Positions 1 through 64,000 of a DNA stretch of 64,000 bases are shown piece by piece. The translations under genes were made by a program, and so were the position numbers. The notes under the pieces are model-generated. The model was given only the letters and a program-made list of their open reading frames with translations, was not told where the DNA came from and ran no database searches. This stretch comes from an uncultured Clostridia bacterium (lineage in GTDB: Bacteria > Bacillota > Clostridia > Christensenellales > Borkfalkiaceae), in assembly GCA_944354265.1 (NCBI GenBank), contig CALVPX010000003.1:18815-82814 (forward strand), written 5' to 3'. The first letter of the stretch is position 1. Each line of letters starts with the position of its first letter.

Positions 1-808
1 CGCTCTTGCAGAGCAGCGCGCCTATTTTTGACTTGAAGTCGGCGGTGAGCTGCTTTTTCATGGTCTTGAGTATCATCTTGGCGGTGCCCTCCATGGTCTT
101 TAAGGCGACGTTGCCCGAAAAGCCGTCGGAGACCACCACGTCGATATCGGCGGTGTTGATGTCGCGCCCCTCGATGTTGCCGACGAAGTTTATGCCCTTC
201 ATCTGCTTTAAGTACTTGTATGCCTGTTGATGGACGGGATCGCCCTTGTGCTCCTCAGTGCCGTTGTTCAAAAGGCCGACCTTGGGACTCTTTACGCCCA
301 AACCGACAGTTGAGTAGGCCGAGCCGAGCAGGGCAAATTGGCAGAGCATGGAGGGCTTGCACTCGGCATTGGCGCCGCAGTCGCACAGCACGACCATTTT
401 GCCGTTGACGTTGGGCACGGCGGGGGTGAGAGCGGGGCGCTTTATGCCCCTTATTCTGCCGAGTATGAGCTGACCGCCGACTATTGTTGCACCCGTAGAG
501 CCTGCGGTGACGAGGCCGGCGATGTCGTCGTTCTTCTTGAGCATCCAAAAGGCCTGCATGAGCGAGGAATTCTTCTTTTTCACCGCCTCGGTGGGGATGT
601 CATTCATGTCGATGACGTCGGGACAGTCGACGATCTCTAACCTGTCCTTGGGATAGGATAAATCTTTGAGGCAGTTTTCAAGGTCTGCCTTTCTGCCCGT
701 CAGGATGACGTATAAATTTTTGTCCTCGTTTAAGGCGCGGGCGACGCCCTGACAGGTGCTGACGGGGGCGTTGTCGCCGCCCATTCCGTCGACTATAATT
801 TTATCCAT
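1..808 (-). CDS. plsX: Phosphate acyltransferase PlsX (3' end outside window)
   Basis: Makes acyl-phosphate from acyl-ACP at the membrane surface, the first step of the PlsX/PlsY route to phosphatidic acid. The reading frame starts MDKIIVDGMGGDNAP, the classic PlsX N terminus, and continues with the family blocks VTAGSTGATIVGG, LCDCGANAECKP, GLLNNGTEEHKGD and VSDGFSGNVALK. About 269 codons are visible of a usual 330-345, so the C terminus lies beyond position 1. The ATG at 806-808 is preceded at 10 nt by AAGGGGG; a GTG two codons upstream is possible. A dedicated promoter and a hairpin-T-run lie just upstream (848-919), so expression may be controlled by premature termination. Identity is secure. 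Confidence 0.95.
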   Translation of the reverse strand, partial: MDKIIVDGMGGDNAPVSTCQGVARALNEDKNLYVILTGRKADLENCLKDLSYPKDRLEIVDCPDVIDMNDIPTEAVKKKNSSLMQAFWMLKKNDDIAGLVTAGSTGATIVGGQLILGRIRGIKRPALTPAVPNVNGKMVVLCDCGANAECKPSMLCQFALLGSAYSTVGLGVKSPKVGLLNNGTEEHKGDPVHQQAYKYLKQMKGINFVGNIEGRDINTADIDVVVSDGFSGNVALKTMEGTAKMILKTMKKQLTADFKSKIGALLCKS

Positions 809-847
809 GGTCACATTTCCCCCTTGGTAGTTTGTATTTCTATGCGG

Positions 848-873
848 AAAAAAGCACGCCTTGCGCGGCGTGC
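848..873 (-). terminator. Hairpin with T-run in the plsX leader (possible attenuator)
   Basis: On the minus strand a 7-bp GC-rich stem (GCACGCC/GGCGTGC) with a 6-nt loop is followed by TTTTTT. It lies between the plsX promoter (891-919) and its ribosome-binding site, about 40 nt before the start codon. A flanking GCGGA/TCCGC pairing could form an outer stem. It looks like an intrinsic terminator placed to attenuate plsX; no ligand-binding domain is visible in the very short leader. Confidence 0.6.
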
Positions 874-890
874 AACACTCCGCTTATATG

Positions 891-919
891 ATTATATCAT
901 ATATAGCGGCAAAAGACAA
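891..919 (-). promoter_or_regulatory. Sigma-A-type promoter of plsX
   Basis: Minus-strand TTGTCT (914-919), a 17-bp spacer and TATAAT (891-896). Transcription would start near 884, only about 11 nt before the hairpin at 848-873. Confidence 0.7.
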
Positions 920-1014
920 TAATTTTTCGGCAATTATTGGCGGGCGAAGATTGCTGATTTTGTCGGCAGGCGTTTAAACGAAGTGAAGGAAGCATATAAT
1001 AATAGTGGCAACTG

Positions 1015-1043
1015 TTGACAAATGGTGTTTTTTATTGTATAAT
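1015..1043 (+). promoter_or_regulatory. Consensus sigma-A promoter of the GNAT toxin-antitoxin pair
   Basis: Perfect TTGACA (1015-1020), 17-bp spacer, perfect TATAAT (1038-1043). Transcription would begin near 1050, about 23 nt before the antitoxin ATG, which is preceded by GAGAGGAGG. Confidence 0.85.
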
Positions 1044-1072
1044 TGACTTACTAAAGAGAGGAGGTTTGACCG

Positions 1073-1240
1073 ATGGCAACGATTTCGTTTAAAGAAGATA
1101 TTGAGATTGCAGACAACAACAAGGCCAAGGAACTTGCCGCGGCGCTCAAACAGCCGCGAGACAGCAGCATAAAGTCGTCCCAGCCGGGCAAACTGCCCGA
1201 AAACGCAGGTTCGATATGGTTCAGGCGCTCAGACAAATAA
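1073..1240 (+). CDS. Small probable antitoxin of a GNAT toxin module (55 aa)
   Basis: A 55-residue, charged, probably partly disordered protein (MATISFKEDIEIADNNKAKE... ending WFRRSDK), too short for most ORF callers. It has a perfect consensus promoter and a strong GAGAGGAGG ribosome-binding site about 8 nt before the ATG. Its last 25 nt overlap the start of the GNAT gene in another frame, so the two are translationally coupled. Small proteins placed directly before a GNAT acetyltransferase are typically antitoxins that wrap around the enzyme. There is no obvious HTH or ribbon-helix-helix domain, so DNA binding is not evident. The antitoxin role is inferred from size, overlap and partner. 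Confidence 0.7.
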   Translation: MATISFKEDIEIADNNKAKELAAALKQPRDSSIKSSQPGKLPENAGSIWFRRSDK

Positions 1241-1773
1241 TTTCACTTGATGACTATGATGAAGCCTCTTTAACGGAGGCTTTATCCACGTTTGAGTGCG
1301 CCCATCCAGACATGGAGGACTCTGCCGACGTTATGCGCTTTTTGCGCGAGGACGCCATTGCCATGGAGAGGGCGGGACTGACGCGTACATACCTGTTAGT
1401 AAACGACGGCGCATGGGCTGACGGAAGGCTGCAGATAGACGGTTATTTTTCGCTCGCACTCAAAATTTTAAACTTTAAGAACAACATAGACGGCGAAATT
1501 TTATATGAATTGTTTGGCGACAGGGACAAGCACAACTGCCCCGCCTATCTGATAGGTCAGCTTGCCCGCAGCCAAAGCGCCCCGCAGGGTGCAGGCAGAC
1601 AGTTTTTGAATACTGCGCTGAGCTATATTGCAAACGCAAGCGACCTTGTCGGAGGCAGGATTGTGTACCTTGACAGCCTGCCCGAGAGGCAGCAATATTA
1701 CCAAAGTCAGGGCTTCAGATTTTTGCAGAACAAGCACAAGAGCCGCCTGATACAGATGTACCGAATAATATGA
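1216..1773 (+). CDS. GNAT-family acetyltransferase, probable toxin (185 aa)
   Basis: The protein has the GNAT layout of tRNA-acetylating toxins such as TacT/AtaT. An N-terminal alpha/beta half is followed by the strand and acetyl-CoA loop YLIGQLARSQSAPQGAG (roughly residues 110-127, with the Q-x-x-G-x-A/G-type pyrophosphate loop), and then by the C-terminal YLDSLPERQQYYQSQGFRFL block, where the Tyr in YYQSQGF is the usual general acid. Such toxins acetylate the amino group of charged tRNA; that is family knowledge, not shown here. The start at 1216 lies inside the upstream small gene (25-nt overlap) with only a weak AGG before it, consistent with coupling. A terminator follows at 1780. Housekeeping GNAT activity is the alternative. 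Confidence 0.8.
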   Translation: MVQALRQIISLDDYDEASLTEALSTFECAHPDMEDSADVMRFLREDAIAMERAGLTRTYLLVNDGAWADGRLQIDGYFSLALKILNFKNNIDGEILYELFGDRDKHNCPAYLIGQLARSQSAPQGAGRQFLNTALSYIANASDLVGGRIVYLDSLPERQQYYQSQGFRFLQNKHKSRLIQMYRII

Positions 1774-1779
1774 ACGATT

Positions 1780-1808
1780 GCAGCAACCAAGCGGTTGCTG
1801 CGTTTTTT
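1780..1808 (+). terminator. Intrinsic terminator after the GNAT module
   Basis: Stem GCAGCAACC / GGTTGCTGC with loop AAGC, followed by GTTTTTTT. It is 7 nt after the GNAT stop codon and separates the pair from the convergent vanW gene. Confidence 0.85.
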
Positions 1809-1814
1809 TGCACG

Positions 1815-3077
1815 CTAAATTTCAGGAGCGTCTGCGGGCGAAGAAGGTGAGGGCTGACGGCGGACGGTGGGGGCTGCGGCGTACCTGTCGCGGCGGATGA
1901 GCTTTTGGTTGCGCACGCCGTTCCTCTCCTCGACGAGGTAGCCCTCGCTTATGGTGCCCTCGGTCCCGCGGGAGATTATGCCCTCCTCGCCCTCCTCCAC
2001 TATGTCCTCCGGCTGCGGAATGGAGCCCGTCACGCGCGAGACGAAGGAGCGTTCGACGCCGTCAGGCAGGCCGTAGATGGAGCAGGTAACGGCGCCCCTT
2101 GAGCAGCTCATGCGCACATATACGGGGGTCTGCCGCGTATTTGTGAACTTCAAATCGAAGTAGGTGCCGCTGACCATGGCGTCGCGCGAGGGGGCGACGT
2201 AGCTGACCTTTAAGGAGTGGGGGTGATACTCCGTAATGTCCATGCCCGAGAGCAGGGCGGCGTTGTAAATTGTGGTCGAAACCTGACACACTCCCCCGCC
2301 CACGCCCTCGACAAACTGCCCGCCAGAGATTATTTTTGCGGGCAGAAAGCCGTTTGCCGCCGTGCGCGGGCCGACGGTGGAATTGAACGAAAACGTGCAC
2401 CCCGCGCCGAGAACGAGGCCGTTAATCTTTGAGCAGGCGAGGGCTATGTTCGACGAGCGAGTTGCATTGGAGCTGTCGAAATAGGTGGTGAAGGAATACA
2501 GCAGGGACGTTTCACGTTTTACGACGTCCATCGACTTTTTGCGCGCCCTGACCTGCGTGCGCAGCGTCACCCCGTCAAAGCCGCCGTTGAGCGACGAATT
2601 TATGTCGCCGAGCAGAGCCGAAGGGTCGGCGGTTACGCCGTCCCTTCCCTCGACATAGGTGAAGGGCGCGCCCGTTTTGTTGAAGATGGCATAGGGCTCC
2701 ACGGGCTCGCAGCTGACGGCGGCGCATATGCCGCGCGCTATGCGCTCCGCCCCGTTGAGGTAGACCGAGGTCTGCGAAAAGTACTGCCCATTCCTCTTGA
2801 TCGAGCCGACAAGCTCGGGCAAATCGTCGCAAAAATTGAACTCGGGATAGGTGTAGCTATATGTGCATTGCCCCGCATATATTACGAGTTTATTGCCCTT
2901 TAAGCGCGCAATTTTTTGTTCGCGCACGCAGGCGACCGCCTGCGTGCGCGACATGCCGCTGACATTCACCCCGTCGACAAAAGTGCCGCGCGGCAGACCC
3001 CACATCCATGCCCCGAAAATTAAAAAGGCACCCACGGCGAGCGCGAGTACCGCAAGTGCTTTGTATGCTTTTTTCAA
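1815..3077 (-). CDS. VanW-family membrane-anchored cell-wall protein
   Basis: A 420-residue protein with an N-terminal membrane anchor (residues about 8-27, AVLALAVGAFLIFGAWMWG), then a peptidoglycan-binding-like region (about 35-190) and a VanW domain (about 200-350) containing FSFNSTVGPRTAANGF and GGGVCQVSTTIYNAALLSG, the family signature. The last ~60 residues, with acidic and Pro/Ser-rich stretches, resemble the G5-type tails of these proteins. VanW proteins are extracytoplasmic and of unknown enzymatic function; homologues accompany vancomycin-resistance clusters, but nothing here suggests a resistance locus. The start is TTG (3075-3077), overlapping the stop of the PHP gene by 4 nt (TTGA), so it is the last gene of recF-PHP-vanW. 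Confidence 0.85.
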   Translation of the reverse strand: MKKAYKALAVLALAVGAFLIFGAWMWGLPRGTFVDGVNVSGMSRTQAVACVREQKIARLKGNKLVIYAGQCTYSYTYPEFNFCDDLPELVGSIKRNGQYFSQTSVYLNGAERIARGICAAVSCEPVEPYAIFNKTGAPFTYVEGRDGVTADPSALLGDINSSLNGGFDGVTLRTQVRARKKSMDVVKRETSLLYSFTTYFDSSNATRSSNIALACSKINGLVLGAGCTFSFNSTVGPRTAANGFLPAKIISGGQFVEGVGGGVCQVSTTIYNAALLSGMDITEYHPHSLKVSYVAPSRDAMVSGTYFDLKFTNTRQTPVYVRMSCSRGAVTCSIYGLPDGVERSFVSRVTGSIPQPEDIVEEGEEGIISRGTEGTISEGYLVEERNGVRNQKLIRRDRYAAAPTVRRQPSPSSPADAPEI

Positions 3078-3904
3078 AATTTTTTCAGCGCGTTCAACAG
3101 TGCCCCGTCGGGATAAAATTCGGGCGTGCCGACCGAGCGCGACCCCGTTGTAAAATGCGTATCCGACCCGCCCGTTATCAGCAGGTCAAACCTGTGCGCC
3201 ATCTCCTTGTAGTAAGCCGTCTCTACTTCAGTATGCCCCGAATACACCGCCTCTATGCCGCTTAAACCGAGCGCTTTGAGGCGGGCAATTAATCCTTCTT
3301 TTGCCTGTTTTTCCATGGCTATCCTCCCCGGGTGCGCCACCGACGATATGCCGCCGCACTCGGCTATTACCTCTACGGCCTGTTCGGGCGAAAGCCTGCC
3401 TATGCGCGAGTGGGCGCACTTGCCGTCGGCAATGTAGGACAGGTAAAAATTACCTGCGCTGGACGCATAGCCAAGCTTTGCCGCCGCACGGCAGATGAAC
3501 ATGGAGTGCACGGGCGTGCCCTCCACCGTGCGCTCGGCGAGCACCGCCTCCATGGGCACGGTCATGCCCCGCTCCTTGAGTTTTTTCAAAGTGTCCTCGC
3601 AGCGGGCGAAGGAGCCCTCCACCGCCTCCCTGTAATATTTTTTGAAGGCGGGACAATTTTTATCTAGCCCGTAGCCCAAAATGTGCACCTTTACGTCGCC
3701 GTAGGCGGAGATCTCTATGCCGTCGACGGCGCGTATGCCCGCCTCCTGCGCGAGCGATTTGACTTCGTCCGAGGCACCCATGGTGTCATGGTCGGTGACG
3801 CAGATAAGGCCAAGCCCTGCGCGCTTTGCCGCGGCGATCACGTCGGCGGGAGACTGCGTTCCGTCCGAATAATATGTGTGTATGTGCATATCTGCACGAA
3901 TCAT
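3074..3904 (-). CDS. PHP-domain phosphoesterase
   Basis: A 276-residue metal-dependent phosphoesterase of the polymerase-and-histidinol-phosphatase fold. The metal-binding motifs are in order: DMHIHTYYSDG (residues 5-15), VTDHDT (about 36-41), DGIEIS (about 61-66), a C-terminal SVAHPGR and the final GGSDTHF. This set matches the YciV/RnaAM-type subfamily (nucleoside 3',5'-bisphosphate phosphatase or 5'-3' exonuclease), but the substrate cannot be assigned from sequence. The ATG overlaps the recF stop by 4 nt (ATGA) and its stop overlaps vanW, indicating strict translational coupling in the recF operon. Confidence 0.88.
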   Translation of the reverse strand: MIRADMHIHTYYSDGTQSPADVIAAAKRAGLGLICVTDHDTMGASDEVKSLAQEAGIRAVDGIEISAYGDVKVHILGYGLDKNCPAFKKYYREAVEGSFARCEDTLKKLKERGMTVPMEAVLAERTVEGTPVHSMFICRAAAKLGYASSAGNFYLSYIADGKCAHSRIGRLSPEQAVEVIAECGGISSVAHPGRIAMEKQAKEGLIARLKALGLSGIEAVYSGHTEVETAYYKEMAHRFDLLITGGSDTHFTTGSRSVGTPEFYPDGALLNALKKF

Positions 3905-4986
3905 CTCTTTATTGCACCTCCTTCTATCCTGATCCTCTTTGCGTCCCTGCCTGCGAGCACGCGCTCGGCATGCGTGCAGGTGAGAATGGTCTGCAGCCCC
4001 TCGGTGCGGGCGACAAGTTTTTTGCGGCGGGCTAGGTCGAGCTCGGACAGCACGTCGTCGAGAATGAGCACGGGATATTCGCCGCTGACAGACTTGAAAA
4101 TTTCCACCTCCGCAAGCTTTATGGCGAGCGCCGCCGTGCGCGTCTGCCCCTGCGAGGCGTAAGTTTTGGCGTCCTCGCCGTCTACCTTTATGTCTATGTC
4201 GTCGCGGTGAGGGCCCGAGGCGGTGAAGCCCAAGCGGATATCGCGGTCGTAGTTGTTCTTAAGTTCGTCGTACAGCCGCTCCTTGAGTTCGCCCTCCTCC
4301 CCCTTGTACTTCTTTTCGGGGGAAATTTCCAACCTCTCCTTTCCGTCGGTCAGAAAGGAGTGGGCCTCTGCTGCAAGGGGAGCGAGCTGCGCGATGTAGT
4401 CCGCCCTGCGCTTGGCCACCGTGGCGGCGTAGGTGCACAGCTGTTCATCCCAAACGGGCAGGGTGTCGAATACCATCTCCAAATCCTTATTCTTCAACAG
4501 GTTGTTGCGCTGTTCCAAGATGCGGTTGTACCGCGCAAGCGCCGTGTAGTACGGGCGGGACAGCTGCGAGAGGGAGATGTTCAAAAACCTGCGACGCTCG
4601 TCCGGGCCGTCCTGAATGAGGCGCAGCTCCTGCGGGGAGAAGAACACGGCGTACAAGTTGCCCAACAGGTCGGCATTGCGGGTGATTTTGTTGCCGTTTA
4701 CCTTTATTTCGCGCCCGTTTTCGCGTATGGCGGCGCTCAGGGAAATTTCGCCGTAGCGGCCGAGGCACTCCGCAGAGATGCAGGCCTCGCCCGCGCCGTA
4801 CTTAATGAGCTGCCTGTCGCGGCGGGCGCGGGGGGAAGTGCCCGTGCACAGATAAAAGACGGCCTCCGCACAGTTGGTCTTGCCCTGAGCGTTGCGGCCG
4901 GTGAGCACGTTGAGCCCCTGACAGAAATCAAACTGTTCTTCGGCGTAGTTTCTGAAATTTTTTAACAACAAATTTTTTATGCGCAT
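3901..4986 (-). CDS. recF: DNA replication and repair protein RecF
   Basis: An SMC-like ATPase that loads RecA at gaps with RecO/RecR. Walker A is GRNAQGKT (residues 30-37), the signature-type region is FTASGPHRDDID, and Walker B/D-loop is PVLILDDVLSELD near the C terminus. The start chosen is ATG 4984-4986 (MRIKNLLLKNFRNY), the canonical RecF N terminus; an upstream TTG would add 11 residues that do not match the family. Length is 361 aa, normal. recF is divergent from dnaA with 112 nt between them, and dnaN, usually between dnaA and recF in Firmicutes, is absent from this window. Confidence 0.95.
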   Translation of the reverse strand: MRIKNLLLKNFRNYAEEQFDFCQGLNVLTGRNAQGKTNCAEAVFYLCTGTSPRARRDRQLIKYGAGEACISAECLGRYGEISLSAAIRENGREIKVNGNKITRNADLLGNLYAVFFSPQELRLIQDGPDERRRFLNISLSQLSRPYYTALARYNRILEQRNNLLKNKDLEMVFDTLPVWDEQLCTYAATVAKRRADYIAQLAPLAAEAHSFLTDGKERLEISPEKKYKGEEGELKERLYDELKNNYDRDIRLGFTASGPHRDDIDIKVDGEDAKTYASQGQTRTAALAIKLAEVEIFKSVSGEYPVLILDDVLSELDLARRKKLVARTEGLQTILTCTHAERVLAGRDAKRIRIEGGAIKR

Positions 4987-5026
4987 TTTTTGTGCCAAAA
5001 TACTGTACTTTGAAAGCAAATTGTAC

Positions 5027-5032
5027 TATAAT
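5027..5032 (+). promoter_or_regulatory. Putative -10 element of dnaA in the recF-dnaA divergent region
   Basis: TATAAT lies 66 nt upstream of the dnaA ATG. No convincing -35 was found at 16-18 bp. The 112-bp region (4987-5098) is AT-rich but contains no clear TTATCCACA-type DnaA-box cluster, so an origin here is not supported by boxes. Confidence 0.4.
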
Positions 5033-5098
5033 GTTAGAAAATTACTCTACTATTTTAGCACAAATCAATCAAAAACACAAAGGGAATTGACGACAATT

Positions 5099-6451
5099 AT
5101 GGCTGACAGCACGAACTTTGATTTTATTTACAACCCTATAAAGGAAAAGATGCGGGAGACGGTGAGTCATATATCCTACATCACCTATATAGAAAAGCTC
5201 AAGCCCGTCGACGTGGACGGGCGCTTTATCGTGCTGCAGACGCCCAACGAAAATTTTGCGCAGTACATCACGGGCACCCTTGCCGACAAGATGCGCGAGG
5301 CAATAATAAAGGCCGACGTGGGCGTTTCAGACTTCCGGCTCGTGGTTGAGGGCAGCAACGAGTACGCCTATAACCCGCCCGCGGCCGAGGACAACTACAC
5401 TCCCCCCTCCAACCTCGACAAGAAGTACACCTTCGATTCGTTCGTCGTGGGGAAGAACAACGAATTTGTCTACGCCGCGGCGCTCAACGTTGCCGAGGAC
5501 CCCGCCGGCACCTACAACCCGCTGTTCATATACGGCGGAACGGGCTTGGGCAAGACCCACCTCATGCAGGCGATAGCCAACAAGGTTTTGGCCGAAAAGC
5601 CCAACCTAAAGGTAATTTACGTCACCTGCGAGCAGTTTGTAAACGAAATTATCGACACGATGTTCACAAGCCGCGGACCCGACGCCCGCGACAGGGGCAA
5701 CAAGCTGAGGCAGCACTACCGCTCTGCCGACGTGCTGATAATTGACGACATTCAGTTCATAGCCAACAAAAAGGCCGTACAGGAGGAGTTCTTCCACACC
5801 TTCAACGAGCTTGTCTCCAAGGGCAAGCAGATTGTCATCTCCTCCGATCAGCCCCCCAAGGAGCTGACCGCCCTTGAAGAACGCTTAAGGACGCGCTTTT
5901 CGGGCGGACTCGTGTTCGACATTCTGCCCCCCAACTTTGAGACCAAGATTGCCATTTTAAAGCGCAAGGCCTTTGAAAAGAAGTGCATTGTGCCCGACGA
6001 AGTGCTGACCTTCCTTGCGCAGGATTCGGGCGACGACGTGAGGACGCTCGAGGGCAGGCTTACAAAGGTAATTTTTGCAAGCAAGCTGCACGAAGTGCCC
6101 ATAACCGTCACTCTTGCGGCGAGCGCATTGAACGAGGCCGTCTCAGAGGACGGCAAGGAGGAGATTACGCCCGACTCTATAATCAACGCGGTGTGCTCCT
6201 ACTACAACGTTACAAAGGGCGACCTTGTGGGCAAGTGCAAGAAAAAGGAGCTTGTTCAGCCGAGGCAGATATGCTGCTATTTGATGTGCGAGCTGTTGTC
6301 CCTCCCCCTTATGTCGATAGGCAAGGCGCTTGGCAACCGCAACCACACCACCATACTCTATTCGCGCAACAAGGTCGAGGAGATGTGTCAGGTAAACGAC
6401 CGCATAGCCAAGGACATAGACGACATTAAAAATATTGTACTCAAAAAATAA
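5099..6451 (+). CDS. dnaA: Chromosomal replication initiator DnaA
   Basis: AAA+ initiator that binds and melts oriC. Domain I is residues 1-84, followed by a short Pro-rich linker (about 85-108). The AAA+ core carries Walker A GGTGLGKT (146-153), Walker B LIIDDIQF (213-220) and sensor/arginine-finger ERLRTRFSGGL. The C-terminal DNA-binding domain contains LMSIGKALGNRNHTTILYS, the signature that reads the DnaA box. The frame is open upstream for 40 further codons, but MADSTNFDF matches the usual N terminus and fixes the start at 5099. The nearest Shine-Dalgarno-like AGGG is about 14 nt away, unusually far; a TTG at 5087 is an alternative. Length 450 aa is typical. Confidence 0.97.
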   Translation: MADSTNFDFIYNPIKEKMRETVSHISYITYIEKLKPVDVDGRFIVLQTPNENFAQYITGTLADKMREAIIKADVGVSDFRLVVEGSNEYAYNPPAAEDNYTPPSNLDKKYTFDSFVVGKNNEFVYAAALNVAEDPAGTYNPLFIYGGTGLGKTHLMQAIANKVLAEKPNLKVIYVTCEQFVNEIIDTMFTSRGPDARDRGNKLRQHYRSADVLIIDDIQFIANKKAVQEEFFHTFNELVSKGKQIVISSDQPPKELTALEERLRTRFSGGLVFDILPPNFETKIAILKRKAFEKKCIVPDEVLTFLAQDSGDDVRTLEGRLTKVIFASKLHEVPITVTLAASALNEAVSEDGKEEITPDSIINAVCSYYNVTKGDLVGKCKKKELVQPRQICCYLMCELLSLPLMSIGKALGNRNHTTILYSRNKVEEMCQVNDRIAKDIDDIKNIVLKK

Positions 6452-6470
6452 TTGCCTCTTTATAGTGCTC

Positions 6471-6506
6471 AAAAAATAATTGCCCGAATTGGGGCAATTA
6501 TTTTTT
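6471..6506 (+). terminator. Terminator-like perfect palindrome after dnaA
   Basis: A 15-bp perfect inverted repeat (AAAAAATAATTGCCC / its complement) with loop GAATTG ends in TTTTTT, usable in both directions. Its left arm duplicates the end of dnaA: CTCAAAAAATAATTGCC occurs at the dnaA stop codon and again about 28 nt later as part of the stem. Confidence 0.75.
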
Positions 6507-6650
6507 GAAGTGAAATACGCGGCTGCGCTTTCTCGGCGGCAGTAAGGAAAGCAGCCGCCTCGGTCACCGCATCGGGCGTCCTGTTGCCCTCGCTCACCTC
6601 GCAAGGCAAAACAGCACACTGTGCTGTTTTGAGAATACCTTGCTCGCCGT
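6507..6650. repeat. Remnant palindromic repeat sequence between dnaA and mnmG
   Basis: Contains an imperfect hairpin (CGGCTGCGCTTTCT...AGGAAAGCAGCCG, 6522-6562) and a block around CAAGGCAAAACAGCACACTG that also occurs inside the larger GTCATTTCGA elements at 8791-9010 and 47165-47364. No gene is visible here. Confidence 0.6.
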
Positions 6651-6874
6651 GTATGAAATAGCGCTATGCACTGTGAAATGCGCCAACAGCCCGATAACTC
6701 ATTACGACTATACAAATGGCGCGTGAAATGCAAGCAAGCTTGCGTTGTGGCAGACGATTATTATTTATAAATTTATCCCACAACGTGCAACGCAGTTGCA
6801 CATTTCACAAACGCGCAGCGTTTATTTCACGCACAAATTGCATTTCACGCAAGCCGCCACGGCTTGCATTTCAC
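6651..6874 (+). repeat. Composite hairpin-array element, full copy (forward)
   Basis: GTGAAAT-separated hairpins lead to an AT-rich core (GTTGTGGCAGACGATTA ... CCCACAAC), and ATTTCAC-separated hairpins follow. Right-arm stems are GTGCAAC/GTTGCAC, AAACG/GCGTTT, GCA/TGC and GCAAGCC/GGCTTGC. One left-arm hairpin (GCGCCA/TGGCGC) has a ~31-nt loop. The final ATTTCAC is only 5 nt before the mnmG ribosome-binding site. Confidence 0.85.
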
Positions 6875-6888
6875 CCATAAGGAATATC

Positions 6889-8751
6889 ATGACCACATTC
6901 ACCGAAGGAAATTTTGATATTGTTGTAGTCGGTGCCGGGCATGCGGGCTGCGAGGCGGCGCTTGCATGTGCGCGCACGGGACTTAAGACGGCGATGCTGA
7001 CTTTAAATTTGGACAGCATTGCCTTTATGGCGTGCAATCCCTCGATAGGGGGCACGGCCAAGGGACAGATTGTGCGCGAGATAGACGCCCTCGGCGGCGA
7101 GATGGGCATAAACGCCGACGAGACCGCCCTGCAGTTCAAGATGCTCAACGTGGGCAAGGGCGCGGCCGTGCAGAGCCTGCGCTGTCAGAGCGACAAGAAC
7201 GCCTACCACCGCCGCATGAAGTACGTTTTGGAGCACACTCAAAATTTGCGCATCGTGCAGGGCGAGGCCGCCCGCATTTTGGAGAAGGACGGCAGGGCCT
7301 GCGGCGTGGAGACGACCTACGGCGGCATCTTTGAGTGCCGCGCCGTAATACTAGCCACGGGCGTTTACCTCAATGCGCAGACCATTACGGGCGAGGTGGT
7401 GAAGGACAGCGGCCCCAACGGCTTCGCCCCCGCCACCGCGCTCACCAAAAACCTCATAGAATTGGGCTTCAATGTGCGCAGGTTCAAGACGGGCACGCCC
7501 GCGCGCATAGACTTCCGCACGATTGACACAGCCAAGTGCGCCGTTCAGGAGGGCGACACAACCGTGTACCCCTTCTCCTTCATGCACGACAGGGTGCCCG
7601 CCGAACAGACCGACTGCTACCTTACCTACACCAACAGGACGACCCACGATATAATACTAAGTAACCTCGACCGCTCCCCCCTTTACAACGGCACGATAGA
7701 CGGCACGGGGCCGAGGTACTGCCCCTCGATTGAGACCAAGGTGGTGCGCTTTGCCGACAAGGAGAGGCATCAGATATTCATCGAGCCCGAGGGCGCCGAC
7801 ACATTAGAGGCGTACATTCAGGGCATGTCCTCCTCCCTCCCCCACGACGTTCAGAGGGACATGTACCGTTCGGTTGCAGGCCTTGAGCACTGCGACATCA
7901 TGCGCTACGCCTATGCCATAGAGTACGACTGCATAGACACGCTTGATATATACCCCACCCTTGAGTTCAAAAAGGTTGAGGGCATTTACACGGCGGGGCA
8001 GATAAACGGCACCTCCGGCTACGAGGAGGCGGCGGCGCAGGGACTTATGGCGGGGATAAACGCCTCATTAAAGCTGCGCGGCAAGCCGCCCCTCATTTTA
8101 GGGCGGGACGAGGCGTATATAGGCGTGCTTATAGACGACCTTGTGACCAAGGGCACGGAGGAGCCCTACCGCATGATGACAAGCCGCGCCGAGCACAGAA
8201 TTGAACTGCGGCAGGACAACGCCGACTTCCGCCTGACGGACAAGGGCTACGCGTGCGGCCTCGTCACCGAGGAGAGATATGCACGCTATCTTGAGCGCAA
8301 GAAGAACTATCAAAGGGCGCTTAAAGAGCTTGAAGAGCGCCTGCCGGAAGGCGTTGCCGACGGCATACTTCTGTCACACAACCTGCCCGAGGGCGGCAGA
8401 CCCCTCTCCCCCGCAGAGCTCATAAAGCGCGGCGTTTGCTTGGACGACATATGCACCGCCTGCGGCGCATTGAGTTGGGCGGACAGGTCGGTTAAGGAGA
8501 GCGCCGAGATTGAAATTAAGTACGAAGGGTACTTAAAGAAGGGGCGCGAACAGATTGCAAAGGCCAAAAAGCTTGAGGACAGGCTGCTGCCCGACGACAT
8601 AGACTACTCCAAAATTGAAGGGCTGCGCCTTGAGGCGAGGGAAAAGCTCAACAAAGTGCGCCCCCGCTCGCTCGGTCAGGCGGGCAGAATTTCGGGCGTC
8701 AACCCTGCGGACATTTCGGTTTTAATGATTTACCTTGCGATAAACCACTGA
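6889..8751 (+). CDS. mnmG: tRNA uridine-34 carboxymethylaminomethyl-modifying enzyme MnmG (GidA)
   Basis: FAD- and NADH-dependent subunit that, with MnmE, installs cmnm5U34 in tRNAs reading two-fold codon boxes. The protein starts with the FAD fold VVVGAGHAGCEAA (residues 12-24) and continues with the diagnostic MACNPSIGGTAKG, LRCQSDKNAYHRRM, FKTGTPARID and TSRAEHRIELRQDNAD blocks; the C-terminal helical domain is complete. 620 aa is the normal length. ATG 6889 is preceded by AAGGA at 5 nt. The open frame extends 48 codons further upstream, but only through repeat DNA. It is often near the origin in Firmicutes, agreeing with dnaA next door; mnmE is not in this window. Confidence 0.97.
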   Translation: MTTFTEGNFDIVVVGAGHAGCEAALACARTGLKTAMLTLNLDSIAFMACNPSIGGTAKGQIVREIDALGGEMGINADETALQFKMLNVGKGAAVQSLRCQSDKNAYHRRMKYVLEHTQNLRIVQGEAARILEKDGRACGVETTYGGIFECRAVILATGVYLNAQTITGEVVKDSGPNGFAPATALTKNLIELGFNVRRFKTGTPARIDFRTIDTAKCAVQEGDTTVYPFSFMHDRVPAEQTDCYLTYTNRTTHDIILSNLDRSPLYNGTIDGTGPRYCPSIETKVVRFADKERHQIFIEPEGADTLEAYIQGMSSSLPHDVQRDMYRSVAGLEHCDIMRYAYAIEYDCIDTLDIYPTLEFKKVEGIYTAGQINGTSGYEEAAAQGLMAGINASLKLRGKPPLILGRDEAYIGVLIDDLVTKGTEEPYRMMTSRAEHRIELRQDNADFRLTDKGYACGLVTEERYARYLERKKNYQRALKELEERLPEGVADGILLSHNLPEGGRPLSPAELIKRGVCLDDICTACGALSWADRSVKESAEIEIKYEGYLKKGREQIAKAKKLEDRLLPDDIDYSKIEGLRLEAREKLNKVRPRSLGQAGRISGVNPADISVLMIYLAINH

Positions 8752-8790
8752 TGCCGCCAACAGCCTTGTAATTTCGACCCTATACCCCGT

Positions 8791-9010
8791 TGTCATTTCG
8801 ACCAAAGCGCAATTATTGCGCGAAGCGGAGAAATCTCGGAGCTACCATTGTCGCGCTGATCGCGCAGATTTTTCGACTGTCTCGTGTGGCGTAAGGACAA
8901 CGCCACGCTCGGTCACCGTTCGCACGTTGTTAGGTGCTCACTCATTTCGCAAGGCAAAACAGCACACTGTGCTGTTTTGAGAACACCTTGCTCAACGCTC
9001 GAAATGACAA
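8791..9010. repeat. GTCATTTCGA palindromic repeat, long form
   Basis: Begins GTCATTTCGACC and ends GCTCGAAATGAC; inside are GGAGAAATCTCGGAGCTACC and a ~100-nt block shared with 47165-47364. The ends are inverted repeats of one another. Short related copies lie at 11716, 31081, 48094 and 57217. Confidence 0.8.
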
Positions 9011-9054
9011 TGGTAGCGACGGACAACGGGGATATTATATTTTGCCACACTATA

Positions 9055-9158
9055 GGCTCCTTTGTGTAAAGGGAGCTGTCGACCATAGGGAGACTGAGGG
9101 ATTGTCTATTGCAATTGCAAAACAATCCCCCCTTAATCCCCCCTTTACACAAGGGGGG
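9055..9158. repeat. TIR element with CTTGTGTAAAGGG ends, copy 1
   Basis: About 104 bp bounded by near-perfect terminal inverted repeats (TTTGTGTAAAGGG / CCCTTTACACAAG), with an internal inverted repeat around GGGATTGT / ACAATCCC. No coding capacity; MITE-like. Confidence 0.8.
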
Positions 9159-9202
9159 CACTGTATTAACTTGCGCCTGCGGCGCATTACTTTTACCGCT
9201 AC

Positions 9203-9316
9203 TCGCACCATGGGTGCAAACTTCACAAAAGCCGCACCTTGCATGGCTTTTATTTCACAACGCGCCGCTTTTCAAGCGGCGCGCTACTTCACACGCGGGC
9301 GTTGCACGCGTACTTC
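9203..9316 (+). repeat. Composite hairpin-array element, right arm only
   Basis: Four hairpins (stems GCACC/GGGTGC, AAAAGCC/GGCTTTT, GCGCCGC/GCGGCGC, ACGCG/CGCGT) separated by ACTTCAC or ATTTCAC. The left arm is missing; TIR and GTCATTTCGA elements occupy its place upstream. Confidence 0.75.
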
Positions 9317-9392
9317 AAGAGATGTATGGGCTTTCCCCTTTTATTCCCCCTTTTGCGACAAATTAAGTAATGTTTCTGCCGTATGCTTGCCC

Positions 9393-9398
9393 TATAAT
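9393..9398 (+). promoter_or_regulatory. Putative -10 of a leaderless spoIIE transcript
   Basis: TATAAT is followed by exactly 6 nt and then the spoIIE ATG, so transcription would start at the A of the start codon. There is no good -35. A TGCGACA (9354-9360) resembles a Spo0A box (TTCGACA) with one mismatch, as expected for a Spo0A-activated spoIIE promoter. Confidence 0.5.
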
Positions 9399-9404
9399 GT
9401 GGGC

Positions 9405-11681
9405 ATGCGAGTGAGAATAAAGGCAAAAAATATACTTGTGTACGCCATATATGCGGTGGGCGTGATATGTATAAATTACTCCGCGGGCGGCGCGCCCCTT
9501 TCGTTGGGGCTGTGCTTTGCCATGCTCGCATGCGGGGCCAACCTGTTTGCCACGCCGATAATTTATGTACTCGCATACATACCCTCATTAAATTGGATAA
9601 CCATGCTCATCGCGCTGTTCGAGGGGGCCTTTGTGTGCGCCATAACGGCCATATACCGCCGCGCGCACAGGCGGATAAAGTATGAATACATAGCCTTTGT
9701 GGCGGTGGCGTTGGCGCCGTTCATAGCCTTTTCGCCGTGGAACGGGCTTGACAGCCTGTATTTTACCGACAACGAATACGCCATAAGGGCGGTGGCGGCA
9801 GCGGCAGCGATGGTATTTTCGCTGTTCTGCCTCAAAGGAGTTTATGCCCTGTTCTTCCGCCTGTGCCGCTGCAAACTGCGCAGCGAGGAGATCGTCTGCC
9901 TCGCCCTCATGTTCACCGTGGCGGGCATAGGGCTCTACAATCTGTGCGGACTTGTCGCCTGCCTGTGCCTCGGTGCGGGACTGATAGTCTTTTGCGCGAG
10001 GATGTACCGCGACCCCGCTGTGCTCGCCGTGGCCTGCGTGGCGGGACTGCCCCTCGCCTGCACCACCTTTTCAGGCGAATACATAGCGGCGTTTACCGTG
10101 CTTGCCGCCGTCTGCCTGCTGTTTACGGGCGCCGGCAGGGCGGCGCCGAGTGCCGCCGCCATTGCCTGCGGGGCGCTGTACCTGTACTTTAAGGGGGCGT
10201 TTACTTCGGGCGTCGGCAACGCAGTGCTGTACGCCATACTGCTGTTTATGTGCTGCGCATTGCCCGCCCTGCCGCCCGACGACGCCTTGGAGGAGCTTTT
10301 GAGCAAGCTGCGCGTGAAAAAAGTAATACCCGAAATTATTGAGGACAGACTGCGCAGCCACACGAGCGAAAAGCTCTTTGCCACAAGTCAGGTTTTCCGC
10401 GAAATTGAGAGCGCCTTCAACAGTATTGACGAGACTCCGGGCGACGAGGCGATGAAAAAACGCGTGCTCGGCGAAATCAAGATGAGGCTGTGCGCGCAGT
10501 GCGAGCGCGCAAATATATGCGAACTTTCGGACGTGTACGACGGTTTTGCCCGCCTGCTGCACAGCGGGTGCATAAAGGGCAGGGTCAACCTTGTCGACCT
10601 GCCCGCCGAGGTCACCGCAAACTGCGTGCACCCGAGCGAGGTCATGAACGAGATGAACAACGCGCTTGCGCAGCTCAAGCGCCTCTCCGCCGAGGCCGAA
10701 AACGCACAGAGCGGCAGACGGCTGCTCGCCAATCAGGCGAAGGGCATCTGCGAGGTGCTAAAGAGCGCCGCCGTGGACATTGCCCGCGGCGGTATAAGGT
10801 ATGAAGAGCGCGAAAAGCGGGTAGAAGATACGCTTGCAGGGGCGGGAATATACTGCACCGAAGTTAAAATTTCGGGCGAGGACGGGGGAGAAATTTACCT
10901 GACGGTGGCGGGCAAGGTAAAGGCCGCCGCCCTAAAAAACGGACTCAAGGAGGCCCTTGGAAGACAGTACGCCCTGAAGGACAAAATTGCATACGACGAG
11001 GACAGAACGTGCTACATATTCGTGCGCCCGCCCGACTACGACGCGGCGTTCGGTGTGGCCTTTGCCGTAAAGGACGGCGAAAGGGCTTCGGGCGACACGC
11101 ACTCGGTTATAAAGATAAACGAGCACCGCTTTCTGATGGCGCTGTGCGACGGTATGGGCAGCGGCGAGGAGGCCAAAAAGGTTTCGACAACGACCATTTC
11201 GCTGATAGAGGCCTTTTACAGGGCGGAGATGCCCTCCTCGACGATTTTAGAGACGATAAACAAGCTCATGTCATTCAACCGCGACGAGAGCTTTACCTGC
11301 ATAGACATTGCCGCCATAGATTTGAACACATTGAAGGCGGGGTTCATAAAGATAGGTTCGCCCGCAAGCCTGATAATTAAAAAGGACGGCATAAAGGTGT
11401 TCGAGAGCACCTCGCTGCCGCTTGGCATACTCGAGAGCATACACCCCACGGTGTGCGAGGAACAGCTTGAGGGGGACGACATAGTGGTGTTTATGAGCGA
11501 CGGAATAACCTCGTCCTTTCCCTCGGCGACCGATTTATATGCCTTTATTGAAAAATTAAAGCCGCTCAACCCGCAAAACCTCGCCGACGAAATTTTAGCG
11601 AGCGCAAAAAAAGCCGCCCGCGGCAGAGCCGTGGACGACATGACTGTTTTATGTGTAAGAATATTTGCTCACGCAAATTAG
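9405..11681 (+). CDS. spoIIE: Stage II sporulation protein E (SpoIIE phosphatase)
   Basis: A PP2C-type serine phosphatase that dephosphorylates SpoIIAA in the forespore to activate sigma-F, and also acts at the polar septum. The first ~300 residues are a run of about ten hydrophobic membrane segments. A cytoplasmic regulatory region follows (about 300-540), including a Cys-containing stretch around CAQCERANIC. The C-terminal PP2C domain carries the metal-binding LCDGMGSGEEA (near residue 580) and VFMSDGIT (near 696). The start chosen is ATG 9405: it directly follows TATAAT plus 6 nt, no Shine-Dalgarno is present, and upstream codons translate repeat DNA. 758 aa, slightly shorter than B. subtilis SpoIIE (827). 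Confidence 0.9.
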   Translation: MRVRIKAKNILVYAIYAVGVICINYSAGGAPLSLGLCFAMLACGANLFATPIIYVLAYIPSLNWITMLIALFEGAFVCAITAIYRRAHRRIKYEYIAFVAVALAPFIAFSPWNGLDSLYFTDNEYAIRAVAAAAAMVFSLFCLKGVYALFFRLCRCKLRSEEIVCLALMFTVAGIGLYNLCGLVACLCLGAGLIVFCARMYRDPAVLAVACVAGLPLACTTFSGEYIAAFTVLAAVCLLFTGAGRAAPSAAAIACGALYLYFKGAFTSGVGNAVLYAILLFMCCALPALPPDDALEELLSKLRVKKVIPEIIEDRLRSHTSEKLFATSQVFREIESAFNSIDETPGDEAMKKRVLGEIKMRLCAQCERANICELSDVYDGFARLLHSGCIKGRVNLVDLPAEVTANCVHPSEVMNEMNNALAQLKRLSAEAENAQSGRRLLANQAKGICEVLKSAAVDIARGGIRYEEREKRVEDTLAGAGIYCTEVKISGEDGGEIYLTVAGKVKAAALKNGLKEALGRQYALKDKIAYDEDRTCYIFVRPPDYDAAFGVAFAVKDGERASGDTHSVIKINEHRFLMALCDGMGSGEEAKKVSTTTISLIEAFYRAEMPSSTILETINKLMSFNRDESFTCIDIAAIDLNTLKAGFIKIGSPASLIIKKDGIKVFESTSLPLGILESIHPTVCEEQLEGDDIVVFMSDGITSSFPSATDLYAFIEKLKPLNPQNLADEILASAKKAARGRAVDDMTVLCVRIFAHAN

Positions 11682-11715
11682 GCTTGCGCACCCACCCCTT
11701 TGTCCATCGCTGCCA

Positions 11716-11800
11716 TTGTCATTTCGAGCTTGCCGAGAAATCTGCGCAATAAGCGCGACAATGGCAGCTCCGAGATTTCTCCACTTCGGTCGAAATGACA
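11716..11800. repeat. GTCATTTCGA palindromic repeat, short form
   Basis: GTCATTTCGAGCTTGCCGAG to GGTCGAAATGAC, an 85-bp near-palindrome with an internal GCGCGACAATGG block. It lies in the convergent spoIIE/XRE gap. Confidence 0.8.
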
Positions 11801-11850
11801 AAGGGGAAATAATTCCCGAGGCTTCGGGGAGCCGAAGGCGCATTATCTTG

Positions 11851-12282
11851 CTATTTCCGTTTAATGAGCATAAAAATTGCGGCGAGGGCGGCGAGAGCCG
11901 CGACCACCACGATGGCGATTGCACCGCCGCGGGTGGAAACCACAAAGGCGGAGCTTGTTCCGTCGCCCCCCAAGGCGAGCATGAGCCCGCCGAACACGCC
12001 GAGGACTGCGGCGAGAATAAACAACAGCACCGCAGGCAGGGTGCGGTTTTCAACCAAGCGGCGCCTGCGGGCGGGAACGTATTCGCCGAACAGTTCGTCC
12101 ATGGATATGCCGTAGTAAGCGCATATTTCGGCGCCCTTTGAAACGTCTATCTTTACCTTGTCGTTCTCCCAATTGGAGATAGTTTGGCGGGTGACTTTAA
12201 GCTCTTCGGCAAGCTGCTCCTGCGAGAGGCCCTTGCCCTCGCGCAGGGCAATCAATTTTTGTCCTACAGTTTTATTTTGCAT
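11851..12282 (-). CDS. XRE-family regulator with C-terminal membrane segments
   Basis: 143 residues. An N-terminal helix-turn-helix of the Cro/CI type (VGQKLIALREGKGLSQEQLA ... VTRQTISNWENDK, residues 5-50) with a C-terminal helix to about 68 is followed by a basic stretch (PARRRRLVENR) and two hydrophobic segments (about 82-102 and 118-138). It is therefore probably a membrane-tethered DNA-binding regulator. Start is ATG 12280-12282; the gene has its own consensus promoter, and the -10 lies 6 nt before the ATG, implying a leaderless mRNA. Its -35 overlaps the stop of the upstream small membrane protein, and an inverted repeat before that gene could be its operator. The regulon is unknown. 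Confidence 0.85.
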   Translation of the reverse strand: MQNKTVGQKLIALREGKGLSQEQLAEELKVTRQTISNWENDKVKIDVSKGAEICAYYGISMDELFGEYVPARRRRLVENRTLPAVLLFILAAVLGVFGGLMLALGGDGTSSAFVVSTRGGAIAIVVVAALAALAAIFMLIKRK

Positions 12283-12288
12283 GACTTT

Positions 12289-12316
12289 ATTATACCACAA
12301 TGCCGCACCCTGTCAA
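12289..12316 (-). promoter_or_regulatory. Consensus promoter of the XRE gene, leaderless
   Basis: Minus-strand TTGACA (12311-12316), 16-bp spacer, TATAAT (12289-12294), then 6 nt and the ATG. No Shine-Dalgarno fits between -10 and start. Confidence 0.8.
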
Positions 12317-12576
12317 CCCCTGCGGCGAAAAATTGCGCACATGAGCGGCACTATGCCGCCCCAAAGGAGTGCGGCAAAAGTGTACGGCACCAACAGTATG
12401 AGCGCCGCATAGGGCGGAAAGCTTGTTGTGGGCAGGGGCTGTGCGGACTGCTCTATGGCCATGCCGATGAACACAACCGCCGTGTGAACAATGCCCGCAA
12501 CGGCTATGCAGGCGAGGACAATAATGTAGATTATTTTAAGTTTTTTGGGCATGAATGCCCTTTTTTGCTCTTTCAT
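12313..12576 (-). CDS. Small two-span membrane protein (87 aa)
   Basis: A basic N terminus (MKEQKRAFMPKKLK) precedes a first hydrophobic helix (about 15-40) and a second (about 55-80), ending in RRRG. It is preceded by AGGAGGG at 7 nt and a TTGCTT-17-TATATT promoter. I do not recognise the family. It sits immediately upstream of the membrane-tethered XRE regulator in the same direction, whose -35 overlaps its stop codon, so the two may form a sensor/regulator or protein/repressor pair; this is inference. Confidence 0.75.
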   Translation of the reverse strand: MKEQKRAFMPKKLKIIYIIVLACIAVAGIVHTAVVFIGMAIEQSAQPLPTTSFPPYAALILLVPYTFAALLWGGIVPLMCAIFRRRG

Positions 12577-12595
12577 AACTTACCCTCCTGAGCAC

Positions 12596-12624
12596 AATAT
12601 AACATGTGCAGGGCGAAAAAGCAA
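12596..12624 (-). promoter_or_regulatory. Promoter of the small membrane protein
   Basis: Minus-strand TTGCTT (12619-12624), 17-bp spacer, TATATT (12596-12601). Confidence 0.6.
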
Positions 12625-12659
12625 TAAAACATATTTTGCAATTGCGCAAACATGTTTTA
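12625..12659 (-). promoter_or_regulatory. Inverted repeat abutting the -35, candidate XRE operator
   Basis: A 35-bp imperfect inverted repeat (arms TAAAACATGTTTGC and TAAAACATATTTTGC in opposite orientation around an AATTG-containing centre) ends at the -35 hexamer of the promoter at 12596-12624. Position and symmetry suit a dimeric XRE regulator. Confidence 0.5.
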
Positions 12660-12662
12660 CAT

Positions 12663-12717
12663 AAATAAATGCACGGGCGCGGCGGGCTGAAAGCCCGCCG
12701 CGCCCGTGCATTTATTT
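12663..12717. terminator. Bidirectional terminator after malQ
   Basis: A perfect 26-bp stem (AAATAAATGCACGGGCGCGG ... and complement) with a tiny loop; the base of the stem touches the malQ stop codon. The AT-rich lower stem can act as the T-run in both directions. Confidence 0.8.
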
Positions 12718-14225
12718 TACCTTTGTGCGCGCTTGATTGCGTTTTTGAAGTTTGCCATGACGTTGCGGTTCGGCAGCGAAGTTAAGCGGAACTTCCAATT
12801 GCCGCTTGCCACCGAGGGGGTGTTCATGCGCGACCAATTGTCGAGGCAGAGGATATCCTGTACGGGAATGACGGCTATTGCCGAGCGCGCGTTGAGCGCA
12901 CACAGCACGAGCCCCTTTACGGCGTCCGCCCTGTCGACTATAGGGGTATATGCGCCCTCGTACTTTAAAGCTGCACGCAGCTGCTTTTTGAGCGAGAGGA
13001 ACTGTTCGTCCGTCTGCTTCAAAAGGTAGCCCAAAGCCGTGTCGTTGTCGTGCGTACCCGTGTACACTACCGAATGTTCGTCTATATTTTGGGGGAGATA
13101 GGCGTTTGTCTCCTCGCCGTCGAAGGCGAACATCATGACCTTCATGGAGGGGAAACCGCACTCTTCGCGCAGTTTTACCACGCCGTCGTCTATAATGCCC
13201 AAATCTTCGGCGATAATACTTAAGTTTCCTAGGCGCCTTTGCGCCTCCTCAAAGATCTGCACGCCCGGTCCCTGCAGCCACTCGCCCGTCATGGCGTTTT
13301 CAGCGTCGGCGGGAATGGAATAATACCTGTCGAGGCCGCGGAAGTGGTCTATGCGCACAATGTCGTACATGCGCTTTGCGTGGGCAATGCGCCCTATCCA
13401 CCAATCGTAGCCGGCCGCCTTGACCGCAGCCCAATTGTAGAGGGGATTGCCCCAAAGCTGACCCTGCTTTGAAAAATAGTCGGGCGGAACGCCTGCAACC
13501 TCGGTGGGGTTCAAGTCCTCGTCGAGTTTGAAAAGTTCGGGGTGCGCCCACACGTCTGCCGAGTCGTAGGCGACGTACAGGGGAATGTCGCCGATTATCT
13601 TTATGCCCTTGGAGTTGGCGTACTTTTTGAGCGCCGCCCACTGATTGTTGAATTCGTACTGTAAAAACAGCCAAAAGCAGTATTCCTCGCGGTAGACCGA
13701 ATTTCTGAATTCGTACATGGCGAGGTGCTCCTTATACTTATATGCCTCGGGGAAGGTATTGAACACGCCGCCGTAGCGCGACTTGAGCGACATAAACAAC
13801 GCATAGTCCTCCGCCTCGCCGCTCTCGATAAAGGCGACGAAGGAGGGATTTTTTATGTTGAAACGGGCATATGCGCGGCGCAACAGCTTGTAGCGGCTTT
13901 GATAGAGGTCGCCGTAGTCGACGTCGTTCTTTAAAGGACGCTCCGCACTCTTGAGCTCGTCGGCATCCAAAAGTCCCTGCCTGCGCAGGGCTTCGAGGTC
14001 GATGAAATAGGGATTGCCCGAAGTGCAGGAGACCGACTGATAGGGCGAGTCGCCGTAGCCCGTCTGCTGAAGGGGCAGAATCTGCCAATATTTTACCCCG
14101 TACTTGGAGAGCATATCGACAAATTCATACGCCTTTTTTCCGAGCGAGCCTATTCCGTATTTGTTGGGGAGCGAAGAGATGTGACAGAGCACACCCGCCC
14201 CGCGGGAGGGAAGATATTTTTGCAT
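12717..14225 (-). CDS. malQ: 4-alpha-glucanotransferase (amylomaltase)
   Basis: GH77 disproportionating enzyme that transfers alpha-1,4-glucan segments in glycogen/maltodextrin metabolism. The 502-aa protein starts SRGAGVLCHISSLPNKYGIGSLG, the typical GH77 opening. It holds the catalytic blocks VRIDHFRGLDRYY (nucleophile Asp), SIIAEDLGIID (acid/base Glu) and VVYTGTHDNDT (transition-state Asp). Length is normal. A ribosome-binding AAGGG lies about 7 nt before the ATG; immediately upstream is the ATTTCAC end of a hairpin-array element, which must form most of the 5' UTR. It is isolated from other glycogen genes here. Confidence 0.96.
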   Translation of the reverse strand: MQKYLPSRGAGVLCHISSLPNKYGIGSLGKKAYEFVDMLSKYGVKYWQILPLQQTGYGDSPYQSVSCTSGNPYFIDLEALRRQGLLDADELKSAERPLKNDVDYGDLYQSRYKLLRRAYARFNIKNPSFVAFIESGEAEDYALFMSLKSRYGGVFNTFPEAYKYKEHLAMYEFRNSVYREEYCFWLFLQYEFNNQWAALKKYANSKGIKIIGDIPLYVAYDSADVWAHPELFKLDEDLNPTEVAGVPPDYFSKQGQLWGNPLYNWAAVKAAGYDWWIGRIAHAKRMYDIVRIDHFRGLDRYYSIPADAENAMTGEWLQGPGVQIFEEAQRRLGNLSIIAEDLGIIDDGVVKLREECGFPSMKVMMFAFDGEETNAYLPQNIDEHSVVYTGTHDNDTALGYLLKQTDEQFLSLKKQLRAALKYEGAYTPIVDRADAVKGLVLCALNARSAIAVIPVQDILCLDNWSRMNTPSVASGNWKFRLTSLPNRNVMANFKNAIKRAQR

Positions 14226-14243
14226 AAGAAAGCCCTTTTATGA

Positions 14244-14497
14244 GTGAAATGCAACTTGAAAGTTGCATGAAATGCGCATTGATATGCGCGTGAAATGAAT
14301 ACCTGAAGGTATTCGTGAAATGCACGGCAATGCCGTGCGTTGCGGCATTGAATTTCTGCGCCTTTGGCGCATAACTTGATACCTTAACGCATACGTAGTA
14401 TGCATTTCACGCCGCCTTATTATAGAGCCGATTGAAATGACATGTTATGCGGCATTTCACGGCGTAGCCATTTCACGCGCGCAATGCGCGCATTTAA
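14244..14497 (-). repeat. Composite hairpin-array element, full copy (reverse)
   Basis: Four perfect hairpins with GTGAAAT separators (stems GCAACT/AGTTGC, GCGCAT/ATGCGC, GAATACC/GGTATTC, GCACGGC/GCCGTGC) run to a core GTTGCGGCA...GGCGCATAAC. Then four more follow with ATTTCAC separators (GCATAC/GTATGC, GCCG/CGGC with a ~33-nt loop, GGC/GCC, GCGCGC/GCGCGC). The long-loop hairpin is in the right arm, so this copy is inverted relative to 6651, 26058 and 51178. Confidence 0.85.
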
Positions 14498-14498
14498 C

Positions 14499-15683
14499 TT
14501 ACTTTTTTAAAAGTCCCTTAATTCTTTCCACGGCCTCTTTGGTGACTTCCTCGCTGCCGAAGGCGGTGAGGCGGAAGAAGCCCTCGCCGTTGGCGCCGAA
14601 GCCCGCACCGGGCGTGCCGACGACCTGAATATTTTCGAGCAGATAGTCGAAGAACTGCCAACTGTCCATGCCGTTCGGGCACTTTAGCCAAATATAGGGC
14701 GAGTTTTTGCCGCCCGTGTACCATATGCCGAGTTCGTCCATGCAGTCGGCGATTATCTTGGCGTTACGCTGATAGTATGCGATATTCTGCTTGATCTGCT
14801 GCTGTCCTTCGGGGGTGAACACAGCGGCAGCGCCGCGCTGAACAATGTAGGGCACGCCGTTGAACTTGGTGGTCTGACGCCTCAGCCACATTTTGTTGGC
14901 GGACATGCCGTCGCGTTCAAGGGCAAAGGGCACCACGGTGTAGCCGCAGCGCGTACCCGTGAAGCCCGCCGTCTTGGAGAAGGAGCAGAACTCTATTGCG
15001 CACGTCTTGGCGCCCTTCACCTGAAAGATTGAGCGGGCGAGATCATCCTCGGTTATGAAGCACTCATAGGCCGCGTCGTAGAGGATTACGGCGTTCTTTG
15101 CGTTGGCGTAGTCCACCCACTCCTTGAGCTGTGCCTTTGTGTATGCCGCGCCCGTGGGATTGTTGGGCGAGCAGAGATAGATTATGTCGGCGTCGACAGA
15201 GTAGTCGGGCATGGGCAGAAAGCCGTTCTGCGCCGTGGCGTTCATGTAGATGACCTTGCGGCCCGCCATGGTGTTGGTGTCGACATATACGGGATATACG
15301 GGGTCGGGGACGAGCACGACGTTGTCCTGCGCGAAGATATCAAGAATGTTGCCGAGGTCGGACTTGGCGCCGTCGGAGATGAAAATTTCGTCGGCTTCAA
15401 GCTGCACCCCGTTGGAGAAATAGTAGCCCTGAATGGACTGCTTTAAGAAGTCGTAGCCCTGCTCGGGGCCGTAGCCGCGGAATGTCTCCTTTTTCGACAT
15501 GTCGTCGACGCCCTTATGGAGCGCGTCGATGACCGCGGGCGCGAGGGGCAAAGTTACGTCGCCTATGCCGAGGCGGAGAATGCTTTTATCGGGATTGGCC
15601 GCCGAATATGCGGCGACCTTTTTGGCTATTGTGGAAAAGAGATAGCTCTGCGCTATGTCGTTGAAATGTGCGTTGAAATGCAT
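14499..15683 (-). CDS. dapL: LL-diaminopimelate aminotransferase
   Basis: PLP enzyme converting tetrahydrodipicolinate to LL-diaminopimelate in one step, bypassing the acylated DapD/E pathway. The 394-aa sequence has LRLGIGDVTLPLAPAVIDA, the fold-type I SPNNPTGAAY (about 178-187), DAAYECF and the PLP-lysine motif FCSFSKTAGFTGTRCGY. The DapL-specific FRGYGPEQGYDFL and an N terminus matching family members (MHFNAHFNDIAQSYLF) settle subfamily and start. The ATG has AAGG 9 nt upstream. It lies 16 nt downstream of pyrG, so the two are co-transcribed; dapF follows the same strategy 2.2 kb away. Confidence 0.95.
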   Translation of the reverse strand: MHFNAHFNDIAQSYLFSTIAKKVAAYSAANPDKSILRLGIGDVTLPLAPAVIDALHKGVDDMSKKETFRGYGPEQGYDFLKQSIQGYYFSNGVQLEADEIFISDGAKSDLGNILDIFAQDNVVLVPDPVYPVYVDTNTMAGRKVIYMNATAQNGFLPMPDYSVDADIIYLCSPNNPTGAAYTKAQLKEWVDYANAKNAVILYDAAYECFITEDDLARSIFQVKGAKTCAIEFCSFSKTAGFTGTRCGYTVVPFALERDGMSANKMWLRRQTTKFNGVPYIVQRGAAAVFTPEGQQQIKQNIAYYQRNAKIIADCMDELGIWYTGGKNSPYIWLKCPNGMDSWQFFDYLLENIQVVGTPGAGFGANGEGFFRLTAFGSEEVTKEAVERIKGLLKK

Positions 15684-15699
15684 ATGTGTGACCTTGAAT

Positions 15700-17301
15700 T
15701 TACTTTTTTTGGGAATATTTTACGGCGTACTTTATGAACTCCCTGAACACGGGGTGGGCGTGCTGAGGGCGGGACTTGAATTCGGGGTGGAACTGCACGC
15801 CGAGGTAGAAGTCGTTTGCAGGCACTTCCACGGCCTCTACGAGCATTCCGTCGGGCGAAGTTCCCGCAATGACCATGCCTGCGTCCTCTATCTGCTGTCT
15901 GAACTCGTTATTGAATTCATATCTGTGGCGGTGGCGCTCAGAGATGTTGTCCGTCTTGTACGCCTCCTTCATCTTGGGGCCGATAACTTTGCAGGGATAT
16001 GCGCCGAGGCGCATGGTTCCGCCCATCTTGACGCCGTGCTGATCGGGCATGAGGTCGATGACGGCGTGCTTGCTTTCGGGGTCGAATTCGGAGGAATTTG
16101 CGTCCTTATAGCCAAGAACGTTGCGGGCGTATTCAATGACGGCCGTCTGCATGCCGAGGCATATGCCGAGGTAGGGAACGTTGTGTTCGCGGGCGTACTG
16201 CGCGCAGAGCACCTTGCCCTCAATGCCGCGGTTGCCGAAGCCGCCGGGCACAAGAATGCCGTCGGCGTCCTTTAAAATCTGCGCCACGTTTTCGGGAGTT
16301 ATGGACTCGGTGTCCACCCAATCTATGTCGACCTTGGCGCCGTTTTCGTACCCCGCATGGGCGAGGGCTTCGGCGACGGAGAGATATGCGTCGTGCAGCT
16401 GAACATACTTGCCGCACAGGGCAATTTTTACCGTCTTGTCGCGGGCGGCTATGCGCTCGAGCATGCTCTTCCACTCGGTGAGGTCTATTTCGCGGGGATC
16501 GAGGTTGAGTATCTTGCAGACGATGGACGAGAAGTTGCTCGCCTCGAGCATTATGGGGCACTGATAGAGGACGGGAAGGGTCATATTCTCTATGCAACAT
16601 TCGGGTTCGACGTTGCAGAACATGGCGATTTTATCCTTTACGTCCTTGGGCATGTGCGCGTCTACGCGGGCGATTATGATGTCGGGATTTATGCCCATGC
16701 CCTGAAGCTCCTTTACGGAGTGCTGTGTGGGCTTGGATTTGAACTCCTCCGAGCCCGATATGTAGGGCACGAGGGAGACGTGGATGAAGCAGCAGTTTTC
16801 CCTGCCCACTTCGCGGGCGACCTGACGGATGGCCTCGATGAAGGGCTGACTTTCGATGTCGCCTATGGTGCCGCCGATTTCGGTTATTACCACGTCGGCA
16901 GAGGTCGTGCTCGCCACAGTATATATAAATGATTTAATTTCGTTGGTTATGTGCGGAATGACCTGAACGGTCTGCCCCAAGTACTCGCCGTTGCGCTCCT
17001 TGTTGAGGACGTTCCAATACACCTTACCCGTGGTAAGGTTGGAGTACTTGTTTAAATTTTCGTCGATAAAGCGCTCGTAATGGCCTAAATCGAGGTCGGT
17101 TTCGGCGCCGTCGTCGGTGACAAACACCTCGCCATGCTGATAGGGGCTCATTGTGCCGGGGTCGATATTGATGTAGGGATCGAGCTTCTGCGAAGCCACC
17201 TTATACCCCCTGCACTTCAAAAGCCTGCCGAGTGAGGCCGCCGTGATTCCTTTGCCGAGCCCCGATACTACGCCGCCCGTAACGAAAATGTACTTTGTCA
17301 T
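15700..17301 (-). CDS. pyrG: CTP synthase
   Basis: Glutamine-dependent amination of UTP to CTP. The N-terminal synthetase domain begins [19 protein letters not shown] (P-loop) and contains [20 protein letters not shown]. The C-terminal class I glutaminase has the nucleophile in YLGICLGMQ, and His/Glu in [11 protein letters not shown]. 533 aa is typical. The start at 17299-17301 has AGGAG at 7 nt; the frame continues 27 codons upstream without family similarity. It leads the pyrG-dapL operon. Small hairpins lie upstream, but no clear pyrG attenuator was recognised. Confidence 0.97.
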
Positions 17302-17475
17302 TATATATTCTCCTGAGTAATTGCGCGTAAATGCGCGTTTTGCGGCATCGCCGCGTTCATATGTCGACCGTACAATCCGCACGGTAAAGTTCTTTAGTGA
17401 TTGCGTTTACCTTCGAGCGTTTGCAAGATGCCGCATCTTTTAGTTATCTTGAGCAAAGGCAGTACTATCTGCTCT
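17302..17475 (-). other. pyrG upstream region, no gene
   Basis: Contains two short inverted repeats (GCGGCGATGCCGC and GCGCATTTACGCGC in transcript sense), no open reading frame of credit and no confident promoter. Confidence 0.4.
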
Positions 17476-17587
17476 GTCATCTTGAGCGGAGCCGTAGGCG
17501 GAGTCGAAAGATCTTATTCGGTTTTATATCGAACAAGATACATTCGACTACGTTCGTCGCTTCGCTCCTCACTTCGCTCAGTATGAC
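17476..17587. repeat. GTCATCTTGAG / CTCAGTATGAC repeat
   Basis: Starts GTCATCTTGAGCGGAGCCG, carries GTCGAAAGATC and ATACATTCGACTACG, and ends CTCAGTATGAC. This is one of four related copies (also 28902, 36350, 49655). Confidence 0.8.
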
Positions 17588-17701
17588 AATGAGGTATATT
17601 ATTTTAAAGCCAAACCCTTCCGACGTGCTAAAGCACGCCACCTCCCCTTAACTAAGTGGAGGCTACAATGCGGTTTTGCGCCGCAGGCGCATAGCTACTC
17701 A

Positions 17702-17828
17702 CCACAACGCAACCTGAAAGGTTGCAATTCACGCGCCCGAGAAATTTGGTGAGTACAATGTGAAGAGTGCGGGGCGCAATTCACAAACGCGCAGCGTTTA
17801 ATTCACGCACACGCAGTGTGCATTTCAC
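17702..17828 (-). repeat. Composite hairpin-array element, half copy (reverse)
   Basis: Hairpins GCAACC/GGTTGC, GCGCCC/GGGCGC (33-nt loop), AAACG/GCGTTT and GCACAC/GTGTGC, separated by AATTCAC or ATTTCAC. Directly upstream are CACAAC core remnants and a GCGCCGCAGGCGCAT junction hairpin. Confidence 0.8.
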
Positions 17829-17878
17829 TGTTAACGGCGAGTTGGTGCATGTCCTCTAATGCACAACTCGCGTTAACC
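17829..17878 (-). repeat. Hairpin overlapping the dapF stop codon
   Basis: A ~22-bp imperfect stem (GTTAACG...GAGTTGTGCAT / ATGCACCAACTCGCCGTTAAC) whose left end includes the dapF TAA. The same hairpin closes the 185-bp elements at 23037 and 31210. It has no T-run and may act as a 3' stabiliser or terminator. Confidence 0.65.
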
Positions 17879-18715
17879 TATGTCTATCTCCCCCGTAAAT
17901 ACCAACGTTGCGCCGCCCTCCATATATACCGTATCCTTGGTGTATGTTATGGTGAGGTCGCCGCCGCGGAGATGCACTATTACGGGCGTATCCATGTCGG
18001 CGTATCCGTTGAGAACGGCCGCCACAGCCACGGCGCAGGCGCCCGTGCCGCACGCCCATGTTTCGCCGCTGCCGCGCTCCCATACGCGCATTTTAAGTTC
18101 GTTTTTGCGCATGACGCGCACAAATTCGGTATTTATTCTCTCGGGAAAGAGCGGACAGTTTTCAAACTGCGGGCCTATTTTTTCAAGATCGAGCCGCTCG
18201 GGTTCGGCAAACACAACGCAGTGGGGATTGCCCATGGAGACGAGGGTTATGCCCCACTCCCTGCCCGCAATATTTACGGGATAGTTAACTATCTTTTGCC
18301 CCTTTAAGGTTGAAGGGATGTCCTCGCCGTTTAAAATGGCGGCACCCATATCCACCTTTGCGGAGGAGACTTTGCCATCCGCGCCCAAAATGAAATCGAG
18401 CGTCTTTATGCCGGAGAGAGTCTCTATTGTGCAGTGTTCGCCCTTTACATAGCCCAAATCGTGCGCAAGCTTGCCTACGCACCTTATGCCGTTGCCGCAC
18501 ATTTTGCCTTCGGAGCCGTCGGCATTGAACATGGACATTTTGCAGTCCGCCACGGCCGAGGGACGGAGCAGAATTACGCCGTCGCCGCCGATGGAAAAGT
18601 GCCTGTCCGACAGGCGGACGGACAACTCGCCGGGGTTGGAGATGTCCTCCTCCATGCAATCGAAGTATATATAGTCGTTGCCGATGCCGTGCATCTTGTA
18701 AAATTTTCTGAGCAT
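17873..18715 (-). CDS. dapF: Diaminopimelate epimerase
   Basis: PLP-independent epimerase converting LL- to meso-diaminopimelate for lysine and peptidoglycan. The two catalytic cysteines sit in NADGSEGKMCGNGIRC (near residue 72) and WACGTGACAVAV (near 224). The N terminus LRKFYKMHGIGNDYIYFDC matches the family and supports the ATG at 18713-18715. 280 aa is normal. It acts directly downstream of DapL. Its stop codon lies inside a long hairpin shared with the nitrogen-gene 3' elements. Confidence 0.96.
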   Translation of the reverse strand: MLRKFYKMHGIGNDYIYFDCMEEDISNPGELSVRLSDRHFSIGGDGVILLRPSAVADCKMSMFNADGSEGKMCGNGIRCVGKLAHDLGYVKGEHCTIETLSGIKTLDFILGADGKVSSAKVDMGAAILNGEDIPSTLKGQKIVNYPVNIAGREWGITLVSMGNPHCVVFAEPERLDLEKIGPQFENCPLFPERINTEFVRVMRKNELKMRVWERGSGETWACGTGACAVAVAAVLNGYADMDTPVIVHLRGGDLTITYTKDTVYMEGGATLVFTGEIDIG

Positions 18716-18829
18716 TTTGATATCCGGTGCAAATTATTTTAAAAATGCGGCGGAGCGCCGTACCTGTTCTATAATACTATATCACACTGCAAGCTTTTTG
18801 GCAAGTGATTGCCGCATTGTCACTACAAT

Positions 18830-18855
18830 AAAAAAAGCACGGCATTATGCCGTGC
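18830..18855 (-). terminator. Intrinsic terminator downstream of the glutamate synthase operon
   Basis: On the minus strand, GCACGGCAT / ATGCCGTGC (9-bp stem, 1-nt loop) is followed by TTTTTTT. It would end the operon after the structured element at 19024-19203. Confidence 0.8.
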
Positions 18856-18859
18856 CTTA

Positions 18860-19023
18860 GATTGATGATTTTTTTGGGGATTCAAGGGGGGATATATATT
18901 TTTTATATCCTTATTGAAAGCGGTAAGGTGTAATTTGTATATCCCTCCGTCTTGCTCCGCAAGCCACCTCCCTTTTGCAAGGTAGGCCACAATAATGTTT
19001 TGCGCCAAAGGCGCATAATTACG
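18860..19023. repeat. Degenerate TIR/repeat remnants, no gene
   Basis: Holds a degenerate copy related to the CTTGTGTAAAGGG elements (CTCCGTCTTGCTCCGCAAG, GCCACCTCCCTTTTGCAAGG) and the junction hairpin GCGCCAAAGGCGCATAATT that recurs at 31190. Confidence 0.5.
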
Positions 19024-19203
19024 TTTTGCCCCAAAACCACGCTTTTGGGGCAAAGGCCCCAATTTGCTGCGGTCAGCAGCCTCAGCACAGTGAATTGCCG
19101 CGACTTTTTTATATGTGGGCTATCTTATGGTCGCGGCAAGAGCGCGTGGCGCTAAAATCACGGAAAGTTGGTGCGCGTCGCCAGCGCACAACTTTCGTGA
19201 ACT
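19024..19203 (-). repeat. Structured 3' element, copy 1 (after the GXGXG gene)
   Basis: In transcript sense, a hairpin containing the stop region (AAAGTTGTGCGC...GCGCACCAACTTTC) is followed by a small stem AGCGCCACGCGCT. Then comes TTGCCGCGAC...GTCGCGGCAA with the conserved loop TAGCCCACATA, CTGCTGACCGCAG, and a GCCCCAAAAGCG...TTTTGGGGC stem. Copies 2 and 3 preserve the order and pairing with changed stem sequences. Confidence 0.75.
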
Positions 19204-19930
19204 AGTTATCTGTATACATCTGCTTATACGGGTTCTTTGTGTCGGGGCGAAGGACGGTGTAGTTGGCCTTTAAGAGCATCTCTGAATCGTATTCGGGGAA
19301 GTAAGTGCAGTAATCGCGCACGATTTCGACGAGTTCGGGGATGTCCTCGCCGAAGACGACTTCGGCAGAGATTTGCGAAGGTATTCTGTGGGGCAGTTTT
19401 TCGCAGCGCAGGTACATTACCCCGCCGTGCATGCCCGTGCCGCAGAAGTTGTTCATTATGGGCAGCCCGTCGTCGTTCTGACCGAGGACGACTATTATGC
19501 CGCCCGCCTGATATTCGCCGAGGAAGGAACCTGCCCTGCCGCCGACGACTATTATGGGCTTTAAATCCCTGTAGGCCTTCATGTGTATGCCGGCGCGGTA
19601 GCCCGTGTTGCCCTTGATATATATCTTTCCGCCGCGCATGGCATAGCCCGTGGCGTCGCCCGCGTTGCCGTGGATGATTATGGCGCCGCCGTTCATGGTG
19701 TCGCCCGTGGCGTCCTGAGCGTTGCCGTTGACAACCACGTCGCAGCCGTTGAGGTACGCGCCGAGGGCGTTGCCGGGCGTGCCGTTGATTGTTATTTTTT
19801 TGCCGGACAGCCCCGTTGCTATGTAGCGCTGACCTATGCAGCCGTTGATTGTAACTTCGGCGTCGCGGCTTTCGCGCACTTTTTTATTGAGAATTGAGAA
19901 GTGGGTGTTCTCGTCTACGTTTATGACCAT
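19202..19930 (-). CDS. Glutamate synthase GXGXG (alpha-subunit domain 3) protein
   Basis: A stand-alone 242-aa version of the C-terminal right-handed beta-helix of glutamate synthase large subunit. Repeated glycine turns (GCIGQRYIATGLSG, GTPGNALGAYLNG, GNAQDATGDTMNGG, GNAGDATGYAMRGG, GNTGYRAGIHM) form the GXGXG helix, which is structural and helps position domains around the ammonia channel. In archaea and many anaerobes this domain is a separate gene, as here. It is last in the six-gene operon, 2 nt after the FAD oxidoreductase, and its stop lies at the edge of the structured 3' element. Confidence 0.93.
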   Translation of the reverse strand: MVINVDENTHFSILNKKVRESRDAEVTINGCIGQRYIATGLSGKKITINGTPGNALGAYLNGCDVVVNGNAQDATGDTMNGGAIIIHGNAGDATGYAMRGGKIYIKGNTGYRAGIHMKAYRDLKPIIVVGGRAGSFLGEYQAGGIIVVLGQNDDGLPIMNNFCGTGMHGGVMYLRCEKLPHRIPSQISAEVVFGEDIPELVEIVRDYCTYFPEYDSEMLLKANYTVLRPDTKNPYKQMYTDN

Positions 19931-19932
19931 AA

Positions 19933-21165
19933 TTATACCTTTTGTGCAAGTTTGGCCTTGCGCACCGCCTTGGAGTATGCGAGCAGTTGGGGGTGGTCCT
20001 TTAAAAGTTCGAAGTCGACGGTGCCGAGGTCGACCTTGTCGCGCACAAGTTGGGTATATATACCTGCGCGCAGGAAGTCGTTGATGAGGATGAAGCCGAC
20101 GAGCTTATTGTCCTTTACGAACAGTTTTTTGTAGATATCCCCCGCAATATGGCTTAAACACTCGCCCTCGTACACGCCCGCGGTGAGTATGTGCGAGCCG
20201 AAGAAGCCGATGGCGTTCATGGGAATGGCGTTGGTCTGTTGAGCCTCTCCCCCCGCCATGTTTATGCCTGCGACCTTGCCCTGAAAATATGCGTTGGGCA
20301 ACAGCGCGAGCACGCGGTTGGAGCCGATAGAACTGTCGTAACCCTCGGCGCAGTCGCCCGCGGAGTAGATATCGGGCAATGAAGTGCGCATGTGGGTGTC
20401 GACGACGATGCCGCGGTTGACGTTGCCGCCCGCATCCCTGACAAGTTCGGTATTGGCGCGCACGCCCACGGCGACGACGAGGATATCGAAGGCAATTTCC
20501 TGCCCGCTGTTCTTTAAGGTGACCTTTTTGCCCTCAAACTTTGCGGCGCAGTCGTTTAAGATAAACTTTACCCCCTTGCCCTCGAGCTGACGCTGTATTA
20601 TCGCCGCGCCCTCGCTGTCGAGAATGGAGGGAAGAATTCTGTCGGCAAGGTCGACGACGGTTACGGAGCCCACCCTGTCTAAAATGCCCTCCACGCACTT
20701 GAGGCCGATGAGGCCTGCGCCGATGACGAGCACCCTCTTCTTGGGCGAGAGAACCTTCTCTAAGGCGTCCATGTCGTCCATGGTCATGAAGGAAAACCTG
20801 TCCCTGACCCCGTCAAGCCCGTCCATGGGCGGAACGAAGGGGCGGGAACCCGTGGCGACGAGCAATTTGTCGTATTCAACCTCCTGCCCGTCCGACAAAG
20901 TGACACCCTTAGCCTTGGCGTCGATTGAGACGACGCGCTCGCCCAAAAGCGTGGTTACGCCGTTCTTCTCGTAAAAATCGTCGGGGCGGTACTTCATGTT
21001 TTCGCGTGAAGTGGCGCCCATGAGGCAGTAGGATATGGTGGGTCTGCCGTAGCAGTGGTGTTTTTCGTCGGAGATGACGGTAATTTCGCCCGCCGTATCG
21101 ATTGAGCGTATGCCCTCGATGCAGGCGACGGCGGCAGTTGAGTTGCCGATTATAACGTATTTCAT
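19933..21165 (-). CDS. NAD(P)/FAD-dependent oxidoreductase of split glutamate synthase
   Basis: A 410-aa two-dinucleotide-fold flavoprotein: N-terminal FAD fold VIIGNSTAAVACIEGI (the usual GxGxxG is GNSTAA here), a second NAD(P)-binding GxGxxG in VLVIGAGLIGLKCVEG (about 145-160), and the FAD-closing IYSAGDCAEGYD (about 283-294). It resembles NADH-nitrite-reductase/rubredoxin-reductase-type enzymes. In this operon it presumably delivers electrons from NAD(P)H to the ferredoxin subunit and the FMN glutamate synthase core. One nucleotide separates it from the ferredoxin gene. Confidence 0.88.
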   Translation of the reverse strand: MKYVIIGNSTAAVACIEGIRSIDTAGEITVISDEKHHCYGRPTISYCLMGATSRENMKYRPDDFYEKNGVTTLLGERVVSIDAKAKGVTLSDGQEVEYDKLLVATGSRPFVPPMDGLDGVRDRFSFMTMDDMDALEKVLSPKKRVLVIGAGLIGLKCVEGILDRVGSVTVVDLADRILPSILDSEGAAIIQRQLEGKGVKFILNDCAAKFEGKKVTLKNSGQEIAFDILVVAVGVRANTELVRDAGGNVNRGIVVDTHMRTSLPDIYSAGDCAEGYDSSIGSNRVLALLPNAYFQGKVAGINMAGGEAQQTNAIPMNAIGFFGSHILTAGVYEGECLSHIAGDIYKKLFVKDNKLVGFILINDFLRAGIYTQLVRDKVDLGTVDFELLKDHPQLLAYSKAVRKAKLAQKV

Positions 21166-21166
21166 A

Positions 21167-21613
21167 TCATCCGCGCTCCTCGTAAACGATTGCGTTGTTG
21201 GGGCAGTGCTTTACGCAGTTGGGTTCGCCGGCGGTGTTGTCCGTGCACAGCATGCACTTCTGCGCCGTCTTGCCGTCGGGCGCGGGCATGATTGCGCCGA
21301 AGGGGCAGACGAGCACGCAGGTGAAACAGCCCACGCACTTGTCCCTGTCTATGCGCACCATGCCTTCGTCGTCCTTGGAAAGGGCGCCGGCTATGCAGCT
21401 TTGAACGCATATGGCGTTTGTGCAGTGGCGGCAGTTGACCGCAAAGTTTACGGGCGCTTTTTCGCCGCCTTCAACCTGTATACGGGGGATAAATTCGCCC
21501 GTTCTGCCCTTGAGCTTGAACATTTCGTCCAAACCGGAGTTGGCAAACATGCACTCGTACTCGCACATGTGGCAGCCGAGGCACCATTCTTCGTTTACAT
21601 AAATTCTCTTCAT
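21167..21613 (-). CDS. Multi-cluster 4Fe-4S ferredoxin subunit
   Basis: 148 aa with repeated cysteine motifs: CLGCHMCEYEC (residues 11-21), CRHCTNAICVQSC (about 61-73), CVGCFTCVLVCP (about 93-104) and CMLCTDN...CVKHCP (about 120-136). This makes up to four 4Fe-4S clusters, the HycB/DMSO-reductase-B type arrangement. Placed between purA and the FAD oxidoreductase, it is most likely the electron-transfer subunit linking that flavoprotein to glutamate synthase. ATG at 21611-21613. Confidence 0.9.
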   Translation of the reverse strand: MKRIYVNEEWCLGCHMCEYECMFANSGLDEMFKLKGRTGEFIPRIQVEGGEKAPVNFAVNCRHCTNAICVQSCIAGALSKDDEGMVRIDRDKCVGCFTCVLVCPFGAIMPAPDGKTAQKCMLCTDNTAGEPNCVKHCPNNAIVYEERG

Positions 21614-21660
21614 TTAAGCTCCGCGCGCATTTTACGGGAAGCGCGTTATGTTTGATTTTT

Positions 21661-22941
21661 TTAGTCCATGACGATGCAGGCGTCGCGCTCTGCGCCGACG
21701 GACACATATTTTATCTTGCAGTTGCAAAGTTTTTCGATGAGGCGGATGTAGTCGAGAGCCTCCTTGGGGAGGTCCTCAGCCTTTCTGCACTTGGATATAT
21801 CGCAGTTCCAACCCTTGACCTTTTCATAGACGGGCTTGCACAGGTCGAGCACGTCGGTGAAGGGGAATTCGTCGATGACCTTGCCGTTGAGCTCGTAGTG
21901 GGTGCAGATTTCGATCTCCTCGTAGCTGTCGAGCACATCGAGCTTGGTGAGGGCGATTTCGTCGGCGCCCTGACACCTTATGCCGTAACGGGAGGCGACC
22001 ACGTCGAAGGGGCCCACTCTCCTCGGCCTGCCCGTGGCAGCGCCGTATTCGCCGCCAAGTTCGCGCAGTTTATCGGCCTTTTCGCCGAAGTATTCGCAGG
22101 TGAAGGGGCCTGCGCCGACGCAGCTTGAATAGGCCTTCATTATGCCGATGGATTTGTCGAGCTTGAGGTTGGGCACGCCCGCGCCGATGGGCGCATAGGC
22201 GGCTATAGTCGACGACGACGAGGTGTAGGGCACTATGCCGTAGTCGATATCCCTGAGGGCGCCGAGCTGAGCTTCGAACATTATCTTCTTGCCCTCGGCA
22301 TGCGCCTTGTTGAGGTATATGCCCGTATCGATTATGTAGTCCTTGAGTATGGTGCCGTATTCCTCGAAGTAGGCCTTCATGTCGGCCACGCTGACGGGCG
22401 TGAAGCCGTAGGCCTTGATGGTCATGTTCTTCCACTCCACAATGTCGGGCAGACGCTTGTAGAGAAGGTCTAAATTTAAAAGTTCGCCCATGCGGAAGGC
22501 CTTTTTGAGGTATTTATCGGCATAGACGGGGGCGATGCCGCGGCGGGTGGAGCCGTAGGGCTTGCCCGTGGCCTTTGTAAGCCTGTCCTCCTCCATTATG
22601 TCCTGCAGAACGTTGTAGGGCATGGTGATTATGGCTTTATCTGAAATTTTTAAATTTTCGGGAGTAATGCTGATGCCCGCCTTGCGCAGCTTGGCAATTT
22701 CGCCGCAGAGATGTTTTAAGTCGATGACCATGCCGCAGCCCATTACGTTGACGACGTTTTCGCGCAAGATGCCCGAAGGGAGCAGATTTAAAATAAACTT
22801 GCCCCTGTCGTTGACGACGGTGTGTCCGGCGTTGTTGCCGCCCTGATAGCGGCAGACGATGTCGTAGTCGCGAGAAAGCAGGTCTACCATTCTGCCCTTG
22901 CCTTCGTCGCCCCAATTGATTCCACAGATACTTGTTAACAT
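21661..22941 (-). CDS. purA: Adenylosuccinate synthetase
   Basis: GTP-dependent condensation of IMP with aspartate, the first committed step to AMP. The N terminus is SICGINWGDEGKGRMVDLL (P-loop GDEGKGR with catalytic Asp), followed by CRYQGGNNAGHTV (catalytic His), GSTRRGIAPVYADK, the IMP/GTP contacts TGRPRRVGPFD and TKLDVLD, and a C-terminal VSVGAERD (GTP/base site). 426 aa is standard. It is embedded between the FMN core and the ferredoxin of split glutamate synthase, so purine synthesis and nitrogen assimilation are transcribed together, although a structured element and 280 nt separate it from the FMN-core gene. Confidence 0.97.
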   Translation of the reverse strand: MLTSICGINWGDEGKGRMVDLLSRDYDIVCRYQGGNNAGHTVVNDRGKFILNLLPSGILRENVVNVMGCGMVIDLKHLCGEIAKLRKAGISITPENLKISDKAIITMPYNVLQDIMEEDRLTKATGKPYGSTRRGIAPVYADKYLKKAFRMGELLNLDLLYKRLPDIVEWKNMTIKAYGFTPVSVADMKAYFEEYGTILKDYIIDTGIYLNKAHAEGKKIMFEAQLGALRDIDYGIVPYTSSSSTIAAYAPIGAGVPNLKLDKSIGIMKAYSSCVGAGPFTCEYFGEKADKLRELGGEYGAATGRPRRVGPFDVVASRYGIRCQGADEIALTKLDVLDSYEEIEICTHYELNGKVIDEFPFTDVLDLCKPVYEKVKGWNCDISKCRKAEDLPKEALDYIRLIEKLCNCKIKYVSVGAERDACIVMD

Positions 22942-23036
22942 GATTTTTGTCCCCTATTTTTTATTTTAAATCCGCAGGCGGCTCTCTTCGCCGCGGAATA
23001 ATACCGCAGTTGTTGATTTTTTATCAATTAATAAGT

Positions 23037-23221
23037 GTTTTGCCCCAAAACCGCGCTTTTGGGGCAAAGGCCCCAATTTGCGCATACCTGCGCCTCAGCG
23101 GTGGGAATTGCCGCGATTATATACTCGTGGGCACTTAAAATATCGCGGCAAGGGCGGCAGAGCCGCCAAAACTAACTGAAAGTGGATGCCATCGGCCATG
23201 GCAACACTTTCGTTAACTTTG
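23037..23221 (-). repeat. Structured 3' element, copy 2 (after the FMN core gene)
   Basis: Same order as copies 1 and 3: stem AACGAAAGTG...CACTTTC next to the stop, GGCGGC/GCCGCC, TTGCCGCGAT...ATCGCGGCAA with GCCCACGAG in the loop, and GCCCCAAAAGCG...TTTTGGGGC. Several stem positions differ from the other copies on both sides of the helix. Confidence 0.75.
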
Positions 23222-24724
23222 TCATGCTCCCGCATGCTTTATCCCAAGAATGTTGAGCTCGGTTTCGTTGAGGCCTACGCCGCGGAGCATAAGCCTGTTG
23301 CCGCGCAGGGCTTCGATGGAGTTGAGGCCCATGCCGCCCATCATCTCCTGAATTTCGTGGCTCCATGCGCGCACCAAGTTGACGAGGCGCTTGTAGCCTA
23401 TTTCGGGATTGAGCCTCTTTACGAGGTCGGGCCGCTGAGTGGCTATGCCCCAATTGCACTTGCCCGTATGGCAGCTGCGGCAGAGGTGACAGCCGAGCGC
23501 AAGCAGCGCCGCCGTGCCTATGTAGCAGGCGTCGGCGCCGAGGGCGATTGCCTTTACCACGTCTGCCGACGAATGGATTGAGCCGGCGACGACGACGGAC
23601 ACGCTGTCGCGTATGCCCTCCTGACGGAGACGCTCGTCCACCTGAGCCAAGGCAAGCTCTATGGGAATGCCCACATTGTCGCGTATCCTTGTGGGGGCGG
23701 CGCCCGTGCCGCCGCGGAAGCCGTCTATTGCGATGATATCCGCGCCCGAACGCGCCACGCCCGAGGCGATTGCCGCAACGTTGTGGACGGCGGCTATCTT
23801 TACTATTACGGGCTTGGTGTAGGCGGTTGCCTCCTTCAAGGTGTAGATTAGCTGTCTTAAATCCTCAATGGAGTAGATGTCGTGGTGGGGTGCGGGCGAA
23901 ATTGCGTCTATACCCTTGGGTATCATGCGGGTGGCGGATACCTCGTCGGATATCTTCATGCCGGGCAGGTGCCCGCCTATGCCGGGCTTTGCGCCCTGAC
24001 CCATTTTTATCTCTATCGCGGCGGCGGCCTTTAAGTATTCCTCATGCACGCCGAAGCGTCCGGACGCCACCTGAACGATGGTGTTTTTGCTGTATTTGTA
24101 GAAGTCGCGGTGCAGGCCGCCCTCGCCCGTGTTGTAGAAGATGCCAAGCTCCTCGGCGGCGCGCGCCAAGCTTTCGTGCGCGTTGTAGGATATGGAGCCG
24201 TAGCTCATCGCCGAGAACATTATGGGCGTTGTCAGCTTGAGCTGCGGGGGCAGAGTATCTACAAGCTTGCCCTCGATATCCCTCTTTATTTCGACGTCCT
24301 TCTTGCCAAGGTAGACGGTCGTCTCCATCGGTTCGCGCAGAGGGTCGATGGGAGGGTTGGTGACCTGCGAAGCGTTTACGAGTATTTTATTGAAATATAT
24401 GGGGTAGTCGTTGGGGTTTCCCATGGACGACAGCAGCACACCGCCCGAGCCTGCCTGACGGTAGACCTCGTTCATGGTCTGAACCGACCAATTTGAGTTG
24501 AGGCGGTAGGTGTCGTCGCTCTTTACTATCTTTAAGGCGTGCGTGGGGCACAGGCAGACGCAGCGGTGGCAGTTTACGCACTTTGTGGAGTCGGCAATCA
24601 TCTTGCCGAGGTCCTTGTCGTACTTATGTACTTCGTTGGAGCACTGCCTTTCGCATACTCTGCAGGCTATGCACAATTCGGGGTTGCGCACTACCTCGTA
24701 TTCGGCGGGGATAAACATATCCAT
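23222..24724 (-). CDS. Glutamate synthase FMN-binding core with N-terminal ferredoxin domain
   Basis: A 500-aa archaeal-type glutamate synthase. Two 4Fe-4S motifs sit at the N terminus (CIACRVCERQC, about 18-28; CVNCHRCVCLCP, about 49-60). The FMN/2-oxoglutarate barrel follows with FSAMSYGSISYNAHESLARAA, NTGEGG, IEIKMGQGAKPGIGGHLPG, SPAPHHDIYSIEDL, DGFRGGTGAAPTRI, and the 3Fe-4S cysteines ALGCHLCRSCHTGKCNWGIATQ. It converts glutamine-derived ammonia plus 2-oxoglutarate to glutamate. The start codon overlaps the amidotransferase stop by 1 nt (TAATG), so ammonia donor and acceptor domains are co-translated. Confidence 0.95.
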   Translation of the reverse strand: MDMFIPAEYEVVRNPELCIACRVCERQCSNEVHKYDKDLGKMIADSTKCVNCHRCVCLCPTHALKIVKSDDTYRLNSNWSVQTMNEVYRQAGSGGVLLSSMGNPNDYPIYFNKILVNASQVTNPPIDPLREPMETTVYLGKKDVEIKRDIEGKLVDTLPPQLKLTTPIMFSAMSYGSISYNAHESLARAAEELGIFYNTGEGGLHRDFYKYSKNTIVQVASGRFGVHEEYLKAAAAIEIKMGQGAKPGIGGHLPGMKISDEVSATRMIPKGIDAISPAPHHDIYSIEDLRQLIYTLKEATAYTKPVIVKIAAVHNVAAIASGVARSGADIIAIDGFRGGTGAAPTRIRDNVGIPIELALAQVDERLRQEGIRDSVSVVVAGSIHSSADVVKAIALGADACYIGTAALLALGCHLCRSCHTGKCNWGIATQRPDLVKRLNPEIGYKRLVNLVRAWSHEIQEMMGGMGLNSIEALRGNRLMLRGVGLNETELNILGIKHAGA

Positions 24725-25851
24725 TAGAGTGCGCCTCCTTCCTTGAGGGTGTATATGACCGGCTGACCGCCGGCGGGCGAATAAATTTTATCGAGGTCGG
24801 GCTCGATTACGCGTATGCCGCACTCTTCGGACGAGACGAATGCAAGGTCGCCCTTTTCGGCGCAGACCATGGAGCGCAGCTTGAGCCTGTCGTTGAGCGC
24901 CATTATGCCGCCCGTAAAGCCGAAGATTATGGAGAAGGGACCGTTGATGAGCAGCGACGGGAAGGCCTTTCTGAGGAATATCTCCTGCCTCCTCTCGTCC
25001 TCGCTCTTCTCCTCTATTGTCGACCAGAATGACGCGGAAATGACCTTTGCAATTTCGGGCAGGGTGAGCTTCTTGACCCTGATGAGGTAGTCGATGACGT
25101 AGGTTATGACCTCGGTATCGGTCTGAAGGGAGCACTTGTAGCCGAACATCTCTATGTAGCGCCTGTTGGCGTCGTAGGAGGAAATTTCGCCGTTGTGCAC
25201 GACGGAATAGTCCAAAAGGCCAAAGGGGTGCGCACCGCCCCACCACCCGGGGGTGTTTGTGGGATAGCGGCCGTGGCTAGTCCATGCATAGCCCTCGTAC
25301 TCCTCGTCGAGAAGGTAGAATCTGCCTATATCCTCGGGATAGCCCACGCCCTTGAATATGCCCATATTTTTGCCGCTCGAAAAGACGAACGCGCCCTTTA
25401 TTTCGGCGTTTATCTTGTTGACGCACTTGACCACATACTGCTCCTCGTCCATGAGGGAGTTTGCAAGCCTCTTTGACAGGGGCGAGAGGAAATAGCGGTA
25501 GATTATGGGTTCGTTTGTGATGCCCTTGGTCTTGCGCGTCTTCATCTCAGAGGAGTAGACGATTTCAAAATGGGTGATTAAAAAATCCTCCGTCTCCTTT
25601 TTGCACTGAAAGTCGTTATAGAAGAGATGAAAGGCATAATATTCCTTATAGTCGGGGTAGATGCCGTAGCCGGCGAAGCCGCCGCCGAGGCCGTTTGAAC
25701 GGTCGTGCATGGTGGCGATGGAGCGGATGACGTTAGCTCCCGTCATCTTCTTGCCGCTCCTGTCTATTATGGCGCTGACCGCACAGCCCGAAGGTATTCT
25801 TACTTCGCCCTCATACGGCGCGGTTTTAAGTTCAAGGTCGTTGACAAACAT
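24724..25851 (-). CDS. Class II glutamine amidotransferase subunit of glutamate synthase
   Basis: 375-aa Ntn-type glutaminase, equivalent to the N-terminal domain of bacterial GltB. The nucleophile is most likely Cys23 (RIPSGCAVSAI) after removal of a 22-residue propeptide, with the family blocks RSNGLGGGFAGYGIYP, TSHGRYPTNTPGWWGGAHPF, VVHNGEISSYDANR and LQTDTEV. It releases ammonia from glutamine for the FMN core encoded next. ATG 25849-25851 is preceded by CGGAGA, and it is the first gene of the six-gene operon. Confidence 0.95.
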   Translation of the reverse strand: MFVNDLELKTAPYEGEVRIPSGCAVSAIIDRSGKKMTGANVIRSIATMHDRSNGLGGGFAGYGIYPDYKEYYAFHLFYNDFQCKKETEDFLITHFEIVYSSEMKTRKTKGITNEPIIYRYFLSPLSKRLANSLMDEEQYVVKCVNKINAEIKGAFVFSSGKNMGIFKGVGYPEDIGRFYLLDEEYEGYAWTSHGRYPTNTPGWWGGAHPFGLLDYSVVHNGEISSYDANRRYIEMFGYKCSLQTDTEVITYVIDYLIRVKKLTLPEIAKVISASFWSTIEEKSEDERRQEIFLRKAFPSLLINGPFSIIFGFTGGIMALNDRLKLRSMVCAEKGDLAFVSSEECGIRVIEPDLDKIYSPAGGQPVIYTLKEGGAL

Positions 25852-25936
25852 ATATATCTCCGTAGTATGCGCCGAATCGCACTTTATTACACTAAAGTGA
25901 AAAGTACACTGTCTGTGCAGGGTACTGCAACTCGAC
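25852..25936 (-). promoter_or_regulatory. Leader of the glutamate synthase operon
   Basis: The ~85-nt leader can form TGCAG-TACC-CTGCA and a 7-bp stem CACTTTA/TAAAGTG with a 6-nt loop. No known riboswitch is recognised; the hexaloop lacks the A1/G4 pattern of ANTAR targets. Confidence 0.4.
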
Positions 25937-25942
25937 TTTTAT

Positions 25943-25971
25943 ATTATAAAATAAACGGGGCGTTAAGTCAA
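25943..25971 (-). promoter_or_regulatory. Sigma-A promoter of the glutamate synthase operon
   Basis: Minus-strand TTGACT (25966-25971), 17-bp spacer, TATAAT (25943-25948). Same hexamers and spacing as the glnN promoter. Confidence 0.8.
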
Positions 25972-26057
25972 GCGCATAAATATGGCAAGGGACGCCAAAC
26001 GCGCCCCTTTTGGTTTGTTAAATATGATAGATTGTATAAGCTGAGGTTATATGTAAT

Positions 26058-26310
26058 GTGAAATACACGACTACGCAGTGTGTGAAATAGCGGCATATAC
26101 GCCGCTGTGAAATGCGCCATGTGTAATAGAGAATAAAAAAGCTATGCCCATGGCGCGTGAAATGCAACATGAATGTTGCGTTGTGGCAGACGATTATTAT
26201 TTTAAATAATTTTTACCATAACGTGCAACGCAGTTGCACATTTCACAAACACAACGTGTTTATTTCACGCACGAAGTGCATTTCACGCAGAGCAACGCTC
26301 TGCATTTCAC
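26058..26310 (+). repeat. Composite hairpin-array element, full copy (forward)
   Basis: Left arm: ACAC/GTGT, AGCGGC/GCCGCT, GCGCCAT/ATGGCGC (long loop), GCAACAT/ATGTTGC, with GTGAAAT separators. Core: GTTGTGGCAGACGATTA ... ACCATAAC. Right arm: GTGCAAC/GTTGCAC, AAACAC/GTGTTT, GCAC/GTGC, GCAGAGC/GCTCTGC, with ATTTCAC. The last separator supplies the TGA stop of the clc gene. Confidence 0.88.
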
Positions 26311-27929
26311 TCATTGCGCTGCTTTCCCACTATCGTATACAGATAGTCGAGCACCTCCTGCTCGTCCACGGCGGTGCACTCGAAGTCGAGCACCTGTCCC
26401 GCCTGCAGCTTTGTGCCGCCCGAGGGAATTATTGAGGAGCCGTCCTCCCCCCTCACTGCCACGACGAGGCCGTTTGACGGCCAAATGATTTTGTTGATCT
26501 TTCCGCCGTCGGCAAGCGAACCGGGGCGGACGGCGACGGAGACGCGCACCGTCTTTTCCCGCCCGGCGAAGCCTTCGTCGCGGATGAAGGCGTGCAGGTT
26601 ATTTTCGTACCCCGGCTCGAGGCGGCAGACTTCGGCGACGAGCGAGGCTATTACCACGCCCAAGAGGGCGGGCAGGGGATTGGCAAATTGCCCCGTAAGT
26701 TCAAACACCATGAACAGCCCCGTTATGGGCGCGCGCACGAAGGTGGTGAAGAACACCGACATGCAGATGATTATTATATAGTCGCAGTATGCGCCGTCCA
26801 TTCCCGCCTGCACAAACAGCGCCGACAGCAGGGCGCCCAACCCTGCGCCGACGGCGAGCATGGGTATGAACACGCCGCAGGGCACGCCGCACGCCATGTA
26901 CAGCGTCATTAAAATGTATCTTAATACGACGATTATGAGAAGAGAGACCAAAAAGCCCGCGCCGAGGACGGAGAGCCCTTGAAAATTGCCCGTGCCGCCC
27001 GTGGATATGGCGTGGATGAAGTTGTGCCCGCCGCCCATGGCGTATACGGTGATGAGGCCGAACGCGCCCGACAGCACAAAGGGTATTGTAAATTTGCCCA
27101 CGCCCTTAAAGAAGGTAATTTTTTTGAAAAGTTTTTTGGCGCCCTGCACCGAATAGTAGAATGCGACAGCGGCAAGGGCAACTATGAGCGCGGCCAACGC
27201 GACGAAGAGGTAGCCGTCCCATCCGAGCGGCGTGAATACAAAACCTTCGAAGGCCGAACCTATTTCAAAGCCGAACGCCGCCCTTATGCCCGTGCGCACG
27301 GCGAGCGCCGTAATTACCGACACGGACGCGCTGACGAACACGACGGGCGAGAAGGATTTGAAGGCCTCCTCAAGCGCGAAGATCATGCCCGTGACGGGGG
27401 CGTTGAAGGCGACGGCAAAGCCCGCGGAGGCGCCGCCGGCTATCTGCAGGCGGCGTATCATGTAGGGACGGCGGAGTATGCGCCCCGTTCCCTCGCCCAC
27501 GCAGCCGCCCATCTCTATGGAGGGGCCCTCGCTGCCGGCCGCAAGCCCTAAGAACACGCAGGCGAGCGAGGCGGCAAACATTGAGCACAGGGTGACGTAC
27601 CAATTGAAGGGAAACTTGCCGCGGCAGGCGCCCTCTATCTGCGGTATGCCGCTGCCGCGTATCATGGGCACAAACTTTACGAGCGTGCCTATTGCCAACG
27701 CGCCCGCAAACAACCCTACGAACAGCAGGGGAATAAACGCGGGATTTTGGCGAAGCAAATCGTAGAGCTGACGGGAGTATTGCTCGCCGTAGCTCGTGCA
27801 GATGGTGTAAAAAGTTATGACTACGCCCGCGAACAGCCCTGTGATAAACGAAACAAAGACTACGTTTATGCCGTAAAATTTGAACGCCAACCATGCGCGG
27901 GACAACTTTTTCTTATCTATGCCCTTCAC
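26307..27929 (-). CDS. CLC-family chloride channel/transporter with C-terminal TrkA-C domain
   Basis: An integral membrane Cl- channel or Cl-/H+ antiporter. The three CLC selectivity motifs are GSGIPQIEG, the gating-glutamate loop GSEGPSIEMGG and GVPCGVFIPM; many hydrophobic helices follow. The last ~75 residues (KTVRVSVAVRPGSLADG ... IIPSGGTKLQAGQVLDF) form a TrkA-C/RCK-C ligand-binding fold. The start is uncertain: I prefer GTG 27927-27929, which has GAGG 6 nt upstream, giving 540 aa and a 17-nt overlap with the ATP-grasp gene; ATGs at 27941, 27944 or 27959 are alternatives. The stop TGA lies within the ATTTCAC end of a hairpin-array element. Confidence 0.9.
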   Translation of the reverse strand: MKGIDKKKLSRAWLAFKFYGINVVFVSFITGLFAGVVITFYTICTSYGEQYSRQLYDLLRQNPAFIPLLFVGLFAGALAIGTLVKFVPMIRGSGIPQIEGACRGKFPFNWYVTLCSMFAASLACVFLGLAAGSEGPSIEMGGCVGEGTGRILRRPYMIRRLQIAGGASAGFAVAFNAPVTGMIFALEEAFKSFSPVVFVSASVSVITALAVRTGIRAAFGFEIGSAFEGFVFTPLGWDGYLFVALAALIVALAAVAFYYSVQGAKKLFKKITFFKGVGKFTIPFVLSGAFGLITVYAMGGGHNFIHAISTGGTGNFQGLSVLGAGFLVSLLIIVVLRYILMTLYMACGVPCGVFIPMLAVGAGLGALLSALFVQAGMDGAYCDYIIIICMSVFFTTFVRAPITGLFMVFELTGQFANPLPALLGVVIASLVAEVCRLEPGYENNLHAFIRDEGFAGREKTVRVSVAVRPGSLADGGKINKIIWPSNGLVVAVRGEDGSSIIPSGGTKLQAGQVLDFECTAVDEQEVLDYLYTIVGKQRNE

Positions 27930-28806
27930 CGTACACCTCATCATACATGTATTGCGCATAAATTTTTGCCACGTTTACGCCCGTGACACGCTCTATGCCG
28001 CCGAAAAATGCGTTGGAGTTGACCTCGCAGACGAGGTAGCCCTCCTCGTCGAACAGCACATCTATGCCGCAGTAGTCGGGGCATATGTGGCGGGCAACCC
28101 TTTGGCAGAGCGCTGTCAACTGTCCGTCGGCAACAAAGGGAGAGCCCGTGCCGCCCAGCTCTATGTTGGAGCGGAAATCACAGTCCGATTGCCTGAGCAT
28201 GGCGGCGACGACCTTGCCGCCGACGGTTATGATGCGCACGTCCCTCCCCGCGCTGTTTGCAACATAGCGCTCGAACAGGTGGGGCGAGCACTGCAATTTT
28301 TGGGCAATTTGCTCAAGCTGCGCACGGTTTTCGGCCTTGAACACACCCGAACCGAGCGAACCGTAGCTTGCCTTTACAATTACGGGATAGCCGAGGCGGC
28401 GCTCGACCTCGTCGAGGGCGCTCTCTTTGACCCTCTCCCCGGGGGTGTAGCACAGCAGCCCCGGCAGGGTGAGCGGCATGGGTATGCCGCAGTCTGCAAG
28501 CTTAATTGAGGTGAGCATCTTGTCGTCGCAGTCCTCTATGGCGGCGGCACTGTTGAAGAGGCGCATGCCGCACTTTTCAAGCATGCGGGCGACATACTTG
28601 TCCTTATCGAGGTACACGCAGAAGTCGTAATTTTCAGCCGAACACGACAGCGTACCCCCCTCCTCCACCGCGCAGGGAAAAAAGTCGTTGGGGCGGACAT
28701 CGGCAGTCACCCCTAAGCGGGCGAACTCCTCTTTAAGCCGCGCAGACTGATTCAAAGCGCTTTTAAGCCGCGAATAGGCATTGACGATAATTAAACACCT
28801 TTTCAT
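27913..28806 (-). CDS. RimK/LysX-type ATP-grasp ligase
   Basis: 297 aa. The ATP-grasp core has the lysine-bearing GYPVIVKASYGSLGSGVFKAEN (about 140-161), the adenine-contact LFERYVANSAGRDVRIITVGG and the metal-binding YLVCEVNSNAFFGGIERVTG near the C terminus. The closest look is to alpha-L-glutamate/amino-group ligases (RimK, LysX, MptN). These attach an amino acid to a carboxylate, but no carrier protein or pathway partner is adjacent, so the substrate is unknown. A TATAAT lies 8 nt before the ATG and no Shine-Dalgarno is present. It overlaps the CLC gene, so the two may be co-transcribed. Confidence 0.85.
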   Translation of the reverse strand: MKRCLIIVNAYSRLKSALNQSARLKEEFARLGVTADVRPNDFFPCAVEEGGTLSCSAENYDFCVYLDKDKYVARMLEKCGMRLFNSAAAIEDCDDKMLTSIKLADCGIPMPLTLPGLLCYTPGERVKESALDEVERRLGYPVIVKASYGSLGSGVFKAENRAQLEQIAQKLQCSPHLFERYVANSAGRDVRIITVGGKVVAAMLRQSDCDFRSNIELGGTGSPFVADGQLTALCQRVARHICPDYCGIDVLFDEEGYLVCEVNSNAFFGGIERVTGVNVAKIYAQYMYDEVYGEGHR

Positions 28807-28814
28807 ACAGGAAA

Positions 28815-28843
28815 ATTATAGCAGGACAGACAGATAAATGCAA
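28815..28843 (-). promoter_or_regulatory. Promoter of the ATP-grasp/CLC pair, nearly leaderless
   Basis: Minus-strand TTGCAT (28838-28843), 17-bp spacer, TATAAT (28815-28820), then 8 nt and the ATG; the 5' UTR would be about 2 nt. Confidence 0.65.
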
Positions 28844-28901
28844 TAAATTTTTGAGTAGAATGCCATTCACTGCTGAAAATCAAGCTTATGCGCCCTCCCC
28901 T

Positions 28902-29010
28902 GTCATCTTGAGCGAAGCCGTAAGGCTGAGTCGAAAGATCTAGTTCGATTACATACCGAACTAGATACATTCGACTGCGCAGAGTTACACTCTGCTCCGC
29001 TCAGTATGAC
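28902..29010. repeat. GTCATCTTGAG / CTCAGTATGAC repeat
   Basis: GTCATCTTGAGCGAAGCCG ... GTCGAAAGATCTAGTTCG ... ATACATTCGACTGCGCAGAG ... CTCAGTATGAC, about 109 bp; related copies at 17476, 36350 and 49655. Confidence 0.8.
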
Positions 29011-29049
29011 GCAACTGCACGGAACAACTGCTGCGGCGACACGCGCTGA

Positions 29050-29080
29050 AAGGGGCGCGCCCAAATTGGGCGCGCCCCTT
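29050..29080 (-). terminator. GC-rich hairpin after the amt-PII gene
   Basis: AAGGGGCGCGCCC / GGGCGCGCCCCTT, 13-bp stem with a 5-nt loop, located 38 nt after the stop. It has only TTT after the stem, so it could be a weak terminator or an RNA-stabilising stem. Confidence 0.55.
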
Positions 29081-29118
29081 CCAAAGTATCTATGAGAGAG
29101 CAGGATGAGCAGAAAAAA

Positions 29119-30906
29119 TTATTTTGCGTTGTCGAGGGCGTCTGCACCCGTTTCGCCGGTGCGCACCCTCATTACGTTTTCGATATCGCTGACGAATATC
29201 TTGCCTGCGCCGACCTTGCCGTCGTCGAGCACCTTCTGTGCCACGGCCACTACGAGCTTGGGGTCGACGGTGGAGACGACAATGTCTACCTGAACCTTTG
29301 GTATGAGGTGCATAGAAGTCTTTACGCCGCGGTACTGACCCGTCTTGCCCGCCTGAACGCCGCAGCCCATGACGGACGATACCGTCATGCCCGTGACGCC
29401 TATCTGCGCGAGCGCGTCCTTTAAGGTGAGGAATTTATCCTGTGCGGTTATGATAGTGACCTTAGTATATCTTCCGCCCGTCTTTGCGGGGTTGAGCTCG
29501 ATATTGGCGGGAACGACGCCTGAGACATCGACTTCGGTAGCTTCGCCGTCAAGTATGGGCACATTGAGTTGGAAGTCGGCATAAGCCGAAGCAAGGCCGT
29601 GTTCCGTTATATCGAGGCCGATTACCTCCTCCTCTGCGCTTGCGCGGAGGCCGTTCCAACTCTTGCCGAGCTCGATTACGCGCTTGGGATTGACAGTTTT
29701 GAACTTGATCATGACGGGCACATACTTGATTGCCGCGAACAGCACTATCATCCATACGGCCGTCCATGTTATTACGGTTATTATGCCCGTGACCTGCATG
29801 CCGAGCAGGTATCCGTTGCCGCCGTAGAATATGCCGAGCTGCGAAGGATCTGTAAGTGCGCCGGGGGCTCCGTCCTGATAATTTTGGCAAGCAAAGAAAC
29901 CTACCGCAAGAGTGCCCCATATGCCGTTTGCAAAGTGGACGGCAACGGCGCCGACGGGGTCGTCGACATGGAATACTTTGTCGAGCGCTTCGGCCACTAC
30001 GACCACGAGTATGCCCGAAACAATGCCTATGCACGTTGCGCCTATGGGGTCGACGATGTGGCAGCCTGCGGTGATACCCACGAGGCCTGCGAGCGAGGCG
30101 TTGAGACACATGCTTACGTCGGGCTTGCCGCTCCTTATCCATGTGAATATCATGCAGGAGACGACTGCGAGCGCGGGGGAAATTGTTGTGTTTACAAAAA
30201 TTATGGCGAGAGATTCAATTGAAGTTGCGGCGGCACCGTTGAAGCCGTACCAACCGAACCAAAGAATGAACACGCCGAGCGCGCCAAGGGGGATGGAATG
30301 ACCCTGAATTGCATTTACCTTGATTACTTTGCCCTTTTCGTCGCGCTCGTACTTGCCGATGCGGGCGCCCTCCATTGCGGCGCCGATGAGCGCGGCCGTG
30401 CCGCCTACCATGTGAATGGCGGTTGAGCCTGCAAAATCGACAAAGCCCATTGAAGTCAGCCATGCGTTATCGCCGAGACCCCATATCCATCCCGCTTCGA
30501 TGGGATATACTACGAGGGAAATGAGCGCAGAATATATACAATAAGCGGCAAATCTTGTGCGCTCTGCCATGGCGCCCGAAACGATGGTCGCGGCGGTTGC
30601 GCAGAACACGAGGTTGAACACAAAGTTAGACGCAAGACCGTTTTCATTGGTTATAAATGCGTCGAAGTCTGAAAACATTCCGAGATTGGGAACGCCGCAG
30701 AAATGCCCCACAGCCTCCAATCCGACGAGCAGTGAAAAGCCGAGCAACATGAACACAACAGTACCGATGCAGAAATCGATAAGGTTTTTCATGATTATAT
30801 TGCCGGCGTTTTTGGCTCGCGTAAATCCGGTTTCCACCATGGCAAATCCGGCCTGCATAAAGAAGACGAAAGCCGCGCCTATCAGAAACCATATACCAAA
30901 ATCCAT
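29119..30906 (-). CDS. Ammonium transporter Amt fused to a C-terminal PII signalling domain
   Basis: 595 aa. Residues about 1-420 are an Amt/Mep/Rh channel: VEMTGFTRAKN-type opening (FFMQAGFAMVETGFTRAKN), the pore twin histidines in TAIHMVGGTAAL and VAVHFANGIWG, and about 11 membrane spans. A linker of about 55 residues leads to a complete PII (GlnB/GlnK) domain at 479-595, with ITGMT-like GVTGMTVSSV, T-loop (about 516-534) ending IPKVQVDIVV, B-loop DGKVGAGKIFV and C-loop MRVRTGE. The T-loop position of the uridylylated Tyr51 is Thr here (YRGVKTS), so uridylylation is not expected. GGAGG precedes the ATG. It sits next to GS-III. Confidence 0.95.
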   Translation of the reverse strand: MDFGIWFLIGAAFVFFMQAGFAMVETGFTRAKNAGNIIMKNLIDFCIGTVVFMLLGFSLLVGLEAVGHFCGVPNLGMFSDFDAFITNENGLASNFVFNLVFCATAATIVSGAMAERTRFAAYCIYSALISLVVYPIEAGWIWGLGDNAWLTSMGFVDFAGSTAIHMVGGTAALIGAAMEGARIGKYERDEKGKVIKVNAIQGHSIPLGALGVFILWFGWYGFNGAAATSIESLAIIFVNTTISPALAVVSCMIFTWIRSGKPDVSMCLNASLAGLVGITAGCHIVDPIGATCIGIVSGILVVVVAEALDKVFHVDDPVGAVAVHFANGIWGTLAVGFFACQNYQDGAPGALTDPSQLGIFYGGNGYLLGMQVTGIITVITWTAVWMIVLFAAIKYVPVMIKFKTVNPKRVIELGKSWNGLRASAEEEVIGLDITEHGLASAYADFQLNVPILDGEATEVDVSGVVPANIELNPAKTGGRYTKVTIITAQDKFLTLKDALAQIGVTGMTVSSVMGCGVQAGKTGQYRGVKTSMHLIPKVQVDIVVSTVDPKLVVAVAQKVLDDGKVGAGKIFVSDIENVMRVRTGETGADALDNAK

Positions 30907-30939
30907 AAAAAGCCTCCAATATTTTTTCTTAAATTTTTA

Positions 30940-31023
30940 ATCAAAAAGGCCTTTTTTGATGATTCACCTCTGTTACCCTTTAAGGTCGTCGGGGCGATAA
31001 GGCTACGGGAATTTCACCCGTAG
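30940..31023 (-). promoter_or_regulatory. Structured leader of amt-PII
   Basis: Hairpin CTACGGG/CCCGTAG (31003-31023, 7-nt loop) is followed by CCTTAAAGGGTAACAGAGG and then an ATCAAAAA/TTTTTGAT stem (30940-30960) trailing T-rich sequence, 34 nt before the start codon. It could be an attenuating terminator; no known riboswitch class matched by eye. Confidence 0.4.
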
Positions 31024-31080
31024 CAGCGCAGCTTATTAGGGCTGCTATGAAGGGGGAAGAATAAAAAACTATTTATTCTT

Positions 31081-31180
31081 GTCATTTCGGCTAAGCGAAT
31101 GGAATGAGCGCACGGAGAAATCTCTTGGCTACCATTGTCGCGCTTACCGCGCAGATTTCTCGACTGCGCTCGAAATGACA
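31081..31180. repeat. GTCATTTCGA palindromic repeat, short form
   Basis: GTCATTTCGGCTAAGCG ... GGAGAAATCTC ... ACCATTGTCGCGC ... CGCTCGAAATGAC, 100 bp. Confidence 0.8.
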
Positions 31181-31209
31181 ATGGTAGTTGCGCCAAAGGC
31201 GCATAATTA

Positions 31210-31391
31210 CGTTTGCAAGCGAAACCGCGCTTTCGCGCCGCAAGCCCCTGTTTGCTGCGGTCAGCAGCCTCAGCGGGGTGAATTGACGCGACTATATAAT
31301 ATGTGGGCTATTTAAAGTCGCGGCAAGCGGGGCTGGCCCCGCAGATAACGGCGAGTTGGTGCATATCCTCTTATGCACAACGAGCGTTAAC
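31210..31391 (-). repeat. Structured 3' element, copy 3 (after glnN)
   Basis: In transcript sense: GTTAACGCTCGTTGTGCAT...ATGCACCAACTCGCCGTTA, GCGGGGC/GCCCCGC, TTGCCGCGACTTTA...TAGTCGCGTCAA with loop TAGCCCACATA, CTGCTGACCGCAG, and a GCGAAA-type stem replacing the GCCCCAAAA stem of copies 1 and 2. It begins at the base next to the glnN stop. Confidence 0.75.
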
Positions 31392-33473
31392 TTATTTCAC
31401 GCTGTACAAAAGATCGAAGTATGTGGGATAAGGCCAATACTCGGAGGAGGTTATCTTTTCCATGCCGTCGATTACGCGCCTCATCTCCTCCATTATGGGG
31501 ATGACTTTGTGCGCCATGGCCTGCGAAGCGGGAATGACCTCGTCCACGACTATTCCGTCGAGGCAATCCTCAAGCTTGACGATGAGCGAGGAAAGCTTGT
31601 CGTTGGATTCGGAGAGCTTCATTATGAGGTCCCTTTCGGTGTTGCAGGGAATGGAATCGTTGACCGCCTGCTTTGCGGCGACATTCGTGCAGAGGTCTGC
31701 CACATAGTCGGAGACGGCGGGGATTATGTCCTGCTTGACCATTTCAAGGAGGGTAAGAGCCTCGATATTGATTATCTTTGTGTAATTTTCAAGCTGAATA
31801 TTGGCGCGGGCTACGGCTTCGGCCTTGGTGTAGACGCCCTGCTTTACAAACACCTGAATGTTCTTGTCCTCGAAGCAGACGGGAGCGGCGTCGGCAGTCG
31901 TCTTGTTGTTGAGAAGGCCGCGTTTCATTGCCTCGGGCTCCCATTCGGGGCCGTAGCCGTCGAGGTTGAAGATTATGCGGTAGTGGGCCTTGAGCTCGCG
32001 CTCGATTATGGCGTTTGCAGCGGCCTCTATGTCCTCCTCGCCCTCGAGTTCGTCGGCGAACTGTTCAAACGCGTCGGCGACTATTGTATTGAGCACGATG
32101 TTGGGGTCGGAGACGTTGGCCTGCGAACCGAGCATGCGGAACTCGAACTTGTTGCCCGTGAAGGCGAAGGGCGACGTTCTGTTTCTGTCGGTGGCGTCCT
32201 TGGGGAAGATGGGCGATTCGGGCACGCCTATGGAGCCTTCAAGCGCCTTGACGGGCACATAGTCCTCGCCCTTTACTATTGAATCGACGAGGGCGCCGAG
32301 TTGGTCGCCGAGGTAGATTGAAATGATTGCGGGGGGAGCTTCGTTGGCGCCGAGGCGGTGGTCGTTGCCCGCCGAGGCGACGGAGGCCCTCAGGATGCCC
32401 TGATAGTCGTCCACGGCCTTGATGACGGCGGCGAGAACGAGCTTGAACAGGGTGTTGTGCTCGGGAGAGGTGCCGGGGTCGAGAAGGTTGAAGCCGGCAT
32501 CGGTGGACATGGACCAATTGTTGTGCTTGCCCGAACCGTTTATGCCCTCGAAGGGCTTTTCGTGAAGGAGGCATACGAGGCCGTGCTTTTTGGCGACCTT
32601 GCGCATTATCTCCATAGTAAGCATATTGGAGTCGACGGCAACGTTGGTTGTGGAGAACACGGGCGCCATCTCGTGCTGTGCGGGAGCGACCTCGTTGTGT
32701 TTGGTCTTGGTGGGAATGCCGTACGACCACAGCTCCTTGTCGAGGTCGGCCATGAATTCGGCAATCTTGGGTTTGAGCACGCCGAAGTAGTGGTCCTCAA
32801 GCTCCTGACCGCGGCTGACGGGGGCGCCGAAGAGCGTTCTGCCGCACAGCTGCAAATCCTTCCTCCTCTCGTACATCTCCTCGGTGATGAGGAAATATTC
32901 CTGCTCGGGGCCGACGGTTGTGGACACCTTTTTGCAGGTGATGCCGAAGAGTGAAAGAATGCGCTTTGCCTGCTTGTCGATGGCGTTCATCGAGCGGAGC
33001 AGGGGCGATTTTTTATCGAGCGTTTCACCCGTGTAAGATACGAATACCGTGGGGATATACAGCGTTCCTTCCTTTACGAACGCGGGGGACGTGGGGTCCC
33101 ATGCGGTGTAGCCGCGGGCCATAAACGTTGCCCTTGACCCGCCCGAAGGGAAGGAGGATGCGTCGGGCTCGCCGACGATAAGGCTCTTGCCGGTCAGGCG
33201 CATTATTACCTTGTCGCCCTCGGGCTCGATGAAGCTGTCGTGCTTTTCGGCGGTGAGGCCGGTGAGGGGCTGAAACCAATGCGTGTAGTGGGTTGCGCCC
33301 TTGGACACCGCCCAATCCTTCATGGCTGCGGCGACGCTGCCGGCGATGGATACGTCGAGCTGCTTGCCCGATTCGATTGTCGCCCTTAAAGCTTTATAAA
33401 CTTCCTTGGGCAAAGTCTCTTTCTGAACGGCGTCGTTGAATACGTTCTCGCCGAACATTTGGGGTACGTTCAT
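31392..33473 (-). CDS. glnN: Glutamine synthetase type III
   Basis: ATP-dependent glutamine formation from glutamate and ammonia by the large GS-III form (693 aa; GS-I is about 450). Diagnostic blocks are VGPEQEYFLI (metal site), KTKHNEVAPAQHEMAPVF, HEKPFEGINGSGKHNNWSMS (ammonia/glutamate loop), SAGNDHRLGANEAPPAIIS and RNRTSPFAFTGNKFEFRMLGS. The C-terminal helical region is typical of GS-III. GGAG lies before ATG 33471-33473. It has its own TTGACT-17-TATAAT promoter with ~113-nt leader and is followed by the structured 3' element before amt-PII. Confidence 0.97.
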   Translation of the reverse strand: MNVPQMFGENVFNDAVQKETLPKEVYKALRATIESGKQLDVSIAGSVAAAMKDWAVSKGATHYTHWFQPLTGLTAEKHDSFIEPEGDKVIMRLTGKSLIVGEPDASSFPSGGSRATFMARGYTAWDPTSPAFVKEGTLYIPTVFVSYTGETLDKKSPLLRSMNAIDKQAKRILSLFGITCKKVSTTVGPEQEYFLITEEMYERRKDLQLCGRTLFGAPVSRGQELEDHYFGVLKPKIAEFMADLDKELWSYGIPTKTKHNEVAPAQHEMAPVFSTTNVAVDSNMLTMEIMRKVAKKHGLVCLLHEKPFEGINGSGKHNNWSMSTDAGFNLLDPGTSPEHNTLFKLVLAAVIKAVDDYQGILRASVASAGNDHRLGANEAPPAIISIYLGDQLGALVDSIVKGEDYVPVKALEGSIGVPESPIFPKDATDRNRTSPFAFTGNKFEFRMLGSQANVSDPNIVLNTIVADAFEQFADELEGEEDIEAAANAIIERELKAHYRIIFNLDGYGPEWEPEAMKRGLLNNKTTADAAPVCFEDKNIQVFVKQGVYTKAEAVARANIQLENYTKIINIEALTLLEMVKQDIIPAVSDYVADLCTNVAAKQAVNDSIPCNTERDLIMKLSESNDKLSSLIVKLEDCLDGIVVDEVIPASQAMAHKVIPIMEEMRRVIDGMEKITSSEYWPYPTYFDLLYSVK

Positions 33474-33586
33474 CTCTTTAAACTCCTCATAAATTTATTT
33501 TCAAGTGGCTCTCTCACAGTCACTCAATTTCAGTTTTAATATTCTCTCCGCAGGCCTGCGGCTGCCGCCGCGCGCTGCGAATTTAC
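33474..33586 (-). promoter_or_regulatory. glnN leader
   Basis: About 113 nt containing the perfect palindrome CCGCAGGCCTGCGG and a GCGGCGGCAGCCGC stem, then an A-rich stretch to the GAGGAG ribosome-binding site. No known RNA regulator recognised. Confidence 0.4.
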
Positions 33587-33593
33587 GAATAAA

Positions 33594-33622
33594 ATTATAA
33601 AGTAAATATTTTCATAAGTCAA
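33594..33622 (-). promoter_or_regulatory. Sigma-A promoter of glnN
   Basis: Minus-strand TTGACT (33617-33622), 17-bp spacer, TATAAT (33594-33599), identical in hexamers to the glutamate synthase operon promoter. Confidence 0.8.
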
Positions 33623-33744
33623 ATGATAAAACGCCGCTCGTTTTTCACAACTTTTTATACAAAATATAACCTCAACTTATATATTTTGGCAATTGCGGTT
33701 GAACCGCCTATACCATTTATAATAGTGCAAACTTGCGTATATTC

Positions 33745-33778
33745 TGCGGGCGCGCGGCGATTGCGCCGCGCGCCCGCA
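33745..33778. repeat. Direct repeat flanking the Fic gene, proximal copy, within a GC-rich hairpin
   Basis: A 15-bp stem TGCGGGCGCGCGGCG / complement with loop ATTG. Positions 33754-33778 (25 bp) are identical to 34908-34932 on the other side of the Fic gene. AAAATTTTT follows on the plus strand. Confidence 0.75.
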
Positions 33779-33784
33779 AAATTT

Positions 33785-34771
33785 TTAAATTTTAAAGTAT
33801 CGCTGATTGCGGCTCGTCGGAGCATCGGGGTCGGTCATGGCGATAAGTCCCGCCTCAAGCGCCGGTTGCAGGTAATTCTTGCGGAATGCCGCGCGTGACT
33901 TTAAGCCAAGTTTTTCCATGAGTTCCACCGCCGACAGGGGATAAGTTTGAATGACGGACATTAAAGCCTTTATCTGATTGCTGATATGACTTTGGTGATT
34001 GCGCGTATCCTGTGCGAGTTCGGCAACCGCTCTCTTAATGACGCCGAGCATGAACAGGATAAAGCAGTTTGATTTTCCCTCAGCCGTGGAGAGCCCGATT
34101 GCGTGATAATACTCCTCCTGATTGTCCTTGATAATGCTCTCAATGGGAATCCATTCAAATACAGGCTTCCAATTTGCAAGCAGTGCCGTCTGCCAAAGTC
34201 TGCCCGTCCGGCCATTGCCGTCTGCAAAGGGGTGAATAAACTCTAATTCGTAGTGGAATATACTTGAACGAATGAGCATTTGCGTTCTGCTCGTCTTAAG
34301 CCACTCAAATAGCTGCTCCATCAACCCATTCACCATGCCGTGCGGTGGTGCAACATGAATTACTTTTCCCTGTCCGTCGATGACGCCGACAGAACTTGTG
34401 CGGAATTGGCCTGCCCGCTCCACCATTCCGCTCATCATGACGCCGTGCGCCCTTTTAAGATCTTCCAAAGAGAACGCATTTAATTGCGGCAGCAACTTAT
34501 AGGCGGCAAAGGCATTTTTTACGGCAAGGATATCGTCCTGCGGACCCAAGACGCGCTTCCCTTCGATGACGTCGGTGACCTGCTCCAAAGAAAGTGTGTT
34601 GTTTTCAATTGCTAGCGACGACTGAATGGATTTGATGCGGTTGACCCTGCGAAGACGGGGCAGCCTCTCAAGCTCGTTGACATCGCTCAATTTGCCCAAA
34701 GCTTCAGATATTTCTGCAGTCAGCTCAAGCATTTCCTCTGTAATGTCATAGGGGGGAACATATTTATCCAT
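33785..34771 (-). CDS. Fic-domain AMP-transferase-like protein with C-terminal winged helix
   Basis: 328 aa. The Fic core motif is HPFADGNGRTGR (near residue 194), complete with catalytic His and anion-binding loop, preceded by the flap/FHYELEFIHP segment. An N-terminal inhibitory helix SLAIENNTLSLEQV carries the (S/T)xxxE(G/N) motif, so this is a class II self-inhibited Fic. The C-terminal ~80 residues look like a winged helix (TYPLSAVELMEKLGLKSRAA). Start ATG 34769-34771 has GAGGTGG upstream. Usual roles are AMPylation of proteins or toxin-like activity; the target is unknown. Base composition looks less G+C-rich than neighbours, and 25-bp direct repeats flank it, suggesting acquisition. 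Confidence 0.9.
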   Translation of the reverse strand: MDKYVPPYDITEEMLELTAEISEALGKLSDVNELERLPRLRRVNRIKSIQSSLAIENNTLSLEQVTDVIEGKRVLGPQDDILAVKNAFAAYKLLPQLNAFSLEDLKRAHGVMMSGMVERAGQFRTSSVGVIDGQGKVIHVAPPHGMVNGLMEQLFEWLKTSRTQMLIRSSIFHYELEFIHPFADGNGRTGRLWQTALLANWKPVFEWIPIESIIKDNQEEYYHAIGLSTAEGKSNCFILFMLGVIKRAVAELAQDTRNHQSHISNQIKALMSVIQTYPLSAVELMEKLGLKSRAAFRKNYLQPALEAGLIAMTDPDAPTSRNQRYFKI

Positions 34772-34799
34772 TATCCACCTCAAAGCCTTAGTTGCCACC

Positions 34800-34828
34800 A
34801 TTGTAACACAGTTTTTTATCGGCGTCAA
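34800..34828 (-). promoter_or_regulatory. Sigma-A promoter of the Fic gene
   Basis: Minus-strand TTGACG (34823-34828), 17-bp spacer, TACAAT (34800-34805), about 29 nt before the start codon. Confidence 0.75.
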
Positions 34829-34864
34829 TTCTTATATGTTTTCTTATATGTTTTCTTATATGTT
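34829..34864 (-). repeat. Three perfect 12-bp tandem iterons at the Fic promoter
   Basis: AACATATAAGAA (minus strand) repeated exactly three times, ending at the first base of the -35 hexamer. Probably a regulator-binding array or AT-rich UP element. Confidence 0.75.
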
Positions 34865-34907
34865 CTTGACATTAAACTTGGCACGGCACAACGCATTACA
34901 GGGGCAA

Positions 34908-34932
34908 GCGGCGATTGCGCCGCGCGCCCGCA
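34908..34932. repeat. Direct repeat flanking the Fic gene, distal copy
   Basis: 25 bp identical to 33754-33778, 20 bp from the end of dinB; the left arm of the hairpin is degraded here. Confidence 0.75.
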
Positions 34933-34951
34933 GAATAATATTAAAAAAATT

Positions 34952-36259
34952 TTAATCGTCGTCCCCGTCGCCGCGGTCGTCGAAGCGGGCGGGCTTTATG
35001 AGGTGGGAATTTTTTATGTCGTTGTGCATGCCGTCGGGGTCGTGGATCAAGAGGCCGCGCTGTATTGAGGCATAGCCGTGCTTTTTGCGGATGTCGTCCA
35101 CAGTGCGCTCCACCTTCTCCCTCTTGGCGTAGTTACCCACAGTTTCGTCGAGGGTCATCTGCGAATTTTCGCCGTCGAAGCCGGAGACGGTCACTCCGAG
35201 CGAGCGCACGGCAAAGGGCTGCTTTACGTTGGCTTTGAACAGCTCGAAGGCGGTCTTGGCGATTTCGCCGCACAGGGCGGTGTGGCGCACCTTTTTCTGC
35301 ACCGTGAAGGAGGACAGATCGCCGTAGCGCACCCACAGGTGGACGGTGTCGGCAAGTCCCCTGCCCGACTCCCTCAGGCGGGCGGCGACGCTCTCCGAAA
35401 GGACATATATGTTGCGCTCCACCTGCTCGTAGTAGATTAAATCGTAGGCAAAGGTCTGCGAATTGCCTATCGATTTCAACTCCCTCTCCGCGTCCATGTG
35501 GGCGACGGGGCTGTCGTCCTCGCCGCGGGCGTAGGTTAAAAGGGTGGCGCCGAACTTGCCGAAGGTTGAAATTATCCTTTGGTCGTCGGCGGCGGCGAGC
35601 GAACCTATGGTGGTGTAGCCCATGGCGCGCAGTTTTTTTGAGGTGGCGCCGCCCACCATTAAGAGGTCCTCGACGGGCAGGCCGTAAATGACGTTTTTGT
35701 AGTTGCGGGCGGATATTACCGAAGTGCCGTCCGGCTTCTTCAGATCAGAGCCAAGTTTTGCAAAAATTTTATTGAAGGAGACGCCCACGGAGACGGTCAA
35801 TCCCAACTCTTCCTTTACGGCGAAGCGGATGGTGTCGCCCAAAAAGCGCAGGTAGTCGTCGGTGAGATACCCGTCCTCCTCCCTTACCCCGTCATACTTG
35901 GGGAAGACGGCGAGGAACTTGGTTATATCAAGCCAACACTCGTCTATGCCGTAGCCCTCTATGAGGTCGGTATAGCGGGCATAGATTGCCTTTACCTTGC
36001 GCGAAAACTTCATGTATTGGTCAAAGTGGGGCGGGACTATGGTTATGCCCGGACACTTGCGCTTTGCCTGCCATATGGTATCGCCCGTCTTTACACCCCT
36101 TTTTTTGGCCTCCTCGCTCTTGGCGAGCACTATGCCGTGCCTCTCCTCCTTGCTGCCGCAGACAGCCAAAGGCACGCCGTTGAGCTCAGGGTTTAAGCGG
36201 CGTTCCACGGAGGCGTAGAAGTTATTGAGGTCACTGTGAAGAACAATTCTGTCGTTCAA
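34952..36259 (-). CDS. dinB: DNA polymerase IV (Y-family)
   Basis: Translesion polymerase, 435 aa. It contains LHSDLNNFYASVE (first catalytic Asp and steric gate region), the catalytic GYGIDECWLDIT, the palm VGVSFNKIFAKLGSDLKKPDG, a helix-hairpin-helix region KKLRAMGYTTIGSLA, and the little-finger domain to about residue 360. The C-terminal tail is acidic (DDRGDGDDD). No clear beta-clamp QxxLF motif was seen at the very end. The start is TTG 36257-36259 with only a distant GGAG. Confidence 0.93.
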   Translation of the reverse strand: MNDRIVLHSDLNNFYASVERRLNPELNGVPLAVCGSKEERHGIVLAKSEEAKKRGVKTGDTIWQAKRKCPGITIVPPHFDQYMKFSRKVKAIYARYTDLIEGYGIDECWLDITKFLAVFPKYDGVREEDGYLTDDYLRFLGDTIRFAVKEELGLTVSVGVSFNKIFAKLGSDLKKPDGTSVISARNYKNVIYGLPVEDLLMVGGATSKKLRAMGYTTIGSLAAADDQRIISTFGKFGATLLTYARGEDDSPVAHMDAERELKSIGNSQTFAYDLIYYEQVERNIYVLSESVAARLRESGRGLADTVHLWVRYGDLSSFTVQKKVRHTALCGEIAKTAFELFKANVKQPFAVRSLGVTVSGFDGENSQMTLDETVGNYAKREKVERTVDDIRKKHGYASIQRGLLIHDPDGMHNDIKNSHLIKPARFDDRGDGDDD

Positions 36260-36349
36260 GTCGTACTCGCTTTGCTCCGTGCAACTTGCAGCGAGTTGCT
36301 GTTGTCGCGGAAGCAGATTATGTATATATAGGGGCAGTACTCAAACACC

Positions 36350-36457
36350 GTCATCTTGAGCGAAGCCGTAAGGCGAAGTCGAAAGATCTAGTTTGGTGTA
36401 TACCGAGCAAGATACATTCGACTACGCAGAGTTTCACTCTGCTCCGCTCAGTATGAC
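36350..36457. repeat. GTCATCTTGAG / CTCAGTATGAC repeat
   Basis: GTCATCTTGAGCGAAGCCG ... GTCGAAAGATCTAG ... ATACATTCGACTACGCAGAG ... CTCAGTATGAC, very close to the copy at 28902. Confidence 0.8.
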
Positions 36458-36485
36458 ACAGATGCTCACGCACAACAGCGCGCAC

Positions 36486-37709
36486 TTACTCCGCTGTGAG
36501 TTGCGCTATCAGTTTGTCCAAAACTTCGAAGTAGTTTTTGAAGGTCTTGGCGCAGACTTCGGCGTTCTTTATGGTGACGCCGCCGCACCTTAACCCCGTT
36601 ACGGCAAACGCCATGGCCACCCTATGGTCGCCGTAACTTTCAAGCGGGCAGCCGACGGGCTTTGAGGGGTAAATTGTAAGGCCGTCGTCGTGCTCCTCCA
36701 CCCTTACGCCGAGGGCGGTGAGGTTGAACACCATGGCCTTTATGCGGTCGCACTCCTGCCCGCGTATGTGCGCCACGCCCCTGATTGTGGTTGGTTGAGA
36801 AAGATAGGGCGCTATTGCCGCAAGCGTCAAAGCCTGATCGGAGAAGGACGACATGTCCACCTCTCCGCCGTCGAAATCTTTTAAAAGCTCAATAAACTTA
36901 TAGTCGCCCTGCATGGTGTGGGGCATGACGCCGAGCACGGAGATTTTTGTGTTCAAAATCTTGTTCATGGCGTAGAAATAGCATGCGGCGGACATGTCGG
37001 GCTCGATGTCGTAGCGCTTGGCTTCGTACCCGCCGAACACGGTATATTTATTGCCCTTCTGCGTTACGTTTACGCCGAACGACCACATCATATCGCACGT
37101 CATCTTGACATAGTCCATGCCGTGGCTGCCCTCCACCGTGATCTCCACGGGGGTGCGGGCGCAGACGGCGCAGATTAACAGGGCGGATAAAAACTGACTG
37201 CTCTGATCGACGTTGACAGTCACCTTTGTCAGGGGATTGGCCGCACCCTTTACGACGAAGGGGAAGCAATTTTCCTCGCCCATAAATGTGAAAGAGGCGC
37301 CTATATCCCTCAACGAATTTATAAGGGGACCCATGGGGCGGCGCTTCATCTGACTTGACGAGTCAAAGACGTGCTCGCCCTCGGAAAAGGCGGCGAGCGC
37401 CGTCAAAAAGCGCGCCGCAGTACCCGCCGAGCCGACATAGACGGCGCCGTCCTTTACGGGCAGAACGCCGCCGCAGCCTTCGACCGTGACGGTCGTGCCC
37501 TCGACCGAAATATTTATGCCGAGCGAACGCAACCCTGCGATAAATTCTGCACAGTCGCCCGTAACCGCCGCGCCGTAGAGCGTGGAGCGGCCGTTTGCAA
37601 GGGCGGCGATGAGTAGCGCCCTTGCCGTAATGGATTTTGACCCGGGGACGGCCACCGCCGCCCTGTCGTTTTTGATTTTTCCGTAAATGTTTTGTACTTG
37701 ATAATCCAT
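36486..37709 (-). CDS. aroA: 3-phosphoshikimate 1-carboxyvinyltransferase (EPSP synthase)
   Basis: Adds the enolpyruvyl group of PEP to shikimate 3-phosphate in the route to chorismate. The 407-aa two-domain protein shows PGSKSITARALLIAAL (usual PGSKSxxxR), VGSAGTAARFLTAL (PEP loop, with Ser where most have Asn: G-N-A/S-G-T), SSQMKRRPMGPL, DMSAACYF, RGQECDRIKAM and YGDHRVAMAFAV. All substrate-contact arginines appear present. It stands alone between hairpin arrays rather than with other aro genes; chorismate would feed the trp operon at the end of the window. Confidence 0.95.
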   Translation of the reverse strand: MDYQVQNIYGKIKNDRAAVAVPGSKSITARALLIAALANGRSTLYGAAVTGDCAEFIAGLRSLGINISVEGTTVTVEGCGGVLPVKDGAVYVGSAGTAARFLTALAAFSEGEHVFDSSSQMKRRPMGPLINSLRDIGASFTFMGEENCFPFVVKGAANPLTKVTVNVDQSSQFLSALLICAVCARTPVEITVEGSHGMDYVKMTCDMMWSFGVNVTQKGNKYTVFGGYEAKRYDIEPDMSAACYFYAMNKILNTKISVLGVMPHTMQGDYKFIELLKDFDGGEVDMSSFSDQALTLAAIAPYLSQPTTIRGVAHIRGQECDRIKAMVFNLTALGVRVEEHDDGLTIYPSKPVGCPLESYGDHRVAMAFAVTGLRCGGVTIKNAEVCAKTFKNYFEVLDKLIAQLTAE

Positions 37710-37749
37710 GGTAAAATTTTATGGGGTTAGTATTTAGGGGGTAGGGAAG

Positions 37750-37975
37750 GTGAAATACACAGCTTGCGCAGTGTGTGAAGTAGTGCTGCGCACTGTGAAG
37801 TAAAAACTGCGTTTTTGTGAAGTTTGCCTTTTTTGAAAAAAGGCAAGTTGTGGTAAAAATTATTTATACCGCCACTTGCACCGATGATGCAAACTTCACT
37901 GCGCATTTATTGCGCTGCTTCACTCATTGCCACAGGCAATGTACTTCACTTTGCGGTTATGCCGCAAAACTTCAC
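37750..37975 (+). repeat. Composite hairpin-array element, full copy with GTGAAGT spacers
   Basis: Left stems ACAC/GTGT, AGTGC/GCACT, AAAAA/TTTTT, TTGCCTTTTTT/AAAAAAGGCAA; core GTTGTGGTAAAAATTATTT ... ACCGCCAC; right stems TTGCA/TGCAA, TGCGC/GCGCTG, ATTGCC/GGCAAT, TTTGCGG/CCGCAAA. Spacers are GTGAAGT on the left and ACTTCAC on the right, a matched change on both arms. Confidence 0.88.
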
Positions 37976-37986
37976 TAACTCCTCCC

Positions 37987-39180
37987 CTACTTTCTTCTTC
38001 TGAGTATGTCGCCTTCGTGCAGAACGTAGGGGCAGTTGATTGCGTAGTGCTCCTGCACGCGCTTGCAGTCGTCCACGGGAGTGCCGTCAGGGAGGAGTGC
38101 GCTTTCAACCTTAAAGCTCTTGCCGAAGTTGCCCGAAGGGGACAGCACCTCCAAAGTGTCGCCCACCTTAAAGCGGCCGCGCATTTCAACCACGGCAGTG
38201 CCCTCGCCGCCTGAAAGGACGTTTGCAATATAGTCGCAGTCGCCCTTGGTCTGACTGTCGGTATAGTTGACCGTTTTGTCGTTTGAACCCAACATATATG
38301 CCGTTGTATAGTCGCGGTGGGCGGCGGTCAACAGCTCGCGCTCGACGACATTGTTGAACCCGCCGTCTATGCAGCGGCGGTAGGCGTTGATGACGGTGGC
38401 GAGGTAATATTCGCTCTTCATTCTGCCCTCAATCTTGAAGGAGCACACGCCCGCTTGAGCCAATTCCTTTAAGTGGGCGGACATGTTCAAGTCCTTTGAA
38501 TTGAAGATATATGTGCCCCTTTCGTCCTCCTCCACGTTCATCCATCCGCTCTCTGCGCCCGCCTCGTTCTTGCGAACCTGCCAATTCCAACGGCAGGCCT
38601 GAACGCACTCGCCGCGGTTGGACTCCCTGCCGGCGAGGTAGTTTGAAAGTAGGCACCTGCCCGAATAGGAGATGCACATTGCGCCGTGGACGAAGGCTTC
38701 GAGCTCTATTTGGGGCACGAAGGCGTGAATTTGGGCAATTTCTTCAAGCGACAGTTCGCGCGCGAGTATGACCCTGCCCGCGCCCTGCTCCTGCCAGAAC
38801 TTTACTGCGTACTTATTTGTTACGTTTGCCTGCGTGGAGATGTGCACGGTTAGATTTGGCGCCGCCTTTTTGCAGGCGTACACCACGCCGGGGTCGGAGA
38901 TGATTGCCGCGTCCGCACCCGCCCCATACAGAAAGGCAAAGTAATCCTCAAGCGCGGAAAGGTCGGCATTTTTTGCAAAGATATTGACGGTGACATATAT
39001 CTTTTTGCCGAGGGAGTGGGCGTAGCTGATTGCGCTTTTAAGCTGTTCGCCGTCGAAATTGTCGGCAAAGGAGCGCAGCGAAAAGGCCTTGCCCCCCACA
39101 TATGCCGCGTCCGCGCCGAAGTAGAGCGCGGTATTGAGTTTTGCACGGTTGCCCGCAGGGGCTAAAAGTTCAACTTTCAT
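37987..39180 (-). CDS. trhP: U32-family tRNA/rRNA hydroxylation protein (TrhP-like)
   Basis: 397-aa member of the 'peptidase U32' family, now known to be iron-sulfur prephenate-dependent RNA hydroxylation proteins rather than peptidases. It starts MKVELLAPAGNRAKLNTALYFGADAAYVGG and bears the U32 signature ELEAFVHGAMCISYSGRCLL with further cysteines in NRGECVQACRW, the probable Fe-S ligands. The next gene upstream encodes a TrmR-type methyltransferase, the same pairing as yrrM-yrrN/O in B. subtilis, where TrhP makes 5-hydroxyuridine at tRNA position 34 and TrmR methylates it. Assignment to TrhP rather than RlhA rests on that neighbour. Confidence 0.85.
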   Translation of the reverse strand: MKVELLAPAGNRAKLNTALYFGADAAYVGGKAFSLRSFADNFDGEQLKSAISYAHSLGKKIYVTVNIFAKNADLSALEDYFAFLYGAGADAAIISDPGVVYACKKAAPNLTVHISTQANVTNKYAVKFWQEQGAGRVILARELSLEEIAQIHAFVPQIELEAFVHGAMCISYSGRCLLSNYLAGRESNRGECVQACRWNWQVRKNEAGAESGWMNVEEDERGTYIFNSKDLNMSAHLKELAQAGVCSFKIEGRMKSEYYLATVINAYRRCIDGGFNNVVERELLTAAHRDYTTAYMLGSNDKTVNYTDSQTKGDCDYIANVLSGGEGTAVVEMRGRFKVGDTLEVLSPSGNFGKSFKVESALLPDGTPVDDCKRVQEHYAINCPYVLHEGDILRRRK

Positions 39181-39243
39181 TTGTCAAAATTTCAAAAAAT
39201 CTCAATAGAACAGATAAAAAATGAAATAGTCGTAATGAATATT

Positions 39244-39906
39244 TTATTTTTTTACTGAAAGGCAAATGCCGTCGCCAATATCAGCAATATAGCTCAATAA
39301 TTCATCGTCGCTTAAAACGGCGTCAAGATATTCGCGGACGTGGGTGACGAGCATTTTGCGCTTTTTGGGGACTTCCTCCTCGCCGTTGACCCAACCGTAT
39401 AAAAGGACGTCGTCGGCGAGCAGCAGCCCGCCCTTTGCAAGCAGCGCCTTTAAGCGGGGCAGCCACTTTACATACTGCACCTTGGGGCCGTCCAAAAATA
39501 TAAAGTCAAATGTGCTCTCAAGGCGGGGCAGTATGTCTGCAGCGTCGCCCGTAAGGAGCGTGACCCTGTCCGAGAGCCCCGCCGCCTCAAAATTGCGCCC
39601 CGCCTCCGCGGCGAAGCTTTCATTCTTTTCTATAGTGGTAAGCTTGGCCTGCGGACAGGTCTGCAGAAGGGCTATGCCCGAGGCGCCTACTGCGGTGCCG
39701 ATTTCTAAAATATTCTTTGCGCCCGTTGCCGCCGCCTGAACGCACAAAAACTGCAGCGTCTCCTCCGACGACACGGGAATGGAGCGGGCAAACGCCTGCG
39801 CGCGTATTTCCGCCACGAGCGGGCTGACTTTGAGCCTGTTTATGTTGCCCGTGCGGGAGGGGCGCTCCGGCACGGAGGTATTGTTGTGGGGATAGGAGAA
39901 GTCCAT
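39244..39906 (-). CDS. trmR: SAM-dependent O-methyltransferase (TrmR-like)
   Basis: 220-aa class I methyltransferase of the O-MT (COMT/YrrM) type. SAM-binding motif I is ILEIGTAVGASGIALL (about 66-81), motif II TTIEKNESFAAEA, and the metal-site region FDFIFLDGPKVQYVKWLP with LLLADDVLLYGWV. With TrhP downstream (63 nt) it probably converts ho5U34 to mo5U34 in tRNAs decoding four-fold boxes. The start codon overlaps the RNase J stop (TAATG), so it is coupled to the RNA-processing gene upstream. Confidence 0.85.
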   Translation of the reverse strand: MDFSYPHNNTSVPERPSRTGNINRLKVSPLVAEIRAQAFARSIPVSSEETLQFLCVQAAATGAKNILEIGTAVGASGIALLQTCPQAKLTTIEKNESFAAEAGRNFEAAGLSDRVTLLTGDAADILPRLESTFDFIFLDGPKVQYVKWLPRLKALLAKGGLLLADDVLLYGWVNGEEEVPKKRKMLVTHVREYLDAVLSDDELLSYIADIGDGICLSVKK

Positions 39907-41834
39907 TAAAGTTCAACCACTACGGGCACCACCATGGGCGACTGCTTTGTCTTGCGGACGAGGTAGTTCCTAAGAGCCTTTTTGATGACCCTCTTGAGCT
40001 CATCTACTGAGCCCGACGGCAGGTCGTAGCCGGCGATGGCCCTGTTGATTACCTCGCGCATCTCCTTGTTGTAGTCGCGGTGGAAGTCGAACACGAACCC
40101 GCGGGAGTTGATGACGGGTTCGCCTATGACCTCGCCGCCCGAGACGGCGACGGAGACAATGAATATGCCCTCCTGCGCGAGCTGACGCCTGTCCTGCATG
40201 ACGAGGGAGGCCTTTTCGTCCTCAATGCCCTCGCCGTCTATGAGGCGGGAGCCCGAGGGGACGTCGGCAAGGCGGCGCATGGACTTGGAGGTAACCTCCA
40301 CGCAGTTGCCGAGGTCGGGAATGAATATGTTGCGCTCGTTCATGCCGAGGCTCTGCGCGAGCTGCGAATGTTTCATGAGGTGCCTGTACTCGCCGTGGAC
40401 GGGAATGAAGAACTTGGGCTTTAAAAGGGTGTGCATGATTTTATGCTCCTCCCTGCAGGCGTGACCCGAGACGTGGATATTTTCCAAACGCTCGTACACC
40501 ACGTCGGCGCCGAGGTGATACAGCTTGTTGATTACGCCGTAAACGTCGCGCTCGTTGCCGGGAATGGGCGAGGCGGAGATTATAATCGTGTCGTTGGAGC
40601 CGACGGACAGATTGGGATTTTCGCCGTTAGCCATGCGGTGCAGGGCGCTCATGGGCTCGCCCTGACTGCCCGTGCAGACGATGAGCACCTCGTCGTCGCG
40701 CAGGTTGCGCGTGCGCGAGATGTCGACTATGGCGCCCTCGGGAATGTTGAGCTCGCCAATCTTTTGGGCGGCTTCTACGACGTTGAGCATGCTTCTGCCG
40801 TTGAGCGCCACCTTGCGCTTGTGGCGAACGGCGATGTCTACTATCTGCTGCAGCCTGTGCACGTTGGATGCAAAGGTGGCGATTATCACCCTGCGGGTGG
40901 AATTTTCGCCCACAAGCCGCTCGAGCGTTTCGCCGACGACCGCCTCGGACATGGTGTAGCCCGGGCGCTCGATATTTGTGCTCTCGCCCATGTACAACAG
41001 CACGCCCTTGCCGCCGAGGTCGGCAATCGACTTTAAATCTATGGGTTCGCCCGCGACGGGGGTGAGGTCTATTTTGAAGTCGCCGCTGTGGAAGATGACG
41101 CCCTGCGGGGTGTGTATGGCGAGCGCCAACGCGCCCGCGATGGAGTGGTTGACGTTGATGAAGTCAATTTTAAAGCACCCCCACTGCAGATGTCCGCCGG
41201 GGGCGACGGTTATCTCCCTTACGTTGTTTAAGCGGTGCTCCCTGAGCTTGTTGTCGACAAGCGCCAAGGTGAGCTGCGTGCCTGCGACGGGGATATCCAT
41301 CTCCTTTAAGAGGTAGGGCACGCCGCCTATGTGGTCCTCGTGGCCGTGCGTCAGGACGAGGCCGCGGACCTTGTGTTTGTTCTCTATAAGATAGGTCAGG
41401 TCGGGCACCACGAGGTCGATGCCGGGCATCTCCTCGGTGGGGAAGATGGCGCCCGCGTCGATTATTATGATGTCGTCGCCGCACTCGAGGGCGGTCATGT
41501 TCTTGCCTATCTCGCCCACGCCGCCTATAAAGATTACCTTTACGGCATTCTTGGCCGAACGGCCGCGCTTTCCCTTCTGCCCGAGCGAGCTTTCCGACAG
41601 GGCGGCGATGCGCTTTTGCGACTGCGCGGGGGGAAGAATTGCCACGGCGGGTATGCGCACGGGTGCGCGGCGGGGAGATTGTTGGGGTTTGCGCTCCTGC
41701 GGGGCAGGCTTTGCGCCCCCCTTCTGCGCCTTGGCCTGCACCTTTTTTGCAGACTTTGCCGCCATCTTCAAGGGCTTATCTTCCTTCTTTTTGCGGGGTT
41801 TTCTCTGTTTTTTGTTTTCGTTGTTGCGTTCCAA
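39906..41834 (-). CDS. rnj: Ribonuclease J with long basic N-terminal extension
   Basis: Metallo-beta-lactamase/beta-CASP nuclease with endo- and 5'-exonuclease activity on mRNA and rRNA. Motifs: VLTHGHEDHIGG (HxHxDH), FINVNHSIAGALA, FHSGDFKID, the beta-CASP GSQGEPMSAL and IHVSGHACREE, and C-terminal PVHGEYRHLMKH. The catalytic body begins near KVIFIGGVGEIGKN; before it lie about 97 residues rich in Lys, Arg, Pro, Gln and Ala, likely disordered and RNA-binding. I chose the TTG at 41832-41834 (AAGGA 7 nt upstream, 642 aa); a longer frame to 41900 would translate the upstream terminator. Confidence 0.93.
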   Translation of the reverse strand: MERNNENKKQRKPRKKKEDKPLKMAAKSAKKVQAKAQKGGAKPAPQERKPQQSPRRAPVRIPAVAILPPAQSQKRIAALSESSLGQKGKRGRSAKNAVKVIFIGGVGEIGKNMTALECGDDIIIIDAGAIFPTEEMPGIDLVVPDLTYLIENKHKVRGLVLTHGHEDHIGGVPYLLKEMDIPVAGTQLTLALVDNKLREHRLNNVREITVAPGGHLQWGCFKIDFINVNHSIAGALALAIHTPQGVIFHSGDFKIDLTPVAGEPIDLKSIADLGGKGVLLYMGESTNIERPGYTMSEAVVGETLERLVGENSTRRVIIATFASNVHRLQQIVDIAVRHKRKVALNGRSMLNVVEAAQKIGELNIPEGAIVDISRTRNLRDDEVLIVCTGSQGEPMSALHRMANGENPNLSVGSNDTIIISASPIPGNERDVYGVINKLYHLGADVVYERLENIHVSGHACREEHKIMHTLLKPKFFIPVHGEYRHLMKHSQLAQSLGMNERNIFIPDLGNCVEVTSKSMRRLADVPSGSRLIDGEGIEDEKASLVMQDRRQLAQEGIFIVSVAVSGGEVIGEPVINSRGFVFDFHRDYNKEMREVINRAIAGYDLPSGSVDELKRVIKKALRNYLVRKTKQSPMVVPVVVEL

Positions 41835-41882
41835 GTTATTGTCCTTTTTTGTGGTTTTATGTAATATTTTGCAAAACATTGT

Positions 41883-41910
41883 AAAAGGGGGTTTTGGCAA
41901 ACCCCCTTTT
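41883..41910. terminator. Bidirectional terminator between the coiled-coil gene and RNase J
   Basis: 12-bp stem AAAAGGGGGTTT / AAACCCCCTTTT with loop TGGC. On the minus strand it ends the 719-aa gene and leaves TTTTAC. Confidence 0.8.
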
Positions 41911-41946
41911 GTTCAGTTTAATGCGCCGCACTGCGGCCGCGACCCT

Positions 41947-44106
41947 TTATTTTTTGCTTACGTCCTTTACGAGGCCCTCTTCGATGAGCTCTTCGATGGT
42001 TTCGTAAGGATACATGGCTGCATAGTCGCGAGGCGTAATTTCGCGCTTTATGCCGCCCCTCTTTTCGAGCATGATGTCCACAAGCCTTACCGCCTTCTTT
42101 ACGCCGCGGGGACTCTTGATTTTGACCATCATGGGCGTGCCGTGCATGGATTTGTTGTCAGATACGTCGGTCTGATGATAGACGCTTGTGGGGAACTCGT
42201 TGGGGTCGAGAGCGAGATACAGGCACAGCGTCTTGCCGCGGATTTTGAAGCGGGCGATTGTTTCGCGCCCCTTGTTGAAGCGCTCGGCGCCCCATGCGAT
42301 ATTGGAATTGACCTTCTTGTATGCGAGCAGGGAATTTTTAACTTCGCCGTAGTACCTCTTCTGCTCGTCGGTGGACTGAATTATCCTTGCTATGAACGAG
42401 CGGTTATACTTCATCATGTTTGCGAAGTCTACGCCGTTGGATATTCCGGGTATTCCGTCGGGCATTATTTCGCCCTCGGCGGGGGTCTCGTCTATGTCGT
42501 CGACGATTTCGCCGATGACCTCGTCCTCCTCGCCCTGAGGCTCTTCCTCGTCCTCAACTACGTCGCTGACGGTGACGAGGACGTCATCCTGAGCGGGCTC
42601 CTCCTCGGCAACAGCCTCGGCAGGGGCAAGTTCGTCCTGAGCGGCCTGAACTATTGCGCCTGCGGCGAGCATGGCCTTGAGTTCGTTGAGCTGCTTTTGT
42701 ATATCCTCGAGCCTTTGGTCGTATTCGCCGCCCTTCATGCCCGAGAGCTGCTCCTCGATTCTTGCAAGGCTGTCGGCAATGCCGCGGTTGACTATGCCTG
42801 CCACCTGTTCCACGCCCTCTTCGTCGATGACGATGTCGCGGTCGGCGGCAAAATCTTGGGATAACTTCTCGGCCACCGCATTGCATATTCTGTCAATGCC
42901 CTCTTCGTCGAGCACGATGTCGTAGTCGTTGTTGCCCTGACCTTCAAGAATCTTTGCCGCCACGGCGGAAGCTATCTCGTCGTTGTCGATTTCGGGCAGG
43001 TAGTTGGAGAGCACTGCGGCCGCCTTATCGGCAATGGAGTCCTCGCTTATCTGACCGATATTGAGCTTTTCGGCCACCTGACGGGCTATCTCCTCGCTGT
43101 CGACCTCGGCTCCAAGTCCTGCTGCGGCAATCTTTTCGGCCACGGCGGAGGACAGAGCGTCGTAATTGAGTTTGCTCTCCACGGCCTTGGCGAGCGAATC
43201 GCACCCGTCCTCGTCGACCATTACGTCGAACTGTTCGGGGGAGATGGTGCCCACCTGCTTGGCGATGCGGTCGGCAAGTTCATCGTCGTCGACGTTGACT
43301 TCAAGCCTTTCGCCTATCTTCTGAGCCACGCGCTCGGCGACGGCAGCTTCGTCCAACGAGGGATTCATGAGCTGTTCTGCCACCTTGGAGGCTATGTAAT
43401 CTGCCGAGATGACCTCCTCTGCGGGAACGCCTTCGGACAGCTTGCGTGCAAGCACGTCGTAGTCGAGATTTTCAATCGATGCCTTGGGGATGACTATGCG
43501 CGCAGCCACTTTGTCTGCAAGGGCGTCGTAGTCGAGCTGAAGTTTGTCGAGGTCGAGCTTTTCGGACACCTTCTGCGCGAGGACGTCGTAATCTATCTCG
43601 CCCGTCTCGGCCGCAGGTATGTAGACGTTTTCTGCCACCTTCTGAGCAAGAGTCTGATAATCTAAGCCGCTTCCGCCGATGGCTTCGACCTGCTTTGAAA
43701 GGGTCTGAATCTCCTGCGTGAGCTGCTTTTTGTCCGACTCCATCTTGAGCATGATGGCTTCCCTGTCCATATCCCTGTCGACGGCCTGTTCGATGACTTC
43801 CTGAACCTTTGCGTCGATGGTCTTGCTCTGTGCGGACAGCGCTTCGAATTTACTCTGAGCAGACTTATTCTGCGCGGAGAGAGCCGCGACCTGCCTGCCG
43901 AGCTCTTCGCTTGCCTGAGCGATCTTGGACACATGCGCGCTTACCGAGTTTGACTGCTGGGCGATTTGAGCCGCCACGGTCTGGTTCTGCCTGGCGAGCT
44001 GTTCTACCTTAGCGTCAAGCGTTCTGTTTTGTTGAGTCAGATTCTCGACCTGAGATAAGAGAAGATCTGCCTTGGTCTGACCCGAACCGTTGTTGTTTAC
44101 ACCCAT
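41947..44106 (-). CDS. 719-aa coiled-coil and degenerate-repeat protein with conserved C-terminal domain
   Basis: Not a named family. Residues about 10-145 are coiled coil rich in Gln/Ala. Residues about 148-450 hold roughly 13 degenerate repeats of 20-30 residues built on a Y-D-x-L-A-x-K-V-A-E-K-L pattern (for example IDYDVLAQKVSEKL, LDYDALADKVAARI, LNYDALSSAVAEKI, VDSEEIARQVAEKL), several preceded by DxVxDEEG. An acidic linker (about 490-545) leads to a compact basic C-terminal domain (about 565-680: RSFIARIIQSTDEQKRYYGE, FNKGRETIARFKIRGKTLCL, YLALDPNEF), which I believe recurs in uncharacterised Clostridia proteins. There is no signal peptide or membrane segment, so it is probably a cytoplasmic scaffold or filament. 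AGGTG precedes the ATG. Confidence 0.85.
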   Translation of the reverse strand: MGVNNNGSGQTKADLLLSQVENLTQQNRTLDAKVEQLARQNQTVAAQIAQQSNSVSAHVSKIAQASEELGRQVAALSAQNKSAQSKFEALSAQSKTIDAKVQEVIEQAVDRDMDREAIMLKMESDKKQLTQEIQTLSKQVEAIGGSGLDYQTLAQKVAENVYIPAAETGEIDYDVLAQKVSEKLDLDKLQLDYDALADKVAARIVIPKASIENLDYDVLARKLSEGVPAEEVISADYIASKVAEQLMNPSLDEAAVAERVAQKIGERLEVNVDDDELADRIAKQVGTISPEQFDVMVDEDGCDSLAKAVESKLNYDALSSAVAEKIAAAGLGAEVDSEEIARQVAEKLNIGQISEDSIADKAAAVLSNYLPEIDNDEIASAVAAKILEGQGNNDYDIVLDEEGIDRICNAVAEKLSQDFAADRDIVIDEEGVEQVAGIVNRGIADSLARIEEQLSGMKGGEYDQRLEDIQKQLNELKAMLAAGAIVQAAQDELAPAEAVAEEEPAQDDVLVTVSDVVEDEEEPQGEEDEVIGEIVDDIDETPAEGEIMPDGIPGISNGVDFANMMKYNRSFIARIIQSTDEQKRYYGEVKNSLLAYKKVNSNIAWGAERFNKGRETIARFKIRGKTLCLYLALDPNEFPTSVYHQTDVSDNKSMHGTPMMVKIKSPRGVKKAVRLVDIMLEKRGGIKREITPRDYAAMYPYETIEELIEEGLVKDVSKK

Positions 44107-44209
44107 AATACACCTCGATAAATGTAATCCCGCGGGGTATCCGCGGCGCCCGCACGCACACGGTTGGCGGCGGACAGGTTTTGAGAAATTTTTACAATAT
44201 TTTGAAAGT

Positions 44210-44238
44210 ATTAAAACTATTCCTTTATTAGTTTACAA
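44210..44238 (-). promoter_or_regulatory. Possible promoter of the coiled-coil gene
   Basis: Minus-strand TTGTAA (44233-44238), 17-bp spacer, TTTAAT (44210-44215); a GC-rich CCGCGG/CCGCGG hairpin lies in the ~95-nt leader. Confidence 0.45.
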
Positions 44239-44339
44239 CAAAAAAACTCAATTGTAAATACTTCGCGGCAAATTTTTTTGATTTAAGGCAAAATTTTTTT
44301 AAATTTTTTTGGGCGGGCTACCACAATTGCCCATTTAAT

Positions 44340-44430
44340 ATGCCGCGGATAACGCATTGCGGGCGGGGGCTGAGGCGCGCCCGCGGCGCGCCTTGGCGGC
44401 GCCGCCGCGGGCGGCCAAATTTATTTTTTT
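44340..44430. other. GC-rich palindromic stretch in the divergent gap
   Basis: Contains GGCGCGCC...GGCGCGCC and GGCGGCGCCGCC palindromes followed by T-rich sequence. No gene. It may be a terminator-like hairpin between the divergent coiled-coil and serC promoters. Confidence 0.4.
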
Positions 44431-44447
44431 ATTTTTATTCAAAATAC

Positions 44448-44476
44448 TTGTATATTTCCGCTCAATGATGTATAAT
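44448..44476 (+). promoter_or_regulatory. Promoter of serC-serA
   Basis: TTGTAT (44448-44453), 17-bp spacer, TATAAT (44471-44476); the leader is ~96 nt, with AAAAGGAG before the ATG and no obvious T-box. Confidence 0.7.
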
Positions 44477-44578
44477 TATACCAACTTTACCTTTAGAGGG
44501 TCAATTTTATAAATTAAATATGAATAAAAAGGTCGGCGCGGCCAAATATAAAGCCGCTGTCCGAAAAAAAGGAGAATT

Positions 44579-45652
44579 ATGAGAGTTTACAATTTTTCCG
44601 CAGGGCCTTCCACCCTGCCCCTTGATGTTCTTAAACAGGCGCAGGAAGAATTTTTGGACTTTGCCGGGACGGGCATGTCCGTGACGGAAATTTCCCACCG
44701 CGACAAGGCCTACGAGGCTGTGGTGCGCGAGGCCGAGAGCCTTACGCGCGAACTTCTGAACGTGCCCGACGACTACTGCGTGATATTCGTTCAGGGCGGC
44801 GCCTCCACACAGTTTGCCGCCGTGCCCTTAAACCTTATGCACAGCGGCAAGGCCGACTACATAGTGACGGGCAACTTCGCCAAAAAGGCATGGCAGGAGG
44901 GTCAGATTTACGGCGAGGCCGTAAAGATAGGCGACTCCTCAGACAAGGTTTACACCTACATACCCGACGTAGATAAGCTTGATTACAGCCCCGACGCCGA
45001 CTATGTGCACATAACCTCAAACAACACCATATTCGGCACGAGGTACGTCAAGTTCCCTCAGTGCAAGGCTCCGCTTGTAGCCGACATGTCGTCCGAAATA
45101 TTCTCGCGCGAGGTGGACGTATCCAAGTTCGGCGTAATCTATGCGGGCGCGCAGAAAAACCTTGCCCCCGCGGGCGTGACGATAGTAATTGCCAAGCGCG
45201 ACCTCATTCAGGACCCCTTAAAGATATGCCCCACCATGCTCAAGTGGAAGGTGCAGGACGAGAACGGCTCGCTGTACAACACGCCCCCCGCGTTCTCCAT
45301 ATACATGGCAAACCTTGTGCTGCGCGATTTAAAGGCAAAGGGCGGCGTAAAGGCCATGAACGAGGTGGACACCTACAAGGCAAACCTGCTGTATGACTTT
45401 ATAGACAACTCTGCCTTCTACCGCAACGACGTCGTGCCCGAGTTCCGCTCCATTATGAACGTGCCCTTTGTTACGGGCGACAAGGACATGGACGCAAAGT
45501 TCGTGGCCGAGGCCAAGCAGAACGGCCTCGTTTCGCTCAAGGGACACCGCCTTGTAGGCGGCATGAGGGCTTCGATATACAACGCCATGCCCGTCGAGGG
45601 CGTAAAGGCGCTGATTGAGTTCATGAAGAAATTTGAAATGGAGAACAAGTGA
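44579..45652 (+). CDS. serC: Phosphoserine aminotransferase
   Basis: PLP enzyme converting 3-phosphohydroxypyruvate to phosphoserine. The 357-aa protein starts MRVYNFSAGPSTLPLDVL, with GMSVTEISHRDKAYE, FVQGGASTQFAAVP, the substrate loop HITSNNTIFGTRY, the PLP-lysine motif YAGAQKNLAPAGVTIVI and a C-terminal GMRASIYNAMP. Length and all motifs are complete. AAGGAG lies 5-6 nt before the ATG. One nucleotide separates it from serA; together they form the serine-from-glycolysis module (serB is not nearby). Confidence 0.97.
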   Translation: MRVYNFSAGPSTLPLDVLKQAQEEFLDFAGTGMSVTEISHRDKAYEAVVREAESLTRELLNVPDDYCVIFVQGGASTQFAAVPLNLMHSGKADYIVTGNFAKKAWQEGQIYGEAVKIGDSSDKVYTYIPDVDKLDYSPDADYVHITSNNTIFGTRYVKFPQCKAPLVADMSSEIFSREVDVSKFGVIYAGAQKNLAPAGVTIVIAKRDLIQDPLKICPTMLKWKVQDENGSLYNTPPAFSIYMANLVLRDLKAKGGVKAMNEVDTYKANLLYDFIDNSAFYRNDVVPEFRSIMNVPFVTGDKDMDAKFVAEAKQNGLVSLKGHRLVGGMRASIYNAMPVEGVKALIEFMKKFEMENK

Positions 45653-45653
45653 C

Positions 45654-46811
45654 ATGAAGGGAATATTAAAGTTAAACGCGATAAGCCACCTTGCAGACCC
45701 CATATTTGCAAACTATGAGTACGGCGACGACGTAAAGGACCCCGCGGGCGTGATGGTGCGCTCGGCACAGATGGCCGACTTTGAGACGGGCGAAAATCTT
45801 TTGGCCGTGGCCCGTGCGGGCGCGGGCACCAACAACATACCCGTGGCCGAGTACGCTAAAAAGGGCATAGTTGTGTTCAACACCCCCGGCGCCAACGCCA
45901 ACGCCGTAAAGGAGCTTGTCATCTGCGAGCTGTTTTTGGGCGGCAGAAGAATAACCGACGCCATTGATTGGGTAAAGACCCTCAAGGGCGAGGGCGAAAA
46001 CGTAGGCAAATTGGTTGAAAAGGGCAAAGGCAAGTTTGTCGGCTGCGAAATTGCCGGCAAGACGCTCGGCGTTATAGGCCTTGGCGCCATAGGAATTATG
46101 GTGGCCAACGCCGCTAAGGCTCTCGGCATGAAGGTCATAGGCGCCGACCCCTTCCTCTCCACCCACAACGCGCTCATGCTCGACCCCTCGGTTGAGGTCG
46201 TGGCGGACAACGCCGAAATTTATAAGCGGGCGGATTTCATAACCGTGCATGTGCCGCTCACGCCGCAGACCAAGGGAATGTTCAACGAACAGACCCTTTC
46301 GGTATGCAGGGACGGTGTAGTAATAATAAACAATTCACGCGGGGAGCTCGTCAACTCTGCCGACATGATAGCAGCTCTTGGGAGCGGCAAGGTTGCAAGG
46401 TATATAACCGACTTCCCCACCGCCGACTTAATTGGCGTTGAGGGCGCAATATGCGTGCCCCACCTCGGCGCAAGCACGCCCGAGGCGGAGGACAACTGCG
46501 CCGTTATGGCGGCAAAGCAGTTGGTGGACTACATTGAAAACGGCAACATAACCAACTCCGTAAACTATCCCGCCGTGAGCGCTTCGCGCGAGGGCGACGC
46601 GCGCATTTGCGTGTGCCACCTCAACAAAGCCAACATGATAGCGCAGTTTGCCGCCGCAGTTTCGGCAAAGGGCATAAACATTGCCAACCTGACCGACAAG
46701 GGCAAGGGCGACTACGCCTACGGCATAATCGACATCGAAGGCAGCGCCGACGACGACCTCATTAAAACCATCGAGGCGATAGACGGCGTAATAAGGGTGA
46801 GAGTGGTGTAA
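45654..46811 (+). CDS. serA: D-3-phosphoglycerate dehydrogenase
   Basis: NAD-dependent first step of serine synthesis. 385 aa: substrate domain with VARAGAGTNNIPV, Rossmann fold TLGVIGLGAIGIMVANAA, active-site Arg/Glu/His in INNSRGELVN and VPHLGASTPEAEDN, and a C-terminal ACT domain (ICVCHLNKANMIAQFAAAVS) for probable serine feedback. The usual intervening ASB domain is absent, so this is the shorter SerA type. ATG 45654 follows the serC stop by 1 nt, with GGAG inside the serC end. Confidence 0.96.
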   Translation: MKGILKLNAISHLADPIFANYEYGDDVKDPAGVMVRSAQMADFETGENLLAVARAGAGTNNIPVAEYAKKGIVVFNTPGANANAVKELVICELFLGGRRITDAIDWVKTLKGEGENVGKLVEKGKGKFVGCEIAGKTLGVIGLGAIGIMVANAAKALGMKVIGADPFLSTHNALMLDPSVEVVADNAEIYKRADFITVHVPLTPQTKGMFNEQTLSVCRDGVVIINNSRGELVNSADMIAALGSGKVARYITDFPTADLIGVEGAICVPHLGASTPEAEDNCAVMAAKQLVDYIENGNITNSVNYPAVSASREGDARICVCHLNKANMIAQFAAAVSAKGINIANLTDKGKGDYAYGIIDIEGSADDDLIKTIEAIDGVIRVRVV

Positions 46812-46826
46812 TGGCCTGATATCTGC

Positions 46827-46979
46827 AGTGAAGTACGCAGCTTCGCCGCGTGTGAAGTAGTGCTGAGCACTGTGAAGTAACAGCTGCGCTTTTGTGAAGT
46901 TTTTCCTCCCGCTGTCATCTTGAACACAGCCGAAAGATCCGGTGCGGAACGCACCTTAGCGGGAGGAAAAGTTATGGTA
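46827..46979 (+). repeat. Composite hairpin-array element, left arm with an insertion in its innermost hairpin
   Basis: Left-arm hairpins ACGC/GCGT, AGTGC/GCACT, an imperfect AACAGC stem, and TTTTTCCTCCCGCT/AGCGGGAGGAAAA, with GTGAAGT spacers. The last hairpin's loop contains GTCATCTTGAACACAGCCG...AAAGATC, a GTCATCTTGAG-type repeat fragment. The core GTTATGGTAAA follows. Confidence 0.8.
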
Positions 46980-47019
46980 AATATTTCTGCGCGAAGGCGC
47001 ATAATTTTACCATGCTATA

Positions 47020-47125
47020 GGCTCCCTTGTGTAAAGGGAGCTGTCGACCGTAGGGAGACTGAGGGATTGTTAATTGAAATTGCTGAACAATCCCCCCTTA
47101 ATCCCCCCTTTACACAAGGGGGGCT
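47020..47125. repeat. TIR element with CTTGTGTAAAGGG ends, copy 2
   Basis: CTCCCTTGTGTAAAGGGAG ... CCCCCCTTTACACAAGG with internal GGGATTGTTAATTG...GAACAATCCC; about 106 bp and nearly identical to copy 1. Confidence 0.85.
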
Positions 47126-47164
47126 CTGACATTGTATTGCGCCAAAGGCGCACTTTCCCCCTTT

Positions 47165-47364
47165 GTCATTTCGACCACCGTGGAGAAATCTCGGAGCTGC
47201 CATTGTCGCGCTTATCGCGCAGATTTCTCGACTGTCTCGTGTGGCGTAAGGACAACGCCACACTCGGTCACCGTTCGCACGTTGTTAGGTGCTCACTCAT
47301 TTCGCAAGGCAAAAACAGCACACTGTGCTGTTTCGAGAACACCTTGCTCAACGCTCGAAATGAC
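47165..47364. repeat. GTCATTTCGA palindromic repeat, long form
   Basis: Same ends and internal ~100-nt block (CGCAAGGCAAAAACAGCACA, CTGTGCTGTTTCGAGAACACC) as 8791-9010, 200 bp. Confidence 0.8.
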
Positions 47365-47399
47365 AATGACAGCGACGGACAAAGGGGGGAATAATATGA

Positions 47400-47536
47400 T
47401 TTTTTACCATAACTTGTCTTTTTCTCAAGAAAAAGACAATCATAACGTTGCGCAAGCAACTCATAGCTGTAAACGCGCCGCAACTTAAGTTGCGGCGCTC
47501 ATAACTTGCTGCGGGCGACGAATGTCGCCCGCAGCA
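47400..47536 (+). repeat. Composite hairpin-array element, right arm with TCATAAC spacers
   Basis: Core end TTTTTTACCATAAC, then hairpins TTGTCTTTTTCT/AGAAAAAGACAA, GTTGC/GCAAC, GCGCCGCAAC/GTTGCGGCGC and GCTGCGGGCGAC/GTCGCCCGCAGC. With the left arm at 46827 it makes one element split by TIR and GTCATTTCGA insertions. Confidence 0.75.
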
Positions 47537-47605
47537 AATTGCCCGTATAAAATTTTCCTTCGTGTGCATAATTATGGTGATACATAATTTTTACGGAGGT
47601 TTTAT

Positions 47606-47764
47606 ATGGCCAAAAAAAGAAAGGTTAAAAAACTGACAGACGAGCAGTACAACGCGTATATCACTTCGCTCAAGTACGACGCGGCGTCGTACAATGCCGA
47701 CGGCAGCAGGGTGGTGCCCGACGAATTGGGCGCCGAGGAAGAGGGGCCGGGGCGGGGCGACTGA
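47606..47764 (+). CDS. Small basic protein (52 aa), unknown
   Basis: MAKKRKVKKLTDEQYNAYIT opens a 52-residue protein with a strongly basic N terminus and an acidic Gly/Glu-rich C terminus. CGGAGG lies 7 nt before the ATG, and GC-rich hairpins follow, so it looks like a real gene despite its size. The composition suits a nucleic-acid-binding or spore-core small protein, but no family is recognised. It stands alone in 1.6 kb of repeats between serA and the spoIVA-like gene. Confidence 0.65.
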   Translation: MAKKRKVKKLTDEQYNAYITSLKYDAASYNADGSRVVPDELGAEEEGPGRGD

Positions 47765-47796
47765 CGGCGACCCGTTTGGATTTTTGGCGAAAAATG

Positions 47797-47911
47797 TGGG
47801 CGGCGCAGGCAAAAATGTCTGCGCCGCCACGCATATATTTACATTAAATATTCATTTGGGCACATATGTGCGCGCATTATATGCGCGGCGGAACACATGT
47901 TCCGCCGCGCC
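47797..47911 (+). terminator. Hairpin cluster after the 52-aa gene
   Basis: GGCGGCGCAG/CTGCGCCGCC (47799-47828), a GCGCGCAT...ATGCGC stem, and GCGCGGCGGAACA/TGTTCCGCCGCGC (47883-47910) followed by CCCCATTTTTG. At least one is a likely terminator. Confidence 0.6.
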
Positions 47912-48093
47912 CCCATTTTTGCCCCGTTTTGCCATTGAAAGACATATGCATAAAATTTTATGTGTCAAATTTATTAATCAATACATCATAAACCCTTCAG
48001 TCACACCTCGCTTACGCTCCGTGTGACAGCTCCCCTTTTTAAAAAAGTGGAGCCTACAATATGGTATTGCGCCTGTGGCGCACTCTCCCCTTT

Positions 48094-48174
48094 GTCATTT
48101 CGACCAACGCGGAGAAATCTCGGAGCTACCATTGTCGCGCTTATTGCGCAGATTTCTCGACAAGTTCGAAATGA
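48094..48174. repeat. GTCATTTCGA palindromic repeat, short form
   Basis: GTCATTTCGACCAACGCGG to AAGTTCGAAATGAC, 81 bp with GAGAAATCTCGGAGC and GCGCAGATTTCTC. Confidence 0.8.
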
Positions 48175-48213
48175 CAATGGTAGCGACGGACAAAAGGGGA
48201 AAAATATTAAATC

Positions 48214-48402
48214 TTACCATAACTTGGCTTATCCTTTTGCCGACGGGGTAGATACCCCGTCAGATACATTCGGCTACGCTCAGCATGACAAAAGGATAAG
48301 CCAATCATAACGTTGCACACATGGTGTGCAACTCTAAACTGTAAACGCGCTGCGCCACAGCGCGGCGCTCATAACTTGCGGCAGTGCTTTTACACTGCCG
48401 CA
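48214..48402 (+). repeat. Composite hairpin-array element, right arm with inserted repeat
   Basis: Core end CTTACCATAAC, then GGCTTATCCTTTTG (48226-48239) / CAAAAGGATAAGCC (48289-48302) enclosing an ATACATTCGGCTACG...CAGCATGAC fragment. Then GTTGCACAC/GTGTGCAAC, a GCGC-rich stem and GCGGCAGTG/CACTGCCGC follow with TCATAAC-type spacers. Confidence 0.75.
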
Positions 48403-48422
48403 CTGACAGCAACGGGCAAACT

Positions 48423-49505
48423 TCACAGCAGAATACATATCACCCCGCCCTTGCCCTCGTTGACGATGCGGGTTATTGCCTTGCGGAGCTTTAAGCGGGT
48501 GTCCTCCTGCATGCCGTTGACCTTGCCGGCAAGCCCCTCCTCCACCATTCCTATGAGCGACTTGCCGAAGAGATTTGTGTTCCACATGGCCTGCGGGTCC
48601 TTTTCAAAGCCGCTCATGATCTCCCCCACCATCGCCTCGGACTGAGAGGCGGCACCCATTATGGGATTGACCTCGCCGCAGACATCCACCTTTACTATGT
48701 GGTAGCTCGGGGCGGTGGCCTTGAGCTTTACTCCCACGTTGGAGCCCTGACGAACGACTGAGGGCTTTTCGAGGCTTAAATCTTCGCCCGTGGGCTGAAC
48801 AATGCCGTAGCCCGTGACGCGGGCGCACTCCAAGGCGTCCTTTACCTTGTCGTAATTTTTGCGCGCCTGCGCGGCGCCCACCACGAAGGACATCAAAGAA
48901 CTTTCGTCCGATATGCGCTCGCCGGCAGTTTCGGACAGCATGTCGAAGAACGCATCGTCCTTTATTTTTGCAGTGACCGTCACGGTGCCGTCGGCGGGGG
49001 AAATGTCCACCTCGGTTTCGGGCTGCCAACATGTGCTTTCATTGAGCAGCTGACTGAAGGCCTGACAGTCCTCGAGGCAGTTGACCTTGGCGGCGCACGA
49101 CCGCACGCGCTCTATAAGCTCCGACACAGCCGAATTTGTTGCGGGGAGCGAACGCACCCACGCGGGAATTTTGACGTTTATTGTGCAAACGGGGAACAAA
49201 AACAGCAGTTTGCGCATTATTTTGTCGAGCTCTGACGGGGTAAGTTGCTCCGCAGACTCAACGACGGCGCAGGGCAGCCCGCGCTTTATGAGGGGCGAAG
49301 CCGCCTCCTCCCCCACTGCCACCGCGGCGCGGCAGTTTTCACAGCCGTCGCAGAAGGTGACGGGGCAGTCCTCCCCGCCGAATATTTCAGACAGAGCGCC
49401 GTTGAAGGCCTGCGCGCGCGGCTGCCCGTCCGCACAGACAACTCCTATGACCGCCCTTCCGCCGCACCTCGACGCAATATCGTAATAAACACTGTCGTTT
49501 GGCAT
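48423..49505 (-). CDS. SpoIVA-type spore coat base-layer protein lacking the NTPase core
   Basis: 360 aa versus 492 in B. subtilis SpoIVA. Residues ~180-360 match the SpoIVA middle/C-terminal domains strongly (YDKVKDALECARVTGYGIVQ, VVRQGSNVGVKLKATAPSYH, MWNTNLFGKSL, TRIVNEGKGGVICILL), including the conserved C-terminal tip that anchors the coat. The N terminus aligns too (YDIASRCGGRAVIGVV), but the expected Walker A (GxxxxGKS/T) is CADGQPRAQ, and about 130 residues with Walker B and sensor are missing. The shortened region has CDGCENC (52-58), a possible metal site. The start is ATG 49503-49505 with GGAGG; an upstream ATG adds 19 unrelated residues. ATP-driven polymerisation is therefore unlikely; it may be a divergent SpoIVA or a paralogue. 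Confidence 0.85.
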   Translation of the reverse strand: MPNDSVYYDIASRCGGRAVIGVVCADGQPRAQAFNGALSEIFGGEDCPVTFCDGCENCRAAVAVGEEAASPLIKRGLPCAVVESAEQLTPSELDKIMRKLLFLFPVCTINVKIPAWVRSLPATNSAVSELIERVRSCAAKVNCLEDCQAFSQLLNESTCWQPETEVDISPADGTVTVTAKIKDDAFFDMLSETAGERISDESSLMSFVVGAAQARKNYDKVKDALECARVTGYGIVQPTGEDLSLEKPSVVRQGSNVGVKLKATAPSYHIVKVDVCGEVNPIMGAASQSEAMVGEIMSGFEKDPQAMWNTNLFGKSLIGMVEEGLAGKVNGMQEDTRLKLRKAITRIVNEGKGGVICILL

Positions 49506-49654
49506 AAATTTCCTCCAAGTCTTTATGCTATAACATATTTGCCCCGCCCCCGAATTATGCAAAAAAATTGCCGCGCCCGCCGTTAACTCACGGCGGGTGC
49601 AGCGATTTAAGGGAATTCCTGAAAGATATGTAAAATAAATATTAGCACCACAAT
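49506..49654 (-). other. spoIVA-like gene upstream region
   Basis: An AT/GC-mixed stretch with a CCGCCGTGAGTTAACGGCGG-type inverted repeat (CCCGCCGTTAACTCACGGCGGG). No gene and no confident promoter; sporulation sigma-E/K elements could not be assigned. Confidence 0.35.
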
Positions 49655-49899
49655 GTCATACTGAGCGACGAACGAGGCGTTTCATAGCAATGTGGACATC
49701 CACATTGCGTGCCGAAGTGAGAAGAGCGAGCACCTAACAATGTGCGAGCGGTGACTGAGCGTGGCGTTGTCCTTACGCCACACGAGACGCAGGGTGAAAC
49801 CCTGCGTAGTCGAATATATCTAGCCGGGTCATAAACAAACAAGATCTTTCGACTGCGCACGTCGGGCAGAAAAGCCCTCCGTGCTTCGCTCAAGATGAC
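49655..49899. repeat. GTCATACTGAG / AAGATGAC repeat, long form (inverted)
   Basis: Runs from GTCATACTGAGCGACG to GCTCAAGATGAC, the reverse orientation of the GTCATCTTGAG repeats, with an internal block CACCTAACAATGTGCGAGCG shared in inverse with the long GTCATTTCGA copies. Confidence 0.75.
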
Positions 49900-49961
49900 A
49901 GGGGAGAGCGATAATTAAACGCCTTTCATCAACTCACCAATTTAAAAACAAGCCTTGAAAA

Positions 49962-51149
49962 TTACCTGCACTCGGTGGTGAAGCGGTAGAACTCGTCCAC
50001 TTCTTCCTGCGTTTTGAAGTTGGCAACGAACATTCTGTCGCCCATGGCGCCCGACAGCGCCTTGGCAACGCGCTGACAAATTTTCATCGCTCTGCCGTAG
50101 CGCGCAAGCACTTCGCCGTCGCCGTGGATATAGGGCTTGCCGTCGCGGCGGCCGACGAACGCGCAGTAGAACCGCTCGCCCGTGCCCTTGGAGGACGAGT
50201 CGAAAGCCACCATATCCGCCCAAATTTTGTAGACGTCGGTCGAATTTGCGTAGTTCATCATCTCGGGAGAGATGCCGCCCGAGGGACGCATGTTGACCTC
50301 TAAAGCGACCACTTCGCCCTTTTTGCCTATATGTTGGTCGCAGTTGAGCCTGAAAAATTCAAAGTGGATGAAGCGCGACTTTACCCCGAAGGCCTTGAGC
50401 GCCCTGCGGCCTGCATCGCGCACGTCGTCGAAGGGTTTATTTACTATGTAAAACATGGAGCTGTCGCCCGTGTTGACCACGTCCATGAGAGAGCCCAAGG
50501 TGACGTTGCCCGTCTCGAAGATGGGCTCGCCCTTGGAGTTGACAATTGCGTCGTAGGAGTTGACGGTGGCGTCGATATACTCCTCCATTATATAGCTTAT
50601 GGGCATCTTTGTGGCAAAAAAGCGTTCGAGGTCGCTGTCCGAGCTCAGCCTGTGGGTGTCGCTTGCGCCCACGCCGTTATCGGGCTTGGCGATTACGGGA
50701 TAGCCCACTTCTGCAATGAACTTTTTGCAGGCCGCAGGGGAAGTTACCAAACAGTAGCGCGCCGTCTTTATGCCCGCTTTTTTGTAGCAGGCCTTCATGG
50801 CGGACTTGAGCTTGACGCTCTTCATGTCGCCGTCCTTGAAGCCTGTGGTTATGTTGAATTCAGTGCGCAGATGGGCGTCGCGCTCAAGCCAATATTCGTT
50901 GTTGCTCTCAAGCCAATCTATCTTGCCGTAACGGAAGGTGTAGAAGGCGACGGCGCGGAATACCTCGTCGTAATTTGCAAGGTCGGACACCTTGTAATAT
51001 TCCGTCAGACTGCTCTTGAGTTCGGGCAGCAGGTTGAAGTAGTCACAGTCGCCTATGCCGAGCACGTTGAAGCCGTTGTCCTTTAAGTGACGGCAGAAAT
51101 GCCAATAATTTTCGGGAAAGTTGGGTGAGATAAATATAAAGTTTTTCAT
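49962..51149 (-). CDS. ATP-grasp family protein, carboxylate-amine-ligase-like
   Basis: 395 aa. The N-terminal pre-ATP-grasp domain (MKNFIFISPNFPENYWHFC) is followed by the ATP-grasp fold with GYPVIAKPDNGVGASDTHRL (about 149-168), YIMEEYIDATVNSYDAIV, RFIHFEFFRL and the metal-binding VVALEVNMRPSGGISPEMMN. It resembles PurK/carbamoyl-phosphate-like ATP-grasp enzymes of unknown substrate common in gut anaerobes. GGAG lies 5 nt before the ATG. No operon partner explains its role; a hairpin array lies directly upstream and forms the leader. Confidence 0.85.
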   Translation of the reverse strand: MKNFIFISPNFPENYWHFCRHLKDNGFNVLGIGDCDYFNLLPELKSSLTEYYKVSDLANYDEVFRAVAFYTFRYGKIDWLESNNEYWLERDAHLRTEFNITTGFKDGDMKSVKLKSAMKACYKKAGIKTARYCLVTSPAACKKFIAEVGYPVIAKPDNGVGASDTHRLSSDSDLERFFATKMPISYIMEEYIDATVNSYDAIVNSKGEPIFETGNVTLGSLMDVVNTGDSSMFYIVNKPFDDVRDAGRRALKAFGVKSRFIHFEFFRLNCDQHIGKKGEVVALEVNMRPSGGISPEMMNYANSTDVYKIWADMVAFDSSSKGTGERFYCAFVGRRDGKPYIHGDGEVLARYGRAMKICQRVAKALSGAMGDRMFVANFKTQEEVDEFYRFTTECR

Positions 51150-51177
51150 TTGTTCTCCTTAGTAAGGGTAGCGAATA

Positions 51178-51417
51178 GCAAGACGAGTCTTGCGTGAAAT
51201 GCACTCCGTGCGTGAAATGCGCCAAACGCCCGATATGCAAATCAATCTACGCCAATGGCGCGTGAAATGCAACATAAATGTTGCGTTGAGGCAGACGATA
51301 ATTATTTTATATTTTTTTACCTCAACGCGCGGCATGGGCGCGCATTTCACAGACGCAAGGCGTCTATTTCACAACGCTTTAGCGGTATTTCACACACGGC
51401 ATCGCCGTGTATTTCAC
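51178..51417 (+). repeat. Composite hairpin-array element, full copy (forward)
   Basis: Left: GCAAGAC/GTCTTGC, GCAC/GTGC, GCGCCA/TGGCGC (long loop), GCAACAT/ATGTTGC with GTGAAAT; core GTTGAGGCAGACGATAA ... ACCTCAAC; right: GCGCGGC/GGGCGCGC, AGACGC/GCGTCT, an imperfect AACGC stem, ACACGGC/GCCGTGT with ATTTCAC. The core's outer pair changed together from GTTGTGG/CCACAAC to GTTGAGG/CCTCAAC. Confidence 0.88.
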
Positions 51418-51426
51418 TCCTTACCC

Positions 51427-52347
51427 CTAAATGTGTTCAGTCATGAATTCGGCGATGTCCGCCATGACCTGAGGGGCACAGTCCTCGTTTAAAATTTCGT
51501 GGCGGGCGCCCGAATATATGGTCATCTCCACGTCGTCCAAGCCCGCGGCGTTGTATTTGTTGTACAACTTTACAACGCCCTTTGAGTAGGAACCGACGGG
51601 GTCGTCGCTGCCGGCGACGAGAAGGACAGGCAGGTTTTTGGGAGTATTCTTTATTGTTGAATGCCTGCAAGCCTGACCTACTATTGAAAAGAGCGTCTTG
51701 AAGCCGCCGCAGGTAAAGGTTACGCCGCACAGCTCGTCCGCCATGTAGTTATCCACATTGGCCCTGTTTACGCTCAGCCAATCGTAGGGCGTGCGCCTTT
51801 GAGTTTTTTTGTTATAGGAGCCGAAGGCAAGCTTATCTATGAAGGGTGAGCGGTGCTTCCACCCCCTGAAGAGCGCCACGAGCGACGCGGCCGCCCTGCC
51901 GAAGCCCGTCAGGGCGGCGGGTTGAAAGCCCGTGCCCATGATTATTGCGCCCGCAAATTGGTTGCCGCAGTCGGCAATGCATTTTCTTGCAAAGAATGAG
52001 CCCATGGAGTGCCCCATTATAAAGAAAGGGAGCGAACCTGTCTCCTCACGCACGGTCTGCGTGAGGCGGCGGATGTCCTTTAACACTGTGGCGGAGCCGT
52101 CGCCACCGTCAAAGTAGCCAAGCTCCCTTGCGGAGAGCACGGACTTGCCGTGCCCGAGGTGGTCCTCCGCAAAGACGAGAAAGCCGCGCGAGGCGAGATA
52201 TTCTGCAAGGGGCGCATAGCGCAGGGCGTATTCGGCCATGCCGTGGATTATCTGCACCGCGGCGCGGATTGCCCCTTGGGGGCGCCATATGTAGGCGTGA
52301 ATTGTAGTTTTTTTATCTGAAGAAGGATATGTTATTTCCTGATACAT
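51427..52347 (-). CDS. Alpha/beta hydrolase, lysophospholipase/monoacylglycerol-lipase type
   Basis: 306 aa of the serine aminopeptidase S33 (Hydrolase_4) family. Oxyanion region IIHGMAEYALRY, nucleophile elbow IMGHSMGSFFA (Ser near 116), catalytic Asp in VLLVAGSDDPVGSYS and His in YSGARHEILNED. It probably hydrolyses acylglycerols or lysophospholipids; the substrate is not determinable. ATG 52345-52347 is chosen over the TTG two codons upstream; neither has a good Shine-Dalgarno, although a TATAAT occurs at 52375-52380. Hairpin and TIR repeats surround it. Confidence 0.87.
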   Translation of the reverse strand: MYQEITYPSSDKKTTIHAYIWRPQGAIRAAVQIIHGMAEYALRYAPLAEYLASRGFLVFAEDHLGHGKSVLSARELGYFDGGDGSATVLKDIRRLTQTVREETGSLPFFIMGHSMGSFFARKCIADCGNQFAGAIIMGTGFQPAALTGFGRAAASLVALFRGWKHRSPFIDKLAFGSYNKKTQRRTPYDWLSVNRANVDNYMADELCGVTFTCGGFKTLFSIVGQACRHSTIKNTPKNLPVLLVAGSDDPVGSYSKGVVKLYNKYNAAGLDDVEMTIYSGARHEILNEDCAPQVMADIAEFMTEHI

Positions 52348-52403
52348 AGGCAAAGTTAGAGGACGAGTAAAAATATTATAGGGACGTGTGCAGGCACCTC
52401 TTG

Positions 52404-52539
52404 CCCCCCTTGTGTAAAGGGGAGACGGTTTGGGATATCCAAACCGAGGGGGGATTGTAGGCGCGTAAGCGCCGTAAAAATTAAAGAATAAACAATCCCT
52501 CAGGCGCGTCCGCGCCAGCTCCCTTTACACAAGGGAGCC
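52404..52539. repeat. TIR element with CTTGTGTAAAGGG ends, copy 3
   Basis: CCCCCTTGTGTAAAGGGGAG ... CTCCCTTTACACAAGGGAG, about 136 bp. The internal sequence differs from copies 1-2 (GGTTTGGGATATCCAAACC and GGCGCGTAAGCGCC hairpins), but GGGGATTGT/ACAATCCC is kept. Confidence 0.8.
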
Positions 52540-52577
52540 ATGCGCAGTTTTCAATTCATGCACTTAAAAAGTGCAAC

Positions 52578-53606
52578 TCACTTCTTCCCCTTCAGCATGG
52601 CCCTTAAACGCGATATATTGTCGGGCGAAAGGGGAACTTCGCCCCGCTCTATCTGTTCGGCGAGGGTCAGAACCGCCTGCGTTGCAGGGACGGCCATGCC
52701 CGCCCTTTGGGCGTGTTCGGCGACGACGCCGCTGACAAAGTCGATGTCGCACTTTTTGCCCGCGGCGAGGTCGAAATACATGCCCGAGACGAGGTTTTTG
52801 TGCTTTTTCATGGCGACGGGGATTATAAGAAAGGACAGCACCCTCTTGAACGCCCCGTTGTAGTTGAGCCATTTTACGGGGTCGTGCCCCTGAATTTTGG
52901 CGGGAGTGACTCCGCTTGCCAAGGCACAATCTATGCCCTCCTTCAGGAGGCGCTGTGCAAGGGCGCGGCTGTTTGCGCCACTTGCAATTTTGCCGAAGGT
53001 GAGCGACGTGACCGCCGACAGGGAAGAAAATGCAGAGTTGACAATGAGCTTTGACCAACGGGCGCCCAAAAAGTTTTCAAGCGCCTCCACCCTGCCCGCA
53101 CATTCAAGATAGGGAATGAACAGGTTTACCTTGTCATTTTTGCCGAAGGGCGAGCCGATGGACATTGTCATGGCGTCGAGCGAGGAGGTGAGCATGACCT
53201 GCCCGGGCTGAACGAAGGTTGCACCCCATGATATGGCGCAGCCAACGGTGTTTTGCTCCCCCGCAACTGCCGCCACGGAAGGTTCGGGCAGGCCGTTTTG
53301 GGTGGTGCATATGGCGCCGCCCTCCGCAAGGTAGTCCATCAAAAAGGAGACAACCTCGGAGTTGAAGCGCTGTTTGGTCATTAAAAATATTAAATCGTAC
53401 CTGCCCGTCATCTGTTCGGGCAGAAGGGCGGTCACCCTTTGGGTGAAGCCGCCGCCCTCCGCAAACATCACCTGTGCGCCCTTTGCATTGAGCGCGGCGA
53501 CGTGCTGACGGTTGCGGGTTATTAAATCTATCTGTTTGCCTGCGCGGGCTATGTATGCGCCGAGCACTGTGCCCATTGCGCCCGCGCCGTAGATACATGC
53601 GCGCAT
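52578..53606 (-). CDS. Ketopantoate reductase-family (ApbA/PanE) oxidoreductase
   Basis: 342 aa. An N-terminal Rossmann fold MRACIYGAGAMGTVLGAYIA, LIFLMTKQRFNSEVV and TTQNGLPEPSVAAV typical of 2-dehydropantoate 2-reductases; the C-terminal helical domain has ARWSKLIVNSAFSSLSAVTS (catalytic Lys region: W-x-K-L-x-x-N). It would reduce ketopantoate to pantoate for coenzyme A or a related 2-ketoacid; no other pan gene is nearby. ATG 53604-53606 lies 1 nt after the SGNH esterase stop with GAGAGG upstream, so the two are co-translated, a hint that it may serve a different ketoacid. Confidence 0.87.
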   Translation of the reverse strand: MRACIYGAGAMGTVLGAYIARAGKQIDLITRNRQHVAALNAKGAQVMFAEGGGFTQRVTALLPEQMTGRYDLIFLMTKQRFNSEVVSFLMDYLAEGGAICTTQNGLPEPSVAAVAGEQNTVGCAISWGATFVQPGQVMLTSSLDAMTMSIGSPFGKNDKVNLFIPYLECAGRVEALENFLGARWSKLIVNSAFSSLSAVTSLTFGKIASGANSRALAQRLLKEGIDCALASGVTPAKIQGHDPVKWLNYNGAFKRVLSFLIIPVAMKKHKNLVSGMYFDLAAGKKCDIDFVSGVVAEHAQRAGMAVPATQAVLTLAEQIERGEVPLSPDNISRLRAMLKGKK

Positions 53607-53607
53607 A

Positions 53608-54762
53608 TCAGTACCTCTCACCGACGATATAGCCGAAGGCGAGCTTGGCCATGGCCTTATAGGCCTCCTCAGAGGGGTGAAGATGGTCGCCGCTGTCGAA
53701 GCCTTCGGCAAAGGCAGAAGGGTCGCTGTGCGAGCGGATGGCCTCGTCAAAGTCGATACACCCCTTGATATTGTCAAGCGAGCGCGCCCAATCGTTGAAG
53801 GCGGTGCGCAGTTCTTCGCGGAAGGGGGCGTATGTGCGCCAACCCTTTATGGGAAGAAGGGTGCCTATGTAGACATCAAGCCCGTACTTTTTGGCGATTG
53901 AAAGGTACTCCCCTATTCCCTCTTCAAGCTGACCTGCGGTGGGCAGATCGCTCATGGGACGGAAGGGGTTTATGTCCGTGCCGACGGGGTGGATTATGTC
54001 GTTTATGCCCTGCTGTATGATTACAGTATCCGCCCCGCTGACGGTGGAAATTTCGCGCTCGAAGCGGTGGTGGCCGGAGAGTCCGTAACTTTCGTAAGTG
54101 ATGCAGTTGTATTCGCGCAGCACCCTTGTGCCGCTTGCCGCCCTGCGCACGATAGCCGTGCAGTTGTAGGGGTCGTTCATGCACTCGAGCGCGAGGTAGT
54201 CGGCCCAACTCTGCGCCGTTATGGAGTCGCCGTAGAGTATTACGGCGCGCTTGTCGTCGTCGGTGTATAAGTCAAGCCCGCAGAAGAAATAGAAGGTGCT
54301 GAGCGTGCGCGTCCTGTTGAGGGGCAGCACCTGCGAAAAGGTGCAGTCTCCCACGGAGAAGAAGCCCTTTGAAAGGGGGCCGACCGTCACTACGCCCGTG
54401 CGCATGAGAGTGAAGTCGGCAAGGTATATGCTGACCGCAAGCACGCCCTTGGGCTTTATGCGGAAGATGATTTCGTCGGAGAATACCTCCTCCCCTGCCT
54501 GAATGGTTACGCTCTCCTCCCCGCCGAAGGTGACGAGGCGGGCGTTGTGCAGACTTATTTCCCTGTCGCCCATGGCGCGGGCGAGAGTTACGCGGGAGAG
54601 GGTCACGGGCTCCGTGCCGCAGAAGTTGGAAAAGTGCAGGCGCACCTTTTCGCCGCCGATGGCGCAGGTGACGGGGTAACGGAGGGTTATGTCCTTTGCG
54701 TAAGTTTCAGGTTTATGTTCGGTTATCGAGGGGGCGTTGCCCCAAACGGTCACCCATTTCAT
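53608..54762 (-). CDS. SGNH/GDSL-family esterase
   Basis: 384 aa. An N-terminal beta-rich domain (about 1-165) is followed by the SGNH hydrolase: block I ILYGDSITAQSW (Ser near 178), Gly block, IIQQGINDIIHP (Asn near 253) and the C-terminal DHLHPSEEAY (Asp/His near 358). No signal peptide, so it is probably cytoplasmic. The family removes acetyl groups from polysaccharides, among other esters. Adjacent to a GH3 glycosidase it may deacetylate oligosaccharides, an inference from the neighbour only. Confidence 0.88.
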   Translation of the reverse strand: MKWVTVWGNAPSITEHKPETYAKDITLRYPVTCAIGGEKVRLHFSNFCGTEPVTLSRVTLARAMGDREISLHNARLVTFGGEESVTIQAGEEVFSDEIIFRIKPKGVLAVSIYLADFTLMRTGVVTVGPLSKGFFSVGDCTFSQVLPLNRTRTLSTFYFFCGLDLYTDDDKRAVILYGDSITAQSWADYLALECMNDPYNCTAIVRRAASGTRVLREYNCITYESYGLSGHHRFEREISTVSGADTVIIQQGINDIIHPVGTDINPFRPMSDLPTAGQLEEGIGEYLSIAKKYGLDVYIGTLLPIKGWRTYAPFREELRTAFNDWARSLDNIKGCIDFDEAIRSHSDPSAFAEGFDSGDHLHPSEEAYKAMAKLAFGYIVGERY

Positions 54763-54801
54763 AAAAACTCCTTTCGCTCCCTCCGATGTGCGGCCGAGCG
54801 G

Positions 54802-57108
54802 CTATCTTTTAAAAATTATTTTGCGTATGCCCTTTAAAAAGTGGCCGTTGCAGGCCTCCAAAAAGCCCTCCACCTGAATGGATTTGTAGTTCATAAAGAG
54901 CAGAATGAACCTTATGGGCAGGTGATTCATGGAGTTTGCCAAGAGCTCGTCCTTGGAGCGGGAATATATGCGCGATATGAGCGCGAACAGCCCCGCAACG
55001 AAGCCCTTGCAGTATTTTAAATCGTAAATTTCGGTCATGAGGTCGGCAGTGAGGTCGCCCTTTTTGAGCTGCCGCTTGGGCTGCTCGGGGGATATGCGGC
55101 AGGCAAAGTATTCGCCGTAGCTCTGCGGCGGCCTGTCGGCCGTGACGGCGCCGCCCCTGCCGACGATTGTATGGAAGAACATGCTGCGGCTGTTTTCGCC
55201 CAAACTTACGAGGTATGTACCCCCTTCGCTCCAACATGCGCCGCGGGCGTTCCACACCCTGAAGGTGTATTCGTCGAAGGGAATGAACACGCGCTCGCTT
55301 TGCCCCGCCTGCAGAAAGACCTTTTTGAAGCCCTTGAGCTCCGCGGGGGAGCGCTCAAGTTCGGGGCGTGGCGCCTTGACATACATCTGCACCACCGTTG
55401 CTCCATCGCGGCTGCCCGTGTTGGTTACGGTGACGGCCACGCCGTCCCTTTGAGCCTTGGCGTCGGTATAGGAAAAGGTCGTATATGAGAGCCCGTAGCC
55501 GAAGGGGTATTTTACGGGAACTTCGAGGGCGTTGTAGTACTTATAGCCCACATATATGCCCTCGGCATAGTCCATTTTGTAGGGATACTTGTTGTAAATT
55601 TCGTGGCAGGACACGTCCTCCTCTTTGAGAGGGAAGGTCTCGGCAAGCCTGCCTGAGGGGTTGATTTCGCCCGTCAGCGCCTTGACGACGGCCCCGCCGC
55701 CGCTCTGCCCCGAAAGGTAGGCGTGAATGACGGCGCTGCACTTTTCGTCCCAATTCATGTCCACCACGCCGCCGCAGGAGAGCACGGCGACAATCTTTTT
55801 GCCGAGCGCCGACAGCGCGTTCAACAGGTTGAGCTGATTTTCGGGCAAACTTAAATGCGTGCGGTCGGCACTTTCAAGCTCCATGCCCTCGGGCAGGCCG
55901 AGGCACAAAACTATCGTGTCCGCCCTTTCGGCAAGTTTGAGCGCGCGATTCAAAAGTTTTTGATTTTCTTCGCCCTTGCGCTTGAAGCCCTGTTCAAAGC
56001 CTATAAAATTGAGGGGGGATTTGCCCATTGCCCCCAATATATTGTCGACAAAAGTGGGGTTGACGAGTGACGAGCCCGCGCCCTGATAGCGCGGCGTGCG
56101 GGCAAAGTCGCCGATGAGCGCCACGCGCTCGCTAAAGCTCAAGGGCAGGGCGCCGCCGTCGTTTTTGAGGAGTACGAGGCTGTTTTCTGCACAGCGGCGG
56201 GCAAAGCTTGAGTGGGCGAACCAATCGACGTCCTTTACCGCGGCCGAGCGCACCGCGCGCGAAAACGAAAGCTGACGGTAAATGCTCTCGTCGACCAAAT
56301 TTTCGTCCAAACGGCCGTCCATCACGGCCTCCTCAACTTCCTTTGCCGAGAAGTAGCAGCGGGGCATCTCCAAATCGACCCCCGCCTTTACCGAGGCGAC
56401 CTTGTCGTAGGTGCCGCCCCAATCGGAGACGACGAGGCCGTCAAAGCCCCACTCGGTGCGCAAAATGTCGGTTACGAGCCTCTTGCTTGAATTGCAGTAC
56501 TCGCCGTTGACCTTGTTGTATGCCGTCATTACGGCGGCGGGCCTGCCCTCCTTTACGGCAATTTCAAAGCCGGTGAGGTATGTTTCGCGCAGCGTCTGCT
56601 CGTCGACGCGGCAGTCGTAGACCATGCGAGCGCGCTCGCGCGAATTGACGGCAAAGTGCTTTATGCACGAAGCCGTGCCGTTGGCCTGAATGCCCCGCAC
56701 ATATGCCGCGGCGAGCTTGCCGGAGAGATAGGGATCCTCTGAAAAGTACTCAAAGTTTCTGCCGCACTTGGGGCTGCGCTTGACATTCAGCCCGGGGCCG
56801 AGCACCATGGAGACGCCCATATACGCCGCCTCGGCGCCGAGATGACGGCCGAGCTCTTCGCCAAGCTCGGTATCCCAACTGCATGCCATTGCCGCCGCCG
56901 TGGGGAAGCAGGTTGAAGGACACGAAGTGCCGAGGCCGAGATGGTTGGGCATTTTGTCCTGCACCCTGAGGCCGTGGGGGCCGTCTGAAAGGGTGACCGC
57001 CTCCATGCCTACCTCTTCACATTCGGCGGACTGCCAAAAGGCTGAGCCCGTTAAAAGCTTTGCCTTTTTATGTATTGATAATTTTTGAATGTTCTGTCTG
57101 TCGTTCAT
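54802..57108 (-). CDS. Glycoside hydrolase family 3 beta-glucosidase-like enzyme
   Basis: 768 aa. The N-terminal GH3 barrel contains SDGPHGLR, the KHF block CIKHFAVNSRE and the nucleophile GLVVSDWGGTYD (Asp near 233). The C-terminal alpha/beta domain (CLGLPEGMELESADR, GGVVDMNWDEKCSAVIHAYLSGQSGG, NPSGRLAETFP) leads to YPFGYGLSYTTF, and a fibronectin-like domain follows (about 560-670). An unusual ~90-residue extra tail (LMTEIYDLKYCKGFVAGLF onward) has hydrophobic helices and a basic end. No signal peptide. Likely hydrolyses imported beta-glucosides or beta-xylosides. Start ATG at 57106-57108. Confidence 0.92.
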   Translation of the reverse strand: MNDRQNIQKLSIHKKAKLLTGSAFWQSAECEEVGMEAVTLSDGPHGLRVQDKMPNHLGLGTSCPSTCFPTAAAMACSWDTELGEELGRHLGAEAAYMGVSMVLGPGLNVKRSPKCGRNFEYFSEDPYLSGKLAAAYVRGIQANGTASCIKHFAVNSRERARMVYDCRVDEQTLRETYLTGFEIAVKEGRPAAVMTAYNKVNGEYCNSSKRLVTDILRTEWGFDGLVVSDWGGTYDKVASVKAGVDLEMPRCYFSAKEVEEAVMDGRLDENLVDESIYRQLSFSRAVRSAAVKDVDWFAHSSFARRCAENSLVLLKNDGGALPLSFSERVALIGDFARTPRYQGAGSSLVNPTFVDNILGAMGKSPLNFIGFEQGFKRKGEENQKLLNRALKLAERADTIVLCLGLPEGMELESADRTHLSLPENQLNLLNALSALGKKIVAVLSCGGVVDMNWDEKCSAVIHAYLSGQSGGGAVVKALTGEINPSGRLAETFPLKEEDVSCHEIYNKYPYKMDYAEGIYVGYKYYNALEVPVKYPFGYGLSYTTFSYTDAKAQRDGVAVTVTNTGSRDGATVVQMYVKAPRPELERSPAELKGFKKVFLQAGQSERVFIPFDEYTFRVWNARGACWSEGGTYLVSLGENSRSMFFHTIVGRGGAVTADRPPQSYGEYFACRISPEQPKRQLKKGDLTADLMTEIYDLKYCKGFVAGLFALISRIYSRSKDELLANSMNHLPIRFILLFMNYKSIQVEGFLEACNGHFLKGIRKIIFKR

Positions 57109-57216
57109 AGGTAGGGAATTTTTCTTATATGCGGCATTATACCACTATTTTAGGTTGATTGCAACATATTGCCACGCATTTGACGCATGAAAATTTACCG
57201 CAATATCCCTCTCTCC

Positions 57217-57351
57217 GTCATTTCGACCGAAGTGAGCGGTAGCGAACGAAGTGGAGAAATCTAACTGTAAAGTCCGTTCTTGTAAAAAAATATATTTGCA
57301 ATAATATCGACCGAATATTACTGTCAGATTTCTCGACAAGCTCGAAATGAC
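57217..57351. repeat. GTCATTTCGA palindromic repeat
   Basis: GTCATTTCGACCGAAGTGAG...GTGGAGAAATCT to AGATTTCTCGACAAGCTCGAAATGAC, 135 bp with a unique AT-rich centre. Confidence 0.8.
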
Positions 57352-57395
57352 ATACTATATTTTTCGACCGTTTGCCGCAATTTGCAGAAACGGAC

Positions 57396-57427
57396 AGCGG
57401 GGCGGGCACGAAAGTGCCCGCCCCGCT
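57396..57427 (-). terminator. Hairpin downstream of trpA
   Basis: 14-bp stem AGCGGGGCGGGCAC/complement with a 4-nt loop, 46 nt after the trpA stop. There is no long T-run on the minus strand, so strength is uncertain. Confidence 0.6.
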
Positions 57428-57472
57428 GCCGCACAATTTTATTCTTTGCACCATTCGGAGGGTATGTGTTAT

Positions 57473-58246
57473 TTAAACGGCGTGCACGGCCGCGGCGACT
57501 TCGGTTAAAAAGCTGCGCAGCGGCTCATCCGCCTTGGAGCCGTATTGTTCAATGATTTTAACTATGGCGGAGCCCATTATGGCGCCGTTGCACTTTGAAG
57601 CCATTTCGCCCGCCTGAACGGGGGTGGAAATGCCGAAGCCCACGCAGACGGGGGTGTCGGTCACCTCCCTTATGCGCGCATAGACGGAGGATATGTCGGC
57701 ATCAAACTTTTGCCTCATGCCCGTTACGCCCATCGACGAGACGAGGTAAATAAAGCCCTGACTGTCCGCGCACACCTTTTTTATGCGCTCCTCGGAGGTG
57801 GGGGCAACCATGTCTATGACGGTTATGCCGTAATTTAACGCCACCTCCTTTACCTCCCCGCTCTCCTCAAAGGGGATATCGGGGATTATTACACCCGAAA
57901 CGCCCGCCTGACGGCAGCGCGCAAAGAAACGGGCATAGCCGTAGAAGTAGACGGGGTTGGCGTAGGTCATGAAGAGAAAAGGCACCTTTTTTTGTATGCC
58001 CTCCACCATTTCGAAGATGGCGCCGAGGTTGACGCCGCCCGACAGGGCGCGGACGTCGGCATTCTGAATGACGGGGCCTTCGGCTATGGGGTCGGAGAAG
58101 GGTATGCCCACCTCGATTATATCCACGCCGCTGTCCTGCATAATTTCAAGATATCTCTTTGTGTCTGCAAGGGTGGGGTCGCCCGCGGTTATGAACCCGA
58201 CGAACGCCTTTTTGCCGCCCTCAAACGCCTTTGAAATTTCAATCAT
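57473..58246 (-). CDS. trpA: Tryptophan synthase alpha subunit
   Basis: Cleaves indole-3-glycerol phosphate to indole, which is channelled to TrpB. 257 aa with [20 protein letters not shown], the catalytic Glu in [35 protein letters not shown], the second catalytic region [11 protein letters not shown] and [12 protein letters not shown]. Last gene of the trp operon; its start overlaps trpB by 8 nt. Confidence 0.97.
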
Positions 58247-59435
58247 ATATGTCGCTCCCCCTGTATCTTGCTATTGCGGCGACGTCCTTGTCGCCCCTGC
58301 CCGAAAGGCAGACTATTATGTTGTCCTCTTTTTTAAACTCCCTTGCCACCTTTACGGCATATGCCACGGCGTGTGCGCTCTCTATGGCGGGGATTATGCC
58401 CTCGGTCTTGGAGAGCAGTTCGAAGGCGTCGACCGCCTCGTCGTCGGTGACGGGAACGTATTCGGCGCGGTCTATGTCGTGGAGATAGGCGTGCTCGGGG
58501 CCGACGCCGGGGTAGTCCAACCCCGCGGATATGGAGTAGACGGGGGCGATCTGCCCGTGGCTGTCCTGACAGAAGAGCGAGAACATGCCGTGGAAGATGC
58601 CCGGCTTGCCCGTGGCTATTGTGGCGGCGGTTTCAAAGGTGTCCACGCCGCGGCCTGCGGCCTCGCACCCGATGAGGCGGACGGACTTGTCGCCTATGAA
58701 GTGATAGAAGGCGCCTATGGCGTTGGAGCCGCCGCCCACGCAGGCGACGACTGCGGAGGGAAGTTTGCCCTCCTTTTTTAAAATCTGCCCGCGCGCCTCC
58801 TTGGAGATGACCGCCTGAAAGTCCCTGACCATTGTGGGGAAGGGGTGGGGACCCATTACAGAGCCGAGGCAATAGTGCGTGTCGCTGACGCGGTTGGTCC
58901 ACTCCCTCATGCACTCGTTGACGGCATCCTTTAAAGTTGCCGTGCCCGAGGTGACGGGGTGAACCTTGGCGCCGAGGAGCTTCATGCGGTAGACGTTTAA
59001 GGCCTGCCGCTTTGTGTCCTCCTCGCCCATATAAATTTCGCACTCCATGCCGAGCAGCGCCGCCGCCGTGGCGGTTGCCACGCCGTGCTGACCTGCGCCC
59101 GTTTCGGCAATGAGGCGGGTTTTGCCCATCTTTTTTGCAAGCAGCGCCTGACCGAGGGCGTTGTTTATTTTGTGCGCGCCCGTGTGGTTCAAATCTTCGC
59201 GCTTCAAATAAATTTTGCAGCCGCCCACGCGTTCGGTCAAATTTTTGGCGAAGTACAGGCGCGAGGGCCTGCCCGCGTATTCGTCCAAGAGATATTCAAG
59301 TTCGGCGTTGAACTGACCGTCGGCGGAATATTTTTTGTATGCCGCCTCAAGCTCCTCGATGGCGTGCATTAAGGTTTCGGGCACATATTGCCCGCCGAAC
59401 TGACCGAATCTTCCCTTTTTGCTCATATCATTCAT
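58239..59435 (-). CDS. trpB: Tryptophan synthase beta subunit
   Basis: PLP enzyme joining indole and serine. 398 aa with [20 protein letters not shown], the PLP lysine in [47 protein letters not shown] (phosphate loop) and [14 protein letters not shown]. This is the standard TrpB1 type that pairs with TrpA encoded just downstream. Overlaps trpF by 8 nt. Confidence 0.98.
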
Positions 59436-60048
59436 AGTTGTCGCACTCCCTTACGTTTGCAATGAACTGACTTATTTTTGCGGCGTCCTTTTTGTTCTCC
59501 GTCTCCACCCCGCCGGAGGTATCCACCCCCCACGGGCGAACGGCGGAGAGCGCCGCCCTTACGTTCTGCGGGGTCAGTCCGCCCGCAAGTATTATCCGTT
59601 TATCAATTTGCCCGTACCTGCGCCACGGCACGCTCTTGCCCGTGCCGCCGCGGGCGACCCTGTCGTATGCGTCCAAGAGGACGATGTCGCACTCATCGGG
59701 ATAGGGCATTACGGTATCCCCCGCCACGCCGACGGACTTTATGACCGTGACGGGCGAAAGTTCCTTTAAGCGGCGTATATACTCCCCGTCCTCGTCGCCG
59801 TGCAGCTGAACTACATCTATGACCCCCTCCATGACGAGCGAGGCGATGAAGTTCACATCGTCGTTGACGAACACGCCCACCCTCTCTATCTTTGGGGAGA
59901 GCAGCGCGGCGCACTCCCTTACGAACCCGGCGGTCACGCTGCGCTTGAAGCCCGCCGTCATGATAAACCCGACATAGTCGGGGGTCAACGCATTGAGTTG
60001 GGGGATTATGTCGGCGCTTGTGATGCCGCAAATCTTTACTTTATACAT
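59428..60048 (-). CDS. trpF: Phosphoribosylanthranilate isomerase
   Basis: Amadori isomerase, 206 aa, TIM barrel. [15 protein letters not shown] carries the catalytic Cys; [20 protein letters not shown] (catalytic Asp), [11 protein letters not shown] and [17 protein letters not shown] close the phosphate site. The start overlaps the end of trpC by 13 nt. Confidence 0.95.
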
Positions 60049-60821
60049 GTCAGTTGCCTTAAAGTTTGCCTGCGGTCTTGCGACCTCATCAGGTACTCGC
60101 CCACGAGCACCGCGTCGGCGCCCGCCGCGCGCTGTGCGGCGGCGTCCTCCACGCTCATTACGCCCGATTCGCTGACGAATATGTTAGACTTATCCACAAG
60201 TTTGCGGTAGCGCGCCGCCCTGCCCGCGTCCACCGAAAAGTCGGCGAGATTGCGGTTGTTTATTCCTATAATCTTTGCGCCCATGCTTTGGGCGCGCTCA
60301 ATCTGCTCCTCGTTGCGGCACTCAAACAGCGCCTCAAGCCCCAAACTGCGGGCGGTTTCGAACAGCTTGCGCGCTTCGTACGGCGCCAACGCCGTCATGA
60401 TGAGCAGTATGCAGTCCGCCCCGAGCAATGCGCTCTCGTACACCTGATACTCAGTGAGGATGAAGTCCTTCCTGAGCATGGGGACTGACACCTGAGCGCG
60501 GATGTCGCCAAAAATTTTGTCCGAGCCGAGGAAGTACTTGGGCTCCGTCAGGCAGGATATCGCCGCCGCGCCGCCTTCGGCATAGTCGCGGGCGATTGCA
60601 AGATAGTTGAACTGTTCGTCTATGACGCCCTTTGAGGGACTTGCCTTTTTGACCTCAGCAATGACCTTTAAATGTTCGCCCCTGAGTGCGTTTGCAAAGG
60701 CATATCCCCGCCCCTTTGCGGCGAGCGCCTGCCTTTTGACCTCTTCAAGGGGCACTGTTTTCATCTTGTCCTCCACCCGTGAGAGGGTGCAGGAGCAAAT
60801 TTCCTTTAAAATGCCTTTCAT
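60036..60821 (-). CDS. trpC: Indole-3-glycerol phosphate synthase
   Basis: Ring closure to indole-3-glycerol phosphate. 261 aa: VIAEVKKASPSKGVI (catalytic Lys/Glu region), CLTEPKYFLGS, PMLRKDFILTEYQVYES, IIGINNRNLADFSVD, FVSESGVMSVEDA and ADAVLVGEYLMRS. The start at 60819-60821 overlaps the trpD stop by 4 nt (ATGA). Separate from trpF, unlike the fused E. coli enzyme. Confidence 0.96.
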   Translation of the reverse strand: MKGILKEICSCTLSRVEDKMKTVPLEEVKRQALAAKGRGYAFANALRGEHLKVIAEVKKASPSKGVIDEQFNYLAIARDYAEGGAAAISCLTEPKYFLGSDKIFGDIRAQVSVPMLRKDFILTEYQVYESALLGADCILLIMTALAPYEARKLFETARSLGLEALFECRNEEQIERAQSMGAKIIGINNRNLADFSVDAGRAARYRKLVDKSNIFVSESGVMSVEDAAAQRAAGADAVLVGEYLMRSQDRRQTLRQLTCIK

Positions 60822-61828
60822 GCGTTGGTCGCCCTTACAAAGTTGTTGAATACGCCGTACGCCGCGCCGCTGTCCAAGAGGCTGCCGGCATATTTTGCGC
60901 CTTCGCGCAGGTCCTTGGCCCTGCCCGCAAGGTAGAAGCACACGGCGGAGTTGGCAATCACCGCGTCGCGGTAGGCGCTGCGTTCGCCCTGAAGAATGCT
61001 CAGCATTATCTTAGCGTTTTCGTCCGGTTCGCCCCCGACTATGTCGCCCTTTTCAATGGGGTCGAGCCCGAAATCTTCGGGGGAAAGATAATATTCGCGC
61101 TCTCTTCCGTCGATAATTTCGCAGCAGTAAGTTCTGTCTGATAGGGAGACTTCGTCCAATGTGTCGCAGCCGTAGACGGCAATGACCCGCCTTGTGCCTA
61201 GGCGGCTCAACACGCGCGCGAGGGGCACGACCATATCCTTTGAGTACACGCCCAAAAGCTGCATGTTTGCCCGCGCGGGATTGGCGAGGGGGCCCAAAAT
61301 GTTGAACATGGTGCGGACGCCGAGGGCGCTGCGCACGGGGGCGGCGTACTTCATGGCGGGGTGGTAGACCTGCGCGTGCAGGAACATGAAGTTGCACTTA
61401 TCCATGACCTCGCCCGCCTTTGAGGGGTCGACCTTTAATTTTGCGCCGAGGGCGGTGAGCACGTCTGCCGCGCCGCACTTTGAGGACACGCTGCGGTTGC
61501 CGTGCTTTGCCACCTTTACCCCGCCCGCGGCCACCACAAAGGAGGCGCAGGTGGAGAGGTTGAACGAGCACGACTTGTCGCCGCCCGTGCCGACTATGTC
61601 CATGCTGTCTGACGTTACAGAGCAGGGCAGGGCGACCTCGCGCATGACCTGCGCAGAGGCGGCTATCTCCTCCACCGTTTCGCCCTTTAAGCGGAGGGCG
61701 GTGAGGTAACCCGCCACCTGAGCTTCGTCGGCAGCGCCCGTCATTATCTCCTTCATGCTGTCGGCGGCCTCCTGATATGTCAGCGATTTGCCGTCGTCTA
61801 TCATCTTTTTAATGGCGTCCTGTATCAT
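60818..61828 (-). CDS. trpD: Anthranilate phosphoribosyltransferase
   Basis: 336 aa. DIVGTGGDKSCSFNLST (PRPP loop), KHGNRSVSSKCGAADVLTALG, the anthranilate contact MFLHAQVYHPAMKYAAPVRSAL is split over conserved helices, and FNILGPLANPA and DEVSLSD complete the set. The start chosen is ATG 61826-61828 (MIQDAIKKM), 2 nt after trpG with AGAGGTG upstream; 17 extra upstream codons belong to trpG DNA. Confidence 0.96.
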   Translation of the reverse strand: MIQDAIKKMIDDGKSLTYQEAADSMKEIMTGAADEAQVAGYLTALRLKGETVEEIAASAQVMREVALPCSVTSDSMDIVGTGGDKSCSFNLSTCASFVVAAGGVKVAKHGNRSVSSKCGAADVLTALGAKLKVDPSKAGEVMDKCNFMFLHAQVYHPAMKYAAPVRSALGVRTMFNILGPLANPARANMQLLGVYSKDMVVPLARVLSRLGTRRVIAVYGCDTLDEVSLSDRTYCCEIIDGREREYYLSPEDFGLDPIEKGDIVGGEPDENAKIMLSILQGERSAYRDAVIANSAVCFYLAGRAKDLREGAKYAGSLLDSGAAYGVFNNFVRATNA

Positions 61829-61830
61829 AT

Positions 61831-62409
61831 TTACACCTCTTCTATGTTCAAAAAATTGGATATTATGCGCTTTCCGCATTGGGTAAGAACCGATTCGGGG
61901 TGAAATTGCACCCCATATATGCTGTAGTTAACGTGTTGCACCGCCATAATTTCGCCGTCGGCCGTCCGCGCCGTCACCTTTAATGCCGGCGGCAGATTGT
62001 CGCACGCAAGCGAGTGATAGCGCGCCACCTTTATCTCCTTGGGAAGCCCTGCAAACAGCGGGCAGCTGTCATCTAAATATGCCGTGTCCGCCTTGCCGTG
62101 CATGAGCCTTTTGGCGTAGGTCACTCTGCCGCCGAAGGCGCTGCATATTCCCTGATGCCCGAGGCAGACGCCCAAAACTGCCGCCCTGCCGGCGAAGTGA
62201 AGGGGCACTTTGCAGGTTATTCCCGCATCCTCGGGCCGCCCGGGGCCGGGGGAAATTATTATGTGCGTGGGCGAAAACTGCTTCTCAAGCTCGCCGCAGG
62301 TGTACCCGTCGTTCTTCACGACGGTGACATCGGGGGCAAATTCGCCGACGTACTGATATAAATTGTAAGAAAATGAGTCGTAATTGTCGACTATTATCAC
62401 CTTTTTCAT
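61831..62409 (-). CDS. trpG: Anthranilate synthase glutamine amidotransferase component
   Basis: 192-aa class I amidotransferase giving ammonia to TrpE. VDNYDSFSYNLYQYVGE, SPGPGRPEDAG, the nucleophile in VLGVCLGHQGICSAFGG (Cys near 81) and GVQFHPESVLT (His/Glu). It could also serve PabB, but its position between trpE and trpD assigns it to tryptophan. Overlaps the trpE stop by 4 nt. Confidence 0.96.
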   Translation of the reverse strand: MKKVIIVDNYDSFSYNLYQYVGEFAPDVTVVKNDGYTCGELEKQFSPTHIIISPGPGRPEDAGITCKVPLHFAGRAAVLGVCLGHQGICSAFGGRVTYAKRLMHGKADTAYLDDSCPLFAGLPKEIKVARYHSLACDNLPPALKVTARTADGEIMAVQHVNYSIYGVQFHPESVLTQCGKRIISNFLNIEEV

Positions 62410-63878
62410 AGTTTATCCTGTGCGCTCGCCACAATTGCTTCGCGCATGGCTGCAGATTTATTGACCGTCTCCATAAATTCGCTCTCGGGGCGGCTGTCCG
62501 CCACAATTCCGCCGCCGGCACGCACCGTGACGGTATCGTTGAACTTGGCGGCTGTGCGAATGGCTATGCAGAAGTCGCCGTCGCCGTTGAAGGAGATGTA
62601 ACCGACTGCCCCGCCGTACACGCCGCGGACGTTGCCCTCCTCAAGCTCAGCGATGATCCCCATCGCCCTGCGCTTGGGCGCGCCCGAGAGGGTGCCCGCC
62701 GGGAGGGTGGCGGCGAGGGCGTCGAGCACGTCCCTGCCCTCCTCAACCTCGCCGACGACGGCGGAGGTTATGTGCATTATGTGCGAAAAGCGGTAGATTT
62801 TTTTGTAGTCCTCCACCCTTACGCTGCCGAATTTGCAGATTTTTCCGAGGTCGTTGCGGCCGAGGTCGACGAGCATGTTGTGCTCCGCCACCTCCTTTTC
62901 GTCCGAAAGAAGGTCAGCCTCCATCGCCCTGTCCTCCTCGTCCGTTCTGCCCCTCGGGCGGGTGCCCGCTATGGGGAAGGTCGCCGCCCTGCCGTCCGAC
63001 AGCTTTACAAGCGTTTCGGGCGAGGCGCCGGCAAGCTCTGTCTCTCCCATCGACATATATATCATATACGGCGAGGGATTGGTGGTGCGGAGCTGACGGT
63101 AGGCGTTTAAAAGGCTGCCTTCAAGCTGCGCCGTCCACACGTTGGAGGGCACGCATTGGAAGATTTCGCCCTCGCGTATGGCAAGCTTTGCCTGCTCCAC
63201 CTTTGCCATGTACTGCTCGCGGCTGAACGCCATCTTGAAGGGGGTCAAAAGCTTTGCGCCCGCCCTCGGCCGCGCCCCGCCGTTTGAAATTATGCTGTGC
63301 ATGTCGGCGATGTCCGCCACCGCCCTTTGGTACTCCGCCGCGCCGACCGAGCCGAGGTCGACATTGACTATGGCGTAGACCTTTTGGCTGAAGTTGTCGT
63401 AGGCGATTACCTTGTCGAAGAGCATAAGCCTGCAGTCGCCGAAGTCGCCCGAGGGAAGGAAGTCAGCCTTTTCGTAGTACTTGTAATATTCGTACGAAAA
63501 GTAGCCAACAAGCCCGCCCGTGAAGGGCGGAAGCCCCTCAATTTTGGGAGTGCGGCACTTGCCGAGCAGTTTGCGTATCTCTCCGTTGGGGTCGCGCGTT
63601 GAAAGAGTGCGCGTCTTGCCGTCGCGGGCGACGGTCAGCTGTCCGTCGCGGAGGAAAATTTCGGCCACGGGGCCGAAGCCTATAAAGGAGTAGCGCGCCA
63701 CCTTTTCGCCGCCCTCTATCGATTCGAAAAGAAAGCAGTTTTTAAAGCGCTCCTTTACGGCGCTTACAACCTGAATGGGAGTTGCAAGGTCGGCAAAGGT
63801 CTGCGCATACAGCGACGCCCTGCCGTAGCCTTTAGCCCTCAGACTATTGAGTTGTTCAAGCGTGTAGTTGACTTTCAT
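62406..63878 (-). CDS. trpE: Anthranilate synthase component I
   Basis: 490 aa, converts chorismate to anthranilate. The N-terminal FLFESIEGGEKVARYSFIGF holds the LLES-like tryptophan feedback site; the chorismate-binding domain has GEIFQCVPSN, FPIAGTRPRGRTDEED, MLVDLGRNDLGKI, LPAGTLSGAPKRRAM and YGGAVGYISF. First gene of the overlapping trpEGDCFBA operon. ATG 63876-63878 lacks a Shine-Dalgarno (ACACATAATACTTAT before it), so it may be translated from a very short leader; no T-box or trp leader peptide is visible in the 120 nt available. Confidence 0.96.
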   Translation of the reverse strand: MKVNYTLEQLNSLRAKGYGRASLYAQTFADLATPIQVVSAVKERFKNCFLFESIEGGEKVARYSFIGFGPVAEIFLRDGQLTVARDGKTRTLSTRDPNGEIRKLLGKCRTPKIEGLPPFTGGLVGYFSYEYYKYYEKADFLPSGDFGDCRLMLFDKVIAYDNFSQKVYAIVNVDLGSVGAAEYQRAVADIADMHSIISNGGARPRAGAKLLTPFKMAFSREQYMAKVEQAKLAIREGEIFQCVPSNVWTAQLEGSLLNAYRQLRTTNPSPYMIYMSMGETELAGASPETLVKLSDGRAATFPIAGTRPRGRTDEEDRAMEADLLSDEKEVAEHNMLVDLGRNDLGKICKFGSVRVEDYKKIYRFSHIMHITSAVVGEVEEGRDVLDALAATLPAGTLSGAPKRRAMGIIAELEEGNVRGVYGGAVGYISFNGDGDFCIAIRTAAKFNDTVTVRAGGGIVADSRPESEFMETVNKSAAMREAIVASAQDKL

Positions 63879-64000
63879 ATAAGTATTATGTGTTGAATGA
63901 GATGCGAAGCTTATAATAAGTGAATAAATCATAACTACGCGTTCAACGCGTAGTTTGCACTAGCCCTGTAAGGGCATGGTACCGGCTGTGCTATTCGCAC
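63879..64000 (-). other. trpE upstream region with hairpins
   Basis: Contains the perfect hairpin AACTACGCGTT/AACGCGTAGTT (63933-63955), a GCCCT/AGGGC hairpin and a TTATTATAAG stretch that may hold the trp promoter. It may be the end of another hairpin array; the window stops before this can be judged. Confidence 0.4.

Follow-up and report, generated by a model that had tools for sequence, protein, structure and literature searches.

Mobile arrays of hairpin-spaced heptamers in a Clostridia genome and their link to S23/IVP (PF05635) genes in other genomes

The window analysed here is a stretch of 64,000 nucleotides on contig C3 of an uncultured Clostridia bacterium, whose assembly comprises 1,745,531 bases in 55 contigs and is estimated to be 86% complete. 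Scattered along the window are copies of a composite repeat, in which hairpins are separated by short heptamers (the spacers) and a central core divides two inverted arms (Table 1). The copies beginning at 6510, 14244, 26058, 37750 and 51178 are two-armed. The initial annotation had given the last four of these starts as they stand and had placed the first at 6651. There, the first spacer lies at 6510, directly 3' of a terminator-like hairpin (6471-6506), and a different repeat (about 6530-6646) breaks up the first hairpin. The dnaA gene directly precedes this copy, and the replication origin may be near. The partial copies at 9203 and 17702 and the left arm at 46828 were likewise recovered; the core stem of the latter is, by eye, broken by several hundred bases of nested repeats. 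A further partial copy, claimed at 48214, has no spacer: reading of 48190-48330 revealed zero spacers and a core-stem-like remnant only, and it is therefore not counted as an array copy. Several copies of the source genome are interrupted by other repeats in their hairpin loops or core. The nested repeat TTCTCGGCGGCAGTAAGGA..GAATACCTTGCTCG sits inside array hairpins in the window (about 6530-6646) and at loci L295 (about 2096-2212) and L304 (about 1321-1437), and further repeats (GTCATCTTGAGC.., GTCATTTCGACC..) occupy hairpin loops or the core in the window from 46907 on and at L297 and L300.

Table 1. Array copies and their parts in the window.
Feature	Coordinates	Strand	Description and basis
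Copy, A subfamily	6510..6874	+	Between dnaA (4979-6451) and mnmG (6889-8751); sequence reading and gene names
Partial copy, right arm	9203..9292		Three spacers; pattern scan and sequence reading
Copy, A subfamily	14244..14498	-	Reversed, as judged by its long hairpin; sequence reading
Degenerate partial copy, right arm	17702..17830		Sequence reading
Copy, A subfamily	26058..26310	+	Pattern scan and sequence reading
Arm 1 of the 26058-26310 copy	26058..26179	+	Four GTGAAAT spacers, four hairpins, long loop in the third
Core of the 26058-26310 copy	26180..26222	+	Stem GTTGTGG/CCATAAC enclosing an AT-rich loop
Arm 2 of the 26058-26310 copy	26223..26310	+	Four ATTTCAC spacers, four hairpins
Total inserted DNA at the empty-site locus	37710..37989		Comparison with 19 sister loci; ends checked
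Copy, B subfamily (GTGAAGT)	37750..37975		Pattern scan and sequence reading
Partial copy, left arm, B subfamily	46828..46900		Pattern scan and sequence reading
Copy, A subfamily	51178..51417	+	9 bp off a stop codon

The ordered hairpin array with its inverted second arm, as first described for this DNA, is real: the pattern GTGAART-N8-30-GTGAART matches the window 23 times, against a mean of 0.06 and a largest value of 2 in 100 shuffles. The whole genome contains 109 matches (51+58) and 3 of the reversed pattern (1+2), and 27 further stretches of it beyond the window were read for array structure. The A subfamily combines GTGAAAT spacers with a core of the type GTTGTGG..CCACAAC and one long-loop hairpin, 42-44 nt in all (GCGCCA..TGGCGC or ACCGCC..GGCGGT). 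The B subfamily combines GTGAAGT spacers with a core of the type GTTATGGTAAA... Together, the long-loop hairpin of the A subfamily and the asymmetric core give the element a direction. The number of hairpins per arm differs between copies. That the spacers of a copy vary together holds for the all-A and all-G subfamilies but not throughout, since mixed copies exist, such as the one at 37750 with one GTGAAAT amid GTGAAGT. The claimed strict invariance fails both in this copy and at 17702-17830, where three spacers read AATTCAC and one ATTTCAC.

We examined the stems in 44 arms with at least three spacers, using the 110 of their 114 inter-spacer stretches that are at least 11 nt long. At the outer four positions of these 110 hairpins, 90.7% of the pairs are Watson-Crick and 1.8% G-T, as opposed to 33.7% and 12.0% when the 5' and 3' halves were taken from different hairpins. 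Pairing so far above the crossed-half control indicates that the letters drift and the pairing is kept, in agreement with the initial annotation, which had noted stems that differ among copies yet remain complementary. We also considered that the two arms pair with one another through GTGAAAT/ATTTCAC, forming a ladder of four-way junctions; the spacers within a copy mostly change together. Rfam 15 returned no match above its gathering score across the window.

A U32 peptidase gene and an EPSP synthase gene flank the copy at 37750-37975. We detected the U32 gene in 21 of 21 genomes drawn from the genus, fetched 20 of the loci (one being that of the source genome itself) and inspected 420 bases behind each gene. 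None of the 19 other loci carries an array in these 420 bases. In eight of the 19, the U32 stop and the start of an EPSP-synthase-like frame overlap as ATGA; other sister loci have between a few and some hundred bases separating the two frames, and at two a different gene follows U32 (all by eye). The insert in the source genome spans from the TAG stop at 37989 down to 37710, that is, a block of 280 bp that comprises the complete element. TAGGGG-type sequence is located toward both of its ends, inverted, around the array, and no target-site duplication was seen by eye. Because the genes adjoin in sister species and none of the 19 loci contains the array, this copy is a mobile insertion. Two genomes, G035 and G013, contain similar units, roughly 350-400 bp in length, whose flanks are unlike. 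Pattern matches are concentrated in few of the 151 family genomes scanned (G000, 109; G032, 76; G033, 61; G035, 41; G073 and G057, 22 each; G013, 18; G078, 17), and among the other 18 genus members drawn only G073 stands out, the remainder having 0 to 5 matches. The arrays are thus mobile, and the earlier suggestion of a mobile palindromic unit is borne out by the empty site, the alike units in unlike flanks and the patchy distribution.

Where the arrays reside became apparent from a site survey of 33 arrays of the source genome (raw counts). Twenty-nine of the 33 have a gene end on one or both sides, 20 are no more than 90 bp away from a stop codon, and in three the stop codon is located inside the outermost spacer. 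In the window, the last spacer of the 26058-26310 copy (26304-26310) includes the TGA stop of the CLC channel gene 26307-27959(-), and the 14244-14498 copy reaches up to the stop codon of gene 14499-15683(-). In relatives, the array is often preceded by a tRNA gene plus terminator-like hairpin (by eye). In G035, G013 and G057, units appear to split intrinsic terminators: the flanks of nine units are complementary beyond permuted pairs with p 0.00015, a value that flatters because two of the nine boundaries, those of the L319 units, were chosen after the flanks had been seen. The signal is clear in four of these units (L312, L313 and two in L319), absent in L316 and weak in the rest. An earlier automatic flank comparison in the same three genomes with wide windows gave no excess (5/10 matched versus 49/90 crossed pairs at threshold), and no split terminators were found around the copies of the source genome with the outermost spacer as boundary (15 two-armed elements, p 0.61). 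Orthologous sister loci contain no arrays in 13 of 13 cases (seven radC loci and six of a flavoprotein gene, 260-330 bases each). In three of the six flavoprotein loci the reading frame runs on, and four sister loci (L406, L407, L411 and L412) display, by eye, an intact terminator-like hairpin.

A transposase recognising GTGAAAT, which the initial annotation had proposed to look for, was not found. Rather, the recurrent neighbour of the arrays in other genomes is a PF05635 gene. When we compared the reading frames near arrays, the largest cluster, from nine loci and 22-54 bp away from the arrays, proved to be PF05635, the S23 or 23S rRNA intervening-sequence protein (IVP), which adjoins arrays in other gut bacteria and in phage contigs. 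We searched 32 of the 151 genomes, hand-picked as nine array-rich and 23 array-poor ones; PF05635 scored above the cut-off in 5/9 and 0/23, respectively (Fisher p 0.0006). In array-poor G128, a sub-cut-off match lies next to a reverse transcriptase (contig C4, 19143-20540) and is probably the Avd of a diversity-generating retroelement. A scan of the collection with the GTGAAAT pattern alone yielded at least 118 stretches, and 12 of the 118 listed contain a PF05635-like reading frame. Ten of these 12 have an array spacer at a distance of 0-73 bp from the matched domain, and four frames of the 12 are incomplete (66-80 residues). One of the stretches, L028, has plain repeats and no hairpins at its PF05635 gene, as have L327 and L331, where only plain short repeats occur. 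In the Akkermansia MAG L014, the PF05635 gene is 2,878 bp from the GTGAAAT array and is itself flanked on both sides by ATATAAC/GTTATAT hairpin arrays (5650-6700), so the element type is also present in a Verrucomicrobiota bin. Among at least 120 stretches listed from viral contigs, one PF05635 frame was found; L133, L182, L212 and L250 show the array, and two fecal phage records have the same layout of arrays and PF05635. The PF05635 genes of G013, G032, G033 and G057 are, by eye, flanked by arrays of other heptamers (ATGATG, GATGAAATC, GATGAAGTC, TGATAT, GTGATAT, GTGAATTG and ATGTAAT). These observations link the arrays to PF05635 in other genomes.

In the source genome itself (86% complete), neither Pfam nor our own profile built from 14 proteins detected PF05635, and a remote homologue was rejected on these two negative results. 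The gene was not found in array-rich G073, G035 and G012 either. Its non-detection in these four array-rich genomes may reflect loss after amplification, missing parts of the assemblies or a different mover. The only solved homologue that we found, 2rld, has five chains and covers part of the L329 protein. PMC4990558 describes the Xanthomonas S23p as a homopentamer of four-helix bundles, assigns PF05635 proteins no established function, and has heptamers, GACAGAT, preceding the S23p frame in the Coxiella intervening sequence (IVS). In a paper on CRISPR-linked genes, '23S rRNA IVP' is listed among the abbreviations of a figure legend (PMC10910872); heptamer arrays mistaken for CRISPRs could be the reason for that entry.

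The association with heptamers extends beyond the arrays of this family. PF05635 occurs in 88/347 genomes of the order and 111/391 of the class (E 0.001), from which we took the best-scoring locus, one per genome, so the loci are not a random sample. Because de novo detection of spacers (exact 7-mers plus 4-bp stems) was too strict, we counted 7-mers instead: a 7-mer is present at least five times in the 420+420 flanking bases of 42/71 PF05635 loci whose flanks were long enough, versus 6/67 distal windows. Self-matches at distance 7 occur at 37/81 PF05635 loci (among L327-L401 and L447-L453, and including seven plasmid or phage loci without controls) versus 3/60 distal windows; at distance 14 the counts are 34/81 and 3/60, and at distance 21 they are 37/81 and 8/60. 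By the same measure, 14/81 loci have no repeat period at all. Head-to-tail heptamers are also found at the PF05635 genes of three Nostoc plasmids and one Treponema plasmid. There are thus two forms, heptamers head to tail and heptamers spaced by hairpins, the latter being the one in the window. In two of the Nostoc plasmids (L450 and L452), the neighbourhood of PF05635 and its heptamer arrays includes XisI or XisH genes as well as an integrase or transposase. On a tree of 32 PF05635 proteins, the heptamer class changes 8 times, compared with a shuffle mean of 18.0 and none of 200 shuffles with as few; the classes were listed by hand after the flanks had been seen, and the 32 were drawn from 83 kept proteins by omitting 51 that had at most two copies of a listed heptamer upstream. 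Heptamer and protein thus vary jointly, which may come from pure co-inheritance as one block.

The elements beside PF05635 share an architecture. Their usual order is a stretch S1, three to four hairpins and heptamers, its partner S1', three to four hairpins and reverse heptamers, and the start codon. S1' is made up of the ten bases that immediately precede the first reverse heptamer, and its partner lies 90-99 bases upstream. The two pair at 9/10 positions or more in 17/21 elements, versus 17/366 crossed pairs between heptamer types; the 21 include two elements without a PF05635 gene alongside (L316 and L319). Among the exceptions, L362 pairs at 8/10 positions, and L340 forms, by eye, a shorter-range stem that fell outside the distances scanned. 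Since the 17 paired elements contain 11 different S1' sequences, a long-range stem is preserved while its letters change, and the structural constraint first suggested for the window's stems is upheld for this stem as well. The subfamilies of the source genome have the core stem instead of S1.

The composition of the stems bears on whether they are maintained as RNA or DNA. In transcript orientation, 119 distinct hairpins of S1-type elements contain 625 Watson-Crick, 3 G-U, 6 A-C and 5 other pairs, and the acceptor and T stems of 58 tRNAs contain 626 Watson-Crick, 61 G-U and 4 A-C pairs; G-U is rarer in the S1-type stems (p 8e-5). The stems of 99 terminator-like hairpins (895 Watson-Crick, 20 G-U, 14 A-C) were not separated from the S1-type stems (p 0.26). 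In the source genome, stems read in spacer orientation have 1 G-U and 11 A-C pairs, the opposite strand being the reverse, and in its eight direction-assigned copies the mismatches are too few to decide. We therefore held back strict Watson-Crick pairing as proof of the DNA level, since terminator-like hairpins do not differ clearly and the mismatches are strand-skewed; upkeep of the stems at the DNA level is our preference.

We favor the reading that the arrays are the non-autonomous form of a family of selfish elements linked to S23/IVP, whose ring protein reads the heptamers, and put its probability at roughly 55%. The cis part of such an element would be the heptamers (here GTGAAAT or GTGAAGT), with hairpins keeping them apart, arranged as two inverted arms on either side of a central core; in other genomes, a cis part of this kind stands directly upstream of the gene for the S23/IVP protein, a four-helix bundle. 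A five-fold ring and repeated heptamers together suggest one heptamer per subunit. An S23/IVP ring would thus bind an arm in this register, the hairpins would fold away the DNA lying between the heptamers, and two rings would draw the inverted arms together. The complex would then be moved by a strand-transfer activity of the host or one acting in trans, with targets beside or inside hairpins at gene ends, such as terminators and the DNA that follows tRNA genes. That the ring binds heptamers, that the arms pair and which enzyme moves the element are what we infer here; no catalytic protein was identified.

Other explanations account for parts of these data. The arrays could be a structured regulatory RNA family, that is leader or 3' UTR RNAs through which the protein regulates its own messenger, much like TRAP, which regulates via triplet repeats. 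The position of both arms between a tRNA gene with its terminator-like hairpin and the PF05635 start, seen by eye at a number of loci, would suit such RNAs, as would the pairing of S1 with S1', part of which could also pair locally in a switch-like manner. We nevertheless consider this unlikely, given a copy that is inserted in the source genome and absent in sisters, the many copies without a PF05635 gene and the rarity of G-U (3/639 stem pairs versus the 61 in tRNA stems, the terminator yardstick with its p of 0.26 being weaker). Quite improbable in our judgment is an origin without dedicated mobility, in which replication slippage and quasi-palindrome correction grow the repeats and PF05635 genes tolerate or attract them. 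Template switching would indeed keep stems Watson-Crick while their letters drift; against this origin stand a complete block of 280 bp (37710-37989) that sisters lack, common units in unlike flanks in G035 and G013, and the recurrence of S1/S1' and of the order of parts with different heptamers.

Known enzymes were weighed as movers as well. If a hairpin with its 5' heptamer were one REP and the arms were inverted REPs, a RAYT or IS200-type Y1 transposase would move them as it moves REP/BIME palindromes, which PMC3733652 likewise describes as having a constant unpaired tag, inverted clusters and positions near gene ends. The source genome does have one Y1_Tnp gene; its locus, however, has no GTGAART spacer in the 3.4 kb covered, the array tag differs from both GTAG and CGTC, and the stems are not conserved. 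Moreover, Y1_Tnp was found in 4/9 array-rich versus 11/23 array-poor genomes, being undetected in array-rich G073, G032, G013, G057 and G012. With no correlation with the arrays and an arrayless Y1 locus, we rejected Y1/RAYT transposases as movers and regard a REP-like origin as very unlikely. Retro-mobilisation, in which array RNA would be copied by a reverse transcriptase that the S23 protein recruits, draws on the resemblance of PF05635 to Avd of diversity-generating retroelements, noted in PMC10053308. RVT_1 was found in 3/9 array-rich genomes, the source genome included by a weak match (E 1.6e-7), versus 5/23 array-poor ones; the six array-rich genomes in which it was not detected include G032, G013 and G035, which are 95-96% complete. 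This lack of correlation led us to reject reverse transcriptase as the mover, and the whole scenario appears highly improbable.

The S23/IVP-linked family that we favor resembles several known systems in part. The IVS of 23S rRNA in Coxiella and Leptospira, as described in PMC4990558, is a small element, called selfish, with an S23p-type protein and sits within a stable RNA gene, in one of its helices. It has heptamer repeats at the S23 frame, and relatives of the window's element have spaced heptamers there. The window's arrays differ in that their heptamers are hairpin-spaced in two inverted arms and in that the copies lie between or behind protein genes, with no rRNA in the window according to Rfam; the arrays of the source genome also stand without the PF05635 frame that relatives have beside the element. 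The arrays resemble REP, BIME and REPIN sequences in having palindromes that carry a constant tag and form inverted clusters, in reaching high copy number in patchy genomes and in lying near gene ends, but they have free stem letters, a heptamer tag repeated several times per arm and no link to Y1. Like MITEs and the BOX elements of pneumococcus, they are non-autonomous, intergenic, a few hundred bases long and inverted, and the empty site, with 0/19 sister loci carrying the insert 37710-37989, is MITE-like; we found no partner transposase and saw no target-site duplication, and TAGGGG-type inverted ends occur at one insert. STRR sequences are short tandemly repeated repetitive heptamers of heterocystous cyanobacteria. 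They have been reported in an RNase P RNA gene, as stated by the title of a reference in PMC2858038. Likened by description, they share the heptamer units, and heptamer arrays flank the PF05635 genes of three Nostoc plasmids, but STRR units have no hairpins between them. CRISPRs differ in that the array repeats are only 7 nt long and the stretches between them self-complementary. A full-text search of the open-licence literature returned no account of heptamer arrays spaced by hairpins, nor any that treats heptamers as a general hallmark of PF05635.

More tentatively, the arrays may belong to an unrecognised, widespread class of mobile elements, a possibility that we hold below even odds. In such a class, a five-membered S23/IVP ring would read heptamers, perhaps one per subunit and either head to tail or hairpin-spaced, and would carry arrays into hairpin loops, possibly those of terminators, tRNA ends and rRNA helices, whereby PF05635 would gain a function. 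If true, this would bring together the rRNA intervening sequences, the heptamer repeats of cyanobacteria and the hairpin arrays found in gut Clostridia. PF05635, often annotated as ribosomal, gains a candidate cis partner that varies with it, beyond one phylum. If the ring reads heptamers, the mechanism becomes open to direct testing, for which short DNA and a protein of some 115 residues suffice, and it would explain both why short repeats so often stand beside PF05635 genes and how elements landing at terminators can reshape gene ends.
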